Shown here: piece by piece, positions 1 through 58,066 of the stretch
How positions within the stretch are numbered: position 1 is the stretch's first letter
Layout of the letters: every line of letters starts with the position of its first letter
Assembly: GCA_903878085.1 (NCBI GenBank)
Contig: CAIRGJ010000037.1
Coordinates: forward strand, 1 to 58,066
Source: an uncultured Hyphomicrobiales bacterium
GTDB lineage: Bacteria > Pseudomonadota > Alphaproteobacteria > Rhizobiales > Xanthobacteraceae
Direction: 5' to 3'
DNA: 58,066 nt
Notes under the pieces: model-generated
What the model was told of the DNA's origin: nothing
Databases searched by the model: none
Seen by the model: only the letters and a program-made list of their open reading frames with translations
Position numbers and translations under genes: made by a program

Positions 1-1
1 G

Positions 2-142
2 CCGCGCGGCGAGGAACGGCTGCGCATCACGCCGTCGCCGTATCATGACGACGCGCTGATCGACGCCCTCGCCGAAGCGCTGGTCGATGTGTGGGACAAG
101 CTCGGCCTGCCGACCCGCAAGCAGGCGCAGGCGGCGGAGTAA
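2..142 (+). CDS. hemA: 5-aminolevulinate synthase, C-terminal fragment (cut by window edge)
   Basis: Only the last 46 codons and the TAA stop are inside the window. The readable peptide contains ITPSPYHDD followed by a helix ending in [10 protein letters not shown], which resembles the C-terminal end of alphaproteobacterial 5-aminolevulinate synthase (typical motif TPxPxHxD). That PLP enzyme condenses glycine and succinyl-CoA in the first step of C4-pathway tetrapyrrole synthesis. The catalytic lysine and the PLP domain lie outside the window, so the call rests on a short stretch. The gene is followed by 284 bases with no convincing gene before the next operon. Confidence 0.7.
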
Positions 143-426
143 GCAGGCCTGATTTTAATGACGAAATGCGGCGGCAAAATCCGCACTGACCGCATTCGGT
201 AAGCCGCAATTCAAGTGCTGCCAGCGGAATCTATCGGTCCCGTCTGTTTCTCGCGCCGGCACTCGGCATAGTACCGATGATAAGAATCAGACATCAAATG
301 CAATTTCTGGCATGATGTCATCATTCTCTCCGATGCTATTTTTACGTAAAGCTCCGGTCTACATCAAAGGCGCTCGGCGTCCAGCCGTTACTCTCTGTTT
401 CGCATTTTACATTCGGGCCTTACAAA

Positions 427-1959
427 ATGAATGCTGCCAATATATCGCGGCCCCAGCTGAAGATCCGCCGCATCAGTCTGGACACCGGCCGCGAAAACGT
501 CGTGGTGATCTCGCGGCGGTCCAAAGCGCTGCGGCCTGAAATATTTCGCGGCTTCAGCCGCGTCGAGCTTCGCTGCAATTCCAAGGTCTTGCTGGCAACG
601 CTTATTCTCACCGACGATGGCTTGGTCGCCCCGGACGAACTCGGCTTGGCCGATCCGGCATTCCGGCGTTTTGGCGAGCCGGTCGGCGGCCTCGTTACCG
701 TTACACCGGTCACGCCACCCGACAGCCTCGACGCGGTGCGCGCGAAAATCCAGGGCCGAGCGCTGACCGCATCCGAAATCAGCGCCATCGTTGACGACGT
801 CACCCACTACCGATACTCGGACATGGAAATCGCCGCGTTTCTGGTGGGCTCGGCCAGCTTTATGACCAGCGATGAACTGCTCGCGTTGTCCCATGCGATG
901 GCGCAAGCCGGAACACAATTGACTTGGGATGTACCAATTGTTGTCGATAAGCACTGCATCGGCGGAATTCCAGGAAACCGAACCTCGATGATCGTCGTCC
1001 CGATCGTCGCGGCGCATGGCCTCACGATTCCGAAGACATCGTCGCGCGCGATCACGTCGCCGGCAGGCACCGCAGACACCATGGAAGTGCTCGCACGCGT
1101 CGACCTCAGCGTCGATGAAATGAAGCAGGTCGTGACAGTCTGCAATGGTTGTTTGGTTTGGGGCGGGCACGTCAACCTGTCGCCCGCCGACGATATTTTC
1201 ATTTCGGTCGAGCGGCCGCTGAGCCTCGATACCCGCGAGCAAATGGTCGCCTCGATCATGTCGAAAAAGATCGCGGCAGGCTCCACCCACCTGTTGATCG
1301 ACCTTCCGGTCGGCCCCGCCGCCAAGCTTAGGAGCCCGATCGAGGCGATGCGGCTGCGTAAGCTGTTCGAGTTCGTCGGCGATCATTTCGGCATAACCGT
1401 GGAAGTGGTAACGACCGACGGGAGCCAGCCCATCGGCAACGGCATCGGCCCCGTGCTCGAAGCTCAGGACGTCATGGCCGTACTGGCGAACGATCCGAGT
1501 GCGCCGGCCGATCTGCGTGAGAAATCCCTGCAGCTTGCCGCCCGCCTGCTCGAATACGATCCGCAATTGCGCGGCGGCACCGGATATGCCCGTGCGCGCG
1601 ACCTACTTGAGAGCGGCGCCGCGCTCAAGCAGATGAACAAGATCATCGACGCACAAGGGCCCTCCGGTTGCCGCACCGATCTGGGCACCTTGACCTCCGA
1701 TGTGCCCGCGCCGCGCAGCGGTGTCGTCGAAGCGATCGACTGTCTTCGCCTGAATCGTCTTGCGCGCACTGCCGGCGCGCCCATCGACACGGGCGCCGGC
1801 ATTAAGGTGTTCAAAAAGATCGGCGACCGCGTCGAGCAAGGCGAACCGCTCTATCGCATCCACGCATTCGACGACTCGGAATTCGATCTCGCGGTGTCTG
1901 CCGCCAAGATCGATGCGGGTTACGTCCTCGGTTCGCGATCAAGCCGAAACGGGCCATAG
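427..1959 (+). CDS. AMP phosphorylase / thymidine-phosphorylase-like protein
   Basis: 510 residues, first gene of a three-gene operon. The sequence shows the type II nucleoside phosphorylase fold in its long archaeal-type version. [12 protein letters not shown] (about 175-186) is the phosphate-binding region and [16 protein letters not shown] (about 203-218) is the second signature. An N-terminal extension of about 90 residues precedes the core, as in AMP phosphorylases and unlike the shorter DeoA enzymes. In archaea this family phosphorolyses nucleoside 5'-monophosphates to base plus ribose-1,5-bisphosphate. Automatic annotation usually says 'putative thymidine phosphorylase'. The next gene starts 2 bp after the stop, a PRPP-synthetase-like gene, which supports a role in nucleotide sugar-phosphate turnover. 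Substrate (AMP, CMP, UMP or a nucleoside) cannot be read from the sequence. Confidence 0.88.
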
Positions 1960-1961
1960 CC

Positions 1962-2867
1962 GTGCAAACGGCCATCATTCATAGTCTGTCCGCAACGGAT
2001 GATGCCGCGCGGCTTGCCAGCCGGCTTGGCGTGCCGACGCATGCAATCGATATGCATCGATTCCCGGACGGCAAAATCCGCGTCACCGTTGGCCCGGCCT
2101 CGCCAACGGCTATAATTTATGCCCCGCTCGATCGGCCGAACGACAAGCTGCTGGCAATTCTGTTTGCCGCCGAAGCGCTGCGGCGTAACGGCGCCGAAAG
2201 GCTCGTTCTGGTGGCGCCGTATCTTTGCTACATGCGCCAGGACATAGACTTTCATGCGGGCGAAGCGATCAGCCAGAAGGTCATCGGCCAACTGTTAGCC
2301 GGTACCGTGGATCGGGTGATTACGGTCGACGCCCATCTCCATCGCACCAAGGATATTCAAAGCGTATTCAAGGGCATCGAGGCCGTCGATCTATCGGCAA
2401 TGCCGGCGATCGCCGATGCGCTGCGCGCTGCTCGCCTCGATCCAAAGACGGTCGTCGTGGGCCCCGATGCCGAATCGGGACCTTGGGTCAGCGACCTCGC
2501 CGGCCGTCTCGGAACGCCGCACGCCGTTGCGCGGAAAACACGCCGCAGCGATCGCACCGTCGACATCACATTTTCCGATCCAGGATTGTTCGCGGGGCGG
2601 CCGGTTCTACTGGTTGACGATATTGTCGCTTCGGGCGGCACTTTGATCGCTTGCGCGAAGGTGCTCGCGGCGGCCGGCGCCGCATCGGTCGACGCCGTCA
2701 TCACCCATGCGCTGTTTCCGTCCGAGATGATCGGCGATTTTTCGCGTGCCGGCATCCGTTCGATCCAATCGACCAACAGCGTGCCGCATCCGTCCAATGC
2801 GATCAGGCTCGATGAGATCCTCGCCGGGGCATTGCGCAAAGAAGTCGATCCAGGACCCACATCATGA
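1962..2867 (+). CDS. ribose-phosphate pyrophosphokinase-like protein (class III-like PRPP synthetase)
   Basis: 301 residues with a GTG start 2 bp after the phosphorylase stop. The PRPP-binding loop is present as LLVDDIVASGGT (about 216-227). PYLCYMRQD (about 86-94) matches the ATP-site loop of PRPP synthetases, and the family DLH motif appears as DAH (123-125). The flexible-loop region carries GPDAESGPW in place of the usual GPDxGG sequence, and the protein lacks the long allosteric segments of the housekeeping enzyme. Known chemistry is ribose-5-phosphate + ATP to PRPP + AMP. In this operon it may supply or consume the sugar phosphate handled by the upstream phosphorylase (inference). It overlaps the next gene by 4 bp (ATGA), indicating translational coupling. 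Confidence 0.85.
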   Translation: MQTAIIHSLSATDDAARLASRLGVPTHAIDMHRFPDGKIRVTVGPASPTAIIYAPLDRPNDKLLAILFAAEALRRNGAERLVLVAPYLCYMRQDIDFHAGEAISQKVIGQLLAGTVDRVITVDAHLHRTKDIQSVFKGIEAVDLSAMPAIADALRAARLDPKTVVVGPDAESGPWVSDLAGRLGTPHAVARKTRRSDRTVDITFSDPGLFAGRPVLLVDDIVASGGTLIACAKVLAAAGAASVDAVITHALFPSEMIGDFSRAGIRSIQSTNSVPHPSNAIRLDEILAGALRKEVDPGPTS

Positions 2868-4462
2868 GCGTGACCATTAAATTTTGCGGCGCGGCCCGCA
2901 CAGTCACCGGCTCTTGCTATCTGTTTCAAACGCAAACCGGACGCTTGCTGGTCGATTGTGGACTATTCCAGGGCCCCAAGACGTTAAAGGCGCTAAACTA
3001 CGGCGCCTTCCCCTTCCGGCCGGTTGACATCGACGTCGTGCTGCTGACCCACGCCCATATCGACCATAGCGGCCTGCTGCCGAAGCTGGTGCGTGAAGGC
3101 TTCCGCGGACGCATCATAGCGACACAGGGCACGATCGACTTGTGCTCCTACATGCTCCCCGACTCCGGCAGCATCCAAGAATCGGAAGTCGCTGCGCTGA
3201 ACCGGCGCAATTCGGCGCGCGGCAAAGCGGAGGTCAATCCGATCTATACGCAGGCCGACGCGGTCGCCGCCCTCGGTGCATTCGAACCGGTTGAATACGA
3301 AACTTGGATCGAGGCCATGCCGGGCGTTCGCGCCCGCTACTGGAACGCCGGTCATCTGCTCGGGTCGGCGTCGATCGAAATCGAATTCGCCGGCGAGGGC
3401 CGCTCCGGAGCGCCGTTGCGGGTGCTCGCATCGGGCGACATCGGCCCGGATGCAAAGTTGCTGCAACCCGAGCCAAAGGCGCCGGCCGACTTCGACTATG
3501 TGATTTCGGAATCGACCTACGGCGATACGGACCGCCCGCCGATCACATCCGAAACGCGGCGCCAGCGCCTGGCCGTCGAGGTGCGTGCCGCCCACGCCGC
3601 CGATGGCGCGCTGCTCATTCCGGCCTTTGCCGTCGAGCGCACCCAGGAATTGATCGTCGATCTGGTCGACCTGATGGATCGCGGCGAGGTTCTGACCGCG
3701 CCAATATTTCTCGATTCGCCGCTTGCCATTCGCGCCACCGAAGTGTTCCGCCAGCATGCATCGAGCCTCGGCGCCGATGTCGATGTCGCCCGGCTATTGA
3801 ATTCGCCGCATCTGCGCTGCACCGAGACGGTCGACGAAAGCAAGGCGATCGCGATGCTCACCGGCTTTCACATCATCATTGCCGCCAGCGGCATGTGCGA
3901 TGCCGGCCGCATCCGTCATCATCTCAAGCGCTGGCTTTGGCACAAGAGCGCAACGGTTCTGCTGGTGGGCTATCAAGCCCAAGGCACGCTCGGACGTTTT
4001 CTTGACGATGGCGCCAAGGCCGTGCGCATCCAGGGTGACGAAATCAAAGTCGCGGCCCGGATCCGGCGCATCGATGAATATTCAGGACATGCCGATGGGC
4101 CGGAGCTCGCCCGCTGGATTGCCGCGCGCCGCCCCATTCACAGAGGCGTGTATCTCGTCCATGGCGAGGAACCGGCGCTCGCCGGATTGTCCGAACGAAT
4201 CGCCGAGCGAATTGTCCCGACGGCGCAAGTCTTCCGTCCAATCATGGATGACATCTACGAACTGACGACATCCGCACCGACGCCCATCGACGTTTCGCAG
4301 CGACGCCGGCTCGCGCCCGAAGCCGTGGTCGCCCTCGATTGGCATAACGACATGTCGAAACTAATCCTCGACATTAACGATCGGATCGAAGCGGCAGCCG
4401 ACGACCGTGCCCGCGGCGTCATCATTCGACAGTTGCAGCGCGCTCTCAATTCGGAGAAATGA
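2864..4462 (+). CDS. MBL-fold beta-CASP RNA metallo-hydrolase (CPSF/Ysh1-like)
   Basis: 532 residues; ATG overlaps the stop of the PRPP-synthetase-like gene. The metallo-beta-lactamase zinc motif is HAHIDHSG (63-70). The downstream order of an aspartate strand, beta-CASP insert and C-terminal RMMBL-like part (GYQAQGTLGR, then IDEYSGHAD) is that of bacterial/archaeal RNA-specificity metallo-hydrolases of the YSH1 group. Such enzymes are endo- or exoribonucleases acting in the cytoplasm. The C-terminal roughly 70 residues extend past the core. Co-transcription with a nucleotide phosphorylase suggests linked RNA or nucleotide recycling, which is an inference. Confidence 0.88.
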   Translation: MSVTIKFCGAARTVTGSCYLFQTQTGRLLVDCGLFQGPKTLKALNYGAFPFRPVDIDVVLLTHAHIDHSGLLPKLVREGFRGRIIATQGTIDLCSYMLPDSGSIQESEVAALNRRNSARGKAEVNPIYTQADAVAALGAFEPVEYETWIEAMPGVRARYWNAGHLLGSASIEIEFAGEGRSGAPLRVLASGDIGPDAKLLQPEPKAPADFDYVISESTYGDTDRPPITSETRRQRLAVEVRAAHAADGALLIPAFAVERTQELIVDLVDLMDRGEVLTAPIFLDSPLAIRATEVFRQHASSLGADVDVARLLNSPHLRCTETVDESKAIAMLTGFHIIIAASGMCDAGRIRHHLKRWLWHKSATVLLVGYQAQGTLGRFLDDGAKAVRIQGDEIKVAARIRRIDEYSGHADGPELARWIAARRPIHRGVYLVHGEEPALAGLSERIAERIVPTAQVFRPIMDDIYELTTSAPTPIDVSQRRRLAPEAVVALDWHNDMSKLILDINDRIEAAADDRARGVIIRQLQRALNSEK

Positions 4463-4547
4463 CACAGAATCGAGAACGGAATACAGAGCACGACGGCCGG
4501 CCCGGTGCCGCAAAGAATAAGGGCGATGGCGCCTGCCCGCTTCGGCG

Positions 4548-5960
4548 CTACACCAGCGGCGGCCAGCCGATCGGATGCATCTGCTGAATCAGCTTGGCGA
4601 GCGACAAAATCTTCGGCTCTTCGAAGCGCGCACCGACGATCTGCATGCCGACCGGCAGGCGGTCACGCGTCAATCCCGCCGGCACGCTGCCGCCCGGCAG
4701 ACTCATCAAAGTGATGAGGAATGAGCCCGCGATCCAATCGGTGTAGTTGTCAAGCTTCTTGCCGTTGATCTCGGTCGGGAAATTCTGCTCCACCGGAAAC
4801 TGTTTCACCGGCGAGGCCGGCATCAACAGCAGGTCGAAGCGCTCAAACAACGCACGGAATTTCTGGAACAGTGCGGCGCGGGCATGCTCGGCGACCGCGA
4901 AATCGGTCGGCGTCACCTTCAATCCTGCTTTGACATTGCCTTTGAGATTGGGACCGAACTGTTCGAGCCGGTCGAGATTGGCGAGTTGCTGGCCAACCAT
5001 CCAAAGCCCGCGCCAGGCCTGGTACGGCACTTTGCCCTCGGAGGCATCAAACGAAATTTCCTCGACGCTGGCGCCGGCGTCGCGCAGCGACATCGCGGTG
5101 ATGCGGCAAATGGCGTCGATCTCGGTATCGACGCCGATGCCGGCAATGTCGGTCACGTAGGCGATACGCAGGCCCTTGGCGTCGCGGCTGGCTTCGACAT
5201 ACGCCAGCGCGCTCTGCCACGGCGGTGCCACCGAAATCGGCGACAGCGAGCTGTAGCCGACCAGCGCGTCGAGCATACGCGCGGCATCCTCCGCGGTTCG
5301 CGCCAGCGGTCCGTGCACTTGCCCCGGGTCCCAGGCGAGCGGCATCGGGTAATTCGGCGTCAGGCCGGGCGTCGGCCGGATACCGACAATGCCGCAAAAC
5401 GCCGCCGGCATGCGGATCGAACAGCCGAAATCGGTGCCTTGCGCCAGCGGCAACATGCCGGTCGCCACCGCGACCGCGGAACCGCCGGACGATCCGGATG
5501 GGCTCAGCGCCGGGTTCCACGGATTGCGGGTGACACCGAACACGTCGTTGAATGTGTTAGCGCCGGCGGCGAATTCCGGCGTGTTGGTTTTGGCCAGCAC
5601 GATGGCGCCGGCCACCTTCAGACGGCGCACGGCCTCGGCGTCCTCGGCCGGGACATAGTTCTTGAACAGCGGCGAGCCGAACGTGGTGCGGATTCCGGCG
5701 GTCGGCGTGATGTCCTTGATGCCCATCGGCAGGCCGTGCAGCGGACCGAGCGCGTCGCCGCGCATCACCGCGTCGCCCGCCTCAACCGCCGCGGCGCGCG
5801 CCTGGTCGGCGGCCAGCGTGACGATAGCATTGAGAATGGGGTTAATGCGGTCGATCGCCGAAAGATGCGCGTCGAGAATTTCCACCGGCGTGATCTCGCG
5901 CGACTTGACGAGCGCGACCAATTCGCCGGCCGACTTCCGGGTCAGACTTGCATTCGGCAT
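4548..5960 (-). CDS. amidase signature family hydrolase (ureidomalonase-type candidate)
   Basis: 470 residues, last gene of the long minus-strand operon and 5 bp after the permease gene. The amidase-signature Ser-cisSer-Lys triad is visible: K82 in MGIKDI, S157 in SPSGSSGGSA and the nucleophile S181 in GTDFGCSIRMP. The usual GTDTGGSIR is altered at two positions. There is no signal peptide, so it should be cytoplasmic. There is also no C-terminal allophanate-hydrolase domain. Because the operon also has a barbiturase-type enzyme, an attractive role is hydrolysis of the linear ureide product; the known ureidomalonase is an amidase-signature protein. A generic amidase or aspartyl-tRNA amidotransferase paralogue cannot be excluded. 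Confidence 0.9.
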   Translation of the reverse strand: MPNASLTRKSAGELVALVKSREITPVEILDAHLSAIDRINPILNAIVTLAADQARAAAVEAGDAVMRGDALGPLHGLPMGIKDITPTAGIRTTFGSPLFKNYVPAEDAEAVRRLKVAGAIVLAKTNTPEFAAGANTFNDVFGVTRNPWNPALSPSGSSGGSAVAVATGMLPLAQGTDFGCSIRMPAAFCGIVGIRPTPGLTPNYPMPLAWDPGQVHGPLARTAEDAARMLDALVGYSSLSPISVAPPWQSALAYVEASRDAKGLRIAYVTDIAGIGVDTEIDAICRITAMSLRDAGASVEEISFDASEGKVPYQAWRGLWMVGQQLANLDRLEQFGPNLKGNVKAGLKVTPTDFAVAEHARAALFQKFRALFERFDLLLMPASPVKQFPVEQNFPTEINGKKLDNYTDWIAGSFLITLMSLPGGSVPAGLTRDRLPVGMQIVGARFEEPKILSLAKLIQQMHPIGWPPLV

Positions 5961-5965
5961 TGAAA

Positions 5966-6721
5966 CTATTTTCCAGACCAGTGGACGAAACGCCGCTCAA
6001 TCAGCAGGAATATCAGATTGAGTCCATAGCCCAGCGCCCCGGCGGCGAAGATCGCCGCATACATCCGCGGCATTTCAAACATTTGCTGCGCTTCGAACAC
6101 GCTGTGCCCGAGCCCGTCCTGCGAGCCGATGAACATCTCGGCCACCACGATGATGACCAGCGCCAAAGAGACGCCGTTGCGCAGACCGACGAAAGTCTGC
6201 GGCAACGACTCGAACAGCATGACGTCGAATAACACGCGCAGCCGCGAGGCGCCCATCACTTTGGCCGCCAGCAGCCGCGTCTTGCGCGCATTCATGACGC
6301 CATAGGCGACGTTGAACAAGATCACCAGAATGGCGCCGAAGGCCGCCACCGAAATCTTAGTTTCGTCGCCGACCCCGAACAGCACCAGGAACAAAGGAAA
6401 CATCGCCGAGGCCGGGGTGGAGCGGAAGAAGTCGATGACGAATTCGAGCGAGCGGTACAGTTTCTCCGAGGCGCCCAACACGATGCCGAGCGGAATGGCG
6501 ATCACGGCGGCGATCGCCGTCGCCATCAACGTGCGATAAATGGTCTTGACGAAATCGAAGCCGAGCGCACCGTGCATGCCCTGCCAGAATGCCTTGCCAG
6601 CCTCGAACGGCGATGGCAGCAGCACCGGATCGACCAATTTCGCCGCGGTGGCCGCAAACCAGACCGCGAACAGGCCGGCGACGCCGATGATCGGCAGGAA
6701 CGGCTCGAACTTCTTGTTCAT
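5966..6721 (-). CDS. ABC transporter permease, NitT/TauT (SsuC-like) type
   Basis: 251 residues, hydrophobic throughout with about six membrane spans. The coupling EAA-type loop can be seen around MNARKTRLLAAKVMGASRLR (about 143-162). Size and sequence style fit the BPD_transp_1 permeases of nitrate/sulfonate/taurine and pyrimidine-precursor importers. The start codon overlaps the end of the ATPase gene by 4 bp (ATGA), so the two subunits are translationally coupled. The substrate is probably the cyclic amide handled by the other enzymes of the operon (inference from context only). Confidence 0.92.
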   Translation of the reverse strand: MNKKFEPFLPIIGVAGLFAVWFAATAAKLVDPVLLPSPFEAGKAFWQGMHGALGFDFVKTIYRTLMATAIAAVIAIPLGIVLGASEKLYRSLEFVIDFFRSTPASAMFPLFLVLFGVGDETKISVAAFGAILVILFNVAYGVMNARKTRLLAAKVMGASRLRVLFDVMLFESLPQTFVGLRNGVSLALVIIVVAEMFIGSQDGLGHSVFEAQQMFEMPRMYAAIFAAGALGYGLNLIFLLIERRFVHWSGK

Positions 6722-7545
6722 GCCCGCCTCACCTCACGCTGGAACACTTCAAGGCAATGCGCCTTGGTGCGCACGAACCCCGCATCGGACAGTGTCGCGT
6801 CAGTGCGCGGCCGCGCGGCCTCGACGAGCGTGAAGTCGGCGACCTGCGCCGGATGTCGCGACAGCAGCAAGACGTGGTCGGCGAGATAGACCGCCTCTTC
6901 CAGGTCGTGCGACACCAGCACCATGGTGGTGCCGCTATCCATGAACAGCTTCTGCAACTGCTCGCGCATGAACAGCGTCATCTCGTAATCGAGCGCTGAA
7001 AACGGCTCGTCGAGAAACAGGATTTCGGGCTCCACCACCAATGCCCGCATGATCGACACCAACTGCTGCTGGCCGCCGGACATTTGATACGGATAGAGAT
7101 TGAGGTCGAGCTTGATGCCGAGATGCGCCACCAGCCGCTCGGTGCGCGCTTTACGTTCCGCCGGCAGCACGTTCATCATCTTCAGCGGATAGGCGATATT
7201 GTCAAAGGCGCGCATCCAGGGAAACAGCGCCTCGCGGTAATTCTGGAACACGTAGCCGAACTTGATTTCGTCAAGCCGCATGCCGTCGAACAGGATTTCG
7301 CCCGCATCGACCGGAATCAGTCCGGCGATCATGTTGATCAGCGTGCTCTTGCCGCAGCCGTTCGGCCCGAACACCGAGATCAACTCACCGCGCGGGATGT
7401 CGAGATCGAAATTGTCGTAGATGACGGCCTTGCCGAACGTCTTGCTCAGGCCACGAATGGTGACATGCGGCCGTCGCAAAGCGCCCGTGACCGGCGACGG
7501 CACGCCCGTCGATTGTAATCGAAGAGCGTGCTGTGCCGCGTTCAT
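6718..7545 (-). CDS. ABC transporter ATP-binding protein, NitT/TauT type
   Basis: 275 residues. Walker A is GPNGCGKST (60-68), the ABC signature is MSGGQQQ (155-161), Walker B is ILFLDEP (175-181), and the switch His lies in VSHDLEEAV. It belongs to the SsuB/TauB group and energises the adjacent permease at the inner membrane. The gene is 23 bp downstream of the binding-protein gene and overlaps the permease gene. Confidence 0.93.
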   Translation of the reverse strand: MNAAQHALRLQSTGVPSPVTGALRRPHVTIRGLSKTFGKAVIYDNFDLDIPRGELISVFGPNGCGKSTLINMIAGLIPVDAGEILFDGMRLDEIKFGYVFQNYREALFPWMRAFDNIAYPLKMMNVLPAERKARTERLVAHLGIKLDLNLYPYQMSGGQQQLVSIMRALVVEPEILFLDEPFSALDYEMTLFMREQLQKLFMDSGTTMVLVSHDLEEAVYLADHVLLLSRHPAQVADFTLVEAARPRTDATLSDAGFVRTKAHCLEVFQREVRRA

Positions 7546-7568
7546 CGCCGATCACCCTTATGGACGTT

Positions 7569-8561
7569 TCAGAATGCCTTCAAGACCGTCTTGACGTCGA
7601 TCTTTTCCGGAACAACCCCGATCTCGGTGCCGAAATCGGCGAACTTCTGCAGATAACCGAGCTGCACCGGGCTCATGTCCTTGGTCATGATGTAGCCGAG
7701 CATCGGCACGGTATCGACGACATTGTCCGGCGTCATGGTGTTCTTGGCGAGGTGCTTGCGCGCCTCATCCGGATGCGCGTTGATGTAGATGATCGCCTTG
7801 GCCCAGGCGGCGGCAAAGCGCTTCGCCACGTCGGGGCGCTTGGTGATGAAGTCGGTGGTGAAGGCGCAGCCGGCTGCATAAGCATCGGCCTTCGGATCGC
7901 CAAGAATGTATTTGGCGATGACGCCGGCTTCGACGGTTTTGCCGGCGCCGATGTTCTGCATGATGGTGGCGCTCGGCTCGAGCGTGTAGCCGCCGTCGAA
8001 GGTGCCGGCCTTCAGCGCGTTGACGTGCTGGCCCATGTCGAGCTGGTCGATGGTGTAGTCGCCGTCCTTCAGGCCCATCTTGGCGAGAATGCCTTTGGCG
8101 GTGTTGAGGTTCGCCGGCCCCGGCGCCGACATCAGCTTGAGGCCTTTGAAATCCTTCAGCGTCTTGACCTTGTCGACCAGGCCTTCGCGCACCACGAACT
8201 GCTCCATTTTATATTGGGCGTTCTGACTGTGCATGGCGACGTACATGGCAACGCCCGGCTTCTTGATGTCGGCGTTGAGGCCTTCGAGCGTCACCAGAAC
8301 GGCGGAAACCTCGATTTGATTGGTGATCAGCGCCGCCACATTGGGCGGTCCGCCCATCAGCTTGATCGTCTCCGGCTCGATGTTGAGTTCCTTGAAGTAG
8401 CCGAGGTCGATGGCGACGAAATAAGGCAGCGACGACGAGATCGGGAACACGCCGACCTTAACCGTGTCGGGGGTCTGGGCGGCGGCCGGCAGGCTCAACA
8501 GCGTCGCCGCGGCGAATGCGGTGGCGAGCAACTGCCGCCGGGACTGGGAAAACATCTTCAT
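7569..8561 (-). CDS. ABC transporter substrate-binding protein (NMT1/THI5-like)
   Basis: 330 residues. The N-terminus has a twin-arginine-like SRRQLLATA followed by a hydrophobic stretch and an AAAQ cleavage region, so the mature protein should be periplasmic, by Tat or Sec. The body (GYFKELNIEP, then GLKLMSAPGPANLNTA) fits the NMT1/SsuA family of binding proteins for small organic nitrogen or sulfur compounds. It lies between the ring-opening amidohydrolase and the ATPase. The 108-bp gap before it contains a strong hairpin that may uncouple its expression level from that of the upstream enzymes. The ligand is unknown; a cyclic ureide is the contextual guess. Confidence 0.92.
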   Translation of the reverse strand: MKMFSQSRRQLLATAFAAATLLSLPAAAQTPDTVKVGVFPISSSLPYFVAIDLGYFKELNIEPETIKLMGGPPNVAALITNQIEVSAVLVTLEGLNADIKKPGVAMYVAMHSQNAQYKMEQFVVREGLVDKVKTLKDFKGLKLMSAPGPANLNTAKGILAKMGLKDGDYTIDQLDMGQHVNALKAGTFDGGYTLEPSATIMQNIGAGKTVEAGVIAKYILGDPKADAYAAGCAFTTDFITKRPDVAKRFAAAWAKAIIYINAHPDEARKHLAKNTMTPDNVVDTVPMLGYIMTKDMSPVQLGYLQKFADFGTEIGVVPEKIDVKTVLKAF

Positions 8562-8598
8562 TTCAGCAACTCCGCGTTTTTACAGGGCTTTCCAAACT

Positions 8599-8623
8599 AT
8601 CGCCGGGATCCAGCCCCGGCGAT
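8599..8623. other. intercistronic hairpin (9-bp stem, 7-nt loop)
   Basis: ATCGCCGGG and CCCGGCGAT form a perfect inverted repeat around a 7-nt loop, between the ring-opening amidohydrolase stop and the binding-protein start. No T-run follows on either strand, so an mRNA-processing or stability element is more likely than a terminator. Confidence 0.5.
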
Positions 8624-8669
8624 TTCGTTCATATGCAAGCAAACAACGTGCCGTCGGACGATCCTAAAG

Positions 8670-9764
8670 TCACTCGCCGGCGTCGATAATAGCGATGCAA
8701 GGGCCGCCGCCCGGAGGGCCCTGATGCATGGCATCGACCGAGACGAACACCGCCGCATCGCCAATGGCAGCCGCCGCGACCCCGCCCACCGCCGCTTTGA
8801 TGTGGCGGTGCCAGGATACGTCGGAATCGTCGAGCATGATCTGGCGCCGGCCGCGCAACTTGCCGGTCCGATCCGCCTCGCATTTCATGAAGCAATTCAC
8901 GAGCTTACCGTTGAGGTCGCTGGCCCGCGGCCGGTCCGGCAGTGCGAGCCCGGCGTTACGGATCGAATCGTAGATGCCGTCGATATCGAGGGCATCCTTC
9001 ATGACCGAATGACCTATTTTGTACCGCCCGCCGGCACCCCGCTTGTTGCCCAAGAGAACAATTTGCGCCTGCGTCAATTCGACGCCGGACGAGCAAGAGG
9101 CGACCGACGAATAGAGGTCGAGGTTTTTGCAGATCTCTTCGGCTTTCGGCATGGCGATCTCGCCGAGCGCCACCGCGATGCCGAGCGCCGTGGTGCCGTT
9201 CGACACACCCATGGAGTCGTGAACTTCGCAGAACAAGGTCTGATGCCGCGATTCCGCGTCGCGAACCGACTCGACGGTCAGCAGCGGCGTCTTGGTCTGG
9301 ACGTAATGCACGTCCTTCGGATCGCCGATGCCGGCGTCCTTCATCGCCGCCTTCACCGCCACCGCCACCTTCTCCACCATCGCGATGCGGCCAATATCTT
9401 CCGGCAGCAGTTCGGCACTGAGTGCAGTGCCGATGACGAGGCGTGATTTGTCAGCCGGGCCGGTCTTGTCATTGCGCGCGAATACGGTGGCATGTGGCGT
9501 GATCACGCCATCGCATCCGCCAGACCACACCATCGGCACGTTGTGGATCTCGGCCTCGCTGCGCTTGCCGTGCTTCATCAGCACGCGGCGGAAAGCCTGG
9601 TCGGCGAGAATGCGGGTGAAATCGTTCACCCCGCCATTGCCTTCGGTCTTGCCGACAACGGCAATCACCTGATCGGCGGCAAACGTGCCGGCCTTGATCA
9701 GGTCCTCCAGGCCGGTGGCGTCCTGGACGGTTTTCAGTTCGATTTTCGCGACTTCAATGGCCAT
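8670..9764 (-). CDS. ring-opening amidohydrolase (barbiturase / cyanuric acid hydrolase family)
   Basis: 364 residues, the family's usual length. Three Lys-Ser pairs fit the threefold-symmetric active site of the AtzD/TrzD/barbiturase family: K39 (VGKTEGN) with S81 (WSGGCDG), K158 (QTKTP) with S226 (SCSSGVEL), and K294 (FMKCEAD) with S342 (FVSVDA). The C-terminal HQGPPGGGP is a family hallmark. Members hydrolyse cyanuric acid to carboxybiuret or barbiturate to ureidomalonate; the sequence alone does not separate the two. It starts 16 bp after hyuB and precedes an ABC importer. A downstream amidase in the same operon favours the barbiturate-type route (inference). Confidence 0.92.
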
Positions 9765-9780
9765 TGCTTCATTTCCTGAA

Positions 9781-11673
9781 CTAACGCATGCGCGGTTCGC
9801 ATTCCCCGCGCATCATTTTCTCGAATCCCGCACCGCGGTCGATCATGGGCAGTTTAGCCGTCCGCTTGGACAACATCGCCGCGCGCAGCTTCATCGTGGC
9901 GGCGCCATCGACGGCGCTGCCCTCGGCATCCTGGACCAGAACGACGCCATAGTCATCGTGCGCGCGCTGCACCGAGACCCGGCCCTCGATCACATCCTTG
10001 AGCACGAATTCCGGCTCGCGCTCGAGCGGATTGCCCCAGCCGCCGCCGCCCGTGGTTACCACCCGGACCACCTGTCCGCTCAGCACGCTTTCGCCGTCCA
10101 CCAGCCCGCCGAGATCGACGGCGGCGCCTTCGGCGTCGACGGTCACGCAGAACGGCTGGCCGGCCTTGCCGCCGTTGAGACCATAGCAACCGAGCCGGAC
10201 ACGGTCGGCGGTAACAATGGTGCGGCAATCGACCAGCGCACGGTAGTGCTTCTCATAGCCCTGTCCGCCGCGGCGCATGCCCGCGCCGCCGGAATCGGTG
10301 CGCAACGCCAGTTTCTCGACCAGCAGCGGAAACCGCGTCTCGGTGAATTCCGCCGGCTGATTGCGCGAGTCCGGCACGATGTGAATGGCGTCATTGCCAT
10401 CGGCGTAATAGCGCCCGCCGGAGCCGCCGCCGAGCACTTCGCGCGACAGAAACGGCTTGCCGTTCGCGTCATTACCGAAAAATCCCGTGTAGCGGATGGT
10501 TTCCTGATCCGCCGGCATGCGCCCATCGACCGCCTGCGCCACGACCCCGGCGAGCAGGCCGAGGCAGCGTAACAGCACGAACGAGCGTGCGTTGGTCGCC
10601 GCCGGCCATACCGGCGTGATCAGCGTACCTTTCGGCGGGAAGATAATGTCGAAGACCTCGCAGACGCCTTCGTTGACGTGGATTTCGGCGGCGCGCTCCG
10701 GCGTATCGGCGAGATTACGCAAGATCGGCGCGATCCATTTGATCAGAAAGGCGCCGTCGGCATAATCCGCCGGCCAGTTGATCGGACCGCTCGATTGCGG
10801 ATCGGTGCCGTTGAAGTCGAGCGTGATCCGCCCGCCCTTCTTGATCATCTTCAGCGCGATCTTGTGCAGCTTGGGGTCGGTGACGCCGTCATGTTCGACG
10901 TAATCTTCCCACGAATATTCGCCATCGGCGATCTTGGCGAGCAACTCGTTGCGATAGATGTCGCGACATTTGTCGAGGATCGTCTGGAAGCAGGCCTCGA
11001 TTTGCGTCCGGCCGAACCGCTCGAACAGTCCGGCCATGCGCCGCGCGCCCATGATACAGGCCTGCACTTCCGAATCGATGTCCGCATTGAGCATTTCCGG
11101 CACGCGCGTGTTGCGGCGCAGGATGGTGAACACAGAGTCGTTGCGCACGCCCTCGCTGTAGAGCTTGACGGGCGGGATCGCGAGGCCCTCTTCGAACACC
11201 GTCACCGCCGTGCCCGGCATCGAGCCCGGCACGCGGCCGCCGACGTCGTCGTGATGGCCGAAGGCCTGGATGTAGGCAACCACCTCGCCCTCATGAAACA
11301 CCGGCACCGTGCTGCACAGATCGGGCAGATGCCCAATCGAACCTTCGGTGAGATAGGTGTCGTTCATCAGGAAGACGTCGCCCTGCTTCATGGTCTCGGG
11401 CGGAAAGTCACGTACCACCGCGTTCGGCATCGCCGAATAAGATCGCCCGGTCAGCTTGCGGCAATAGCGGTCGAACAGGCCGACGCGATAGTCGTGCGCC
11501 TCGCGGATCATCGGGGAGCGTGCCGTGCGCTCGATGGCGAATTCGATTTCGGCTTCGATTGAATTAAGCGTGCCTTCGACGATCTGCAGAATAATCGGAT
11601 CGACCGCAGTAACAGCAGCCTTCGGCGCGGTCGGCCACGGTTTGGCATGTACGGATGGCGCTTGAATGTTCAT
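9781..11673 (-). CDS. hyuB: hydantoinase B / oxoprolinase-type subunit
   Basis: 630 residues. It shows HyuB family features: [11 protein letters not shown] (about 120), [14 protein letters not shown] (about 168-181), and the Gly-rich [12 protein letters not shown] and [11 protein letters not shown] near the C-terminus. With HyuA this makes an ATP-dependent hydantoinase / N-methylhydantoinase / 5-oxoprolinase-type enzyme that opens a cyclic amide. The ATG overlaps the HyuA stop by 4 bp, the usual coupling of the two subunits. The substrate is not readable; the neighbouring ring-opening enzyme suggests a five- or six-membered ureide or imide. Confidence 0.92.
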
Positions 11674-13748
11674 GGCGCAACGCCACCCAAAGAGACAATC
11701 AAAATGCCATAGGGATCGACTTCAAGATGTTGTCCTAGAAACACCACCGTGGTCGAGCCGAACTCTTCGACCACCGCCGGGCCTTCAAGCATGAAACCAG
11801 GCGGCAGCGTGTCGCGATCGTAGACCGGCGTGTCATGGAAAGCGCCTGAGAAATAAACCGGCCGCTTGCCCTTGAGTTCAGGCTTGGCGGTACCGGCGGC
11901 GAGCTTCGGCATGCTCGGCCGCTCGATCAGGCCGAAGCCGGACACGGTAAAGTTGACCAATTCGACCTTCTGCTGCCCAGCATAATTATAGCCGAAGGTG
12001 CGCAAGTGCGCGGTGTTGAAGGCATCGATCAGGCGCGCCAGAAACGTGCCATCGACCTCGCCGCCGGGCGCGGCGACGCGCACTTCCATCGACTGCCCGG
12101 CATAGCGGATATCGGCCTCGCGGGTGATGCGGATCTGTTCGCGCTTGATGCCGTCGCGCACCAGCGTATCGACCGCCTCACGTTCCAGCGCCGCATAATG
12201 CTTGGCGATGGCAGCGAGATCGACATTGTCCTCGTGCATTACTTTGGTGACGATGTGATCGGTGCGCCAGTCAACAGCAAGAAGTCCGAAGGCCGAAAGA
12301 TTGCCCGGGTTCGGCGGCACGATGCAGGCTTTCATGCCGAGCAATTCCATCACCGCCGCCGACTGCGCCGGTCCCGCGCCGCCGAACGACAGCAGCGCAA
12401 AGCCACGCGGGTCGATACCGCGCTGGATGGTCATCTGCCGGATGGCATTCGCCTGCGCCCAGTTGGCGATCTCGATGATGCCGTGCGCGAGTTGTTCCGC
12501 GCTCATGTTGCCGGGCAGCCGCTTGGCCAGCGCCGCGATGCCGGCACGGGCGCGCTCGACGTTGAGGGCGATGCCGCCGCCGATCAGCGCGGGCGGCAGG
12601 CGTCCGAGCACGACATTGGCGTCGGTAATGGCTGGCTCGTTGCCGCCATTCGGATAACACATCGGCCCCGGCTCGGCGCCAGCGCTGCGCGGGCCGACCT
12701 TGAGGTGGCCTTCCCGGCTGATCCAGGCAATCGAGCCGCCGCCGATGCCGATGGTGGCGATATCGATCATCGGAATGCGGACCGGGAATTGTCCGACCGA
12801 GCCGCCGTTTGTCAGATGCGGCTTGGCGTTTTCGATCAGGCAGAAATCGGTCGAGGTGCCGCCGGCATCGAGCGTGACCAGATCGGGAAAACCGGCGAGC
12901 TCGGCGATCACGGCGCTGCCCAGCGCTCCGGCCGCGGGCCCCGACAAGGCCGTCATGATCGGCTTCTTCACGACCTGCGATGCGCTGGCGACGCCGCCGC
13001 TCGATTGCATGATCAGGAAGGGCTTATCGCGCAGCTCAGGCCCGAGTTCGTCGTTGATCCGCTTGAGATAGCGGTCCATGTGCGGCTTGACGAAGGCATC
13101 GACCAGGGTGGTCACGGCGCGTTCGTATTCGCGGTATTCCGGCAGCACGACGCACGAGATGGATAGCGTCGCCTCCGGATATTCCTCAAGGATTATCTCC
13201 GAAACACGGCGTTCGTGGGCGTCATTGGCGTAGGAATGCATCAAACAAACGCCGATAGACTGCACCTTTTGCGTGTGGAAGAATTTCGCCGCCGCCCGGA
13301 CGCTGGCCTCGTCGAGCGGCCGAAGCTCTTCGCCACGGTAATTCATGCGCCCACCGACTTCGCGCACAAGTTGAAGCGGCACCAGCCGGTCGGGCTTCAC
13401 CCAGAAATAGGAATTGCCATACCCCTCCGGCACCGACTGCCGCGCTATCTCCAGAATATGCCGGAAACCTTCGGTCACAATCAGGCCGAGCGAGCGAATT
13501 TCGCCCTGCAATAGCGCGTTAGTGGCGACGGTCGTGCCATGCGCCATACCGAGGACGTCGCCGGGAGCGGCGTCGCCTGCCGCCAGGATCGCGTTGACCC
13601 CGCGCACCAGACCGATTGCGGGATTGGCCGGCGTCGAGGCGACTTTGGTGACGCGCATCGCGCCGGTTGTGGCGTCGACTGAAACGATGTCGGTGAAAGT
13701 GCCGCCGGTATCGATACCGACACGAAGGCGGGCCTTGTTATGCATCAT
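11670..13748 (-). CDS. hyuA: hydantoinase A / oxoprolinase-type ATPase subunit
   Basis: About 692 residues. The N-terminal phosphate-binding motif IDTGGTFTD, then AHGTTVATNALL, DAGGTSTDFCL and GPAAGALGS mark the HyuA ASKHA-type ATPase subunit. The open frame extends 16 codons further to a TTG at 13796. I prefer the tandem ATGs at 13748/13745 because family members begin about 10 residues before IDTGGTFTD. It pairs with HyuB by a 4-bp overlap. It is the first enzyme gene after lysR and directly follows a palindromic LysR-type box. Confidence 0.9.
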   Translation of the reverse strand: MMHNKARLRVGIDTGGTFTDIVSVDATTGAMRVTKVASTPANPAIGLVRGVNAILAAGDAAPGDVLGMAHGTTVATNALLQGEIRSLGLIVTEGFRHILEIARQSVPEGYGNSYFWVKPDRLVPLQLVREVGGRMNYRGEELRPLDEASVRAAAKFFHTQKVQSIGVCLMHSYANDAHERRVSEIILEEYPEATLSISCVVLPEYREYERAVTTLVDAFVKPHMDRYLKRINDELGPELRDKPFLIMQSSGGVASASQVVKKPIMTALSGPAAGALGSAVIAELAGFPDLVTLDAGGTSTDFCLIENAKPHLTNGGSVGQFPVRIPMIDIATIGIGGGSIAWISREGHLKVGPRSAGAEPGPMCYPNGGNEPAITDANVVLGRLPPALIGGGIALNVERARAGIAALAKRLPGNMSAEQLAHGIIEIANWAQANAIRQMTIQRGIDPRGFALLSFGGAGPAQSAAVMELLGMKACIVPPNPGNLSAFGLLAVDWRTDHIVTKVMHEDNVDLAAIAKHYAALEREAVDTLVRDGIKREQIRITREADIRYAGQSMEVRVAAPGGEVDGTFLARLIDAFNTAHLRTFGYNYAGQQKVELVNFTVSGFGLIERPSMPKLAAGTAKPELKGKRPVYFSGAFHDTPVYDRDTLPPGFMLEGPAVVEEFGSTTVVFLGQHLEVDPYGILIVSLGGVAP

Positions 13749-13804
13749 GCAGCCAGTATCGGCGGCATGCGGCGATTGAGTCAAAAACCCTTTCAAGATA
13801 GCAC

Positions 13805-13821
13805 TATCGGAGAAACCGATA
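13805..13821. promoter_or_regulatory. candidate LysR-type (T-N11-A) operator
   Basis: TATCGGAGAAACCGATA is a perfect inverted repeat with 6-bp arms and contains the classical T-N11-A core (TCGG...CCGA). It lies between the lysR stop and the hyuA start, the position expected for an activator site of the catabolic operon. Binding is inferred. Confidence 0.5.
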
Positions 13822-13844
13822 GGCCGGCTTGTGTATGTTATCGG

Positions 13845-14738
13845 CTAATCCTTGAGCGACTCACGCAGTGCCGTCAGAAACCCTTCTTTGCGGCGCGACA
13901 GCGCCTGGCGCCTGCGAAACAGCGACAGCGCAACGCTACGGGGCGGCGCAATCGACATTATTTTGAGGACGCCAAGTGCCACTTCATTGTCCGCGCAGGG
14001 TCGCGGCACGATGGCGATCCCCTTGCCCGATTGCACAATCGCTTTCATCGTCTCGATATTATCTGCAATCGCGAGAATATTCGGGCGAATGCCTAAATCG
14101 GTAAATAACGACAGCACTACCTGACCGTAGCCGACGGAGAGCTCGCTCATCACAATCGGCTCGGCTACCAGCCGTCCGACATCGATTGGCTGGCGCATTT
14201 TGGCAATCGGATGCTTCGGATGAGCAATCAATGCCATCTCGACCACCGCCAAGCGGTCAAACACCAAGCCGGCGGGCACGCGGTCCGGCTCCGACTCGAT
14301 GGCAATGCCGGCATCGATCCGTTCTTCATGCAGATCGTTGAAGACGCTCTTGGTCGGGGCGGTGAAAATCTCAAGCCGCGCGCCGGGCATCATTTCCTCG
14401 AGATTGCGAAACAGCCGCGGCATGAAAATCTGCGCCATGCCGGAACCCATGCCGATCGAAAACGTGTCGAGAATGGCACCGCGCAGCCGCCGCGCCGTAT
14501 CGGTGAGACTTAGCAAATCGCTGGCGATGCGCTCGGCCTCGTAAAGAAACGTCCGTCCGCGTTCAGTGAGATCGATGCCGCGTGCCGTGCGCCGGAAGAT
14601 CGGAAAGCCGGCTTCTTCCTCCAGCATCTTCACCTGTTCGCTGACCGCCGACTGCGAAATATTGAGGCGCTTGGCGGCTTTGGTGAAGCTGCGCTCCTTG
14701 GCTACCGAAAGGGCATATCGAATTTGGCGGAACTCCAA
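13845..14738 (-). CDS. LysR-family transcriptional regulator
   Basis: 297 residues. The N-terminal winged HTH reads FTKAAKRLNISQSAVSEQVK (about 18-37), followed by a periplasmic-binding-like effector domain typical of LTTRs. It sits upstream of, and in the same direction as, the hyuA-hyuB-ring-opening-ABC-amidase operon, rather than divergent as is more usual. It probably activates that operon in response to the ring substrate or a breakdown product (inference). The 162 bases upstream contain no gene. Confidence 0.92.
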   Translation of the reverse strand: MEFRQIRYALSVAKERSFTKAAKRLNISQSAVSEQVKMLEEEAGFPIFRRTARGIDLTERGRTFLYEAERIASDLLSLTDTARRLRGAILDTFSIGMGSGMAQIFMPRLFRNLEEMMPGARLEIFTAPTKSVFNDLHEERIDAGIAIESEPDRVPAGLVFDRLAVVEMALIAHPKHPIAKMRQPIDVGRLVAEPIVMSELSVGYGQVVLSLFTDLGIRPNILAIADNIETMKAIVQSGKGIAIVPRPCADNEVALGVLKIMSIAPPRSVALSLFRRRQALSRRKEGFLTALRESLKD

Positions 14739-14900
14739 GGATCGGTCCTCTGTTGATCATTGGATTTCACAACTAATAACTGAATATTGCAAATTTGTTC
14801 GCGCGGCGGCCGGCCGCCCGTTGGCGAGAAGCACTTCGGGAACCGAGCAGCCGTTCTAGTGCAATATCATCCAAGACCGTCGTGACGGTGACGACACGCG

Positions 14901-15842
14901 TCAGAATTTTACCCGCCCCGACAAAGTGCCGGTGTCGCCTTGCGTCGTGTTTTGCGCGTCAAACTCGCGATAGTATTTGGCCACCAGATTCATGGTTACA
15001 TCGTTCAAAACGAAGGTGTAGCTGGCGCCGGGACCGAGCGCGACGACCCGCAATTTGCGATCGCCGAGAATGGCGCCGGCGCCGCTGTCGGCAGTGAGTT
15101 GCTGCGCGTAATAGCCGACCAAGCCGAGCTTGAATTGCGGCGTCAGCATTTTGCCGGCTGCAAAATCGATGTGGGCCATGTTGCCGGACTGGTAATTCGT
15201 GGCGGTGTTCTTGAAATTGGTCACGTAGACCAGCGCGCCCGACAATTCCCAACCGGAATTCGTGTCGAAATAGGTGACGCCGAGTTGCGGCGACACAGCC
15301 CAAGCATTCCGGCCCGTGTTGGTGAGCCGGTTTTTGTCATAGGCCCCGCTCGGCGTCCAAATCGACGTCGAAATATTCCAATGCAGATAACCGGAATGCC
15401 AGCCAACGACCAAGGGCGTGACGACGACATCGTTGAAAGCGTCGAGGCTGCCGCTACGAATGGCGGCCGGTCTCGGAGCGGGCTGGACCACCGTTTGGTC
15501 GGCTTTGACATCCGAATAGGCGCCGCGCACCGAAAAGGCATAATCGCCGCCAAGAATTTGATACGGCGTGACGTAGGTCGCTCCCAGGACGTTGGCGATG
15601 GCCTTGAAATTGACGGTGAGTTGGCCTTGCGGAATCGTCGAGCGTTCGGTCCCGCTGTACATGTAGAAGTCTTGGCGTAATTGCAGCCCTTGCGGCGGCA
15701 ATACGCCGGTGAGGAAGTCGCGATAGCCCTTCAAATATGGACTTTGAACGCCTTCCATGGCGATCGCCGATGTGTCGATCGCAATGCCAATAAGAGGGAT
15801 CGCGATGACCCGCCAGAGCAAGTCGCTAAGCCGCCGATTCAT
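14901..15842 (-). CDS. outer-membrane transporter-like protein (SphA / phenol MetA-degradation family)
   Basis: 313 residues. A signal-peptide-like N-terminus (RVIAIPLIGIAIDTSAIAME) is followed by alternating beta-strand segments. The C-terminus GTLSGRVKF ends in an aromatic residue, typical of outer-membrane barrels. Residues such as ASYTFVLNDVTMNLVAKYY fit the family seen next to aromatic catabolic operons (PF13557-type). It may admit a hydrophobic or aromatic compound. It is transcribed toward lysR, 162 bp away, and whether it belongs to that operon is unclear. Confidence 0.72.
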   Translation of the reverse strand: MNRRLSDLLWRVIAIPLIGIAIDTSAIAMEGVQSPYLKGYRDFLTGVLPPQGLQLRQDFYMYSGTERSTIPQGQLTVNFKAIANVLGATYVTPYQILGGDYAFSVRGAYSDVKADQTVVQPAPRPAAIRSGSLDAFNDVVVTPLVVGWHSGYLHWNISTSIWTPSGAYDKNRLTNTGRNAWAVSPQLGVTYFDTNSGWELSGALVYVTNFKNTATNYQSGNMAHIDFAAGKMLTPQFKLGLVGYYAQQLTADSGAGAILGDRKLRVVALGPGASYTFVLNDVTMNLVAKYYREFDAQNTTQGDTGTLSGRVKF

Positions 15843-15947
15843 TACGCAACTCTATGTACGACGGCCCAAAGCAATGAATACAGGCGGTTGCAAAAACTCA
15901 GTCAGATCAATGTAACAGGAATATAGCAGCGGTAAAGGCTTACTGCC

Positions 15948-16823
15948 CTATACAACCGCTTCATCTTCGAAATCGGGCAGGCACGATGGCAGCAACAAGG
16001 TGATTTTCGTGCCTAGATTGAGCGGCTCCGTCATCAAGACGCCGCGTAGTTGCAGCGCCCGCCGCCGCATATTGCCGAGTCCGTGGCCGCCAATCGCCTC
16101 CGCAAACGGCCTGCCGTCGTTTTCGATCGAAAGTGCGGCTATGCCGTCCGGCGCCGTTGCGCCGCGGATGATAATCTTGCGCGCGGGTCCATGCTTGAGC
16201 GCGTTGGTGATCGCCTCCTGAAGGATGCGCAATACCGCGAGCGCATTGCCTGGTGTGACGCCGGACACTTCCGGCAAACTGGCAATCGAGCAGTCCAAGT
16301 CGATGCCAAGGCGCTGCAATTGAGGCATAAGGCGCTCGCGATCGCCGAGATCGAGCGAATAGATCACCAGCCGCAGGTCGTTCAAGGCCTCGCGAGCAGC
16401 AAGTTCGGTTGGCTTCTCGCCGGACCGCTCCGACAGGGCGATGATCGACACCAAGTGGCCGCTGATGCCGTCGTGCAGATCGTGAGTAAGCCGCTGACGC
16501 TCCTGTTCGCGAATGAGCTGGGCGGCTTCGATCCGCTCTTTGCGAGATAAGACGGCAAGCTCAGCCTCGCGTTCGGCCAGCGTGCGCTGGAGCGTTTCGT
16601 TCGCCCGATCGACGCGACCGAGGCTTACGCCCATGCGGCGCATCAGAACCGCTGCGAGCACCGCCAAGAAAAGCGGCCGTCCATATGGCGTCAACAAGAA
16701 TAACGGATGCGCCGGGAGCGTCGCCACGACGTAAACATCCCGGACCGAGAACCAGGTCCAAACGAAAAACGGCGCCAACAACAGACGTGCGTCGGCGTTT
16801 CTTTTCCAGATAGTGCCCCACAC
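15948..16823 (-). CDS. histidine kinase C-terminal part (HisKA_3 and ATPase domains)
   Basis: 291 residues from a GTG at 16823; the frame is open further upstream without a better start. Two hydrophobic segments precede a coiled coil (DRANETLQRTLAEREAELAV). The phosphoacceptor is in RLTHDLHDGISGHLV, the N box is LQEAITNALKHG and the G box GGHGLGNMRRRA. This is the NarX/DegS-like kinase class that pairs with LuxR-type regulators. It appears to be the 3' part of the disrupted gene 15948-17772. It could still be translated as a truncated kinase, but it lacks its sensory domain. Confidence 0.7.
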   Translation of the reverse strand: MWGTIWKRNADARLLLAPFFVWTWFSVRDVYVVATLPAHPLFLLTPYGRPLFLAVLAAVLMRRMGVSLGRVDRANETLQRTLAEREAELAVLSRKERIEAAQLIREQERQRLTHDLHDGISGHLVSIIALSERSGEKPTELAAREALNDLRLVIYSLDLGDRERLMPQLQRLGIDLDCSIASLPEVSGVTPGNALAVLRILQEAITNALKHGPARKIIIRGATAPDGIAALSIENDGRPFAEAIGGHGLGNMRRRALQLRGVLMTEPLNLGTKITLLLPSCLPDFEDEAVV

Positions 16824-17037
16824 AAGAATGGCCGTCGAGGACGTAATGCCAAGAGTCCAAAGGCGGCGGCACTGAGCGCGGAAATTGTTCTGGTGAGAGG
16901 GGAACCGAGGAATGCACAGATGAGACAGACGGACGTCACGGCAATAATCAAACCCAACAAAGCTCTCGGCGGACGCACATCAACCACCGCCCACGCTGTA
17001 CCGACGAGCAAAAGTCCCGCCGCCGGTATGACGGCAG

Positions 17038-17772
17038 TTAAATACGGCATGCAAGTTCAAAGCCTGGCTGGAACCCTAAGAGATTTCCGGTCGCACTAAT
17101 GAATGTCACGACACTCAAAGCTGCGAGCCAGGAAAACATCGTATCCTGGCGGCGCATAAAATACACAAGAATCAAGCCGATGCCCGTTAGGATATGCGCG
17201 CCAAATCCTATGGATTTCACATGTTCATCCAGGAAGAGCCGCCATTTGAAGAGCGGCGCCAACGAAGCTTCGCTGCCGAGATACAGTCGTGACAGATAAG
17301 TTGGAGTAACGGAGCGGCCAACTTGGAAAATGATCGCAAGTTGATTGCGGCCGGCGATGAGTACAGGGCGCGGCAAGTGAACGAGATCGGATGTGTTAGA
17401 GACGGGGCCAGTCCATAGCGCGGTTGAGACGCTGTCAAACAAGGTCTCACCGTTGAGCGCGAGCGATATGTGCCGGTTCAGCGTTGGAATGTAGAGAAAC
17501 AAGCCATCGTCGGGTACGGCCGATAATTCGAAGTGGATCCTATATCGTGCCGTCGCGGACTGGCTGAGCTGCGGATACATCGCATGCGGCAGAGCCACCT
17601 CCCTGCCATCCTCGCTGCCGAATTCGTAAACTGCATGATCGAGGACGATTGCATCCTGCGGCTCGGTTTGCTTCACAAAATCCGGTGCCGCGGCAAACGC
17701 CAATGTGGCGATCACCACCGCAGCCCAGCGGATGGAGCGGGTCCAGGTCACAGGAGGATCACAGAGCGGCAC
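17038..17772 (-). CDS. sensory N-terminal part of the disrupted histidine kinase
   Basis: 244 residues with an N-terminal hydrophobic segment (IRWAAVVIATLAFAAAP), then a beta-rich extracytoplasmic domain (about 30-170) resembling 7TMR-DISM/jelly-roll sensor modules, and then the first membrane spans (HILTGIGLILVYFM, WLAALSVVTFISATGNLLG). It ends abruptly at a TAA at 17038, while the next frame continues with membrane spans. It is best read as the first piece of a frameshifted kinase. Confidence 0.6.
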   Translation of the reverse strand: MPLCDPPVTWTRSIRWAAVVIATLAFAAAPDFVKQTEPQDAIVLDHAVYEFGSEDGREVALPHAMYPQLSQSATARYRIHFELSAVPDDGLFLYIPTLNRHISLALNGETLFDSVSTALWTGPVSNTSDLVHLPRPVLIAGRNQLAIIFQVGRSVTPTYLSRLYLGSEASLAPLFKWRLFLDEHVKSIGFGAHILTGIGLILVYFMRRQDTMFSWLAALSVVTFISATGNLLGFQPGFELACRI

Positions 17773-17964
17773 GAGGCATTAGCGGCATCGATGATTTCGC
17801 GCGTGTATCTGGCGCGCCTCCAATATTCCACGATACGCCCATCTGCCGTCCGATTCGGCAATAAAACACCTCAGAGGCTACGGCCTCATTTTAGACGCGC
17901 CGTTAATCGATCGGACGAAGGCGAAAAGATATTTATCGCGAGCCGCCGCAGGATCGCCCCCGGG

Positions 17965-18720
17965 TCACAGACGGATCAGGCCGCGCCGCGAAGCCTCATA
18001 GACGGCCTCCGATCGATTGTTGGTTTGTAGTTTGCGGTAGATATTCTTGATGTGCACCGGCACTGTTTGTTTCGAGATTTCCAGCCGCTCGGCCAATTCG
18101 CCATAGGTGAAGCCTTTGGCAATTCCCCACAAAATGTCCATCTCGCGCGGCGTCAGCGGCTGTACGTCGGTCTGTTCGGGAGCTGAATTCGGCTTGGCTT
18201 GCCGCGCGCCAAAACCGCGCACGATGGTGCGGGCGATGGTCGATGAAATCGGCGAACGTCCGGCAAGCAGTTCGGTGATGGCGTCGAGAATATCGATCGG
18301 ATCGCTGTCCTTCAGCAGATAGCCTGTGGCCCCCGCTTCGATGGCTTCGATCACATTGCGGTCGTCGGCCAGTACCGAGATCACCATCGCTTCGGCATCG
18401 GGCTGATTTGTCCGCAGCATGCGAATGGCCTGCACCCCATGACCATCGGGCAAGTTGAGGTCGGTGATCAGAAGATCGATGGGTTTATCGCTGATCGCAG
18501 CTTTAGCCTCCGCAAGCGTGCCGCATGCCGCGACCAACTGCCCTCCGGGCCAGCTGCTGATGATAGCCGCCAGGCGCTCGCGCACGGGCGTGTCATCTTC
18601 GATCAGTAAGATGCGACAAGGAGTCTCGGCTTGACGCTTCATGTCGCCCACTTCGCCCGCTGCCGCAGCAGCCGCCCCATAGACTTGCACTATACCTGCT
18701 TCGGCGCCTGGGATTGTCAT
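17965..18720 (-). CDS. NarL/LuxR-type response regulator
   Basis: 251 residues from the first ATG. An internal ATG at 18642 (MKRQAETPCRILLIEDD) gives a more usual 225-residue protein. Receiver domain: acidic ED, phosphoacceptor D in LLITDLNLPDG (residue 61 from the second start), and the conserved K in YLLKDSDP. The C-terminal LuxR HTH is LTPREMDILWGIAKG...YGELAERLEISKQTV. It lies 192 bp before the start of the frameshifted kinase in the direction of transcription. It is divergent from the curli-like locus, the arrangement of csgD and csgBA in enterobacteria, so it is the obvious candidate regulator (inference). Confidence 0.9.
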   Translation of the reverse strand: MTIPGAEAGIVQVYGAAAAAAGEVGDMKRQAETPCRILLIEDDTPVRERLAAIISSWPGGQLVAACGTLAEAKAAISDKPIDLLITDLNLPDGHGVQAIRMLRTNQPDAEAMVISVLADDRNVIEAIEAGATGYLLKDSDPIDILDAITELLAGRSPISSTIARTIVRGFGARQAKPNSAPEQTDVQPLTPREMDILWGIAKGFTYGELAERLEISKQTVPVHIKNIYRKLQTNNRSEAVYEASRRGLIRL

Positions 18721-18908
18721 TTAATTGTACTGAAATGAGACATGGTGGCCTCCTGGTCTAGCGCCGCTCCGGAAGAAGCCATGCTGAACTTGCGCGGTAG
18801 GCCAGTGCACTACCCTCTTCATGGTATGGCGACCGCGCCTGCAACCGGTCCAAATACGCCCCGTTAGACTTTCGTTAACCAACAGGCGGCGGTTTGGGGA
18901 CTGGGGCG

Positions 18909-19298
18909 ATGAAATCATTGCGACCAATAGGCGCGACGTTGGCGGCGGCGGGACTGTTGGTCCTTTCGACGGCCGCTCAGGCGCAAAGCACATCGAGCAA
19001 TGGCTCGAACGCCGCCTCCGGCAGGATGTGGGGATCGTCCAGTTCGACCGGCAACGCAACGGATTCGAGCACGATACATAGCCAGGACGCCAACGCCGCC
19101 GGCCAAGTGAACGCCGCCAGGCTGGGCATGCTCATCGGTAACGGACCGAGCTTAACGATCACGTCTATCGGCTCACAGAACATCGTCAGCACGACGGTCC
19201 TTGGGAATAATAATTCGACCAATGTGAACACGACACAAACCTCGACGAACTCCGGATCCGTATCGAACAACGGCACGATCGCGAGAAACTCGCCATAG
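18909..19298 (+). CDS. small secreted Ser/Asn-rich protein (candidate amyloid or nucleator)
   Basis: 129 residues from ATG 18909, behind a GGGGACTGGGGCG ribosome-binding region; an in-frame ATG at 18894 lacks one. The signal peptide is MKSLRPIGATLAAAGLLVLS with cleavage near AQAQS. The mature part is rich in S, N, T and G (SSSSTGNATDSSTIHSQDAN) and ends in strand-turn sequence (GSQNIVSTTVLGNNNSTNVN, then TQTSTNSGSVSNNGTIARN), like the Asn/Gln ladder repeats of curlin-type proteins. No known family is firmly recognised. As the first gene of the divergent locus and just upstream of a CsgG homologue, it may be an exported fibre subunit or nucleator. Confidence 0.75.
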   Translation: MKSLRPIGATLAAAGLLVLSTAAQAQSTSSNGSNAASGRMWGSSSSTGNATDSSTIHSQDANAAGQVNAARLGMLIGNGPSLTITSIGSQNIVSTTVLGNNNSTNVNTTQTSTNSGSVSNNGTIARNSP

Positions 19299-19334
19299 AA
19301 ACGGCGAAGCACGGGACGTTTCACGGCATGCAGT

Positions 19335-19351
19335 GCGCGGAGCATCCGCGC
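19335..19351. other. short perfect hairpin ahead of the csgG-like gene
   Basis: GCGCGGA-GCA-TCCGCGC forms a 7-bp stem with a 3-nt loop, directly upstream of GGGAAG and 20 bp before ATG 19371. It could attenuate transcription or mask the ribosome site of the csgG-like gene; no T-run follows. Low certainty. Confidence 0.35.
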
Positions 19352-19381
19352 GGGAAGTGAGTTAGGTACCATGCGAGCGAT

Positions 19382-19390
19382 GGGGGGGGG
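19382..19390 (+). repeat. G9 homopolymer tract at the start of the csgG-like gene
   Basis: Nine consecutive G follow ATG 19371 and ATG 19380. In the present length, translation from either ATG stops at TAA 19392-19394. With one more G (or two fewer) the frame would join the CsgG-like coding sequence. It would then add a basic N-region to what is otherwise a very short lipoprotein signal. This is a candidate phase-variation or slippage site, or a homopolymer sequencing error. Confidence 0.7.
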
Positions 19391-19429
19391 CTAAGTGCAG
19401 GGCGCAATGCAGCCCTCAAAGCGGCTCTG

Positions 19430-20257
19430 ATGGCCGCCACGCTTATGTTGGGTGGATGCGCCGGGGGCTCGTCGTTCTGGAACACCTCCGATACCGATCT
19501 CGGCGGGCCGGACCGCAAGATCAGGGTCCCCGTCACCAAGGCGTCGATGCCGAGTTCAGTGCAGCCCTATCCCCGCATCGAGGGAACGCTGCAATGCATC
19601 CGGCGCACCGGCGTACTGCGTGGCAAGACCTTCGTTGTTGGCCCGTTCGCCGACTCGACCGGCAAGATCAACGCGGTGGCGGTCGGCGCGACCGGCAACT
19701 TCATCCCACAGGGCGGCAGTTCGTCCTACGTCACCGACGCACTGACAAAAGCCGGCGGCCAAGTGGTTTCGACTTACTTCGGGACGCCGACCAAGGCAGT
19801 GCCCTCGCAGTACGCCGTCAACGGCATCTTCAACAGCCTCGATTTCGGCACGCTCGCGCAAGCCGATGTACGGGTTTCCGGCATTGGCCCGACGCTCGAA
19901 CTCGGTTGGGCACAGCTTTCGCTTTCGATACAGCTCGATGAAGTGGCGACGCGGGTCAACCGGCAAATGAGCATGATTCAGCGTCCGGTGCGCTACACCC
20001 AACTTGGCGCGACCTCAGGGGCGATATTCAACAACTCGCTCGTGACCGGCAGCGCCAATGTGCAAAATCAAGAGCGTCTTCAACTCGAGGCGCTCAATGG
20101 ACCGATCGCGCTCGGCATCGCCGACGTGATCATGAAGGAATTCCCGCGCGCACGGCAGGAGTGCCTCGAGAAGATCGCCGACCTGCTGATCAAAGATGAC
20201 TATCAAAGTGACAATCCGCAGAGTTTGGCAACGGCCGCGATCACCGGACTTTATTGA
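19430..20257 (+). CDS. CsgG-family outer-membrane lipoprotein (curli-type secretion pore)
   Basis: 275 residues from ATG 19430. A lipobox LGGC occurs at residues 7-10, but the signal before it is too short and lacks a basic residue. The likely true N-terminus begins at ATG 19371 and is out of frame because of the G9 tract. The body fits CsgG/HfaB: RGKTFVVGPFADSTGKIN, then a Gly-rich segment and TDALTKAGGQVV, a GIFNSLDFGT strand and ELGWAQLSLSIQLDEVATR. Near the C-terminus comes GPIALGIADVIMKEF. CsgG forms a nonameric pore exporting curlin. It is followed 26 bp later by two large repetitive secreted proteins, its probable cargo. No CsgE or CsgF homologue was recognised. Confidence 0.8.
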   Translation: MAATLMLGGCAGGSSFWNTSDTDLGGPDRKIRVPVTKASMPSSVQPYPRIEGTLQCIRRTGVLRGKTFVVGPFADSTGKINAVAVGATGNFIPQGGSSSYVTDALTKAGGQVVSTYFGTPTKAVPSQYAVNGIFNSLDFGTLAQADVRVSGIGPTLELGWAQLSLSIQLDEVATRVNRQMSMIQRPVRYTQLGATSGAIFNNSLVTGSANVQNQERLQLEALNGPIALGIADVIMKEFPRARQECLEKIADLLIKDDYQSDNPQSLATAAITGLY

Positions 20258-20283
20258 ACTGAGCCGGCAACAGGAGAAGGAAA

Positions 20284-21624
20284 ATGACAGGGAAGTCTCT
20301 CTACCTTATGACGGGTGTTGCCGTAGCGGCGCTCCTGGCGGGCGCCCCCAGCGCATTCGCGCAGACGGCGGTCAGCCAAACGGCACTCAACAACAACGCC
20401 GTGATCAACACCGGCACCATCGGGACTGGCGCCGGCAGCCTAGGCCTCGGTGCCTCTGTGGCAGTCAGCGCGAGCGGCGCCGTATCCTCCACCTCATCGA
20501 CCGCGATCAACCAGGCGTTCGACGCGCCAAGCATTGGCGATGTTAATCAGGCTGCAACCAACGGCCAATGGGGCGTTCCTAACATAGGTATTAGCAACAC
20601 CGGCTCGCTCACAATTGGTGCCGGCACAGCTCAAGCGGGATCCTCGGCATCGGTTGGCGCGAGCGGCGCGGTTGCCGCTCTTTCTCTCACGGGCATCGGT
20701 GGCGCCAATAACTCAGCCTTCGCCGCGCAGTCCGTCGGCAACGTGACCCAAGGTACGGGTACGCCGAATATTCCAGTAAACGGGCAGTTGGTAAGCATCA
20801 CCAATGCCGGACCTGTCACCAACTCGGGAAGCATCGCCGCGTCCGGTTTGACGCTATCCGGCAATGGCGCGTCGGCTTCGGTCAGCGCGACCGGTGGTAT
20901 GGCCTCGGTATCAAGCACGTCCATCAACGCAACGTCATCCGGGACCCGGACAATCGGCACGGTTGAGCAGTCTGTCTTAAACACCGGCACCATCGGCAAC
21001 ACCTCGACCGGGCTGACCGTCGGCGACCTCTCAGGTGCTGGTACATCGGCGTCGGTGGGCGCCACTGGCGCGGCCGCATCGATTTCTGTTGCTTCGCTCG
21101 GCAGCGCCGGTGTCGCCGGCACGAACGTTGGCAACGTCAGTCAGAAGGCAGCGAGTCTATTGGACGTGACGAATACCGGTGGAACTGTGACGACTGGTGC
21201 GCTTTCGGGCAGCGGCGCAGGTGTGTCCATCAGTGCCACAGGAGGCATGTCCTCCGTTTCTCTGGCAAGCATCGGCAGCAATGCGGCGGTCAATACTGTT
21301 GGTACGGTCAACCAGACCAGCAGCGGCGTTGCACCGGTTACCAACTCCGGCACCATCTCGTCGGGTCCGCTTAGCGGCGTCGGCAGCTCGGCCGGCATCA
21401 GTGCGACAGGTTCGGCCACGTCGTTCTCGACAAGCAGCATCAGCGACACGACCGTCGGCGGCATTCCGGTGGTCGGCAATATCACTCAAGCTTCGAGCAC
21501 GAACCACGCTGTGCAGAATACCGGCACAGTAACGCTCGCTGCCGGCAACATGGGCAATGGTGCTAGCGCGGCGGTCTCGGCGATGGGCGCGGGTTCGTTC
21601 GTCTCGTTCCGTAGTGTGAAATGA
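20284..21624 (+). CDS. large secreted repeat protein A (about 7 units; putative CsgG cargo)
   Basis: 446 residues. The signal peptide is MTGKSLYLMTGVAVAALLAG, cleaved near AFAQT; the ribosome site is GGAGAAGG. The mature protein is almost entirely A, S, G, T, V, N and consists of about seven imperfect units of 45-60 residues. The unit pattern is N-T/S-G-T-I, then LSG-x-G-ASASV, SATG, xASVSxxSI and VGxVxQ, suggesting stacked beta-strands (solenoid or amyloid). There is no cysteine in the mature part. The last unit (TLAAGNMGNGASAAVSAMGA, ending SFRSVK) is nearly the same in protein B and may be an export or anchoring signal. The family is not recognised; a surface fibre or matrix role is inferred from the CsgG-like gene just upstream. 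Confidence 0.85.
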   Translation: MTGKSLYLMTGVAVAALLAGAPSAFAQTAVSQTALNNNAVINTGTIGTGAGSLGLGASVAVSASGAVSSTSSTAINQAFDAPSIGDVNQAATNGQWGVPNIGISNTGSLTIGAGTAQAGSSASVGASGAVAALSLTGIGGANNSAFAAQSVGNVTQGTGTPNIPVNGQLVSITNAGPVTNSGSIAASGLTLSGNGASASVSATGGMASVSSTSINATSSGTRTIGTVEQSVLNTGTIGNTSTGLTVGDLSGAGTSASVGATGAAASISVASLGSAGVAGTNVGNVSQKAASLLDVTNTGGTVTTGALSGSGAGVSISATGGMSSVSLASIGSNAAVNTVGTVNQTSSGVAPVTNSGTISSGPLSGVGSSAGISATGSATSFSTSSISDTTVGGIPVVGNITQASSTNHAVQNTGTVTLAAGNMGNGASAAVSAMGAGSFVSFRSVK

Positions 21625-21679
21625 ACTTAAGCCCAACCAACAAAACTCTGTGAATTTATCCGCAACAAGGGGAACTAAA

Positions 21680-23191
21680 ATGACACGCAAGTATCACTAT
21701 CTCATGGCGAGCGTTGCGGTGGCAGCGATCATGGCTGCCACGCCCAATGCCTTCGCGCAGACGGCGGTCAACCAAACGGCGACCAACAACTCGGCCGTAT
21801 CCAACCTTGCCACGAGCGCGATCGACACCGGGGTCGGCAACCTCGGGCTCGGCGCTTCGGTGGCGATCAGCGCCAGCGGCGCCGTATCGTCGACCTCGGC
21901 GACGGCGATCAACCAGGCCTTCAACGCGCCGACCTTCGGCTCCGTCACGCAAGGTGCAACCAACGCAGCGGCCGGCGATGTCAGCAACCTCGGGACGCTG
22001 ACGATCGGTACGGGTGCCGCTGGGTCGGGTTCGTCGGCATCGATTGGGGCAAGCGGCGCGGTTGCCGCGCTATCGCTCGCCGGTATCGGCGGTACCGGTG
22101 TTGGTACTAACTCAACCTTTACCGGACAGACTGTCGGCGCCGTTTCGCAGACCTCCGGCAACGCCGCAGGTGTTACCAACTCCGGAAGCATCGTCGGCGC
22201 TGGTCTGACACTGAGCGGCAGCGGCGCATCTGCCTCGGTCAGCGGGACCGGTGCCATGGCCACGGTGTCGAAAACTTCCATCGACGCAACGTCGTTCGGG
22301 GCCACGACGATCGGCGGGGTCGGGCAAACCGTCACGAACAGCGGGACGATCGGCAACACCTCAACCGGCTTGGCCGTCGGCGCCCTCTCGGGCGGCGGCG
22401 CATCGGCGTCGGTCGGCGCCACCGGCGCGGCGGCTTCCGTCTCCGTTGCCTCGATCGACAGCCCTGGCGCCACTGCCGGCGCCATCGCCGGCACCACGAT
22501 CGGTGCGACGGGGGGAGTTGGGCAAACCGTATCGAACACGGGGGCTACCTCCAACAGTTCGACTGGATTCACCGTCGGAGCCCTCTCGGGCAACGGCGCG
22601 TCGGCGTCCGTGGGCGCCACGGGTGCGGCCGCGTCCGTTTCCGTTGCCTCGATCGGCAGCGCTGGCGTCGGCAGCTCGACCGTCGGCAACATCACTCAGT
22701 CGTCGACCAACAATAACGCGACCGGCGTGAGCAATACCGGCGGCACCGTGACGACCGGCAATATTTCGGGCAGCGGCGCCGGTGTCTCGATCAGCGCGAC
22801 GGGCGGCATGAACTCGGTCTCGCTTTCGAGCAACACCAGCAATGCGGCGGTCAATACCGTTGGCACCGTCGGCCAGACCACGGCCAGCACGGGACCGGTC
22901 AGCAACACCGGCATCATCTCGGCAGGCCTGCTCAGTGGTGTCGGCAGCTCGGCGAATATCGGTGCGACCGGTGCGGCCTCGTCGTTCTCGGCCAGCAGCA
23001 TCAACGACACGACCGTCGGCGGCATTCCGCAGGTGGGCAACATCACGCAAAGCTCAACCAACAATGCGGGCAGCGCTGTCAGCAATACCGGCAAGATCAC
23101 GCTTGCTGCCGGCAACATGGGCACCGGCGCCAGCGCGTCGGTGTCCGCAATGGGCGCTGGCTCATTCGCCTCGTTCCGCAGCGTGAAGTAA
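21680..23191 (+). CDS. large secreted repeat protein B (about 8 units; paralogue of protein A)
   Basis: 503 residues from ATG 21680, preceded by AAGGGG in the same spacing as in protein A. The signal peptide is MTRKYHYLMASVAVAAIMAA, cleaved near AFAQT. It has the same repeat grammar as protein A with one extra unit: units 4 and 5 both carry VGALSGxGASASVGATGAAA, indicating an internal duplication. The end (AGNMGTGASASVSAMGAGSF, then SFRSVK) matches protein A. The two genes are a tandem duplication separated by 55 bp. It is probably another CsgG-exported fibre component (inference). Confidence 0.85.
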   Translation: MTRKYHYLMASVAVAAIMAATPNAFAQTAVNQTATNNSAVSNLATSAIDTGVGNLGLGASVAISASGAVSSTSATAINQAFNAPTFGSVTQGATNAAAGDVSNLGTLTIGTGAAGSGSSASIGASGAVAALSLAGIGGTGVGTNSTFTGQTVGAVSQTSGNAAGVTNSGSIVGAGLTLSGSGASASVSGTGAMATVSKTSIDATSFGATTIGGVGQTVTNSGTIGNTSTGLAVGALSGGGASASVGATGAAASVSVASIDSPGATAGAIAGTTIGATGGVGQTVSNTGATSNSSTGFTVGALSGNGASASVGATGAAASVSVASIGSAGVGSSTVGNITQSSTNNNATGVSNTGGTVTTGNISGSGAGVSISATGGMNSVSLSSNTSNAAVNTVGTVGQTTASTGPVSNTGIISAGLLSGVGSSANIGATGAASSFSASSINDTTVGGIPQVGNITQSSTNNAGSAVSNTGKITLAAGNMGTGASASVSAMGAGSFASFRSVK

Positions 23192-23219
23192 AGCCGGCGT
23201 AACGGCCAGGCATGACATT

Positions 23220-23257
23220 GCAGAGAGCCGGATTCGAACCAAGGTTCGGCTCTCTGC
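23220..23257. other. 11-bp-stem hairpin after repeat protein B, with a T-arm-like loop
   Basis: GCAGAGAGCCG and CGGCTCTCTGC pair perfectly around a 16-nt loop. On the minus strand the loop region reads GGTTCGAATCC, the tRNA T-arm consensus, but no complete tRNA cloverleaf can be built upstream. It lies 28 bp after the repeat-protein B stop, so a transcript-end or stability structure is plausible; no T-run follows. Confidence 0.45.
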
Positions 23258-23298
23258 GTATCGCAAGTGAAAAGCTGACACCGTGTGACGGGTGCCTT

Positions 23299-24063
23299 AT
23301 GAGGAATTTCATTCTTGCGTTCGGATTGACGGTCGCTATGATCATCATGGCCGGTTCCGTTGCTGCGCAAGCTCAGTGGGCGACGGCGCGCTCGTATCAA
23401 GAAAGATCGCCGCCACCGACCGAGCCGTCGATTGCTGTTGCCGCCCCACCAGCCTCACCCATTCCGCAGGTCGTGCCGCCGAAACCAGTCGTGCGGCACA
23501 TCGTCGTGCAACGGCACGCCAAAGGCCTTGCAATCCCCGTGACCACCCCGCCGCCCGACGTGCTTGTGATCATGGTGCGTGCCGCGCTTGCGGGCGTTAA
23601 TCAGGCAAATTTCACGGAGAACTATTCCGTCCTGCACGGCATGACGACACCGGCGCTGCAAACACGCGTGAATCCCGCCCAGTTCGGCAAGGCGTTCGTG
23701 AGCCTCCGCAAGCAAAATCTCGATCTGTCACCAGTCCTCGTCCTGCCGCCGCAGTTTACGGCGACTCCGGCAGTGACGCCGCAAGGCCTCCTTAGGCTCA
23801 CCGGCTTCTTTCCGTCGCGTCCGTTACAAATCAATTTTGCAATCGACTACCTGCCCGTTGACGGCTTTTGGTTGATTGACGCCATCTCTGTATCGGCGTT
23901 GCAGGCCGGCGTACCGGCACCCGCGCCGAGCCCCGTATCGGCCGCGCCGAGCACGAGCCCGTATGCGGCAGCACCTGTCATGAAGTCTGACTTCTGGGAG
24001 GCCCGCTTCACAAAGACCACTCATTTCGGACCGCGTTTGAGTTTCGCGGCCCAGCCACGTTAG
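23299..24063 (+). CDS. secreted Pro-rich protein of the curli-like locus, function unknown
   Basis: 254 residues from ATG 23299; the open frame extends upstream through the hairpin to a less likely ATG at 23212. The signal peptide is MRNFILAFGLTVAMIIMAGS, ending AAQAQ. A Pro-rich linker (about 34-70) precedes a mixed alpha/beta domain at about 88-200 (VMVRAALAGVNQANFTEN-type helix, then LRLTGFFPSRPLQINF and YLPVDGFWLIDAISV strands) with an NTF2-like look. A second Ala/Pro linker and a basic tail follow. No family is firmly recognised. Its position suggests a periplasmic or surface accessory factor of the export system. Confidence 0.75.
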   Translation: MRNFILAFGLTVAMIIMAGSVAAQAQWATARSYQERSPPPTEPSIAVAAPPASPIPQVVPPKPVVRHIVVQRHAKGLAIPVTTPPPDVLVIMVRAALAGVNQANFTENYSVLHGMTTPALQTRVNPAQFGKAFVSLRKQNLDLSPVLVLPPQFTATPAVTPQGLLRLTGFFPSRPLQINFAIDYLPVDGFWLIDAISVSALQAGVPAPAPSPVSAAPSTSPYAAAPVMKSDFWEARFTKTTHFGPRLSFAAQPR

Positions 24064-24079
24064 GCGACCGGGGTTGCCA

Positions 24080-24265
24080 ATGGACGACAAACAGAAATTT
24101 GCCGAAGGATTTCTTCAAGGCTGGCAATCGGTGGCGGGGCCCAGATTGCATTTTCCTGTAATTCCGGCGCCGCCTGCGCAAGTCAGCGGATCGCCATTTA
24201 TTCACGGCCTCATGAAAGGCATTGCGGCTGCCAAAAAGGAAATGGCTGAATTGAGCTTCGCGTGA
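24080..24265 (+). CDS. 61-residue conserved-looking cytoplasmic protein
   Basis: Starts at ATG 24080 (MDDKQKFAEGFLQGW), 16 bp after the preceding stop, with GGGG just upstream. It has no signal peptide. A helix with aromatic residues (FAEGFLQGWQSVAG), a Pro-rich turn (FPVIPAPPAQ) and a Lys-rich helix (GLMKGIAAAKKEMAEL) can be seen. It is in the same orientation and probably the same transcript as the curli-like genes. Function unknown. Confidence 0.6.
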   Translation: MDDKQKFAEGFLQGWQSVAGPRLHFPVIPAPPAQVSGSPFIHGLMKGIAAAKKEMAELSFA

Positions 24266-24322
24266 CGTAGTTCGGCACTTGCGGCCTAGTTGTGCCGCAG
24301 GACGTCGAGTAGCGAACGCTCC

Positions 24323-25327
24323 TTAGGCTTTTTCTATGGAGAGATATTTCTCCAGCGTCATCGGATTCGGCTTGATCGCGGGGTCGCGCACCGGAGTATC
24401 CTTAAACAGCGTCGCTTCCTCAAACCACGAACGCCGCGCCGGCGGCCCCCAGGGAAACGAGACATTAGGATCCGCGGGATCCCAGGCGGCCGGCTCGCTT
24501 TCGACGTCGATGACCTGATAGTGGGTGTTGAATAGCTCGCACCGGTGGCCGTCCGGATCGCGGAAATAGACGAACATCGCGTGGCCGGGGCCGTGGCGGC
24601 CCGGCCCACGATCCACGCGGCTGCCAAGACCCATCTGCCCGGCGACGTCACAGGCGTGCAACAGGTGGTGAACTTCCGGCGCCAGAAACGCGAAATGATG
24701 CAGCCGCGGACCGATCCCGTTGAAGAACACGATGTCGTGCGGGTTGCCTTTGCGCTGCAGGAACACGCCGCGCAGATCGTTGCCGCCGGACGGCGCAATG
24801 TATTCGGTCAGCATGAAGCCGAGCGACATATAGAACTCGCAGGCTTTGCGCACCTCCGGCGTGAGGATCTGATAGTGATCGAGCCGCAGCGCGCTGCCGC
24901 CTTTGTGCTGCCTGAAGCTCGTGATCATGCGCGGCATCACCGGCATGCTGGCGCAGAATTCCAGCGGCGTGCCGACCGGATCGGTGACGTGCAGCGTGCG
25001 GCCCTGGTGCGGGATCTTGACCCACGCCGTCGGACAGCCTTTGGCATCGAACACTGCCTTGGCCTTGTCCAGATCGCGCTCGGTAAAGATCCGCATGCCG
25101 ATGCGGGCGCAAGACGGCTCGCTGCCCTTGCGCAGCACGAGACTGTGGTGACATGCCTCCTCGACGCCGCGGAAATAGAGCGCATCGCCCTCCTCCGCGG
25201 TCAGAACGAGCCCGATGACCTCGGTATAGAAGTCGCGGCTTGCGGCCAGATCCTTCACCGTCAGGACGACATGGCTCGTCCGGGTGATGCGGAATTCAGG
25301 GTCGAGATTGGCCTGTGGCAGATCCAT
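24323..25327 (-). CDS. extradiol ring-cleavage dioxygenase, homoprotocatechuate 2,3-dioxygenase-like
   Basis: 334 residues from ATG 25327, chosen because GGGAGG precedes it; the frame extends 14 codons upstream. Two tandem VOC domains are present. In the second, H151 (RLDHYQ), H211 (LHHFAF) and E264 (HRCELFNTHY) sit where the iron or manganese ligands H155, H214 and E267 of homoprotocatechuate 2,3-dioxygenase lie. It should cleave a catechol-type ring with O2 in the cytoplasm. The downstream ring-fission enzymes of the hpa pathway are absent nearby, so the natural catechol is unknown. Confidence 0.85.
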   Translation of the reverse strand: MDLPQANLDPEFRITRTSHVVLTVKDLAASRDFYTEVIGLVLTAEEGDALYFRGVEEACHHSLVLRKGSEPSCARIGMRIFTERDLDKAKAVFDAKGCPTAWVKIPHQGRTLHVTDPVGTPLEFCASMPVMPRMITSFRQHKGGSALRLDHYQILTPEVRKACEFYMSLGFMLTEYIAPSGGNDLRGVFLQRKGNPHDIVFFNGIGPRLHHFAFLAPEVHHLLHACDVAGQMGLGSRVDRGPGRHGPGHAMFVYFRDPDGHRCELFNTHYQVIDVESEPAAWDPADPNVSFPWGPPARRSWFEEATLFKDTPVRDPAIKPNPMTLEKYLSIEKA

Positions 25328-25405
25328 AGCTTGCCTCCCTGCCGGCCATGGAACCGCGCCGGCAGCCAAAGCGCAAGTTCGGTCTCCAGCGAAGCTACAG
25401 CCGCT

Positions 25406-26599
25406 TCAGTTGATGCGGCGCGTCACCTTCATGCGCGAGACGCTGTCTCCGGCAAGGTGGCTCCAAATGAATGAATCGCGCACCAGCTTGTCGGTGTGAT
25501 GATCCATGTAGCGGCCCTCGGCACCACGAATGTCCATATAGAGCTCGGTAACGTCCTGTACGACGTCGGTCGAATAGTTCATCGCCAGACCGGCATTGTA
25601 AGAGTGAATTTTCTGGTCATGCTCCCAGGCGACCCGCATGACGAACGAACGCAGCGCCTCGGTCATCATGAACATCCGGTTCAACTTGAGCTGGACGTGT
25701 TGCTGGGCGAACAGCGCCTGGCCGCCCTGCTGCGCCGTCTTGGCATAGCGTAACGCGCTCTGGCAGCCATCGTCGCAGATGCCAAGCGCGTTGGCGCAAA
25801 GCTCAAGATCGCCGAACAGGTCGCCGCCCGTAGTGTCACCGCCTTCGCCGCCGGTCTTGCTGACGGCGCCGTTCACCCCACCGACGATATTGGCGTGCGG
25901 CACCCGCGCGTTCTCAAAGATCATCTCGCCGTTCTGGTAGAACCGCCAGCCGCTCTTGTTGAACACCTTGCCGATGCGGAAGCCGGGCGTGTCGCTCGGA
26001 ACCAGGAACATGGTGATGCCTTGTTTGAGCGGCACCGTCGGGTCCGTCCGGGCGTCGATAAAGAACAGCTTGCCGATCGGCGCATTGGCGATGAACGCCT
26101 TTTCGCCGTTGAGAATCCATTCATCGCCGTGGCGCTCGGCCTTCAGCTTCAGACCCGGCTTGGAGTCGTCGTCCGGCGGCAGACGATTGTCGGAGCCGGC
26201 GCCCGGCTCCGTGATGCCCTTGCCGAGCACGAACGTGTCGTCGGCAACGAACGGCTTGAGGAAGCGCTCCTTCTGCTCCTCGGTGCAGGCCGCGGAAATC
26301 AGGTGGCTCCATTTCCAGTTTTGGCTGAAGGCCTTCGAGATCGCGCTGTCGGCCTTGGCGAGTTCGGTCATCACCAGCGCCTGGCTGACGAAATCGGTTT
26401 CCAGACCGCCATATTTCTTCGGCACCGCCATGGTGCGGAGGCCGAGCTTGGAGCCCTTTTTTATGATCTCCCAATCGAACGTCTCGCGTGCCGTCGGGAT
26501 CGCATCGCATGCAAGCGAGATCGGGCGGATCTCCTCGTCGGCGAATTTGCGCGCCAGCATCTGCCAGGAGCGTTGTTCGTTGCTGAGTGAAAAGTCCAT
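25406..26599 (-). CDS. acyl-CoA dehydrogenase family protein (first of a pair)
   Basis: 397 residues with the three-domain acyl-CoA dehydrogenase layout: an N-terminal helical domain, a middle beta domain (KGITEPGAGSDN, ILNGEKAFIANA) and a C-terminal helical bundle. In the C-terminal position where most family members have the catalytic base in YEGT, this protein reads SHLAGDS (about 380-386), so the usual Glu is replaced by Ala. The second family member lies 33 bp upstream in the transcript. A heteromeric enzyme or an atypical substrate is possible. FAD enzyme, cytoplasmic. Confidence 0.9.
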   Translation of the reverse strand: MDFSLSNEQRSWQMLARKFADEEIRPISLACDAIPTARETFDWEIIKKGSKLGLRTMAVPKKYGGLETDFVSQALVMTELAKADSAISKAFSQNWKWSHLISAACTEEQKERFLKPFVADDTFVLGKGITEPGAGSDNRLPPDDDSKPGLKLKAERHGDEWILNGEKAFIANAPIGKLFFIDARTDPTVPLKQGITMFLVPSDTPGFRIGKVFNKSGWRFYQNGEMIFENARVPHANIVGGVNGAVSKTGGEGGDTTGGDLFGDLELCANALGICDDGCQSALRYAKTAQQGGQALFAQQHVQLKLNRMFMMTEALRSFVMRVAWEHDQKIHSYNAGLAMNYSTDVVQDVTELYMDIRGAEGRYMDHHTDKLVRDSFIWSHLAGDSVSRMKVTRRIN

Positions 26600-26632
26600 G
26601 AGAGCACCTGATCTCGTGAGTGTTGGTGGCGA

Positions 26633-27874
26633 TCACTCGCCCGCAATCGCCATCGCTTCGTTGGTGGGCCGCCGGTAGCCGGCGATGACCTCGGCGAGGC
26701 GCAGCTTGGCGTCGCTATTGCCGTTGCCACTGTGCTGACACACCCGGGCATCGTGGATATATTTCTGCAACGGCATGTCGCGCATCACGCCCATGGCGCC
26801 GAAGATCTCGGCCGCATCCTTGGTCGCCTTCGCCATCATCTCGGAGGTGAAGATCTGGGCAATCATTTGCAGCGGCAGATCGGGCAGACTGCGGTCGGCA
26901 ACGGCCGCTGGATGGTCCGACGCCCAGGCCGCTTGCCAGATCGTTGCGCGGGCGACCTCAAGCTTGATCGCGACTTCAGCGAGTTTGGTCCCGATCGCTT
27001 GATGTTCGATCAGCGGCCGTCCGCCCTGCACGCGCAAATGTGCGTAATCGACCGCGGCATCGTAGGCCGCACGGCCGACGCCGAGGGCCAGCGCCTGGAA
27101 CAGTGGCACGCCCTCGCCCGGCGCATCGACGCCGGCCAGCAGCTCTGCCGCCTCGTCGCCGAGCAGATTGCCGGCCGGAACCCGGCAATCCTTGAAAGTT
27201 ACATCGCCGCTTGAGCCATGCTGCCAAGGCTTTTCGTGTGCGCTCACGCTGAGGCCCGGCGCATCCGCCGGCACCAGCAGCACCTTGACGCTGGACTGTC
27301 CCGGGACCTTCACCAGTACGGCAAAAAGCGCGGCGATCGGTGCATTGACGACATAGTCTTTCACACCGTTGATAACCCATTCGCCATTGGCGGCTTTCAC
27401 CGCTGTCGTTTTAACGACAGCCTCAGTCGTTACAGGACGGTGATAATTGACGCCGAGCCTTGTATCGGTTTCGACCTCATGGCCTGCGAAGGCGAGATGA
27501 AAGCGATCGTCAGCGGCGAACTTCGGCAGGAAGCGCTCGCGCTGGGCGTCGGTCATGGCGCGGTCGAACAAGAGATGGCCGAGCCATGAGGTCGTCATCA
27601 GCGTCGCGGCGATGTCGGCGTCGCCGGCCGCCAGTTCTTCGGTGACGATGCAACAGGTCAGGTGATCCGAGCCGGCGCCGCCGCGGTCCTCCGACAACGC
27701 CAAAGTGCGCAATCCCATCTGCGATGCCTGGTCGAGCAGTTGCATCGGCAGGCGCCGGTCGCAGACATCGAGCCGTTCCGCCTTGAGCGCAACCGGCTTG
27801 ATTTCCCGCGTGACAAAGTCGCGAACCGTGTCGCGAATTTCCAACTGCTCGGCGCTAAGATGAAGATTGTACAT
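26633..27874 (-). CDS. acyl-CoA dehydrogenase family protein (second of a pair)
   Basis: 413 residues. The N-terminus LSAEQLEIRDTVRDFVTREI is typical of the family, and the middle domain has EWVINGVKDYVVNAP. The C-terminal helix IFGAMGVMRDMPLQKYIHDA aligns with the usual G-G-x-G-Y segment. The following YEGT box is replaced by QHSGNGN (about 380-386), so the common catalytic Glu is absent. It precedes the other acyl-CoA dehydrogenase gene in the same transcript, like the alpha/beta pairs known from steroid or alicyclic acid catabolism. The partner also lacks Glu, so the catalytic base would have to lie elsewhere. Confidence 0.9.
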   Translation of the reverse strand: MYNLHLSAEQLEIRDTVRDFVTREIKPVALKAERLDVCDRRLPMQLLDQASQMGLRTLALSEDRGGAGSDHLTCCIVTEELAAGDADIAATLMTTSWLGHLLFDRAMTDAQRERFLPKFAADDRFHLAFAGHEVETDTRLGVNYHRPVTTEAVVKTTAVKAANGEWVINGVKDYVVNAPIAALFAVLVKVPGQSSVKVLLVPADAPGLSVSAHEKPWQHGSSGDVTFKDCRVPAGNLLGDEAAELLAGVDAPGEGVPLFQALALGVGRAAYDAAVDYAHLRVQGGRPLIEHQAIGTKLAEVAIKLEVARATIWQAAWASDHPAAVADRSLPDLPLQMIAQIFTSEMMAKATKDAAEIFGAMGVMRDMPLQKYIHDARVCQHSGNGNSDAKLRLAEVIAGYRRPTNEAMAIAGE

Positions 27875-27916
27875 GGTTTTGGATGTCCGAGTTTTCGTGG
27901 TCCTGGGTAAGTCCCG

Positions 27917-28975
27917 CTATTGCGTGACGGCCGTTGCGATGGCGTCGCCCATTTCCTGGGTGCTGGCCTTGCCGCCAAGATCGCCGGTCAGGTGCTTGGC
28001 GTCTTCGATAACCTTGCCAACCGCCTTCAGCATGTAGTCGGCAGCCGCCACCGCCTTCGGTTCGTTATGCTTGCGGCCAAGCCAAGCCAGCAGCATCTGC
28101 CCCGACATGATCATGGCGTAAGGATTGGCGATGTTGCGCCCGGCGATGTCCGGTGCCGAACCGTGCGTGGCCTGCGCCATGGCCTGACGCTCGCCGACAC
28201 AAAGCCCCGGAGCAAGGCCTAGGCCGCCGACCAACCCCGCTCCGATGTCGGACAGAATGTCGCCGAACTGATTGGTGGTGACGACGACATCGTATTGCTG
28301 CGGCGCCATCACGAGCTTCATCGAGATCGTATCGATCATCGCTTCTTCGAACGTGATGTCGGGGTAGTCCTTGGCCACCTTGCGGCATTCTTCCGCAAAC
28401 ATGCCGCAAGCCAGCCGGTAGACCGGCTCCTTGTGCGCGGCGGTGACTTTCTTGCGCTCGCGGGTGCGCGCGATCTCGAAGGCCTCGCGCGCGACGCGGT
28501 TGGAGCCTTTCCGCGTGATCACCCGCATGCCGACGGTGATGTCGTCATTCGGCCGAAATTCCGCGGAGCCCGCCACCACCGTCTCCGAATACAACATGCC
28601 TTCGGTGAGTTCGCGCACGAAGACGATATCGACGTTCTTGTGGATCGACTTCAGATTGGCAAAGGAGCGCGACGGTCTGGCGGCCGCAAACAGTTCATAT
28701 TTTTTCCGGATCGGCGGCATCACCCAGGTCGGGTCGTTGCGCGGATAATTCGCGTGGCCGATCGGGCCCAAAACCCAGCCGTCGAGCTTGTGCAAGGCCT
28801 GCTCGGTCACCGCCGGCAGCGTATCGCCGTGCTCTTCGTGCCCGGCCTTTCCGATCGGCAGCGGCTGCCAATCGATGCTCAGTCCCGAGCGCGACGCTGC
28901 CGCTTTCATCACCTTGACGCATTCGGGCACGACTTCGCGCCCGATGTCGTCACCCAGCAAAATCCCGATTTTCAA
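27917..28975 (-). CDS. isocitrate/isopropylmalate dehydrogenase family protein (tartrate-dehydrogenase-like)
   Basis: 352 residues. The N-terminal GILLGDDIGREVV and the metal- and substrate-binding signature NQFGDILSDIGAGLVGGLGL (about 234-253) define the beta-decarboxylating dehydrogenase family; ATHGSAPDIAG binds NAD. Members oxidise and decarboxylate isopropylmalate, tartrate/D-malate or isocitrate. The context, a catabolic cluster with no leuC or leuD, argues against leucine synthesis. The start codon faces an IclR gene across a 135-bp divergent promoter region that holds a palindromic operator. Confidence 0.88.
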   Translation of the reverse strand: MKIGILLGDDIGREVVPECVKVMKAAASRSGLSIDWQPLPIGKAGHEEHGDTLPAVTEQALHKLDGWVLGPIGHANYPRNDPTWVMPPIRKKYELFAAARPSRSFANLKSIHKNVDIVFVRELTEGMLYSETVVAGSAEFRPNDDITVGMRVITRKGSNRVAREAFEIARTRERKKVTAAHKEPVYRLACGMFAEECRKVAKDYPDITFEEAMIDTISMKLVMAPQQYDVVVTTNQFGDILSDIGAGLVGGLGLAPGLCVGERQAMAQATHGSAPDIAGRNIANPYAMIMSGQMLLAWLGRKHNEPKAVAAADYMLKAVGKVIEDAKHLTGDLGGKASTQEMGDAIATAVTQ

Positions 28976-28998
28976 GGGCCGCTCCCTGCCGAAAGTAT

Positions 28999-29015
28999 GT
29001 TCCGTTAATCGGAAC
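28999..29015. promoter_or_regulatory. palindromic operator candidate for the IclR regulator
   Basis: GTTCCG-TTAAT-CGGAAC is a perfect inverted repeat (6-bp arms) midway between the divergent dehydrogenase and iclR-type genes. Its shape matches the palindromes bound by IclR-family proteins (established for several family members). A GTTGTCAAC palindrome lies about 40 bp further on. Confidence 0.55.
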
Positions 29016-29110
29016 AGTATCTTGTTGAACGAAACGGTACCGCCCGGTAACCTGCGTTGTCAACGCAATCGGGCGCGGACCACCGGCCGCAACGCGGCCT
29101 AGGACAGCAG

Positions 29111-29911
29111 ATGGCGGACGATACTGGCACTGTGTCACGGACGCTGGCGCTGCTCGGATGCCTCGCCGAGCGCGATCAATGGGGCGTCAGCGCGCTGTCG
29201 CAGCGGCTCAATTTGCCGCGCAGCACCGTGCACCGGCTGCTCAATCTCTGCCGCCCCCAGGGTTTCGTCGAAACCGCAGGCGCTGGCACGTACCGGCCGG
29301 GGCTGGCGCTGTTCCGTTTAGCGGGGCGCCTCTCATTCCAGATGCCGCTGCGCCGGATTGTTCTGCCTTTGCTGACGGAGTTCACCCAGCAGTTCGGCGA
29401 GACCTCGCTGTTGACCGTTGTCGACCGCAACGAATTGAAGGTGTTTTTTGCCGCCAAGGCCGAGACCAGCGCACCCATGCGCTACGTCATCGAGACCAAC
29501 AGCCTCGTTCCGCTGGGCTGGGGCGCCTCGGGCCGCGCCATCCTGGCCTATTTGACCGAAGCTGAAATTGCCGAGGTCATCCGCCGCGCCGAGCCGTCGC
29601 CTGTCGATAGCCGGCCGCTGGATGCCAAGGAGCTTCGCAAGTCGCTCGCAGACATTCGCAGCAAGGGTTATGCGATCACTCAGAAACAACGCACGCCGGA
29701 AGGCGTCGGGATTTCCGTGCCGATCTTCGATGCCGCCGGCCAGGTCGTCGCAAACGTCAGCGTCACCGTGCCGGCGTTCCGCTTCCGGCCGAGCGACGAA
29801 CCGGTCTTTGTGCATGCGCTCGCCAAAATAGCAGCCACAGTATCGGAAGCGCTCGGCTCGACCGTCGCCCACCGTCCCGCCGTGAATGCCAAAGGTTTCG
29901 CCAAATTATGA
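29111..29911 (+). CDS. IclR-family transcriptional regulator
   Basis: 266 residues from ATG 29111, preceded by AGGA; a TTG at 29057 would add 18 residues. The N-terminal winged HTH is VSALSQRLNLPRSTVHRLLN. The effector-binding domain contains VPLGWGASGRAILAYL and RTPEGVGISVPIF, diagnostic of IclR. It is divergent from the isopropylmalate-dehydrogenase-like gene and probably controls the minus-strand operon 28975-24323 (inference). Its 3' end overlaps the convergent dehydrogenase gene by 6 bp. Confidence 0.92.
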   Translation: MADDTGTVSRTLALLGCLAERDQWGVSALSQRLNLPRSTVHRLLNLCRPQGFVETAGAGTYRPGLALFRLAGRLSFQMPLRRIVLPLLTEFTQQFGETSLLTVVDRNELKVFFAAKAETSAPMRYVIETNSLVPLGWGASGRAILAYLTEAEIAEVIRRAEPSPVDSRPLDAKELRKSLADIRSKGYAITQKQRTPEGVGISVPIFDAAGQVVANVSVTVPAFRFRPSDEPVFVHALAKIAATVSEALGSTVAHRPAVNAKGFAKL

Positions 29912-30817
29912 TCGGCGTGAGCGCTTGCCCCCCGCCATGCCGTCAAGCACTTCACAGACCGAGGCCGTGTCGGATTGACCGAGACCTTGCGCCATGGCCG
30001 CGTTGTAGACGGGAATGCAGGCGGTAAAAAGCGGCAGCGGGCAGTCGACCGATCGCGCCATGTCGCCAATGACCTGCATGTCCTTTTGCCAGACTTCGAC
30101 CTTCATCGTCGGCGGCACATACTTGCGGTCGACCATGAACTTGCCGCGCAACTTGAACACGCCGGTTCCGACCACAGGGCTTGCCGCGAACAAATCCCAC
30201 ACTTGCTGCGGGTCGAGCCCCATCGTGCGCGCGAAGGTCATCGTTTCGCCGACCGCGACGTTATAGATCGCGACCAAATGGTTGGCGACGAACTTCATCT
30301 TGCTGCCATGGCCGAACACGCCGACATAAGGCGCGTTACGGGTGAACACCTCGAAGATGCCGCGCACGCTTTTGCAGGCGGCGGCGTTGCCGCTGACGAA
30401 AATCGTCCAAGACCCTTCCTTCATGCGCCGCGCCGTTCCGCTAATCGGACAGTCGAGCAGCGTAGCGCCGACTTTTTCCAATTGGCGCAATGCACGCTCC
30501 TTGTCGCGGATCGGCAGCGTGCTCGTCTCGATCACGACCAAATGCGTCTTGGCCTTGCGTTTCGCCCCAAATTCCACGGCAATCTCTTGGGCAACATCAT
30601 CCAGCGCCGCCACCGACGGCAAAGATGTGATGACGACATCGACGCCGCTCGCAACTTTGGCGCATGATGAAAGTGCGCGCCCGCCGGCTTTTTTGAGCCG
30701 CTGCCGCGCGGCCGGATGCACATCGAAGCCGGAAACACGATAGCCGGCGGCGATCAAGGCTTCCGCCATCGCGCCGCCCATAATGCCGAGACCGATAATT
30801 CCGATGTGCGGTTTCAT
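29906..30817 (-). CDS. NAD(P)-dependent beta-hydroxyacid dehydrogenase (HIBADH family)
   Basis: 303 residues. The Rossmann start is IGIIGLGIMGGAMAEAL (5-21), the substrate-binding motif is DCPISGTARRMKEGSW, and the catalytic Lys-Asn pair is K175 and N179 in GSKMKFVANHL. This fits 3-hydroxyisobutyrate, tartronate semialdehyde and 2-(hydroxymethyl)glutarate dehydrogenases; the exact substrate is open. It is convergent with the iclR gene (6-bp overlap) and divergent from the dapA-like gene, with 175 bp between. Confidence 0.9.
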   Translation of the reverse strand: MKPHIGIIGLGIMGGAMAEALIAAGYRVSGFDVHPAARQRLKKAGGRALSSCAKVASGVDVVITSLPSVAALDDVAQEIAVEFGAKRKAKTHLVVIETSTLPIRDKERALRQLEKVGATLLDCPISGTARRMKEGSWTIFVSGNAAACKSVRGIFEVFTRNAPYVGVFGHGSKMKFVANHLVAIYNVAVGETMTFARTMGLDPQQVWDLFAASPVVGTGVFKLRGKFMVDRKYVPPTMKVEVWQKDMQVIGDMARSVDCPLPLFTACIPVYNAAMAQGLGQSDTASVCEVLDGMAGGKRSRRS

Positions 30818-30992
30818 TTACATTCCCTTCGACGCCGAGATGCATCAGTATGCACGAAAGACCATTCGCTTGCTGCAATGCACACGCAGGTGCAGCGTTT
30901 CACTCATCGACGGACATTTGACGAAGGTCAAGATGACCGCTGTTGCCATTAGCCCATGATATGCAACAAATACGCAGCGGAGAATTAGAACC

Positions 30993-31925
30993 ATGCCTCA
31001 ACGCGATCCCATGAAGGCGATTCCTCAAGGGATTGTCGATGTTCCGGTCACACCGTTCACCGCGGACAACGAGATCGATCTCGACACGTTTGCACGTGTT
31101 GTCGAGTTTTTGCTTCGCCATAATGCGTCGTCGCTGTGCGTGAATTTGCATCTTGCGGAATCTCTTAATCTCGCACTCGACGAACGCAAGCTTCTTGCCA
31201 AGACGGCGGTTGAGGTGACGGCCGGACGCGTGCCGGTCATCGTTCACGTCAGCACGCCGGGCACCGACCAGGCTGTGGACCTTGCGCGCCATGCCGAAAA
31301 GGTTGGCGCCGACTGCATCATCGCCATCGCGCCCTATTACTGGAAGCCGTCGCAGGACGCGCTCTATGAGCATTTTGCGGCGATCATATCGGCAACTGCG
31401 CTACCCTTCGTCGCCTATAGCTCGCCGACGTTGATGGACGGCGTCGGGCTGCTACCCGAGACGCTCGTGCGATTGATGGAGCGCTTCCCGCAATTCATCG
31501 GCCTCAAAGAAGCCAGCCACAATTGGGAGAAATATATCGAACTCGGGCGCGCGGCCCGCAAGATCCGTCCGGATTTCGGTCTGTTTGTCGGGACCGAATG
31601 GATGATTCCATGCCTCACCCTTGGCGGCACCGCCTGCATGTCGGTCTTTGGCGGCATTTCACCGCGTTTCGTGCGGTCTTTGTTCGACGCAACGACGAGC
31701 GGCCAGCTCAAGGAGGCGCTCGCACTCCAATATAAATTTTCCGAACTGTATCAGATCGCCAAGGTCGAATATCCCGCGCCGACAAAAGCGATGTGGGAGA
31801 TCATGGGGCGACCGGTCGGCGCGCCAAGGCTGCCGAACCGCCCGCTGACGGCAGCCAGGAAAAACGAAATCAGGCGCACGCTCGAAACGCTCGGACTTTT
31901 CGATACCGAGCCGCACGGCTGGTAA
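30993..31925 (+). CDS. dihydrodipicolinate synthase/N-acetylneuraminate lyase family aldolase
   Basis: 310 residues, with GGAGAA ahead of the ATG. The Schiff-base Lys is K172 in FIGLKEASH, with the family Tyr at Y142 in FVAYSSP. The usual GTTGE loop near residue 50 is replaced by VNLHLAES, so true dihydrodipicolinate synthase activity is unlikely. An aldolase, hydratase-aldolase or dehydratase in sugar-acid or aromatic breakdown fits better. It is followed 27 bp later by a TctC-type binding protein and then an SDR gene on the same strand. Confidence 0.88.
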   Translation: MPQRDPMKAIPQGIVDVPVTPFTADNEIDLDTFARVVEFLLRHNASSLCVNLHLAESLNLALDERKLLAKTAVEVTAGRVPVIVHVSTPGTDQAVDLARHAEKVGADCIIAIAPYYWKPSQDALYEHFAAIISATALPFVAYSSPTLMDGVGLLPETLVRLMERFPQFIGLKEASHNWEKYIELGRAARKIRPDFGLFVGTEWMIPCLTLGGTACMSVFGGISPRFVRSLFDATTSGQLKEALALQYKFSELYQIAKVEYPAPTKAMWEIMGRPVGAPRLPNRPLTAARKNEIRRTLETLGLFDTEPHGW

Positions 31926-31952
31926 TAAAATGAAACGAACAGGGAGGAGACA

Positions 31953-32933
31953 ATGAAAAAACTAATACCAACACTCGTTGCCGCGACCGCGCTATTGGCG
32001 GTGACGGCAGTGCCATCAATGGCGCAGAATTGGCCAACGAAGCAAACGATCCACATGATCGTTCCATTTCCCGCCGGCGGCGGCACCGACGTCGTCGCCC
32101 GCATCGTCGCAAAATATCTCGGCGAGCGTCTGCATCAGACGATCATCGTCGAAAACCGCGGCGGCGCGAATGGCCAGATTGGGCTGATGGCGCTCAAACA
32201 ATCAACGCCGGACGGCTACACCATCGAAGTCACGTCCGATACGCCGATGACGGTCAATCCCTGGATCTACAAGAATATCGGCTACGATGCGCTGCGTGAC
32301 TTCATCCCGGTCATCTCACTGATACGCCTGCCGTCGATGCTGGCGGTCCATCCATCGGTTCCTGTCAAGAACGTCGCGGAATTCATCGCGCTCGCCAAGT
32401 CGAAGCCGGGCGCCATTAATTATGGTTCCGCCGGCGTCGGCAACTTCAGCCACCTAGAGATGGAATTGTTCTCGCAGGCCGCGGGCATAAAGTTGGTGCA
32501 CGTTCCCTACAAGGGGACGGGCCCTTTAGCCGTGGGGATGCTCGGCGGCGAAGTGCATGCCGGATTTAATAACGTCTCGACTTTGTTGCAGCAAACTCAG
32601 GCTGGAAAGCTGAAAGCGCTCGCGGTCGCCGAACCGCAACGCATGCCGGATCTGCCCGATGTACCGACCATCGCCGAAACCATCCCCGGCTTCGACATGG
32701 CGCCATGGGTCGGCCTTATCGTCCCGCTCGGTACGCCGAAGGACATCGTGGACAAGCTTGTGACGGAATCCACCGCCGTCATGAAAGATCCCGCCGTCGT
32801 CAAGCAATTCAAGGAACAGCAGTTGAGTGTGATGCTGCTGGAGCGGGATAAATTCGCGGCCTTAATCAAGAAGGACCGCGACAAATGGGAAAAGGTTATC
32901 AAGAGCGCAGGCATCACGATGGATGGGCAATGA
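31953..32933 (+). CDS. Bug/TctC-family periplasmic solute-binding protein
   Basis: 326 residues, with GGGAGGAG ahead of the ATG. The signal peptide is KKLIPTLVAATALLAVTA, ending SMAQN. The Bug-family signatures IHMIVPFPAGGGTDVVAR and IIVENRGGANGQIG are clear; they form the carboxylate-binding loops. No TctA or TctB membrane subunits are encoded in the window, so it is an orphan receptor of the kind common in Bradyrhizobium and Bordetella. It probably binds a carboxylate metabolised by the neighbouring aldolase and SDR (inference). Confidence 0.92.
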   Translation: MKKLIPTLVAATALLAVTAVPSMAQNWPTKQTIHMIVPFPAGGGTDVVARIVAKYLGERLHQTIIVENRGGANGQIGLMALKQSTPDGYTIEVTSDTPMTVNPWIYKNIGYDALRDFIPVISLIRLPSMLAVHPSVPVKNVAEFIALAKSKPGAINYGSAGVGNFSHLEMELFSQAAGIKLVHVPYKGTGPLAVGMLGGEVHAGFNNVSTLLQQTQAGKLKALAVAEPQRMPDLPDVPTIAETIPGFDMAPWVGLIVPLGTPKDIVDKLVTESTAVMKDPAVVKQFKEQQLSVMLLERDKFAALIKKDRDKWEKVIKSAGITMDGQ

Positions 32934-32961
32934 GTCTTGCGAGGCCTGGACGCAAAACGCG

Positions 32962-33756
32962 ATGAATGAAGCCATGACCGATGATCCCCTCACCTCGTTC
33001 CGGCTCGATGATCGCCTGATCATCGTCACCGGGGCCAGTGAGGGGATTGGGCGCGCCTTCGCCGAAAGTTTTGCCCGCGCCGGTGCCAGCATTGTGCTCG
33101 TGAGCCGGCGGCGTGAAAAGCTTGAGGAGGTCCGCGCCGTCATCACGGACCGGGGCGGCAGCGCCGAAATTGTTCCGGCCGATGTGAGACAGATCGGCCA
33201 GCTTCGCGCGCTCGCGGAGTCCGTTCAGAAGCTCGTGCAACGAGACCACCGCAAACTCGTGCTGGTCAACAATGCGGGTTTCGGTTTCACCAAGCCCGCC
33301 ATGGAAGTCAGCGAACAGGACTGGGAAACACTGTTCGAAACTCACGTCAAAGGCACGTTCTTCTGCTCGCAGCAGATCGGATCGCTGATGATCGAGCGGG
33401 GCTACGGCAAGATTATCAATATGAGCTCCACTTGGTCGGTCACGACCCAAGCGGGAAAGAGCGTCTATTGTGCCGCGAAGGCGGCGGTTTCGCAGCTCAC
33501 CGCGGCGCTGTCGACCGAATGGGCGCCGCTCGGCGTCCGGGTCAACGCCCTTGCTCCGGCCACCACCACGACCGATTCGGCTAACGAGAGGGTGCTTAAA
33601 GACCCGGCGCGCTTCGAACAGATGCGCAGCCGCATCAAGCTTGGCCACTTCGCGAAGCCTTCCGATCTCGTCGGCGCTGCGATCTATCTCGCCAGCGGCG
33701 CTTCCGACTTCGTCACGGGCCAGACGCTATTCGTTGACGGCGGTTTCACGACTTGA
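32962..33756 (+). CDS. short-chain dehydrogenase/reductase
   Basis: 264 residues from ATG 32962. Other possible starts are ATG 32923, which overlaps the preceding gene by 11 bp, and ATG 32974. The cofactor motif is VTGASEGIGRAFAES, then NNAG; the catalytic Tyr-Lys is YCAAK with the Ser in MSSTW. The C-terminal end FVTGQTLFVDGGF is classical. NAD(P)-dependent oxidation or reduction of a hydroxyl or keto group, probably in the same pathway as the upstream aldolase. Confidence 0.9.
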   Translation: MNEAMTDDPLTSFRLDDRLIIVTGASEGIGRAFAESFARAGASIVLVSRRREKLEEVRAVITDRGGSAEIVPADVRQIGQLRALAESVQKLVQRDHRKLVLVNNAGFGFTKPAMEVSEQDWETLFETHVKGTFFCSQQIGSLMIERGYGKIINMSSTWSVTTQAGKSVYCAAKAAVSQLTAALSTEWAPLGVRVNALAPATTTTDSANERVLKDPARFEQMRSRIKLGHFAKPSDLVGAAIYLASGASDFVTGQTLFVDGGFTT

Positions 33757-33792
33757 GCGGTCCCAATCCCCGCGCGCAACGCCGGCCCGAGT

Positions 33793-34767
33793 CTACATCG
33801 AACCGGCAATCCCAACCTTTTCGACCTGCAGCCGCCATTTGATCATTTCAGCCTCAAGGAATTTCTCGAGCTCCGGCACCGACGGCGTGTCGATCGGGAT
33901 CAGGCCCATGCTCACTAGCCGCTCCTGAATCTCCGGCAGCTTGCCGACCGCTTTGAATGCGGCGTGCAGCTTTTCGACGACGTCGGGCGGCGTGCCGGCC
34001 GGTGCAACCACCATGTGCCACGACACCGCTTCGAAGCCCGGCACGCCGACCTCCGCCAATGGCGGCACGTCCGGCATGATGCCGATCCGCGACAGCGACG
34101 AGACGCCGAGCGCGCGGACCTTGCCGTCTTTCAGCATCGGCGGCGCCAGCGAGGGATCGGCAAAGGTCACCTGCACATGGCCCGCGACCACGTCGGTCAG
34201 TGCCGGCGGCGCGCCGCGATAAGGCACATGCGTCATCTCGATGCCGAGCGCGCTTTTCAGGAGCTCGGTGGCCAGATGTGGCACCGCGCCGGTCCCGGTT
34301 GAGGCATAGGACAGCGCACCGCCGCTCTTATTGTAGCGCACGAGATCGGCAATGTTGTTGATCGGCAGCGACGGATCCACCACCAGCACGAACGGCACTT
34401 TCGTATAAAGCGCGATCGGCACGAAATCCTGGATCGGATCGTAGGGCAGCGTCTTGTACAGCGCGGCGTTGGTGGTGAGCGTGCCGCTGGGCGCGACCAG
34501 CAGTGTGTAGCCGTCGGCTGCGACCGACTTGGCGACATATTGCGCCGCGGTCACCGTGCCGCCGCCGGTCTTGTTCTCGACTATCATCGGCTGACCCAAC
34601 AGCTCGGTCAGCTTCGGTCCCATGGTGCGGATGATCACATCCATCGCCCCGCCGGCGCCGAGCGGCACCACCAGCATGATCGGACGCGAGGGGAAGGTCT
34701 CGGCAGTCGCCGCGCACTCTATGCAAAGCAACAAAGCGATGGCGGTCAAGATTTTGCGCAGCAGCAT
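33793..34767 (-). CDS. Bug/TctC-family periplasmic solute-binding protein (second)
   Basis: 324 residues from ATG 34767, chosen because it starts a good signal peptide (MLLRKILTAIALLLCIECAA) and follows GGGGAACG; the frame stays open for 70 codons upstream. Family loops are IMLVVPLGAGGAMDVIIR and MIVENKTGGGTVTAAQYV. It is convergent with the SDR gene and divergent from the Gfo/Idh/MocA gene, with 130 bp between. No membrane subunits lie nearby. Confidence 0.92.
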   Translation of the reverse strand: MLLRKILTAIALLLCIECAATAETFPSRPIMLVVPLGAGGAMDVIIRTMGPKLTELLGQPMIVENKTGGGTVTAAQYVAKSVAADGYTLLVAPSGTLTTNAALYKTLPYDPIQDFVPIALYTKVPFVLVVDPSLPINNIADLVRYNKSGGALSYASTGTGAVPHLATELLKSALGIEMTHVPYRGAPPALTDVVAGHVQVTFADPSLAPPMLKDGKVRALGVSSLSRIGIMPDVPPLAEVGVPGFEAVSWHMVVAPAGTPPDVVEKLHAAFKAVGKLPEIQERLVSMGLIPIDTPSVPELEKFLEAEMIKWRLQVEKVGIAGSM

Positions 34768-34897
34768 GAGCGTTCCCCGACGTTTTTTTGTTGATCGAGT
34801 ATAGGCGTCGCTCATGGCCGGCGTCGAGTGTTGGCCATTGCGCATCCCGCCGCGGCCCCGCATTGTCGGGCGGCAAAAAACAGAGGAACGACGTGCA

Positions 34898-35893
34898 ATG
34901 ATCCGGATCGGCATTATCGGGCTGGGCTGGTGGGGCAAGCAGATCGTGACGTGCCTTGCCGAAAGCCCGCGATTCAAGGTGGTGGCGGGTTGCGATATCG
35001 ATGGCGCGATGGCCGCGCCATTCGCCGCCGCGCAGAACTTCGATCTGGTCGGCGATTACAAAACCTTGCTCAAGCGCGCCGATATCGATGCGATCGCGGT
35101 GGTGACGCCGCACGCGCTGCACGAGGAGATGGCGGTCGCCGCTTTCGCCGCCGGCAAGCAGGTGTTCTGCGAGAAGCCGCTGGCGCTGACCACGGCGAGC
35201 GCGGAGCGAATCCTCGCCGCCTGCGCCAAAGCCGGCGGTGTGCTCGGCATCGGCCATGAACGCCGCTACGAGCCGGCGATGGAAGACATGCGCAAGCTGT
35301 TCGAGAGCGGCGCGCTGGGCCACATCTTGCTGATGGACGCCAATGTCAGCCACAATAATTTTCGCAAGATGGATCCATCGAACTGGCGCCGCGATCCCAA
35401 GCACGCGCCGGCCGGCGCCTGGACCGCGCTCGGCATCCATCTTGGCGACATGTTTGTCTCGCTCGCCGGACCGCCGACGCGCGTCGCGGCACGCACCGCC
35501 TCGCAGATTTTCCCCTCGCCGGCCGAGGACTTCGTCGGCGCCGACATTGATTTCGCCAATGGCGCGCGCGGCCGCATCACCTGCCTGTCGACGCCGCCGT
35601 TCTATGGACGGTTCACGCTGATAGGCGACCAAGGCTGGGTCGAGGTGCAGGAAGGCGGCAATGTCGACAAGGGAATACCGTCAAGCTTTGTCCACTGCGG
35701 CCCGGATGGCAGCCGGACCACGCGCGAATATGGCCACAGCAATACGGTGCGGGCGAATTTCGAGGCCTGGGCCGACGCGGTCGAAGGCCGCGCCCCCTAC
35801 CGCTTCACGACCGAGCAGTTGCTCGCCAATATCCGCATTCTCGACGGGGTGACGCGCTCGGCGGCGGCGGACGGCAAGCCAGTCGCGACTTAG
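34898..35893 (+). CDS. Gfo/Idh/MocA family oxidoreductase
   Basis: 331 residues from ATG 34898, behind AGAGGAACG; the frame extends 28 codons upstream. The N-terminal NAD(P) fold is IRIGIIGLGWWGKQIV, with the family EKP motif in VFCEKPLAL. The C-terminal domain is of the GFO_IDH_MocA type. It acts on sugars, inositol or related polyols. It is divergent from a TctC-type receptor gene, which may bring its substrate. Confidence 0.9.
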   Translation: MIRIGIIGLGWWGKQIVTCLAESPRFKVVAGCDIDGAMAAPFAAAQNFDLVGDYKTLLKRADIDAIAVVTPHALHEEMAVAAFAAGKQVFCEKPLALTTASAERILAACAKAGGVLGIGHERRYEPAMEDMRKLFESGALGHILLMDANVSHNNFRKMDPSNWRRDPKHAPAGAWTALGIHLGDMFVSLAGPPTRVAARTASQIFPSPAEDFVGADIDFANGARGRITCLSTPPFYGRFTLIGDQGWVEVQEGGNVDKGIPSSFVHCGPDGSRTTREYGHSNTVRANFEAWADAVEGRAPYRFTTEQLLANIRILDGVTRSAAADGKPVAT

Positions 35894-35943
35894 TCGCAAC
35901 GCAGACTAACACGCTCGAAATTGCACCGCGTTTGGGTTAGACA

Positions 35944-36018
35944 GCGCATGATCCCGAAAAAGCCTGCCCTCGGACTTGATCCGAGGGTGGGAACCGGTTT
36001 TCGGACAAGATCATGCGC
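35944..36018. repeat. rhizobial-type dispersed palindromic repeat with a nested hairpin
   Basis: Outer arms GCGCATGATCCCGAAAA and the near-complement ending AAGATCATGCGC form a long imperfect palindrome, with CCGGTTTTCGGA inside. This matches intergenic palindromes common in Bradyrhizobium/Rhodopseudomonas genomes (from memory of such genomes). A second perfect hairpin, CCCTCGGA-CTTGA-TCCGAGGG (35967-35987), is inserted in the left half. It ends 26 bp before the CDF gene start. Confidence 0.7.
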
Positions 36019-36044
36019 ATGAAAAATGCGCCAAGGGCGCACTC

Positions 36045-37415
36045 ATGCAAAGTGAAAAAGAACAAGTCGCGCTGACCTCAATCGTGGCCTCGGCCGTGCT
36101 GACGGTTGCCAAAGGCTTGGTCGGCTTTTCCACCGGTTCGCTCGCGATCCTGTCGGAGGCCGGCCATTCGCTGATCGATCTCGGCGCCACCGTGATGACC
36201 TATGGCGCGGTGCGCGTCTCGGGCAAGCCCGCCGACGAAGAGCACCATTACGGCCATGGCAAGATCGAGAGCGTCTCGGCGCTCGGTGAAACTGCGCTCC
36301 TGTTCCTGCTTTCCGGCGTGGTGATCTGGGAGGCTGTCATGCGCCTCATTGATCATGAGCCGCATTCAGTGGTCGCGACGGTTTGGGCTTTCGGCGTGAT
36401 GGTGGTGTCCATCGCGGTCGATTTTTTCCGCGCCCGCGCGCTGACGGCAACCGCGAAGGCGACGCAAAGCCAAGCGCTGGAAGCCGACGCGCTGCATTTT
36501 TCTTCCGACATGTGGTCTTCCCTCGCGGTGCTGGTCGGCTTGGTCGGCGTTCATTTCGGGCTGGTGTGGGCCGATTCGGCGTCAGCTTTGCTGGTGGCCG
36601 CGCTGGTCTGCAGCGCCGGCTGGCGGCTGGGCCGGCGCACCATCGATACGCTGACGGACACGGCACCGGCCGGCGCCGTCGCGACGATCACGGCGATTGC
36701 CGCCAAAGTGCCGGGCGTGGTCGCGGTCCAGCAGGTGCGGGCGCGCGCGGTCGGCGACAAGACTTTTATCGATCTGGTGGTCGGGGTCAGCCGCACGCTG
36801 CCGCTTGACCGCGTGACCGCGATCAAAGGCGCGGTCGAGGCCGCACTGCGTGAAAATATGCCGGGGGCCGAACTGACCGTCACCACCGAACCGGTCGCGC
36901 TCAGCAACGAGAGCGTGCTCGACCGCGTGATGGTGATTGCGCGCAACCGCGCGCTGGCCGTGCATCACGTGACCGTGCACGACATCAATGACCGGCTGGC
37001 GATCTCGCTCGATCTGGAAGTCGACGGCAAACTGTCGCTGGGCGCCGCCCATGAGCTGGCCGACGGTCTGGAAAACGCCATCGCCGGCGAACTCGGCCTC
37101 GACGCCGAGGTCGAGACGCATATCGAGCCGCTGCAGCCGCAAGAAGTATCGGGCCGCGAGGCGCCGCCGGAGCGGGTCAAGGCGGTCGAAATCGCGCTGA
37201 CGGAACTCGCCCCGGAAACCAGGATCATCCGCGACATCCACGATGTGCGGGTACGCGAGACCGACGAGGGCGAGATCGTCAATTTCCACTGCCGCGTCGA
37301 TCCCGACCTCAGCGTCCAGACGGTGCATGAGAAGGTCGATGCGCTGGAACGTGCTCTGCGTGTGCGCTCGCCTTCGATCAAGCGCGTGATCGGCCACACC
37401 GAGCCGCGCGGCTAA
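36045..37415 (+). CDS. cation diffusion facilitator (CDF) metal efflux protein with long C-terminus
   Basis: 456 residues from ATG 36045 (AAGGG ahead). The CDF core has about six membrane spans with metal-site motifs AGHSLIDLG and ADALHFSSDMW and the loop HHYGHGK. The usual protein is about 300 residues. Here the cytoplasmic part continues with what look like three tandem dimerisation-like units (about 220-280, 300-360, 385-450), each ending near a 'xxEP' sequence. It probably exports Zn, Fe or Mn in exchange for protons. Confidence 0.9.
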   Translation: MQSEKEQVALTSIVASAVLTVAKGLVGFSTGSLAILSEAGHSLIDLGATVMTYGAVRVSGKPADEEHHYGHGKIESVSALGETALLFLLSGVVIWEAVMRLIDHEPHSVVATVWAFGVMVVSIAVDFFRARALTATAKATQSQALEADALHFSSDMWSSLAVLVGLVGVHFGLVWADSASALLVAALVCSAGWRLGRRTIDTLTDTAPAGAVATITAIAAKVPGVVAVQQVRARAVGDKTFIDLVVGVSRTLPLDRVTAIKGAVEAALRENMPGAELTVTTEPVALSNESVLDRVMVIARNRALAVHHVTVHDINDRLAISLDLEVDGKLSLGAAHELADGLENAIAGELGLDAEVETHIEPLQPQEVSGREAPPERVKAVEIALTELAPETRIIRDIHDVRVRETDEGEIVNFHCRVDPDLSVQTVHEKVDALERALRVRSPSIKRVIGHTEPRG

Positions 37416-37465
37416 CGACCTTCGCCGTCTTCCAATTCTCACGTTCCCGTCCTAAATCAAAGCCC

Positions 37466-40105
37466 ATGCGTACAGACACTCATCCACCCATTCTCCTCAA
37501 AGACTACCGCCCGCCGGACTGGCTGGTGGAAACCGTCATGCTCAAGGTCGCGCTGCATCCGACGCAGACCAAAGTCCGCGCGACGCTGGCGCTCAAGCCC
37601 AATCCCGATGCCGCCGCGGCGCCGCTGGTGCTGGATGGCGACGGACTATCGCTGGTGTCGCTCAAAATCGATGGCACGGCTTTGCCGGCCGAGAACTACA
37701 TCGCTACGCCGGATAGGCTGACGATCCCGCAGGTGCCGAACCGGCCCTTCACCCTTGAAATCGAGACGCTGGTCGATCCGACCGCCAACTCACAGCTCTC
37801 GGGGCTGTATCGCTCCAGCGGCACCTATTGCACCCAATGCGAGGCCGAAGGCTTTCGCCGCATCACTTATTTCCCCGACCGGCCCGACGTGATGGCGGTC
37901 TACACGACGCGCATCGAGGCCGATAAAGCCGAAGCGCCGGTGCTGCTGGCGAACGGCAATCTTATCGAGAGCGGCGACCTGCCCGGCGGACGGCACTTTG
38001 CGGTCTGGAACGATCCGCACCCCAAGCCGTCGTATTTATTCGCCATGGTCGGCGGCAATCTCGGCCATGTCGAGGACAACTTCCGCACCATGTCAGGTCG
38101 CGACGTCGTGCTGCGCATTTATGTCGAGCCCGGCAAGGAAAGCCGCTGCGACTACGCCATGGATGCGCTGAAGCGCTCGATGCGCTGGGACGAGACCGCG
38201 TTCGGGCGCGAATACGATCTCGACATCTTCATGATCGTCGCCGTCTCCGACTTCAACATGGGGGCGATGGAGAACAAGGGCCTCAACGTCTTCAACGACA
38301 AATACGTGCTGGCGACGCCCGAGACCGCCACCGACACCGACTTCGCGCAGATCGAGGCGGTGATCGCGCACGAATATTTCCACAACTGGACCGGCAACCG
38401 CATCACCTGCCGCGACTGGTTCCAGTTGTGCCTGAAGGAAGGCCTCACCGTTTTCCGCGACCAGGAATTTTCGTCGGACACGCGCTCACGACCGGTCAAG
38501 CGGATTTCGGATGTGCGCAATCTGCGCGCCACCCAGTTCATCGAGGATTCCGGCCCGCTCGCGCACCCGGTCCGGCCGGAATTATACAAGGAAATCAATA
38601 ACTTTTATACGACGACCATTTACGAGAAGGGCTCGGAAGTGGTGCGCATGGTGCACAGTTTGATCGGGCCGGAGAAATTTCGCGCCGGCATGGATCTGTA
38701 TTTCGCGCGCCATGACGGCCACGCGGCGACGGTCGAGCAGTTCATCCAATGCTTCGCCGAGGCCAGCGGCCGCGACATGACGCAGTTCAAGCTGTGGTAC
38801 AGCCAGGCCGGCACCCCTGAGGTCAAGGTCAGCACCCGCTTCGATGCCGCGCGCAAGACCTTCACCGTCGAATGCAAACAGAGCCTGGCGCCGACGCCAA
38901 ACCAGCCAACCAAAGTGCCGATGGTGATCCCGCTTCGCGCCGGGCTGGTCGGCAAAGACGGCCGCGATTGGCCGATGGTGCTGGCGAACGGCAACACCAT
39001 CGAGCGCGGCGTACTGGAATTGTCCGAACCGGCGCACAGTTTCGAGTTCGCCGGTATCGCCGAGCGCCCGGTTCTGTCGATCAATCGCGGCTTCTCGGCG
39101 CCGATCAAGCTCGTTACCGATCTCGACGCTAGCGATCTCGATTTTCTGGCGGCGCACGACGCCGACTCCTTCAATCGCTGGCAGGCGCTGCAGACCGTCT
39201 CGACGCGGCTGCTGATTGACAATGTCGCGGCGCTGCGTTCCGGCAAAGCGCCGCGCACCGATGATAAATTGCTTGCGGCGATGGCCGCCGTTCTTGACGA
39301 CGCCAAGCTTGAGCCGGCCTTTATCGCGCTGGCTCTGGTGCCTCCCGGCGAAGGCGATATCGCGCGCGAGATCGGCAACGACATCGACCCCGACGCGATC
39401 TTCCAGGCCCGCAAAGCCTTGCGCGCCGCCATTGGCGACCGTCTCGGCGCTACGTTGGCTGTCGCTTATGACCGCCTGGCCATCACCGGCCCCTACTCTC
39501 CCGATGCCAAAGACGCCGGCCGGCGCACCTTGCGCAATATCGTGCTCGATCTTCTCGCCGCTACGGCCGAATCCTTAGCCATCGCGCGCGCGGCCCGGCA
39601 GTACGATACCGCCGACAACATGACCGACCGCATGGCGGCGCTGGCGACCCTGTCGCTGCATGACGTCCCGGAGCGCGAGCGCGCCATCGCCGATTTCTAC
39701 GTCCGCTTCGCCAACGATCCGCTGGTCGTCGACAAATGGTTCGTGCTTCAGGCCACGATCCCGCAGCCGGGCACGCTGGCCAAGGTGCGGGAATTGACCG
39801 CGCACCCGGCCTTCTCCTTCGCCAATCCCAACCGCGTCCGCTCGCTGATCGGCGCCTTTGCCCAATCGAATCCGACCCAGTTCAACCGCGCCGACGGCGC
39901 CGGCTACGATTTCATCGCCGACACGATCCTGACGCTCGATCCGAAGAATCCGCAACTGGCGGCAAGGCTGGCGACCGCGTTCCGCACCTGGCGCACGCTG
40001 GAGCAAGGCCGCCGCGCCAAGGCGGAGACGGCGCTGACGCGGATCAAATCGGCGCCCAACCTATCGCGCGATTTGTCCGACATCGTCGAGCGCGCCCTCG
40101 GTTAG
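37466..40105 (+). CDS. pepN: aminopeptidase N (M1 family metallopeptidase)
   Basis: 879 residues, the normal length of bacterial PepN. GAMENKGLN is the exopeptidase motif, and the zinc site is H302-E303-xx-H306 in HEYFHNWTGNR with E325 in CLKEGLT. The N-terminal beta domain and C-terminal helical superhelix are both present. It cleaves N-terminal residues from peptides in the cytoplasm. It starts 50 bp after the CDF gene and is probably its own transcription unit or weakly linked. Confidence 0.95.
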   Translation: MRTDTHPPILLKDYRPPDWLVETVMLKVALHPTQTKVRATLALKPNPDAAAAPLVLDGDGLSLVSLKIDGTALPAENYIATPDRLTIPQVPNRPFTLEIETLVDPTANSQLSGLYRSSGTYCTQCEAEGFRRITYFPDRPDVMAVYTTRIEADKAEAPVLLANGNLIESGDLPGGRHFAVWNDPHPKPSYLFAMVGGNLGHVEDNFRTMSGRDVVLRIYVEPGKESRCDYAMDALKRSMRWDETAFGREYDLDIFMIVAVSDFNMGAMENKGLNVFNDKYVLATPETATDTDFAQIEAVIAHEYFHNWTGNRITCRDWFQLCLKEGLTVFRDQEFSSDTRSRPVKRISDVRNLRATQFIEDSGPLAHPVRPELYKEINNFYTTTIYEKGSEVVRMVHSLIGPEKFRAGMDLYFARHDGHAATVEQFIQCFAEASGRDMTQFKLWYSQAGTPEVKVSTRFDAARKTFTVECKQSLAPTPNQPTKVPMVIPLRAGLVGKDGRDWPMVLANGNTIERGVLELSEPAHSFEFAGIAERPVLSINRGFSAPIKLVTDLDASDLDFLAAHDADSFNRWQALQTVSTRLLIDNVAALRSGKAPRTDDKLLAAMAAVLDDAKLEPAFIALALVPPGEGDIAREIGNDIDPDAIFQARKALRAAIGDRLGATLAVAYDRLAITGPYSPDAKDAGRRTLRNIVLDLLAATAESLAIARAARQYDTADNMTDRMAALATLSLHDVPERERAIADFYVRFANDPLVVDKWFVLQATIPQPGTLAKVRELTAHPAFSFANPNRVRSLIGAFAQSNPTQFNRADGAGYDFIADTILTLDPKNPQLAARLATAFRTWRTLEQGRRAKAETALTRIKSAPNLSRDLSDIVERALG

Positions 40106-40325
40106 CACCCTCGAGTCGCGGGTTACCGCCGTTTCCGCCGCTTTAGCGACCCCGGCTTTGCCGTTACGCCGCCTGCCTTTTGTGTGGGTAACGATTTTTC
40201 AATAATTGACTCTGCGGACTCTCGACAAATCGGCGGCCATCGATTCAAATCCTATGAGTGATTCGGCAAGAGATGCGGCACATCCTTCCGATTCTTGGCA
40301 GGGGACTTACTGAACGGAGGCCTAC

Positions 40326-42620
40326 ATGGCGCGCGCCAATTTGGCGAGTGCGTCTGCACACCCGGATTCCATCAAGGGCCTCGCGCAATCGATCGCCAAA
40401 CCGGCGTATCGGCGGCTGCTGACGGCAGAGCCTTTGCTCCGGCGTGCAGTTCCCGTTCTGATCATCGCATTTCTCGTCACCATCTGCGTCGGTGCTGGCG
40501 TGCAGGTGCTCGATCAGCGCCGCCAGACACTCAACGCCATGGCGATTTCGCTCGACGCGCTGGCCGATCTTGCCGCCGAACGTCTGCAGCGACCGCTCAA
40601 ACAGCCGGCCGACGCCAACGAGCGGCCGCAGGAGGTATTGGCGCGCGCGCTACCCTCCTGGGCTACCGGCGCCGGTCGCCAATTCATCCTGACCAACGTC
40701 GAAGGCATCGTCGCTGCCGCGATCCTTGCCACCGATGGCACGGTCGGCCGCCGGTTGATCGACCTGCTCGGCCCCACCCAACCGCTCACCACCTTTGGCG
40801 CCAGCGCCGGCGTGCTTGAAATCGCCCTGCCCGATGACAGCCGCGCGCTTGCCACCGTGCGCATGCTCAATGCCCCGTTCGGCCAGCTCGCCGTGGTGCA
40901 ATCGCGCGATACCGCGCTGGCGTCCTGGCGCTCAATCACCACGCTGACCGTCACCCTGTCGGCGACCACCGGCTTTGTCGTGCTGATCCTCGGCTTCGCC
41001 TTCCACTGGCAGGCGACCCGCGCCCGCGAGGCGGACACGATCTACGAAACCGTTCGCAGCCGCATCGACACCGCGCTCAACCGCGGACGCTGCGGCTTGT
41101 GGGACTGGGACCTTTCGCGCGGCCGCATCTTCTGGTCGCAATCAATGTTCGACATTCTCGGGCTGAAGGCGGTGGACAACCTGATGCCCTTCGGCGACGT
41201 CAGCAATTTGGTGCATCCGGACGACGTCCAGCTCTACGAGCTCGCCACCGAACTCGCCGAAGCGAAGGTAACGTCCATCGACCACGCCTTCCGCATGCGC
41301 CACGCCACCGGCCATTGGGTCTGGCTGCGCGCCCGCTGCGAACTGGTCCGCCAGCACGGCGAGCCGGGTCTGCACCTGATCGGCATCGCGGTCGATATCA
41401 CCGAGCAGAAAAGCCTGGTCGAAAAGACCGTCGCCGCCGACATGCGCCTGCGCGACGCTATTGAAACTATCCCGGAAGCCTTCGTGCTGTGGGACGCCGA
41501 CAACCGGCTGGTGCTGTGCAATTCTAACTTCCAGGAACTGCATAATCTCCCCGACGAAGCGATCATGGTCGGCGCATCCTATGAGTCGGTGGTCGATGCC
41601 GGCAACCAGCCCGTCGTGCGCAACAAAGTTGTCACCGGAGGCCCGACAGTGCCGGGCGCGCGCACCTTCGAGGCACAGCTTGAGGATGGCCGCTGGCTGC
41701 ACATCAGCGAGCGGCGCACCAAGGACGGCGGCTATGTGTCGGTCGGCACAGACATTACCGCGCTCAAGACCCACGAAGAAAAGCTGGTCGACAGCGAGAA
41801 GCGGCAGATCGCGACGATTTCTGACTTACGCGCCTCGCAGCAGCGGCTGGCCGAACTGGCCGAGAAATATGCCGAAGAGAAAACCCGCGCCGAGGAAGCC
41901 AACGCCGCGAAATCGAAATTTCTCGCCAATATGAGCCACGAACTGCGCACGCCGCTCAACGCCATTATCGGCTTCTCCGAGATCATGGAGTCCGGCATGT
42001 TCGGCCCGCTCGGCGCCGACAAGTACAATGAATACTGCAGCGACATCCGCGACAGCGGGCAGTATCTGCTCGAGGTCATCAACGACATTCTCGACATGTC
42101 GAAGATCGAGGCCGGCCGCATCCGCCTCGACTTCGAGGATCTCGATCTCGACACGCTGCTGGCCGAATCCATGCGCGTCGTTTCCGCCAAGGCTCAGGAA
42201 AAGCAGCTTGAGGTCTCGGCGCGGATCGCGCCCGATCTGCAGTTGCGGGGCGACCGCCGTGCCATCAAGCAGATCGCGCTTAACCTGCTGTCGAACGCGG
42301 TGAAGTTCACGCCGCCCGGCGGCAGCGTCACAGTGCGCGGGCGGATGTCGGATGAGTTTGTCGTGCTCGGCATTGCCGACACCGGCATCGGCATCGCCAG
42401 TGAAGCGCTCGCCAAGCTTGGCCGCCCGTTCGAACAAGTCGAAAGCCAGTTGACCAAAAGCCATCAAGGTTCGGGGCTGGGTCTGGCGATCGCCAAGTCG
42501 CTGGTCGAGCTGCACGGCGGCTGCATGCGCATTCGCTCGCGGCCCGGCCGCGGCACGTTGGTCTTGGTGCGGCTACCGCTCAAGCCGCAATGCCTGCTGC
42601 CGAAGGAAGAAGCGGCCTAA
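40326..42620 (+). CDS. membrane PAS-domain sensor histidine kinase
   Basis: 764 residues. An N-terminal TM (VPVLIIAFLVTICVGAGVQV), a periplasmic region of about 170 residues and a second TM (LTVTLSATTGFVVLILGFAF) are followed by two PAS domains (about 240-365 and 380-495). Next come a coiled coil, a HisKA domain with H538 in MSHELRTPLNAIIGFSEIM, and an ATPase with DTGIGI and GSGLGLAI. There is no receiver domain and no adjacent response regulator on this strand. The general architecture resembles PleC/DivJ-type alphaproteobacterial kinases; the partner is unknown. Its stop overlaps the convergent glnE stop. Confidence 0.9.
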   Translation: MARANLASASAHPDSIKGLAQSIAKPAYRRLLTAEPLLRRAVPVLIIAFLVTICVGAGVQVLDQRRQTLNAMAISLDALADLAAERLQRPLKQPADANERPQEVLARALPSWATGAGRQFILTNVEGIVAAAILATDGTVGRRLIDLLGPTQPLTTFGASAGVLEIALPDDSRALATVRMLNAPFGQLAVVQSRDTALASWRSITTLTVTLSATTGFVVLILGFAFHWQATRAREADTIYETVRSRIDTALNRGRCGLWDWDLSRGRIFWSQSMFDILGLKAVDNLMPFGDVSNLVHPDDVQLYELATELAEAKVTSIDHAFRMRHATGHWVWLRARCELVRQHGEPGLHLIGIAVDITEQKSLVEKTVAADMRLRDAIETIPEAFVLWDADNRLVLCNSNFQELHNLPDEAIMVGASYESVVDAGNQPVVRNKVVTGGPTVPGARTFEAQLEDGRWLHISERRTKDGGYVSVGTDITALKTHEEKLVDSEKRQIATISDLRASQQRLAELAEKYAEEKTRAEEANAAKSKFLANMSHELRTPLNAIIGFSEIMESGMFGPLGADKYNEYCSDIRDSGQYLLEVINDILDMSKIEAGRIRLDFEDLDLDTLLAESMRVVSAKAQEKQLEVSARIAPDLQLRGDRRAIKQIALNLLSNAVKFTPPGGSVTVRGRMSDEFVVLGIADTGIGIASEALAKLGRPFEQVESQLTKSHQGSGLGLAIAKSLVELHGGCMRIRSRPGRGTLVLVRLPLKPQCLLPKEEAA

Positions 42621-45600
42621 GGTTTGGCGCCTAAGATCTTCACAAAACTCGCACGCACTTTCGCTTGCATCTCGATCAGGGTCGCATCCAGCGTGGCGAA
42701 ATCCGGCACGTCGGCGGCGCGCGCCAACAGGCGCAATAGTCCCGCCCCCGCCGTCTTCGGATCGAACGGGCCGGGCAGACACAACCGCAATATCTGCGTC
42801 AGGTCGTGATAGAATTGCACCGCCGGGCGCAGCACCTCGGTATCCTCGACCGGCAACACCTGCAACTGCCACGCTTTGTCGAGCACGCGCGCGGTCGAGG
42901 TGTCTAGAATATCCGGTAGCCGGTGCGCGTGCACCAGTTGCAAATACTGCGCGATGAATTCCAGATCGACCAAGCCGCCGGCGGCGTATTTCAGATCCCA
43001 CCGCTCGCGGTCGCCTTTTTCCGCAGCAATCGCAGCCCGCATCTCGACGACGTCGCCGGCGATCAGCGCTGCGTCACGCGGCCGCCGCAATACGTCGCGA
43101 ATAACCTGTTCAACACGCGCACCGAATGCCGGTGACGCCGACACCACGCGCGCGCGCGTCAGCGCCATGTGTTCCCAGGTCCAGGATTCGCTCGCGTGAT
43201 AGCCGGTAAAACCGGCGAGTTGCACGGCCAGCGGCCCGGCGCGTCCCGACGGCCGCAACCGCATATCGACGTCATAGAGTGAGCCGTAATTGGTCTGCGC
43301 CGTCAGCGCATTGATCAGGCGCTGGGTCAGCCGTGCGAAATACTGCCCGCCATAAAGCGGCCGCTTGCCGTCCGACTCCGGCTGCCGCTCGTCGAAGTCG
43401 TAGACCAGAATGAGATCGAGATCGGAGGTCGCGGTCATTTCGCAGCCGCCGAGCTTGCCCATGGCTAGCACCGCGGTCTCTTCGCCGCGCATGTGGCCGT
43501 ACATGACGGCGAAATTCTCCGCAATAGCGCGATGAACGGCGCGGATCACGGCGTCCGCCAGCCGGGCAAAAGCTTCGCCGGCTTGCCGCGCCGTCACTGT
43601 CCCCGACAAAATCCGCACGCCGATCAGGAACATGTATTCCAGCCCGAACATCCGGATGCGCTCAAGCAGGTCCTCGTCGTAGCGCGATTGCGCCAGCGCC
43701 GCGTCGAGCCGCCGGTTGAGTTCGGCGTCGTCCGGCAAGGCGCCGAAAAAGCTCGGGTCAACCAGCGCGTCCATCACCTGCGGGTCGCGCGCCAGCGTAT
43801 CGGCGAGCCGTGGCGCGATGCCGAGCACGAGGGTTATCAGCACAATGAGGTCGGGCTTTTGCCGCAACAGCGACAACAGCCGCGCCGCGACATGCAGATT
43901 GGCGAGGAAGTGGTCGAACTGCACCAAGGTGGCGCCAGGATTGTCCGTTCGCCCGATATGCCCGATCAGGACCGGCAGCAGCGCTGCCAAGTGCCCGCGC
44001 GCCACCTCGCCTTTGAGCGAGCGATGCCCGCCGGCGAGCCAATGACGAATGATCGTGGACGCTTCGAGCGGCGAGCGAAAGCCCAGCTCGGCCAGGCGAT
44101 CCAACGTCTTGTGGTCGTCCGCGTCGGGCGGAAACACCAGCGCCGGCTGATCGCCGCCGGGCGCGGTCTCAAACAGCCGGGCGTAATGGCTTTGCACCTT
44201 TTCAAGATGACCGAGCATCGCTTTGGCGAAGGCATCGCGGCCGGCGTAACCGAGAAAGCGTGCGAAGCGTTCAAGCTGCGCCGGCTCGGCCGGCAGCACC
44301 TGGGTCTGCTCGTCATTGAGCATCTGCAGGCGGTGCTCGACGGTGCGCAGGAAGCAATAGGCCGCTTTCATGTCGTCGCGCACCGCGGCGTCGATCCAGC
44401 GGTCATGCTCGAGCTTGTCGAGCGTCGTCAACGTATCGCGATCGCGCAACGCCGGATTACGCCCGCCGGCGATCAATTGCTGGGTCTGGACAAAAAACTC
44501 GATCTCGCGAATGCCGCCGCGGCCGAGCTTGATGTTATGACCTTCGACCGCGATCTCGCCGTGGCCGCGAAAGGCATTGATTTGCCGCTTCATGGCGTGC
44601 ACGTCCGCCACCGACGCGAAGTCGAGATAGCGGCGCCAGACGAAGGGCGACAACTCGTTGAGGACTGCCTCGCCGGCCGCGATGTCGCCGGCGCAGGCGC
44701 GCGCCTTGATCATGGCGGCGCGTTCCCAGTTTTGCCCGGCATTTTCGTAATAGGACATTGCCGCCGCAGTCGAAATTGCGATGGCGGTCGAGGCCGGATC
44801 GGGCCGCAGCCGCAAATCGGTGCGGAACACATAGCCGTCGCCGGTGCGATGCTGCAGCAGCTTCACCAAGCGCTGCGTCATCTTCACGAACAACGGCGCC
44901 GCCACCGCTTCTTTCGGCACCACCGATGCTTCGGGGTCGTAGAGCACGATGAGGTCGATATCGCTCGAGTAGTTGAGCTCGAACGCCCCCATCTTGCCCA
45001 TCGCCAGCACGATGTAGCCGCTGCCGATCTGCGGCTGCGATCTGTCCTCCGGCTTGAGCTGACCGGCGCGCACCGCCTCGGCCAGAATAAAACGCACCGC
45101 GGCATCGACTGCGGTGTCGGCGAGATCGGTCAGCGCACGCGCCGCCCGCATCACCGGCCAGGCGCCGCCGATATCGGCGAGTGCGATCAGTAACGCGGCT
45201 TCCGCTTTCATGCGGCGCAGCAGCCGCATTGCCTCGTCTTCGTCCTGGCTCGATGCGACGGCGTGACCAGTCTTGGCCAGCAACTCGCTGAGGTGGCGAT
45301 CCGGGTCCGCCTCGAGCAGCCGCAGCAGGCGTGGCGGATCGCCGCTCGCCAGCTCCCACAAATAGGGCGAGGTCTCGGCGAGACTTTCCAATATCGCGTT
45401 GATGACAGGGTGTGCGACGAGCAGCGCTTTCAGGCGCTTGCCGTCGCCCGCCGGCAATGTGGCGAGCCATTTGGCGACGCTGGCGCTGGCAGCTATCGGC
45501 TCTGTCAGCTTCGGCGCCGTGACGAGCCGCTCGGCGAGCGTCTCGCCGTCACCCGATTTGGGTGCGGGAGTCTTAGGAACGGATTTTTTGGGAACGGATT

Positions 45601-45679
45601 TTTGGGCCGCTTTCTTCGCGGTTGTCTTGACCACCTTCTTGGCGGCCTTCTTGACCTTCTTTTTGCCCGGCGGCCTCAT
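42617..45679 (-). CDS. glnE: bifunctional glutamine synthetase adenylyltransferase/deadenylylase
   Basis: 1020 residues. Two nucleotidyltransferase modules are visible: VLAMGKMGAFELNYSSDIDL in the N-terminal (deadenylylation) half and AVLAMGKLGGCEMTATSDLD in the C-terminal (adenylylation) half. It modifies glutamine synthetase in response to PII and glutamine. The first 45 residues are an unusual Lys/Ala/Pro-rich tail (KKAAKKVVKTTAKKAAQK) that resembles histone-H1-like tails. Its ATG overlaps the stop of the upstream kinase gene (ATGA), so it is translationally coupled to a two-component system, as seen in other rhizobial genomes (from memory). Confidence 0.95.
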   Translation of the reverse strand: MRPPGKKKVKKAAKKVVKTTAKKAAQKSVPKKSVPKTPAPKSGDGETLAERLVTAPKLTEPIAASASVAKWLATLPAGDGKRLKALLVAHPVINAILESLAETSPYLWELASGDPPRLLRLLEADPDRHLSELLAKTGHAVASSQDEDEAMRLLRRMKAEAALLIALADIGGAWPVMRAARALTDLADTAVDAAVRFILAEAVRAGQLKPEDRSQPQIGSGYIVLAMGKMGAFELNYSSDIDLIVLYDPEASVVPKEAVAAPLFVKMTQRLVKLLQHRTGDGYVFRTDLRLRPDPASTAIAISTAAAMSYYENAGQNWERAAMIKARACAGDIAAGEAVLNELSPFVWRRYLDFASVADVHAMKRQINAFRGHGEIAVEGHNIKLGRGGIREIEFFVQTQQLIAGGRNPALRDRDTLTTLDKLEHDRWIDAAVRDDMKAAYCFLRTVEHRLQMLNDEQTQVLPAEPAQLERFARFLGYAGRDAFAKAMLGHLEKVQSHYARLFETAPGGDQPALVFPPDADDHKTLDRLAELGFRSPLEASTIIRHWLAGGHRSLKGEVARGHLAALLPVLIGHIGRTDNPGATLVQFDHFLANLHVAARLLSLLRQKPDLIVLITLVLGIAPRLADTLARDPQVMDALVDPSFFGALPDDAELNRRLDAALAQSRYDEDLLERIRMFGLEYMFLIGVRILSGTVTARQAGEAFARLADAVIRAVHRAIAENFAVMYGHMRGEETAVLAMGKLGGCEMTATSDLDLILVYDFDERQPESDGKRPLYGGQYFARLTQRLINALTAQTNYGSLYDVDMRLRPSGRAGPLAVQLAGFTGYHASESWTWEHMALTRARVVSASPAFGARVEQVIRDVLRRPRDAALIAGDVVEMRAAIAAEKGDRERWDLKYAAGGLVDLEFIAQYLQLVHAHRLPDILDTSTARVLDKAWQLQVLPVEDTEVLRPAVQFYHDLTQILRLCLPGPFDPKTAGAGLLRLLARAADVPDFATLDATLIEMQAKVRASFVKILGAKP

Positions 45680-47112
45680 CCCACACTTTGTACCGGCCCT
45701 CCGCGCGGCAAGGCAATGACGCTCTTGAGACCGGGGTGGTTATCCTCCAGCGTCAGTTCGCCGCCATGCAGCCGCGCCACCGCGGATGCCAGGCTCAAGC
45801 CCAGCCCGGAGCCGGGTTTCGAGCGGCTCTGTTCGAGCCGGACAAAGCGCTCGACCGCGCGCGACCGGTCGGCTTCCGGAATGCCTGGCCCGCTGTCGGA
45901 CACCGACAACAGGATACGGTCGCCGGCATTGAGCACACGCACCACGATTTCCGGCATCGCCCCATTCGCCGCCTTATCGACCGGCTCAGTATATTTGATG
46001 GCGTTATCGACCAGATTGGCGAGCGCCTGACTGACCAGTTCGCGGTTGCCGTTGACCGGCGCCGCTTCGGAAGCCTCGACCTTGAGCACGATGCCCTTCT
46101 CCTCGGCCAGCGGCTCGTACAGCTCGCCGATGTCGTTGGCGATTTCGGCAGCGTCGAATTCACGCACGTCGCCGAACTGCCCCGATTCCGCGCGCGCGAT
46201 CATCAGCAACGCGTTGAACGTCGCGATCAGCCCATCGGATTCTTCAATGGTCGCCTCCAAGGCGGCGCGGAATTCTGGCTCGCTATGCGCGGTGCGCAGC
46301 GCCTGCTCGGTTCGATTGCGCAGCCGGGTCAACGGCGTTTTAAGGTCGTGGGCGATATTGTCGGACACTTCCTTCAAGCCGCGCATCAGCGCCTCGATGC
46401 GCTCCAGCATGGCGTTGAGGTTTTCGGCGAGCCGATCGATCTCATCGCCTGTGCCGGCGACCGGCAGCCGCTCGCCGAGATCGCCCGCCATGATGCTGCG
46501 GGTAGTTTCCGTCATGGCATCGACACGGCGCAGCACGCGGCGCGTGACGAACAGCCCACCCGCGAGACCCAACACCAGCACGATCGCAATCGACCAGCGT
46601 CCGGCGTCGACGACGATGTGATAAAGCCGCTCGCGCTCGTCGAGGTCGCGGCCGACCAGCAGGCGGAAACCGCCGGGAAGCTGAAACACCCGCGCCAGCG
46701 CCAGGTGCTCGTGCTCCGGACGCTCGGGATGTTCGGGCGGCTCGGCTTCGTCGAGCCGTCGGTAGGTCGTCTCGGTCCAGCCCGGATTGTCGAGAACGCC
46801 CGGCGGCAGCGCGGTGACGTTGCCGGCCAGCGCCTCGCCGTTGAACGTCGTGACCAGATAGAGGCTCGAGCCCGGTCGCCGCGCCCGCGCGTCGACCACG
46901 ACCACCAGCCGCCGGATGCCGCCCTGCCGGTATTGCTCCGACAGGCCGGTGATTTCCGCATCGACCGTTTCGGTGATCTGCTCGGTGATCAGGCGGCGCG
47001 TGTTGAGGGCGAAATAGCCAAGCAAAAACGCCGCGAACAGCGCGAACACGGTCAAATAGACCAGCGTCAGCTTGAACGTGGTGGTACGAAAAACTTTACC
47101 GAGCGCCGTCAC
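45676..47112 (-). CDS. sensor histidine kinase (HAMP/HisKA type) upstream of glnE
   Basis: 478 residues. TM1 is at about 15-35, a periplasmic domain follows to about 170, TM2 is about 172-192, then HAMP, then HisKA with H255 in DNIAHDLKTPLTR and an ATPase domain (SDSGPGIPEADR, GSGLGLSLASAVA). It pairs with the OmpR-type regulator gene that overlaps its start by 17 bp. The stop overlaps the glnE start. The signal is unknown. Confidence 0.93.
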   Translation of the reverse strand: MTALGKVFRTTTFKLTLVYLTVFALFAAFLLGYFALNTRRLITEQITETVDAEITGLSEQYRQGGIRRLVVVVDARARRPGSSLYLVTTFNGEALAGNVTALPPGVLDNPGWTETTYRRLDEAEPPEHPERPEHEHLALARVFQLPGGFRLLVGRDLDERERLYHIVVDAGRWSIAIVLVLGLAGGLFVTRRVLRRVDAMTETTRSIMAGDLGERLPVAGTGDEIDRLAENLNAMLERIEALMRGLKEVSDNIAHDLKTPLTRLRNRTEQALRTAHSEPEFRAALEATIEESDGLIATFNALLMIARAESGQFGDVREFDAAEIANDIGELYEPLAEEKGIVLKVEASEAAPVNGNRELVSQALANLVDNAIKYTEPVDKAANGAMPEIVVRVLNAGDRILLSVSDSGPGIPEADRSRAVERFVRLEQSRSKPGSGLGLSLASAVARLHGGELTLEDNHPGLKSVIALPRGGPVQSVG

Positions 47113-47773
47113 GTATCATGTATCCCGCGCCGCGGACCGTGTGCAAAAGCGGCTGGGAGAATCCTTTATCGATTTTCGAGCGTAAGCGCGAGATGTGGAC
47201 GTCGATCACATTGGTTTGGGGGTCAAAATGATAGTCCCAGACGTTTTCCAGCAGCATGGTGCGGGTCACCACCTGGCCTGCGTGCTTCATCAAGTATTCG
47301 AGCAGGCGGAATTCGCGGGGTTGCAGGGTAATTTCTTCGGTGCCACGGCGCACCTCGTGCGACAGCCGGTCGAGCTCGAGGTCGCCAACGCGCAGCACGG
47401 TTTCCTCGCGGCCGCCGCGCCGGCGTGCCAGTACCTCTATCCGCGCCAGCAGTTCAGAGAATGAATAGGGTTTGGGCAGATAGTCGTCGCCGCCGGCGCG
47501 CAAGCCCTTGACCCGGTCGTCAACCTGGCCGAGTGCAGAGAGAATAAGCGCGGGTGTCGCGATGCCCTTGGTCCTCAGCGTGCCGATAAGCGAGAGGCCG
47601 TCGCGCTTGGGCAGCATGCGATCGACGATCAGAACGTCGTATTGGCCGTCCAGCGCCATGGCCAGGCCATCTTCGCCATCGCTGGCCGAATCGGCAATAT
47701 GCCCGACCTCGCGGAACGCCTTGACCAGATAGTCCGCAGCGTCGCGGTCGTCCTCGATGATCAGAAGGCGCAT
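47096..47773 (-). CDS. OmpR/PhoB-type response regulator
   Basis: 225 residues from ATG 47773 (MRLLIIEDDRD); the frame extends 25 codons upstream but receiver domains start here. The phosphoacceptor is D51 in VLIVDRMLPKRDG, with the conserved K in YLPKPYSF. The C-terminal winged helix is REFRLLEYLMKHAGQVVTRT. It is first in the regulator-kinase-glnE operon, 381 bp downstream of the DegP-type protease gene. Confidence 0.93.
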   Translation of the reverse strand: MRLLIIEDDRDAADYLVKAFREVGHIADSASDGEDGLAMALDGQYDVLIVDRMLPKRDGLSLIGTLRTKGIATPALILSALGQVDDRVKGLRAGGDDYLPKPYSFSELLARIEVLARRRGGREETVLRVGDLELDRLSHEVRRGTEEITLQPREFRLLEYLMKHAGQVVTRTMLLENVWDYHFDPQTNVIDVHISRLRSKIDKGFSQPLLHTVRGAGYMIRDGAR

Positions 47774-48154
47774 TGTGACCCGATCCGGCTGCGCCTCGGC
47801 CGTCCGGCCTAGGGCGCGTATCGCTTGATTATCCGCATAAGTGCGCATCGGTCACACCAATTCCAGTCAATTTGGTGGCAAGCCCCTCTTTGCCGGGGCC
47901 TCTTTCGTACGCGAGGGGGTGGCGGGGTTGGCCCGCCACCCCCTCAACGACCCCACCCAAGCGGGGGCGACGGTTGCCAGGGTGAAGCTCAGTTCGCAAG
48001 CGGCGGGCTTTTGGGCCGACCGCTTCCGGGAAATTGTCGGGACGGGCACAAGGCCCGCCCCGATGAGGAGGAACCGCCAACGGGGGCGACGGTTGCCGGC
48101 GGAACACCTTCAACCTCAAGTCTCGTTAGCCCGATCCTTCAACCTTGGCGTCTA
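47774..48154. other. gene-free spacer with a 14-bp hairpin and a 17-bp direct repeat
   Basis: No convincing gene in 381 bp. It holds a perfect hairpin, GAGGGGGTGGCGGG / CCCGCCACCCCCTC with a 5-nt loop (47913-47945), and two copies of CGGGGGCGACGGTTGCC (47962-47978 and 48081-48097) 119 bp apart. No T-run follows the hairpin on either strand. It may end the protease transcript and start the regulator transcript. Confidence 0.6.
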
Positions 48155-49738
48155 TCAACCTTGGCCGACCGGCAGCGCGACGAACCGGGTGTTGTCACCC
48201 GACTTCACGCGTATCAGCACGCTTTTCTTGCCCTCACTCCGGGCGCTGGACACGACCTTGCGCACGTCGGCCGGCGACGAGACGGCTTTGCCGGCCACTT
48301 CGAGGATCACATCGCCAGTCGAGAAGCCGTGCTCGGAAGCAATGCCAGAACCGTCGACTCCGGTAACCACGACACCCTGGCTTCCGGCACCCGATACGCG
48401 GGCGGCGGGCGCCAGCGTGAGGCCGAGCTTGCCCATGTCGGTGGCGCCGTTGTCGGCGCTACCGTTTTCGTCGCTTGTCGCGGCGCGCGCTTCCTTGGCG
48501 TTCGGCAATTCGCCGAGCGTCAGGCTGACGGTCTTTTCCGAGCCCTGGTGCAGAACCGCGAGCTTGACCGTGGCCTTCGGGGCCAGCGAGCCGATCTTCT
48601 TGGCGAGATCGCGCGCATCCTTCACGGCATCGCCGTTGACGGCGGTGATGACGTCACCCGCTTCGATGCCGGCCTTGGCTGCCGGGCTGTTGGCTTGCGG
48701 TTCGGCAACCAGCGCGCCTTCTGCCTTCTTGAGACCGAGGCTGTCAGCGATATCCTGCGTCACCGGTTGGATCTGAACGCCGATCCAGCCACGTGTGACC
48801 GAGCCGTGATCCTTGAGCTGCGCGATCACGGTCTTGACGGTGTCGGAGGGAATCGCGAAGGCGATACCCACAGAGCCGCCGGAGGGCGAGAAGATCGCCG
48901 TATTGACGCCGATCACATTGCCTTCGGTGTCGAAGGTCGGCCCGCCGGAATTGCCTTTGTTCACCGGCGCGTCGATCTGGATGAAGTCGTCATAGGCGCC
49001 GGCGCCGATGTCACGGCCGCGCGCCGAGACGATGCCCGCGGTCACGGTGCCGCCGAGGCCGAACGGATTGCCGACCGCGAGCACCCAATCGCCGATGCGC
49101 GGCGTGGTGTCGGATAGCTTCACATAGGGGAACGAGCCGCCTTCGACCTTGATCAGCGCGAGGTCGCTGCGCGGATCGGTGCCGATGACCTTGGCGGTGT
49201 GCGTCTTGCCGTCGTCGGTGGTGACCTGAACGCTCTCGGCCTTGTCGACCACGTGATTGTTGGTCACGGCATAGCCGTCGGCGGAGATGAAGAAGCCCGA
49301 GCCCTGACCCATGACGGTGCCATGGCCGCGGCCTCGCGGCTGCATGCCTTCAGGGCCGCCTTGCGGACCGTTGCGGCCGTCAGGCATACCGAAGCGGCGG
49401 AAAAATTCCTGCAAGCCCGGCGGCACATTTTCCATGTTCTGGCCGCCGACGCCGTCAGCCTGAGAACCGCCGTCCAATTTGACGCGGACGGAAATAACGG
49501 CCGGTTTGACCTTCTCGACAATGTCGGCAAAGCCAACCGGCGCGGCCACCTTTTTCGCCTGCTCACTCAGGTTCTGCGCAATTGCCGCCGGATAGCCCTG
49601 GAGGTTCAAGCCGGGGGCGACGACGAGCGCGGCAGCGCTGAGACTGGCGACGGTAGTGGCAAGCAGAACCGCGCGGCGAATGGACAGCACACGCGATTTC
49701 TTCGGGGGATTAGGAGCGGGAATGACGCTCGGGCTCAT
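48155..49738 (-). CDS. Do/DegP-type periplasmic serine endoprotease
   Basis: 527 residues. The N-terminal membrane or signal segment (RRAVLLATTVASLSAAALVV) is followed by a trypsin-like domain with H162 (VTNNHVVD), D192 (DPRSDLALIKV) and S264 (KGNSGGP), and by two PDZ domains (about 300-390 and 430-520). It degrades or refolds misfolded envelope proteins. It sits just upstream of a two-component system, as in other rhizobia, and may be part of its envelope-stress output (inference). Confidence 0.94.
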   Translation of the reverse strand: MSPSVIPAPNPPKKSRVLSIRRAVLLATTVASLSAAALVVAPGLNLQGYPAAIAQNLSEQAKKVAAPVGFADIVEKVKPAVISVRVKLDGGSQADGVGGQNMENVPPGLQEFFRRFGMPDGRNGPQGGPEGMQPRGRGHGTVMGQGSGFFISADGYAVTNNHVVDKAESVQVTTDDGKTHTAKVIGTDPRSDLALIKVEGGSFPYVKLSDTTPRIGDWVLAVGNPFGLGGTVTAGIVSARGRDIGAGAYDDFIQIDAPVNKGNSGGPTFDTEGNVIGVNTAIFSPSGGSVGIAFAIPSDTVKTVIAQLKDHGSVTRGWIGVQIQPVTQDIADSLGLKKAEGALVAEPQANSPAAKAGIEAGDVITAVNGDAVKDARDLAKKIGSLAPKATVKLAVLHQGSEKTVSLTLGELPNAKEARAATSDENGSADNGATDMGKLGLTLAPAARVSGAGSQGVVVTGVDGSGIASEHGFSTGDVILEVAGKAVSSPADVRKVVSSARSEGKKSVLIRVKSGDNTRFVALPVGQG

Positions 49739-50047
49739 GGGGAAATCTCCATCTCAATTCGGGGGCGCGTACGCGCCGTTTCGAACCTGAAGATGGGGCG
49801 ATGAGCCTTACAGCGTTCTGTCGAGGGGATTAAACTTCGGTAAGGTGGAGAAAATAAATTAGGCTTGAAATTCAATAACTTAATCAATGGTCCACAGCAG
49901 GAGGTGCGACCAAAGTGGATAGCCGCCGCTGCTCGGTCTCGCTCAGCGCAAGGGCTAAAGTGGCGACGGTCTTGCGCCGCTTCACCATCGCGACCAGCAA
50001 TAATCGAGGTAAAAGTGGGAGGGATATCCGGCAAAACGCCCGACAAT
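49739..50047. other. gene-free spacer upstream of the protease gene
   Basis: 309 bp, partly AT-rich (around 49845-49890), between the protease start and the 3' end of the next minus-strand gene. It presumably contains the protease promoter; no clear operator, repeat or RNA was seen. Confidence 0.5.
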
Positions 50048-51448
50048 TCAGCCGGCTTTACGTTCCCAGCCGCCGGCAACTTCCGCGGCCTTGCCCATCA
50101 GCGCGGCATAGTCCTTGCCGAACACCTTGGTGCACAAACGCACGGCCGCATCGACCTGCGATTGCCGGAAGCCGCGGTCGGCCGCCCCCGCGTGCCGCAC
50201 GCCGTCGAGCAACGCCGGCATGTCGTAATCGAGATTTTGCTGGAGTTCGGCGAAGGTCCGCTGGGTCATTTCGCTGACCGCAAGCTCGTTGGCGAATTGC
50301 CGGCAGGCGACGACAAATTCAACCAGCGTCCCGATCTCGCTCACCGCGTCCGGATCGAGAACCGAATTCGGCCGGATTTCGTCAGACGGCCGCGGCCGCA
50401 GCAGAGTCCGGACCCGGCCCGGCATGGATTCGATTTCGGTGCGCAGCAGGTCCGCGATGTTTGTGCGGATCGCGCCAAGCGCGCGGCCCCAGGTGCTGCC
50501 GATCGGCAGGTCCAGTTCGGTGCGCAGGCCCCGCGCGCTGTCGTGAATGGTCTTGAGCAGCGCGGCAACAGCGATGCCGCGGCCGCTGTGCAATTCGTCG
50601 CGCAATTCCCGAACCATGCGCTCCAGATCGGCAAGCACGATGGATACCGTGACGCGGTACCTCGTCTCGGCGACGCGCGCGGCGGTGTCGCTGCCGGCAG
50701 CTTTGGTGCCCAAGCGAACCAACTGCCAGGGCGCCGCCAAGCGGTCCCTCACCGTCAGCAGCGCGTACAAGAACAGCTCGCGGTCGGCGTCCTCGACAGC
50801 TTCGATCAGCATCTTGCATTCGTCCAACTGGCCATTCGCCAGATTGCCGATGCGCAGCGGCAAGCGCTCGCCTAAGTCCGCCAGGCGGTCGCGGCCCTGA
50901 AGCACGCATCGCAGCGCGGTGGAGTCTTCATCGGGACGTTGCGTGCCGACTTGCGCCAAGAGACGGCGGCGGGCTCTTTCATCCGAGGCGGCGGTCCCGA
51001 AGTGAGTGTCGAACGCGGCAGCGGCGCGGTCCTGGAATTGGCGGGTGATGAGTTTCGCCTTCGCCTCGTCATTGACGAGCAAGGCGCTACCAATATCGTC
51101 AGACAATATCTTGGCATCGACCGGCAACAGATCGCGGCGGACCCAGGTCCACAGCGTTTCAAGCGAGGAGCGCGCGATGCGGCCGGGATGGGTGTGATTG
51201 CCGACGTCGTCGACCAGAAACGGTTCGAGCGGCTTGAAGAACAGCCGGGCGGAACTGGCGATGCGGGGTGGGCCGTCGCGCTGCTCGCGCATCACCCGCC
51301 GCAATTCCTGCAAAACGAGATCGGCGCCGGCAATATCTTCGCCGCGCAGCACGCAGCGCTCGAGCTCGCCGATCAGCAGCAAGCGTGCCTGAGGCGACAC
51401 CTCGCGTAGGAATTGCCGCAATCGTTCGACTGTGTCGGTACCCGACAT
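50048..51448 (-). CDS. conserved hypothetical cytoplasmic protein, 466 aa
   Basis: 466 residues, mostly alpha-helical and rich in Arg, Leu, Ala, Glu and Asp, with no signal peptide or membrane span. It starts MSGTDTVERLRQFLREVSP. Segments such as RLFFKPLEPFLVDD and WTWVRRDLLP look conserved. No catalytic motif or known domain was recognised. It stands alone between the protease and a lipoprotein gene, all on the minus strand. Confidence 0.8.
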   Translation of the reverse strand: MSGTDTVERLRQFLREVSPQARLLLIGELERCVLRGEDIAGADLVLQELRRVMREQRDGPPRIASSARLFFKPLEPFLVDDVGNHTHPGRIARSSLETLWTWVRRDLLPVDAKILSDDIGSALLVNDEAKAKLITRQFQDRAAAAFDTHFGTAASDERARRRLLAQVGTQRPDEDSTALRCVLQGRDRLADLGERLPLRIGNLANGQLDECKMLIEAVEDADRELFLYALLTVRDRLAAPWQLVRLGTKAAGSDTAARVAETRYRVTVSIVLADLERMVRELRDELHSGRGIAVAALLKTIHDSARGLRTELDLPIGSTWGRALGAIRTNIADLLRTEIESMPGRVRTLLRPRPSDEIRPNSVLDPDAVSEIGTLVEFVVACRQFANELAVSEMTQRTFAELQQNLDYDMPALLDGVRHAGAADRGFRQSQVDAAVRLCTKVFGKDYAALMGKAAEVAGGWERKAG

Positions 51449-51522
51449 CGCCGGCTCAATCCACCGTTAGACCAAGTGGATAGATACGGCCAGCGTCGTT
51501 AATAACTCATTAAGCATAATGA

Positions 51523-51538
51523 CACCGTTTTAACGGTG
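51523..51538 (-). terminator. short hairpin after the lipoprotein gene
   Basis: CACCGT-TTTA-ACGGTG forms a 6-bp stem 5 bp after the lipoprotein stop (minus strand). There is only a weak T-rich stretch beyond, so terminator function is uncertain. Confidence 0.3.
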
Positions 51539-51543
51539 CCCGT

Positions 51544-52035
51544 TTAGCCGACCGACGACCAGGTGCCGTCCGGGTTGCGGCAGGCAGTGCTGCGGACCGT
51601 CTGCGGCCGGCCGTCGAGATAGATGGTGTGGGTGAACGAGCGGCAGGTGCGATCGACATCCTGATAGGCGGGACCGGGAACGATGGTGCCGTAGCGGCCG
51701 GAGTCCGGATTTTTCCACGACACCGGAGCACCGGACTGGCCGCGATCAAGCGCCTCCATCTGCGCCTCATAGGCACGCCGCTTGTCTTCGTCGTCCATCG
51801 ACGCGCCGATCCGGTTGCCGATCAGGCCGCCGAGCAAGCCGCCGACCGCCGCGCCTGCCAGCCGGTTGCCAGTGCCGCCGCCCGCGACCGCCGCGCCGAG
51901 CAGCGCGCCGCCACCGGCGCCAAGCAGCGTGCCGGAGTTTTCGCGCGGCCCCGGCCCGCTTCCGTCCGGGCTGCCGGCGCAGGCAGCAAGCGACAGACCG
52001 ATCACGGCAACGGCGGCAAACTTGGACAGAGACAT
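51544..52035 (-). CDS. glycine-zipper surface lipoprotein (17-kDa antigen / RT0821-like)
   Basis: 163 residues from ATG 52035. The lipoprotein signal is MSLSKFAAVAVIGLSLAAC, with lipobox LAAC at residues 16-19. Then comes a glycine-zipper membrane segment (LLGAGGGALLGAAVAGGG, LAGAAVGGLLGGLIGNRIGA) and a C-terminal globular part with two Cys (TCRSFTHTIYLDG, TACRNPDGTW). It belongs to the outer-membrane lipoproteins of the 17-kDa surface antigen group and is likely structural in the envelope. Confidence 0.85.
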   Translation of the reverse strand: MSLSKFAAVAVIGLSLAACAGSPDGSGPGPRENSGTLLGAGGGALLGAAVAGGGTGNRLAGAAVGGLLGGLIGNRIGASMDDEDKRRAYEAQMEALDRGQSGAPVSWKNPDSGRYGTIVPGPAYQDVDRTCRSFTHTIYLDGRPQTVRSTACRNPDGTWSSVG

Positions 52036-52157
52036 AGCGACCCCCGGAAACAACCTGATGAAAACGGCACCCCGCTTGGGCGCAGGAACAGTCTATCGAG
52101 AGGGGAGGATTGGGGCAAAAGTCCGGCGCTCCCGGTAATTGCCCCTGAGAAAGGGCC

Positions 52158-53534
52158 TCACCCAGCCGGCAGCACCAGTTCGGCGCGCAGGCCGCCGATC
52201 GGCGCGGTGCCGAGCGTGAGGCCGCCGCCATAGAGCGCGGCGAGATCAACCACGATCGACAGGCCCAGGCCCGAGCCCGGCTTGGTCTCGTCCAACCGCC
52301 GGCCGCGTTTGGCGACCTGCTCGCGCTCGGACGGCGACAGCCCGCGGCCGTCGTCGTCGACCACCAGCCGCACGACCTGGTTGGCGCTGGCGGGATCGGG
52401 GCGTTCACACACCACCTCGATCATCACGCGCGACGCGGCCCACTTGCAGGCATTATCGACCAGGTTGCCGATCATCTCCTCCAGATCGGGCCGCTCGCCG
52501 CGAAATCGCACCTTGTCGTCGGCGTGAACCTCGATGGCGACATTCTTGTCGCGATGGATTTTTTCCATGGTGCGCGCCAGCGCCGTCACGACCGGCGCGA
52601 CATCGGTGATCGAACCGACCACGGTCAGGCGTGCCGCCAACCGCGCCCGTTCAAGATGCCGCGCGACCTGATCGCGCATGATGTCGGCCTGCTCTAGAAC
52701 CTTGAGCGCGAACGGATCGTTGCCGCGTGCCGCTGCCTCGTTCACCATCACCGACAGCGGCGTCTTGAGCGCATGCGCCAGATTGCCGACATGAGTGCGG
52801 GCGCGCTCGACGATCTCCTTGTTGGCGTCGATCAGCGCATTGGTTTCGCGCGCCAGTGGCGCAATTTCTTCGGGGAATTTGCCGGCAAGCCGCTCCGCCG
52901 ATCCAGCGCGGATCGCAGCAAGGCCATCGCTGATGCGCTTGAGCGGCGCCAGGCCGAAGCGCACTTGGAACATCGTGGTCAGCAGCAATACAACGGCAAG
53001 AAGCGAGAAAGTAACGATCAGCGCCTGATCGAACGAGCGAGTCTCCTGGTTGATCTCGGCCGCGTCGCCGGCGACCGCGACCAGGTAATGGCCCTCGTCG
53101 CCAAGGTCGATGTCGCGCTCGACCAGACGCAGTCGCTGGTCTTCGGGGCCCGCAACGTAACCCTCGCGCGATCCGTTGGCGCTCGCGGCGACGCCCGAGT
53201 TTTCCAGATGCGGCAGGCCGCCATCCCACAGCGACCGCGACGCCCGCAGGTCGGGTTTGCCGGGATCGAGCCGTGTGATCTGCCAGTACCAGCCCGATAA
53301 TGGCAGCTCGAACAGCGGCTCGCCGAGCGACGGTTGATTCTTATCATTCGCATCGTCCGGCGATGCGACGTCGGCAACCAGCGTGCGCAAATAAACGCCG
53401 AGACGGCGATCGAAGGCGCGCTCGACGCCCTGCCGGTTGAGCGACGACAGCACCACGCCGGTTATAAGAAGAATGACCACGATCCAGGCGGTGGCCGACA
53501 GGAACAGGCGCAGCGCGAGGGAATTGGCGCGCAT
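52158..53534 (-). CDS. PhoQ-like sensor histidine kinase
   Basis: 458 residues from ATG 53534; the frame stays open upstream inside the regulator gene, which is a shadow. TM1 is LFLSATAWIVVILLITGVVL, a periplasmic domain covers about 32-168, TM2 about 170-190, then HAMP, HisKA with H254 in GNLAHALKTPLSVMV, and an ATPase (DDDGRGL, GSGLGLSIVVDLAALYGG). The architecture matches PhoQ-type kinases. It starts 6 bp after the cognate regulator gene. Confidence 0.92.
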   Translation of the reverse strand: MRANSLALRLFLSATAWIVVILLITGVVLSSLNRQGVERAFDRRLGVYLRTLVADVASPDDANDKNQPSLGEPLFELPLSGWYWQITRLDPGKPDLRASRSLWDGGLPHLENSGVAASANGSREGYVAGPEDQRLRLVERDIDLGDEGHYLVAVAGDAAEINQETRSFDQALIVTFSLLAVVLLLTTMFQVRFGLAPLKRISDGLAAIRAGSAERLAGKFPEEIAPLARETNALIDANKEIVERARTHVGNLAHALKTPLSVMVNEAAARGNDPFALKVLEQADIMRDQVARHLERARLAARLTVVGSITDVAPVVTALARTMEKIHRDKNVAIEVHADDKVRFRGERPDLEEMIGNLVDNACKWAASRVMIEVVCERPDPASANQVVRLVVDDDGRGLSPSEREQVAKRGRRLDETKPGSGLGLSIVVDLAALYGGGLTLGTAPIGGLRAELVLPAG

Positions 53535-53539
53535 GAAAC

Positions 53540-54205
53540 TCACGTGCCCGGAGCGGCCAGCAAATAGCCAAGTCCGCGCACGGTCTGGATGATGTCGACG
53601 CCGAGCTTCTTGCGGATACGGCCGACGAACACTTCGATCGTATTGGAGTCGCGGTCGAAGTCCTGGTCGTAAAGATGCTCGACCAGTTCGGTGCGCGACA
53701 CCACACGTCCGGTGTGATGCATCAGATAAGCCAACAGCCGGTATTCGTGGCTGGTCAGCTTGACCGGATTGCCGTCGACCGCGACGCGTCCGGTTCGCGA
53801 ATCGAGCCGCACCGGACCGCATTCGAATTCGCTCTTGGCATGGCCGACCGAGCGGCGCAGCAGCGCGCGCACGCGGGCAAGCACTTCCTCGAGATGGAAG
53901 GGCTTGGCCACATAATCGTCGGCGCCGGCGTCGAAGCCTTGCACCTTGTCGCTCCAGCGGTCGCGTGCGGTGAGCATCAGCACCGGCATGATCTTGCCGG
54001 CGCGCCGCCAGGCTTCCAGCACCGAAATGCCGTCCATCTTCGGCAGACCGATATCGAGGATGACCGCGTCGTAAGGCTCGGACTCGCCGAGGAAATGCCC
54101 CTCCTCGCCGTCGAAGGCGCGATCGACGACATAGCCGGCATCGGACAAAGCCGTGGCGAGCTGGCGATTAAGGTCGGGGTCGTCCTCGACGACGAGGAGG
54201 CGCAA
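53540..54205 (-). CDS. OmpR-family response regulator (PhoP-like)
   Basis: 221 residues. The receiver has D51 in VILDIGLPKMDG and K in YVAKPFHLEE; the winged-helix C-terminus contains LTSHEYRLLAYLMHHTGRVV. It forms an operon with the downstream PhoQ-like kinase. An upstream PepSY-type gene ends 14 bp before it. Confidence 0.93.
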   Translation of the reverse strand: MRLLVVEDDPDLNRQLATALSDAGYVVDRAFDGEEGHFLGESEPYDAVILDIGLPKMDGISVLEAWRRAGKIMPVLMLTARDRWSDKVQGFDAGADDYVAKPFHLEEVLARVRALLRRSVGHAKSEFECGPVRLDSRTGRVAVDGNPVKLTSHEYRLLAYLMHHTGRVVSRTELVEHLYDQDFDRDSNTIEVFVGRIRKKLGVDIIQTVRGLGYLLAAPGT

Positions 54206-54219
54206 GGGCTCGTGCTCCG

Positions 54220-54549
54220 CTAGCGGCTGGTCGGCTCGCCGGTGCCGGCGTCAATATTGACACTGATCACTTTGCCACTGTGGCCGAGCAGAGTCAGCAC
54301 ATAGACCAATGTTTCGTCGTGCCGGCAAAGCCTGGCCCGCACCACTTCGGCGCGGTGGCCGTGGTTACGCAACGACTTGATCGCCTGGGCCAGCGAGATG
54401 GCCTTGTTGGCGGCCACGGCGGCACGCTGTTCGGCCTTGGTCAGACAACTATGTTCCGGCGGAATTGCGGCCGAAGCCGGGGGCGCTAAGAACGCGCCCG
54501 CCAGCAGGCAGAGTATAGAGAGAGCGGGGAGTAGTCGGGAGACCGGCAT
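54220..54549 (-). CDS. small secreted PepSY-type protein
   Basis: 109 residues. The signal peptide is LLPALSILCLLAGAFLAPPA, cleaved near ASAAIP. The remainder (LAQAIKSLRNHGHRAEVVRA, then VYVLTLLGHSGKVISVNIDA) has the helix-strand pattern of the PepSY superfamily, often encoded with PhoPQ-like systems in alphaproteobacteria. It is the first gene of the operon, 14 bp before the regulator. A periplasmic modulator of the kinase is a reasonable guess. Confidence 0.8.
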   Translation of the reverse strand: MPVSRLLPALSILCLLAGAFLAPPASAAIPPEHSCLTKAEQRAAVAANKAISLAQAIKSLRNHGHRAEVVRARLCRHDETLVYVLTLLGHSGKVISVNIDAGTGEPTSR

Positions 54550-54591
54550 GGCAGGGTGTTTAGGCGCGCGCCGGTGAACGCGGGGTGAACG

Positions 54592-55269
54592 TCATTCCTC
54601 GAAGCCGGAAAACGTCGCAAAGGCTTCGAGCGGCTCGCGCGGGGAGCGCCAGCGATTGACGGCAGCGTCCGGATCGGCGTGGCCAAGCGCCAGGCCGCAG
54701 AACAAGATATCGTTCGGGGGAATATCGAGCAGGGAATAGACGGTCTTGTGCCAGTGGGTCCAGGCCTCCTGGCCGCAGCTGTGCAGGCCATGCTCGCGCG
54801 CCAGCAGCATTACCGTCTGGATGTAGCCGCCGAGATCCGACCATTGCGGCGGACCCATGCCGCGCTCAATCGAGAGCAGCAGCCCAACCGGCGCGCCGAA
54901 AAATTCGAAATTGCGCGCGTATTGGCGATAGCGTCCGGCGCGGTCCTCGCGCGGCACGCCGATCGACTGATAGAGCGCGGCGCCGACCTGGCGACTGCGC
55001 GTCACGTAGGGCTCTTTCAGACCAGGCGGATAGATGTCGTATTCGGCGCCCTCGCCGCGCGGCAGCAGTTCGGGCCGTGCCCGCACCAGCGCCTTGAGCT
55101 GTTCGAGCTTTGCCCCGGCCAACGCATGCACGCGCCAGGGCTGCAGGTTGCCACCGGACGGCGCCCGCGCCGCGCGTTCGACGATGTTGCGGATGGTTGC
55201 TTCCGGAATCGGCGTCGGCAGGAAGGCACGGCAGGAGTAGCGCGAGGCAACAGCTTCGAACACGTCCAT
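54592..55269 (-). CDS. nitroreductase family protein
   Basis: 225 residues from ATG 55269, with GGAG ahead; a GTG at 55281 would add four residues. The FMN-binding start is SRYSCRAFLP, then RAPSGGNLQPWRV, and near the C-terminus GLALGHADPDAAVNRWRS. These are typical of oxygen-insensitive NAD(P)H nitroreductases. Cytoplasmic FMN flavoprotein; natural substrate unknown. Confidence 0.9.
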   Translation of the reverse strand: MDVFEAVASRYSCRAFLPTPIPEATIRNIVERAARAPSGGNLQPWRVHALAGAKLEQLKALVRARPELLPRGEGAEYDIYPPGLKEPYVTRSRQVGAALYQSIGVPREDRAGRYRQYARNFEFFGAPVGLLLSIERGMGPPQWSDLGGYIQTVMLLAREHGLHSCGQEAWTHWHKTVYSLLDIPPNDILFCGLALGHADPDAAVNRWRSPREPLEAFATFSGFEE

Positions 55270-55332
55270 CGGATTCTCCACGGTATTGTGGAGAGTGTGA
55301 CGGGCGGCGGGGCGGCTGCCAAGCGCGTGGCG

Positions 55333-55737
55333 TTATTTGCGGGAAAGTATCCGCGCCACCTTCTCGATGCTCCGACCGCCGAAATAGGCCGTCAGCACGA
55401 TCTTGAACACTTCGGCCATCTGTGGATCGAGCGGCGCGTGACGGCCGAAACCGAAGCAATCGTCCCACACGGCGAATTTCCACACCACAACGACAAAGGC
55501 GAAGGCAAACAACGGCCGCGGCAGCGCGGTGTACCAGCGCCCCTGTTCCGCGATTACGGCCTGGTTCGCCAGTTCGGCCTCGCGCTGTTCGACGCCAAAT
55601 TCGCGCGCCGCCAGATCGGCGGCGATCTTCTCGCTGGTATTCTCGGCGGTGAGCTTGGCGCGATAAGCATCGACCGCAGCTTTGGCAAACGGCCCGCCGA
55701 TCAGGTTGCCAAGCCAGCCCAGCACGGTGGCGAACAT
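55333..55737 (-). CDS. GTA/phage 3TM-type holin
   Basis: 134 residues. The N-terminal segment FATVLGWLGNLIGGPFAKAA is followed by a charged helix and two hydrophobic segments (RPLFAFAFVVVVWKFAVW, FKIVLTAYFGGRSIEKVARI). This pattern matches the 'holin of 3TMs for gene-transfer release' family. Holins make inner-membrane holes that let the endolysin reach the wall. It is the last gene of a three-gene lysis module. Confidence 0.75.
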   Translation of the reverse strand: MFATVLGWLGNLIGGPFAKAAVDAYRAKLTAENTSEKIAADLAAREFGVEQREAELANQAVIAEQGRWYTALPRPLFAFAFVVVVWKFAVWDDCFGFGRHAPLDPQMAEVFKIVLTAYFGGRSIEKVARILSRK

Positions 55738-55738
55738 C

Positions 55739-55966
55739 TTACGCGCCCCCGACCGTGCGCCGGCGCGCGATCTCGGTGATGACGCCGATCGCGATCACGT
55801 AATACGGAATGAACCGCGGCTGCAGGACCGATTGGATCGCGGCAGCCACATTTGGGTCTTGAAGCAGCGACTGCGCCGCGACAAGCAGCAAGCCGGACAA
55901 TGCAACGACCCGCGCCCACAAAATGGTGATGGAATTTTTGAACCAGGCTTTGATCTTGTTCCACAT
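55739..55966 (-). CDS. small membrane protein of the lysis module
   Basis: 75 residues from ATG 55966, directly behind an excellent AAGGAG site; the longer open frame upstream is a shadow. It has two hydrophobic segments (SITILWARVVALSGLLLVAA, FIPYYVIAIGVITEIA) and a basic C-terminus. It lies between the endolysin and holin genes with only 1 bp before the latter. Possibly a second holin or an antiholin. Confidence 0.75.
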   Translation of the reverse strand: MWNKIKAWFKNSITILWARVVALSGLLLVAAQSLLQDPNVAAAIQSVLQPRFIPYYVIAIGVITEIARRRTVGGA

Positions 55967-56013
55967 GTGCTGATCTCCTTCGAAGCCTAAATGAGAATGA
56001 GTATGTCGTGCGC

Positions 56014-56781
56014 TTACGCCGGCATGTCCTGCTGCCGCGCCCGACGCCAATGCCAGAACAGCCAGCCGCCGGTGGCGACTGCGAGCGTGAGGACCAGAAT
56101 GGTCGCGACCGTCACTAGCCGATGGCCTGCTTGATGCGCCTGTTGCGCGGTGGCGGCGCCCGTGGCCGCGATGGCGCCGGCCGACCGTTGCTGCGCGCTC
56201 TTGGGAACCGGCACGACGGCTCGGCCGCTGGCGTTCGCGGACTGCAGGTCGGGTACAGGACCGCCCGCAACCATTGCTAGCGACATAAATTTCACCTCGG
56301 CAACCCGCCGTCCCCAACCCGCGCCGAACACCGGCCAGGTCTTCAGCGACTGCAAAAACCGCAGCCGCTCGTCGCAGATTGCCGTTACGAGTGCCTTGGC
56401 GTCGGTCGCGCTCGCCGCCGCGATCACCGCGTCATTCACAATGCTGCTATTGTCCGGCAGCCTGAGCACACGCCGGAGCACTTTGCCGGAGCGGCCGATG
56501 CCGCTATTCACGCCGTAGTCGAACACCGCGTAATCGACCCCAGGCGGCAATTCGCTGCAGCGCTGCGAATCCCAATATTTGGCCCGATAGATCGCCTTGG
56601 CGTCGTCGAGCTTCATCGCACGGACGTCGGCGGCGGTCGCATCCGACTTCACGTATTTGCGGTAGTCGAAGATCGTGATGCCAAAATTGGTCGGGCCGCC
56701 CGGATCGGCGGGATGATTGGTGTAGCCGCCCTCATGCACCAGCAGGCGCGCGAGCGCGGCGTCGTAGTTCGATGCTGTCAT
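56014..56781 (-). CDS. endolysin, glycoside hydrolase 108-type, with C-terminal membrane anchor
   Basis: 255 residues. The catalytic motif is VHEGGYTNHPADPGGPTNFG, with E17 as the likely proton donor; a PG_binding_3-like part follows to about 170 (YWDSQRCSELPPGVDYAVFD). A linker of about 60 residues leads to a C-terminal TM (VTVATILVLTLAVATGGWLF) and a basic tail. Such N-acetylmuramidase-type enzymes cut peptidoglycan. The terminal TM suggests a membrane-tethered form. The gene start is 17 bp from the left end of the IS element. Confidence 0.85.
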   Translation of the reverse strand: MTASNYDAALARLLVHEGGYTNHPADPGGPTNFGITIFDYRKYVKSDATAADVRAMKLDDAKAIYRAKYWDSQRCSELPPGVDYAVFDYGVNSGIGRSGKVLRRVLRLPDNSSIVNDAVIAAASATDAKALVTAICDERLRFLQSLKTWPVFGAGWGRRVAEVKFMSLAMVAGGPVPDLQSANASGRAVVPVPKSAQQRSAGAIAATGAATAQQAHQAGHRLVTVATILVLTLAVATGGWLFWHWRRARQQDMPA

Positions 56782-56798
56782 GTGTTTATGTCGCTGAT

Positions 56799-56830
56799 TG
56801 GTCTGCCCCCTGAAAAGTGGTCCTCCCTGA
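56799..56830 (+). repeat. left terminal inverted repeat of the IS3-family element
   Basis: Starts TGGTCTGCCCCC and contains GTGGTCC. It pairs imperfectly (one gap, some mismatches) with the right end 58036-58066. Confidence 0.8.
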
Positions 56831-56863
56831 AGTATGGCTTATGGCCTGATGGAGGACTGAGGA

Positions 56864-57142
56864 ATGCCAAGGAAGAGACACAAGGCGGAAGAGATTGTCG
56901 CGAAGCTGCGACAGGTTGAGGTGTTGATTGGACAAGGCCAGTCGGTGGCTGAGGCGATCCGATCGATAGGCGTGACGGAAGTTACATATTATCGGTGGCG
57001 GTCAGAATACGGTGGGCTCAAGGGCGACCAGGTAAAGCGGCTAAAGGAGCTGGAGGCTGAGAACACCCGGCTTCGGCGCGCGGTGTCGGATCTGACGCTT
57101 GAGAAGTTGATCCTGAAAGAGGCTGCCTCGGGAAACTTCTAA
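56864..57142 (+). CDS. IS3-family transposase OrfA
   Basis: 92 residues. The HTH is AEAIRSIGVTEVTYYRWRSE, followed by a leucine-zipper-like helix (LKELEAENTRLRRAVSDLTL). OrfA binds the IS ends and regulates transposition. It ends at TAA 57140-57142. The overlapping heptamer GGGAAAC supports a -1 frameshift to make the OrfAB transposase. Confidence 0.93.
   Translation: MPRKRHKAEEIVAKLRQVEVLIGQGQSVAEAIRSIGVTEVTYYRWRSEYGGLKGDQVKRLKELEAENTRLRRAVSDLTLEKLILKEAASGNF
57130..57136 (+). promoter_or_regulatory. slippery heptamer for programmed -1 frameshifting (OrfA to OrfB)
   Basis: G GGA AAC fits X XXY YYZ in the OrfA frame. A -1 slip here reads GGG AAA and then enters the OrfB frame, which is open from this point. 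It gives the expected GKLLSPARRR junction of this IS group. Confidence 0.75.
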
Positions 57143-57165
57143 GCCCCGCGCGTCGCCGTGCTTGC

Positions 57166-58032
57166 GTGGAGCATGTAGTTGTTGAACACGGCATCTCCGA
57201 GCGATTTGCCTGCCGGGTTCTTGGCCAGCATCGCTCTACGCAACGCAAGATCGCAAAGACACTGGATAATGAAGCGGCGTTGACCGCCGACATTATCGCG
57301 CTTGCCATCCAGTACGGACGCTACGGTTATCGCCGGATCACGGCGCTGTTGCGGAATGCCGGCTGGGTGGTGAACGTCAAGCGTGTCGAGCGGATCTGGC
57401 GACGTGAGGGGCTGAAGATTCCAGTAAAACAACCCAAACGCGGGCGTCTGTGGCTCAACGACGGATCGTGCGTTCGGCTGCGGCCGGAGTACCAGAACCA
57501 CGTCTGGTCGTACGACTTCGTTGAGGATCGTACCCACAATGGAAAGAAGTACCGCATGCTCAACGTGATCGACGAGTTCACACGTGAATGCATTACAATC
57601 CGGATCGCTCGTCAGTTGAAGTCAAATGACGTCATTGACGTTCTCTCGGACCTCTTCATCTTGCGTGGTATCCCCGGCCACATTCGTTCAGACAACGGCC
57701 CGGAATTCGTCGCCAAGGCTGTGCGGGACTGGATAACGGCGGTCGGCGCCAAGACCGCCTACATCATGCCGGGCAGCCCGTGGGAGAACGGGTACTGCGA
57801 GAGCTTCAACTCAAAGCTCCGCGATGAATTGCTCAACGGGGAAATCTTCTACACGCTGGAAGAAGCCAGGGTGATCATCGAGCGTTGGAGGCGGCACTAC
57901 AACACGGTTCGACCGCACTCATCGCTCGGCTACAAACCGCCGGCCCCAGAGGCTCTACAATGGCCGGCTTCGCAACCCGGACCAGCTTCGCCGGCCACCC
58001 CAGCCGTAGCGCCACGACTGGTCATGCACTAA
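57166..58032 (+). CDS. IS3-family transposase OrfB (DDE integrase-like)
   Basis: 288 residues from a GTG at 57166, although the active form is probably the OrfAB fusion. An HTH_21-type region (YGYRRITALLRNAG) precedes the rve catalytic core with D117 (WSYDFVED), D176 (IRSDNGPEF) and E212 (NGYCESFNSK). The D-E spacing of 35 residues is the DD(35)E of IS3 elements. It has no visible disruption, so the element may be active. Confidence 0.93.
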   Translation: MEHVVVEHGISERFACRVLGQHRSTQRKIAKTLDNEAALTADIIALAIQYGRYGYRRITALLRNAGWVVNVKRVERIWRREGLKIPVKQPKRGRLWLNDGSCVRLRPEYQNHVWSYDFVEDRTHNGKKYRMLNVIDEFTRECITIRIARQLKSNDVIDVLSDLFILRGIPGHIRSDNGPEFVAKAVRDWITAVGAKTAYIMPGSPWENGYCESFNSKLRDELLNGEIFYTLEEARVIIERWRRHYNTVRPHSSLGYKPPAPEALQWPASQPGPASPATPAVAPRLVMH

Positions 58033-58066
58033 CATTCAACCCGGACCACCTAATGGGGGCTGGCCA

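Follow-up and report, generated by a model that had tools for sequence, protein, structure and literature searches.

Organization of the cassette and state of the locus

Five open frames on the plus strand occupy positions 18909–24063 of the window, by which we mean the whole stretch of 58,066 nucleotides that was analysed, and they are separated by gaps of 131, 26, 55 and 107 bases; the closely spaced plus-strand ORFs of the original prediction were thus found again where it had placed them. The features of the region are:

15948–17772, minus strand: sensor histidine kinase that probably pairs with the response regulator
17965–18720, minus strand: response regulator with receiver and LuxR-type HTH domains, divergent, possible local regulator
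18909–19298, plus strand: small Asn/Ser-rich secreted protein, 129 aa, signal peptide by eye, in the HfaA position
19382–19390, plus strand: nine consecutive G, preceded by ATG codons and followed by the conserved N-terminal part of the pore gene's coding sequence
19430–20257, plus strand: lipoprotein of the CsgG/HfaB superfamily by profile homology, 275 aa from the first ATG, in the HfaB position
20284–21624, plus strand: repeat protein 1, 446 aa, signal peptide by eye, 7 unit starts, presumed cargo
21680–23191, plus strand: repeat protein 2, 503 aa, 8 unit starts, paralogue of repeat protein 1
23299–24063, plus strand: Pro-rich secreted protein, accessory, 254 aa, in 6 of 9 loci (G091 counted)
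24080–24265, plus strand: short ORF, unconserved

Neither Pfam nor NCBIfam placed any of the five plus-strand proteins, or the short ORF, in a relevant family. The short ORF had been put forward as a small cytoplasmic protein belonging to the system, but was rejected as a part of it since nothing in the 8 related loci searched matches it, and it probably lies outside. For the core genes the ratio pN/pS is 0.16–0.18 in the pore gene and 0.35–0.42 in the small gene (window against the related loci L013, L014 and L015), and 0.25–0.35 in the repeat genes (window against L013 and L014); by this comparison of sequences all four look to be under constraint.

Upstream of the pore gene's conserved N-terminal coding stretch lie ATG codons that are not in its frame. 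The nine-G run, the sole G/C run of 7 or more within the 58-kb window, is located between the two, and this frame mismatch makes the start at 19430 doubtful; the true start is probably upstream. The N-terminus is uninterrupted in L013, L014 and L015. The run could be a length-variable switch, a fault of assembly or sequencing, or a sign of decay. In the window the coding stretches of the kinase are found in several frames; L013 and L014 have the gene in unbroken open frames of 621 codons, and in L013 it is present in two tandem copies. The neighbouring response regulator is 72–75% identical in L013 and L014. The two relatives of the Pro-rich protein that were scanned, those of L013 (11815–12975) and of genome G091 (L002, 1843–2946), show a C-terminal SPOR domain; the window protein is shorter than these two, with no Pfam match and no SPOR domain found.

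In this strain the N-terminal stretch of the pore gene and the kinase gene are out of frame, which may mean a system that is off or in decay, or a faulty assembly. The locus might even be switched off or non-functional here, the remnant of a system that works in its relatives, and the pore stretch beside the nine-G run, the kinase gene that is uninterrupted in L013 and L014, and the lack of the SPOR end seen in two relatives of the Pro-rich protein all point that way. We hold this to be very unlikely, since long open frames remain, pN/pS is well below 1 in all four core genes, and the frame problems may themselves be sequencing or assembly faults.

A further small secreted protein is encoded after the Pro-rich gene in several relatives (L013 13088–13414, L014 12931–13326, L015 5588–6115 and L072 2990–3514), and the copy of L015 repeats Trp-Gly/Ala-Asn motifs. 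This protein was not found in the window.

The pore protein within the CsgG/HfaB superfamily

The lipoprotein had been assigned to the CsgG family, an assignment that a CsgG profile search giving no match would have spoken against. The Pfam CsgG profile (PF03783) matches neither the pore protein nor anything else in its genome, and membership was therefore rested on other profiles. A CsgG/HfaB profile built without the pore's own family matches it with an E-value of 4.6e-15, so the assignment fails with Pfam but stands with better-matched profiles, and by sequence-profile homology the lipoprotein is a member of the CsgG/HfaB superfamily. In a structure comparison CsgG ranked first against the pore model, which is a poor one (pLDDT 48, 7 sequences). 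Sequence searches of solved structures with the pore and repeat profiles gave nothing useful, and the plasmid collection held no match to the pore protein at an E-value of 0.01.

Some matches were set aside. Sub-threshold matches of the pore to FlgI were not taken as a relationship, and nine matches of the pore profile A1 in the class sample were dropped as they cover just profile positions 35–126; eight of these ORFs were read by eye, six of them resembling the flagellar P-ring protein FlgI and two being ambiguous, and the ninth is L023. The match in G237 (L011, E 6.8e-4) was also dropped, as it reads by eye like a tRNA-dihydrouridine synthase.

A tree of 31 pore rows was drawn with a midpoint root. 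The pore of L010/L067, with unknown bases in its ORF, was left out of both alignment A1 and the tree, and the weak CsgG-profile matches L042 and L048 and duplicate loci were left out of the tree. The loci L036–L045 carry HfaB-, HfaA- and HfaD-type proteins, which we take to be such from gene order and motifs; L041 was left out of the HfaB-type set A4. Eight of nine plasmid-borne relatives of the L039 pore are named "CsgG/HfaB family protein" by NCBI. The seven rows of the window family form one group (100/100), which joins the f93 group at 99/99, and together these join a set of ten rows, eight of them HfaB-type, at 90/100. E. coli CsgG is grouped with L030–L033, and L036, a row of set A4, is placed elsewhere with weak support. 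The pore hence sits on the HfaB side of this one tree and not with E. coli CsgG, a placement that is support and not proof because the window clade sits on a long branch (4.4 changes per column) and long-branch attraction is possible.

The cysteines give a further likeness. The window pore has its lipobox Cys at residue 10 and further conserved Cys at 56 and 245. In a 19-row alignment the N-terminal Cys column is filled in 13 rows, with three more rows having a Cys three columns off, and the C-terminal one in 14. Both columns are present in all six window-family and all three f93 rows, and the pair is common to the window pore and HfaB-type rows (N-terminal Cys in 3 of 3, C-terminal in 2 of 3); E. 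coli CsgG, L030 and L031 have neither. A stretch of at least 23 alignment columns, found in E. coli CsgG and the HfaB-type rows, is absent from the window-family pore.

The order small gene, pore gene, large gene is the same in the hfaABD-type loci L037, L038 and L039, and is also that of hfaABD in Caulobacter. Unlike HfaABD, the large protein is present in two copies in the window, and the small and large proteins are without detectable sequence homology to the HfaA- and HfaD-type proteins compared. The small protein against a small, four-row HfaA-type profile gave an hhalign probability of 5% (E 0.0073) and no hmmsearch match. The large proteins against an HfaD-type profile gave a probability of 0.1 and likewise no hmmsearch match, a test of low power because that profile has three rows of fast-changing repeats. 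The three HfaD-type ORFs used are 224–261 aa long, and the profile also picks up a 485-aa ORF of L044 (E 2.1e-7 with high bias), so length does not divide the window's large proteins from the HfaD type. A holdfast is unsupported, since the genome has a single Poly_export match and no polysaccharide cluster was seen around that gene when its neighbours were read by eye.

The f93-type alphaproteobacterial CsgG loci (L018–L020), whose pores are the sister group in the tree, have small secreted proteins on both sides of the pore, and the window likewise has a small protein upstream; unlike in the window, the downstream partner is a short ORF (144–189 aa) and not a multi-unit repeat protein.

The repeat proteins and the small secreted protein

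The two tandem repeat proteins consist of units of about 58 residues. Autocorrelation peaks at lag 58 in repeat protein 1 (0.219 against 0.189 for the highest of 200 shuffles) and at lag 66 in repeat protein 2 (0.239 against 0.204, again the highest of 200), which bears out the repeat architecture first proposed for both. Tandem Repeats Finder reported no DNA array for these genes, indicating that the repeats have diverged at the DNA level. Unit starts were counted by patterns fitted to the window, and distant relatives are therefore undercounted (0 unit starts in L016, 2 in L066); the repeat proteins of L008/L066 and L016 were left out of set A2. The repeat protein is duplicated in L013 and L014 too. 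Between the two copies of the window pN is 0.171, the same value as between repeat protein 1 and its L013 counterpart, and conversion between the window's two repeat genes is therefore possible.

Repeat protein 1 is predicted to be all-beta and solenoid-like, with confidence in just the best of five models, and the modelling suggests that the repeat proteins are solenoid-shaped. The model has no Foldseek match in PDB at an E-value of 0.001 or better, and no particular fold family is claimed because the VIA-align rows are mostly general beta-helix proteins. The original prediction, in which the repeat proteins form a surface fibre or matrix, would be contradicted by a compact non-amyloid fold; the best of the models gives an all-beta, solenoid-like shape, which fits an adhesin equally well as a curli-like subunit.

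The small protein, for which Pfam has no relevant match, seems to hold one degenerate repeat unit in its C-terminal part. The unit score of the window copy is above all 50 of its own shuffles, and two of the eight small proteins fail to beat theirs. An ordinary hmmsearch with the small-protein profile gave no match to the repeat proteins, and the tblastn E-values of small against repeat proteins were not used because the searches were run without composition correction and filtering; the L010 protein is partial in set A3. The unit test suggests a unit shared by the small and the large proteins.

Comparison with curli (E. coli K-12 csgBAC-csgDEFG) gives three likenesses, namely a CsgG-superfamily pore, secreted repeat proteins and a solenoid-like prediction. 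CsgE, CsgF and the curlin repeat (PF07012) were not detected in the genome, a draft assembly of 64 contigs that is 99% complete, with the E. coli control positive for each; the claim of no recognisable CsgE or CsgF is in agreement with this. According to passages of PMC3521004, the Alphaproteobacteria are without csgC, csgD and csgE, about half of the genera are without csgF too, CsgA homologues of some orders have up to 22 repeats, and there are likely CsgG-family paralogues that do not belong to curli systems. Going by these passages, missing CsgE and CsgF is common in Alphaproteobacteria and, like long cargo, alone no sign of novelty; the cargo was rightly said to be longer than curlin (446 and 503 aa against about 150), but its length, set against CsgA homologues of up to 22 repeats, is not in itself unusual. 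A long Ser/Ala/Val strand, and not the curlin pattern X6QXGX2NX10 (given in the same passages of PMC3521004), characterizes the window's unit of about 58 residues.

The locus had been called a possible curli variant. The repeat proteins would then be amyloid subunits secreted by a strongly diverged curli CsgG, with the small protein as a CsgB-like nucleator. This is unlikely, considering that no curlin repeat was detected in the genome, that the 58-residue unit with its Ser/Ala/Val strand does not follow the curlin pattern, and that the pore is found with HfaB-type proteins in the tree and lies in an hfaABD-type gene order.

Distribution and proposed function

The small gene is located upstream and the repeat gene downstream of the pore gene in all eight loci with this pore (window, L013, L014, L015, L016, G303, G403 and G422). 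The predicted association of the pore with repeat-built secreted proteins was thus confirmed by the neighbourhood survey, the unit being present in 8 of 8, and a repeat protein is found in each related locus searched except the false pore match L011. The cassette is rare: it was found in 3 of 396 other genomes sampled. At an E-value of 1e-6 or better the repeat profile finds 4 of 347 genomes in the order sample (own genome included), all four with the pore, and of 385 genomes in the class sample it finds the own one alone. Repeat protein 1 alone finds 2 of 100 genomes in the family sample, the own genome and G091.

Two-component genes flank the cassette in the window, L013 and L014, and the Pro-rich gene together with a further small secreted gene is common to L013, L014, L015 and G091. 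L015 shares one more flanking gene with G091 and, further out, one with the window. The flanks of L016, G303, G403 and G422 are otherwise unlike those of the window, L013, L014, L015 and G091, the exceptions being a relative of the Pro-rich gene in G403 and one weak pair each between L015 and L016 and between G422 and the window (28–34% identity).

The original prediction would be contradicted by repeat proteins that occur without the pore, and G091 has the repeats with no pore match; since its repeat ORF begins at base 6 of the contig, this genome does not decide the matter. It is also a ground for supposing that the repeat proteins, although at the surface, do not pass through this pore, which would export the small protein alone or something else, its part in export being presumed. 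We consider this quite unlikely given the linkage in all eight loci, several with different flanks, and given that all three other genomes of the order sample with the repeats have the pore; the start of the G091 repeat ORF at base 6 of its contig also weakens it, and no other outer-membrane secretion gene was seen by eye in the cassette.

The best explanation, with a probability of about 0.6, is that the cassette is an HfaABD-like export system that has diverged and whose passengers are surface repeat proteins or adhesins. We infer pore function, export, cargo identity, surface location, adhesion and regulation, as well as any amyloid state, and a mechanism could run as follows. The lipoprotein would assemble as a ring-shaped pore in the outer membrane. 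After Sec export the small protein and both large ones would thread through this pore in unfolded form and take up their fold outside. Each large protein would then make a beta-solenoid rod with about 58 residues per turn, and the small protein, with its single degenerate unit, may cap, nucleate or tether them, so that small and large proteins together would form a surface adhesin or anchor layer. The neighbouring two-component system perhaps switches the cassette.

A bolder version, which we put forward only tentatively and regard as doubtful, makes the cassette a third CsgG-superfamily surface assembly, in which an HfaB-type pore would export a one-unit starter protein together with long solenoid rods that repeat this unit of 58 residues; at the cell surface the two would join into an adhesive fibre or coat, and neither CsgE, CsgF and curlin nor a holdfast polysaccharide would take part.

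Among the matches listed from the open-licence PMC literature there was no paper on this cassette, and within that literature a pore subfamily with its own repeat cargo in Hyphomicrobiales looks new. The export family, known chiefly through curli and the holdfast of Caulobacter, is here extended to an order where the cassette is rare, with a presumed cargo that is regular enough for modelling. Export of solenoids 446 to 591 residues long, should the pore really carry it out, would show the breadth of passenger choice among CsgG-like pores, and the cassette would then be a compact system for asking whether assembly is started or capped by a one-unit protein.

CsgG-family genes are also found clustered elsewhere. 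L070, a stretch of 13.5 kb from genome G594, has three of them within about 10 kb, at least two with a small Asn/Ser-rich secreted protein encoded upstream, and G594 has five CsgG matches in all.
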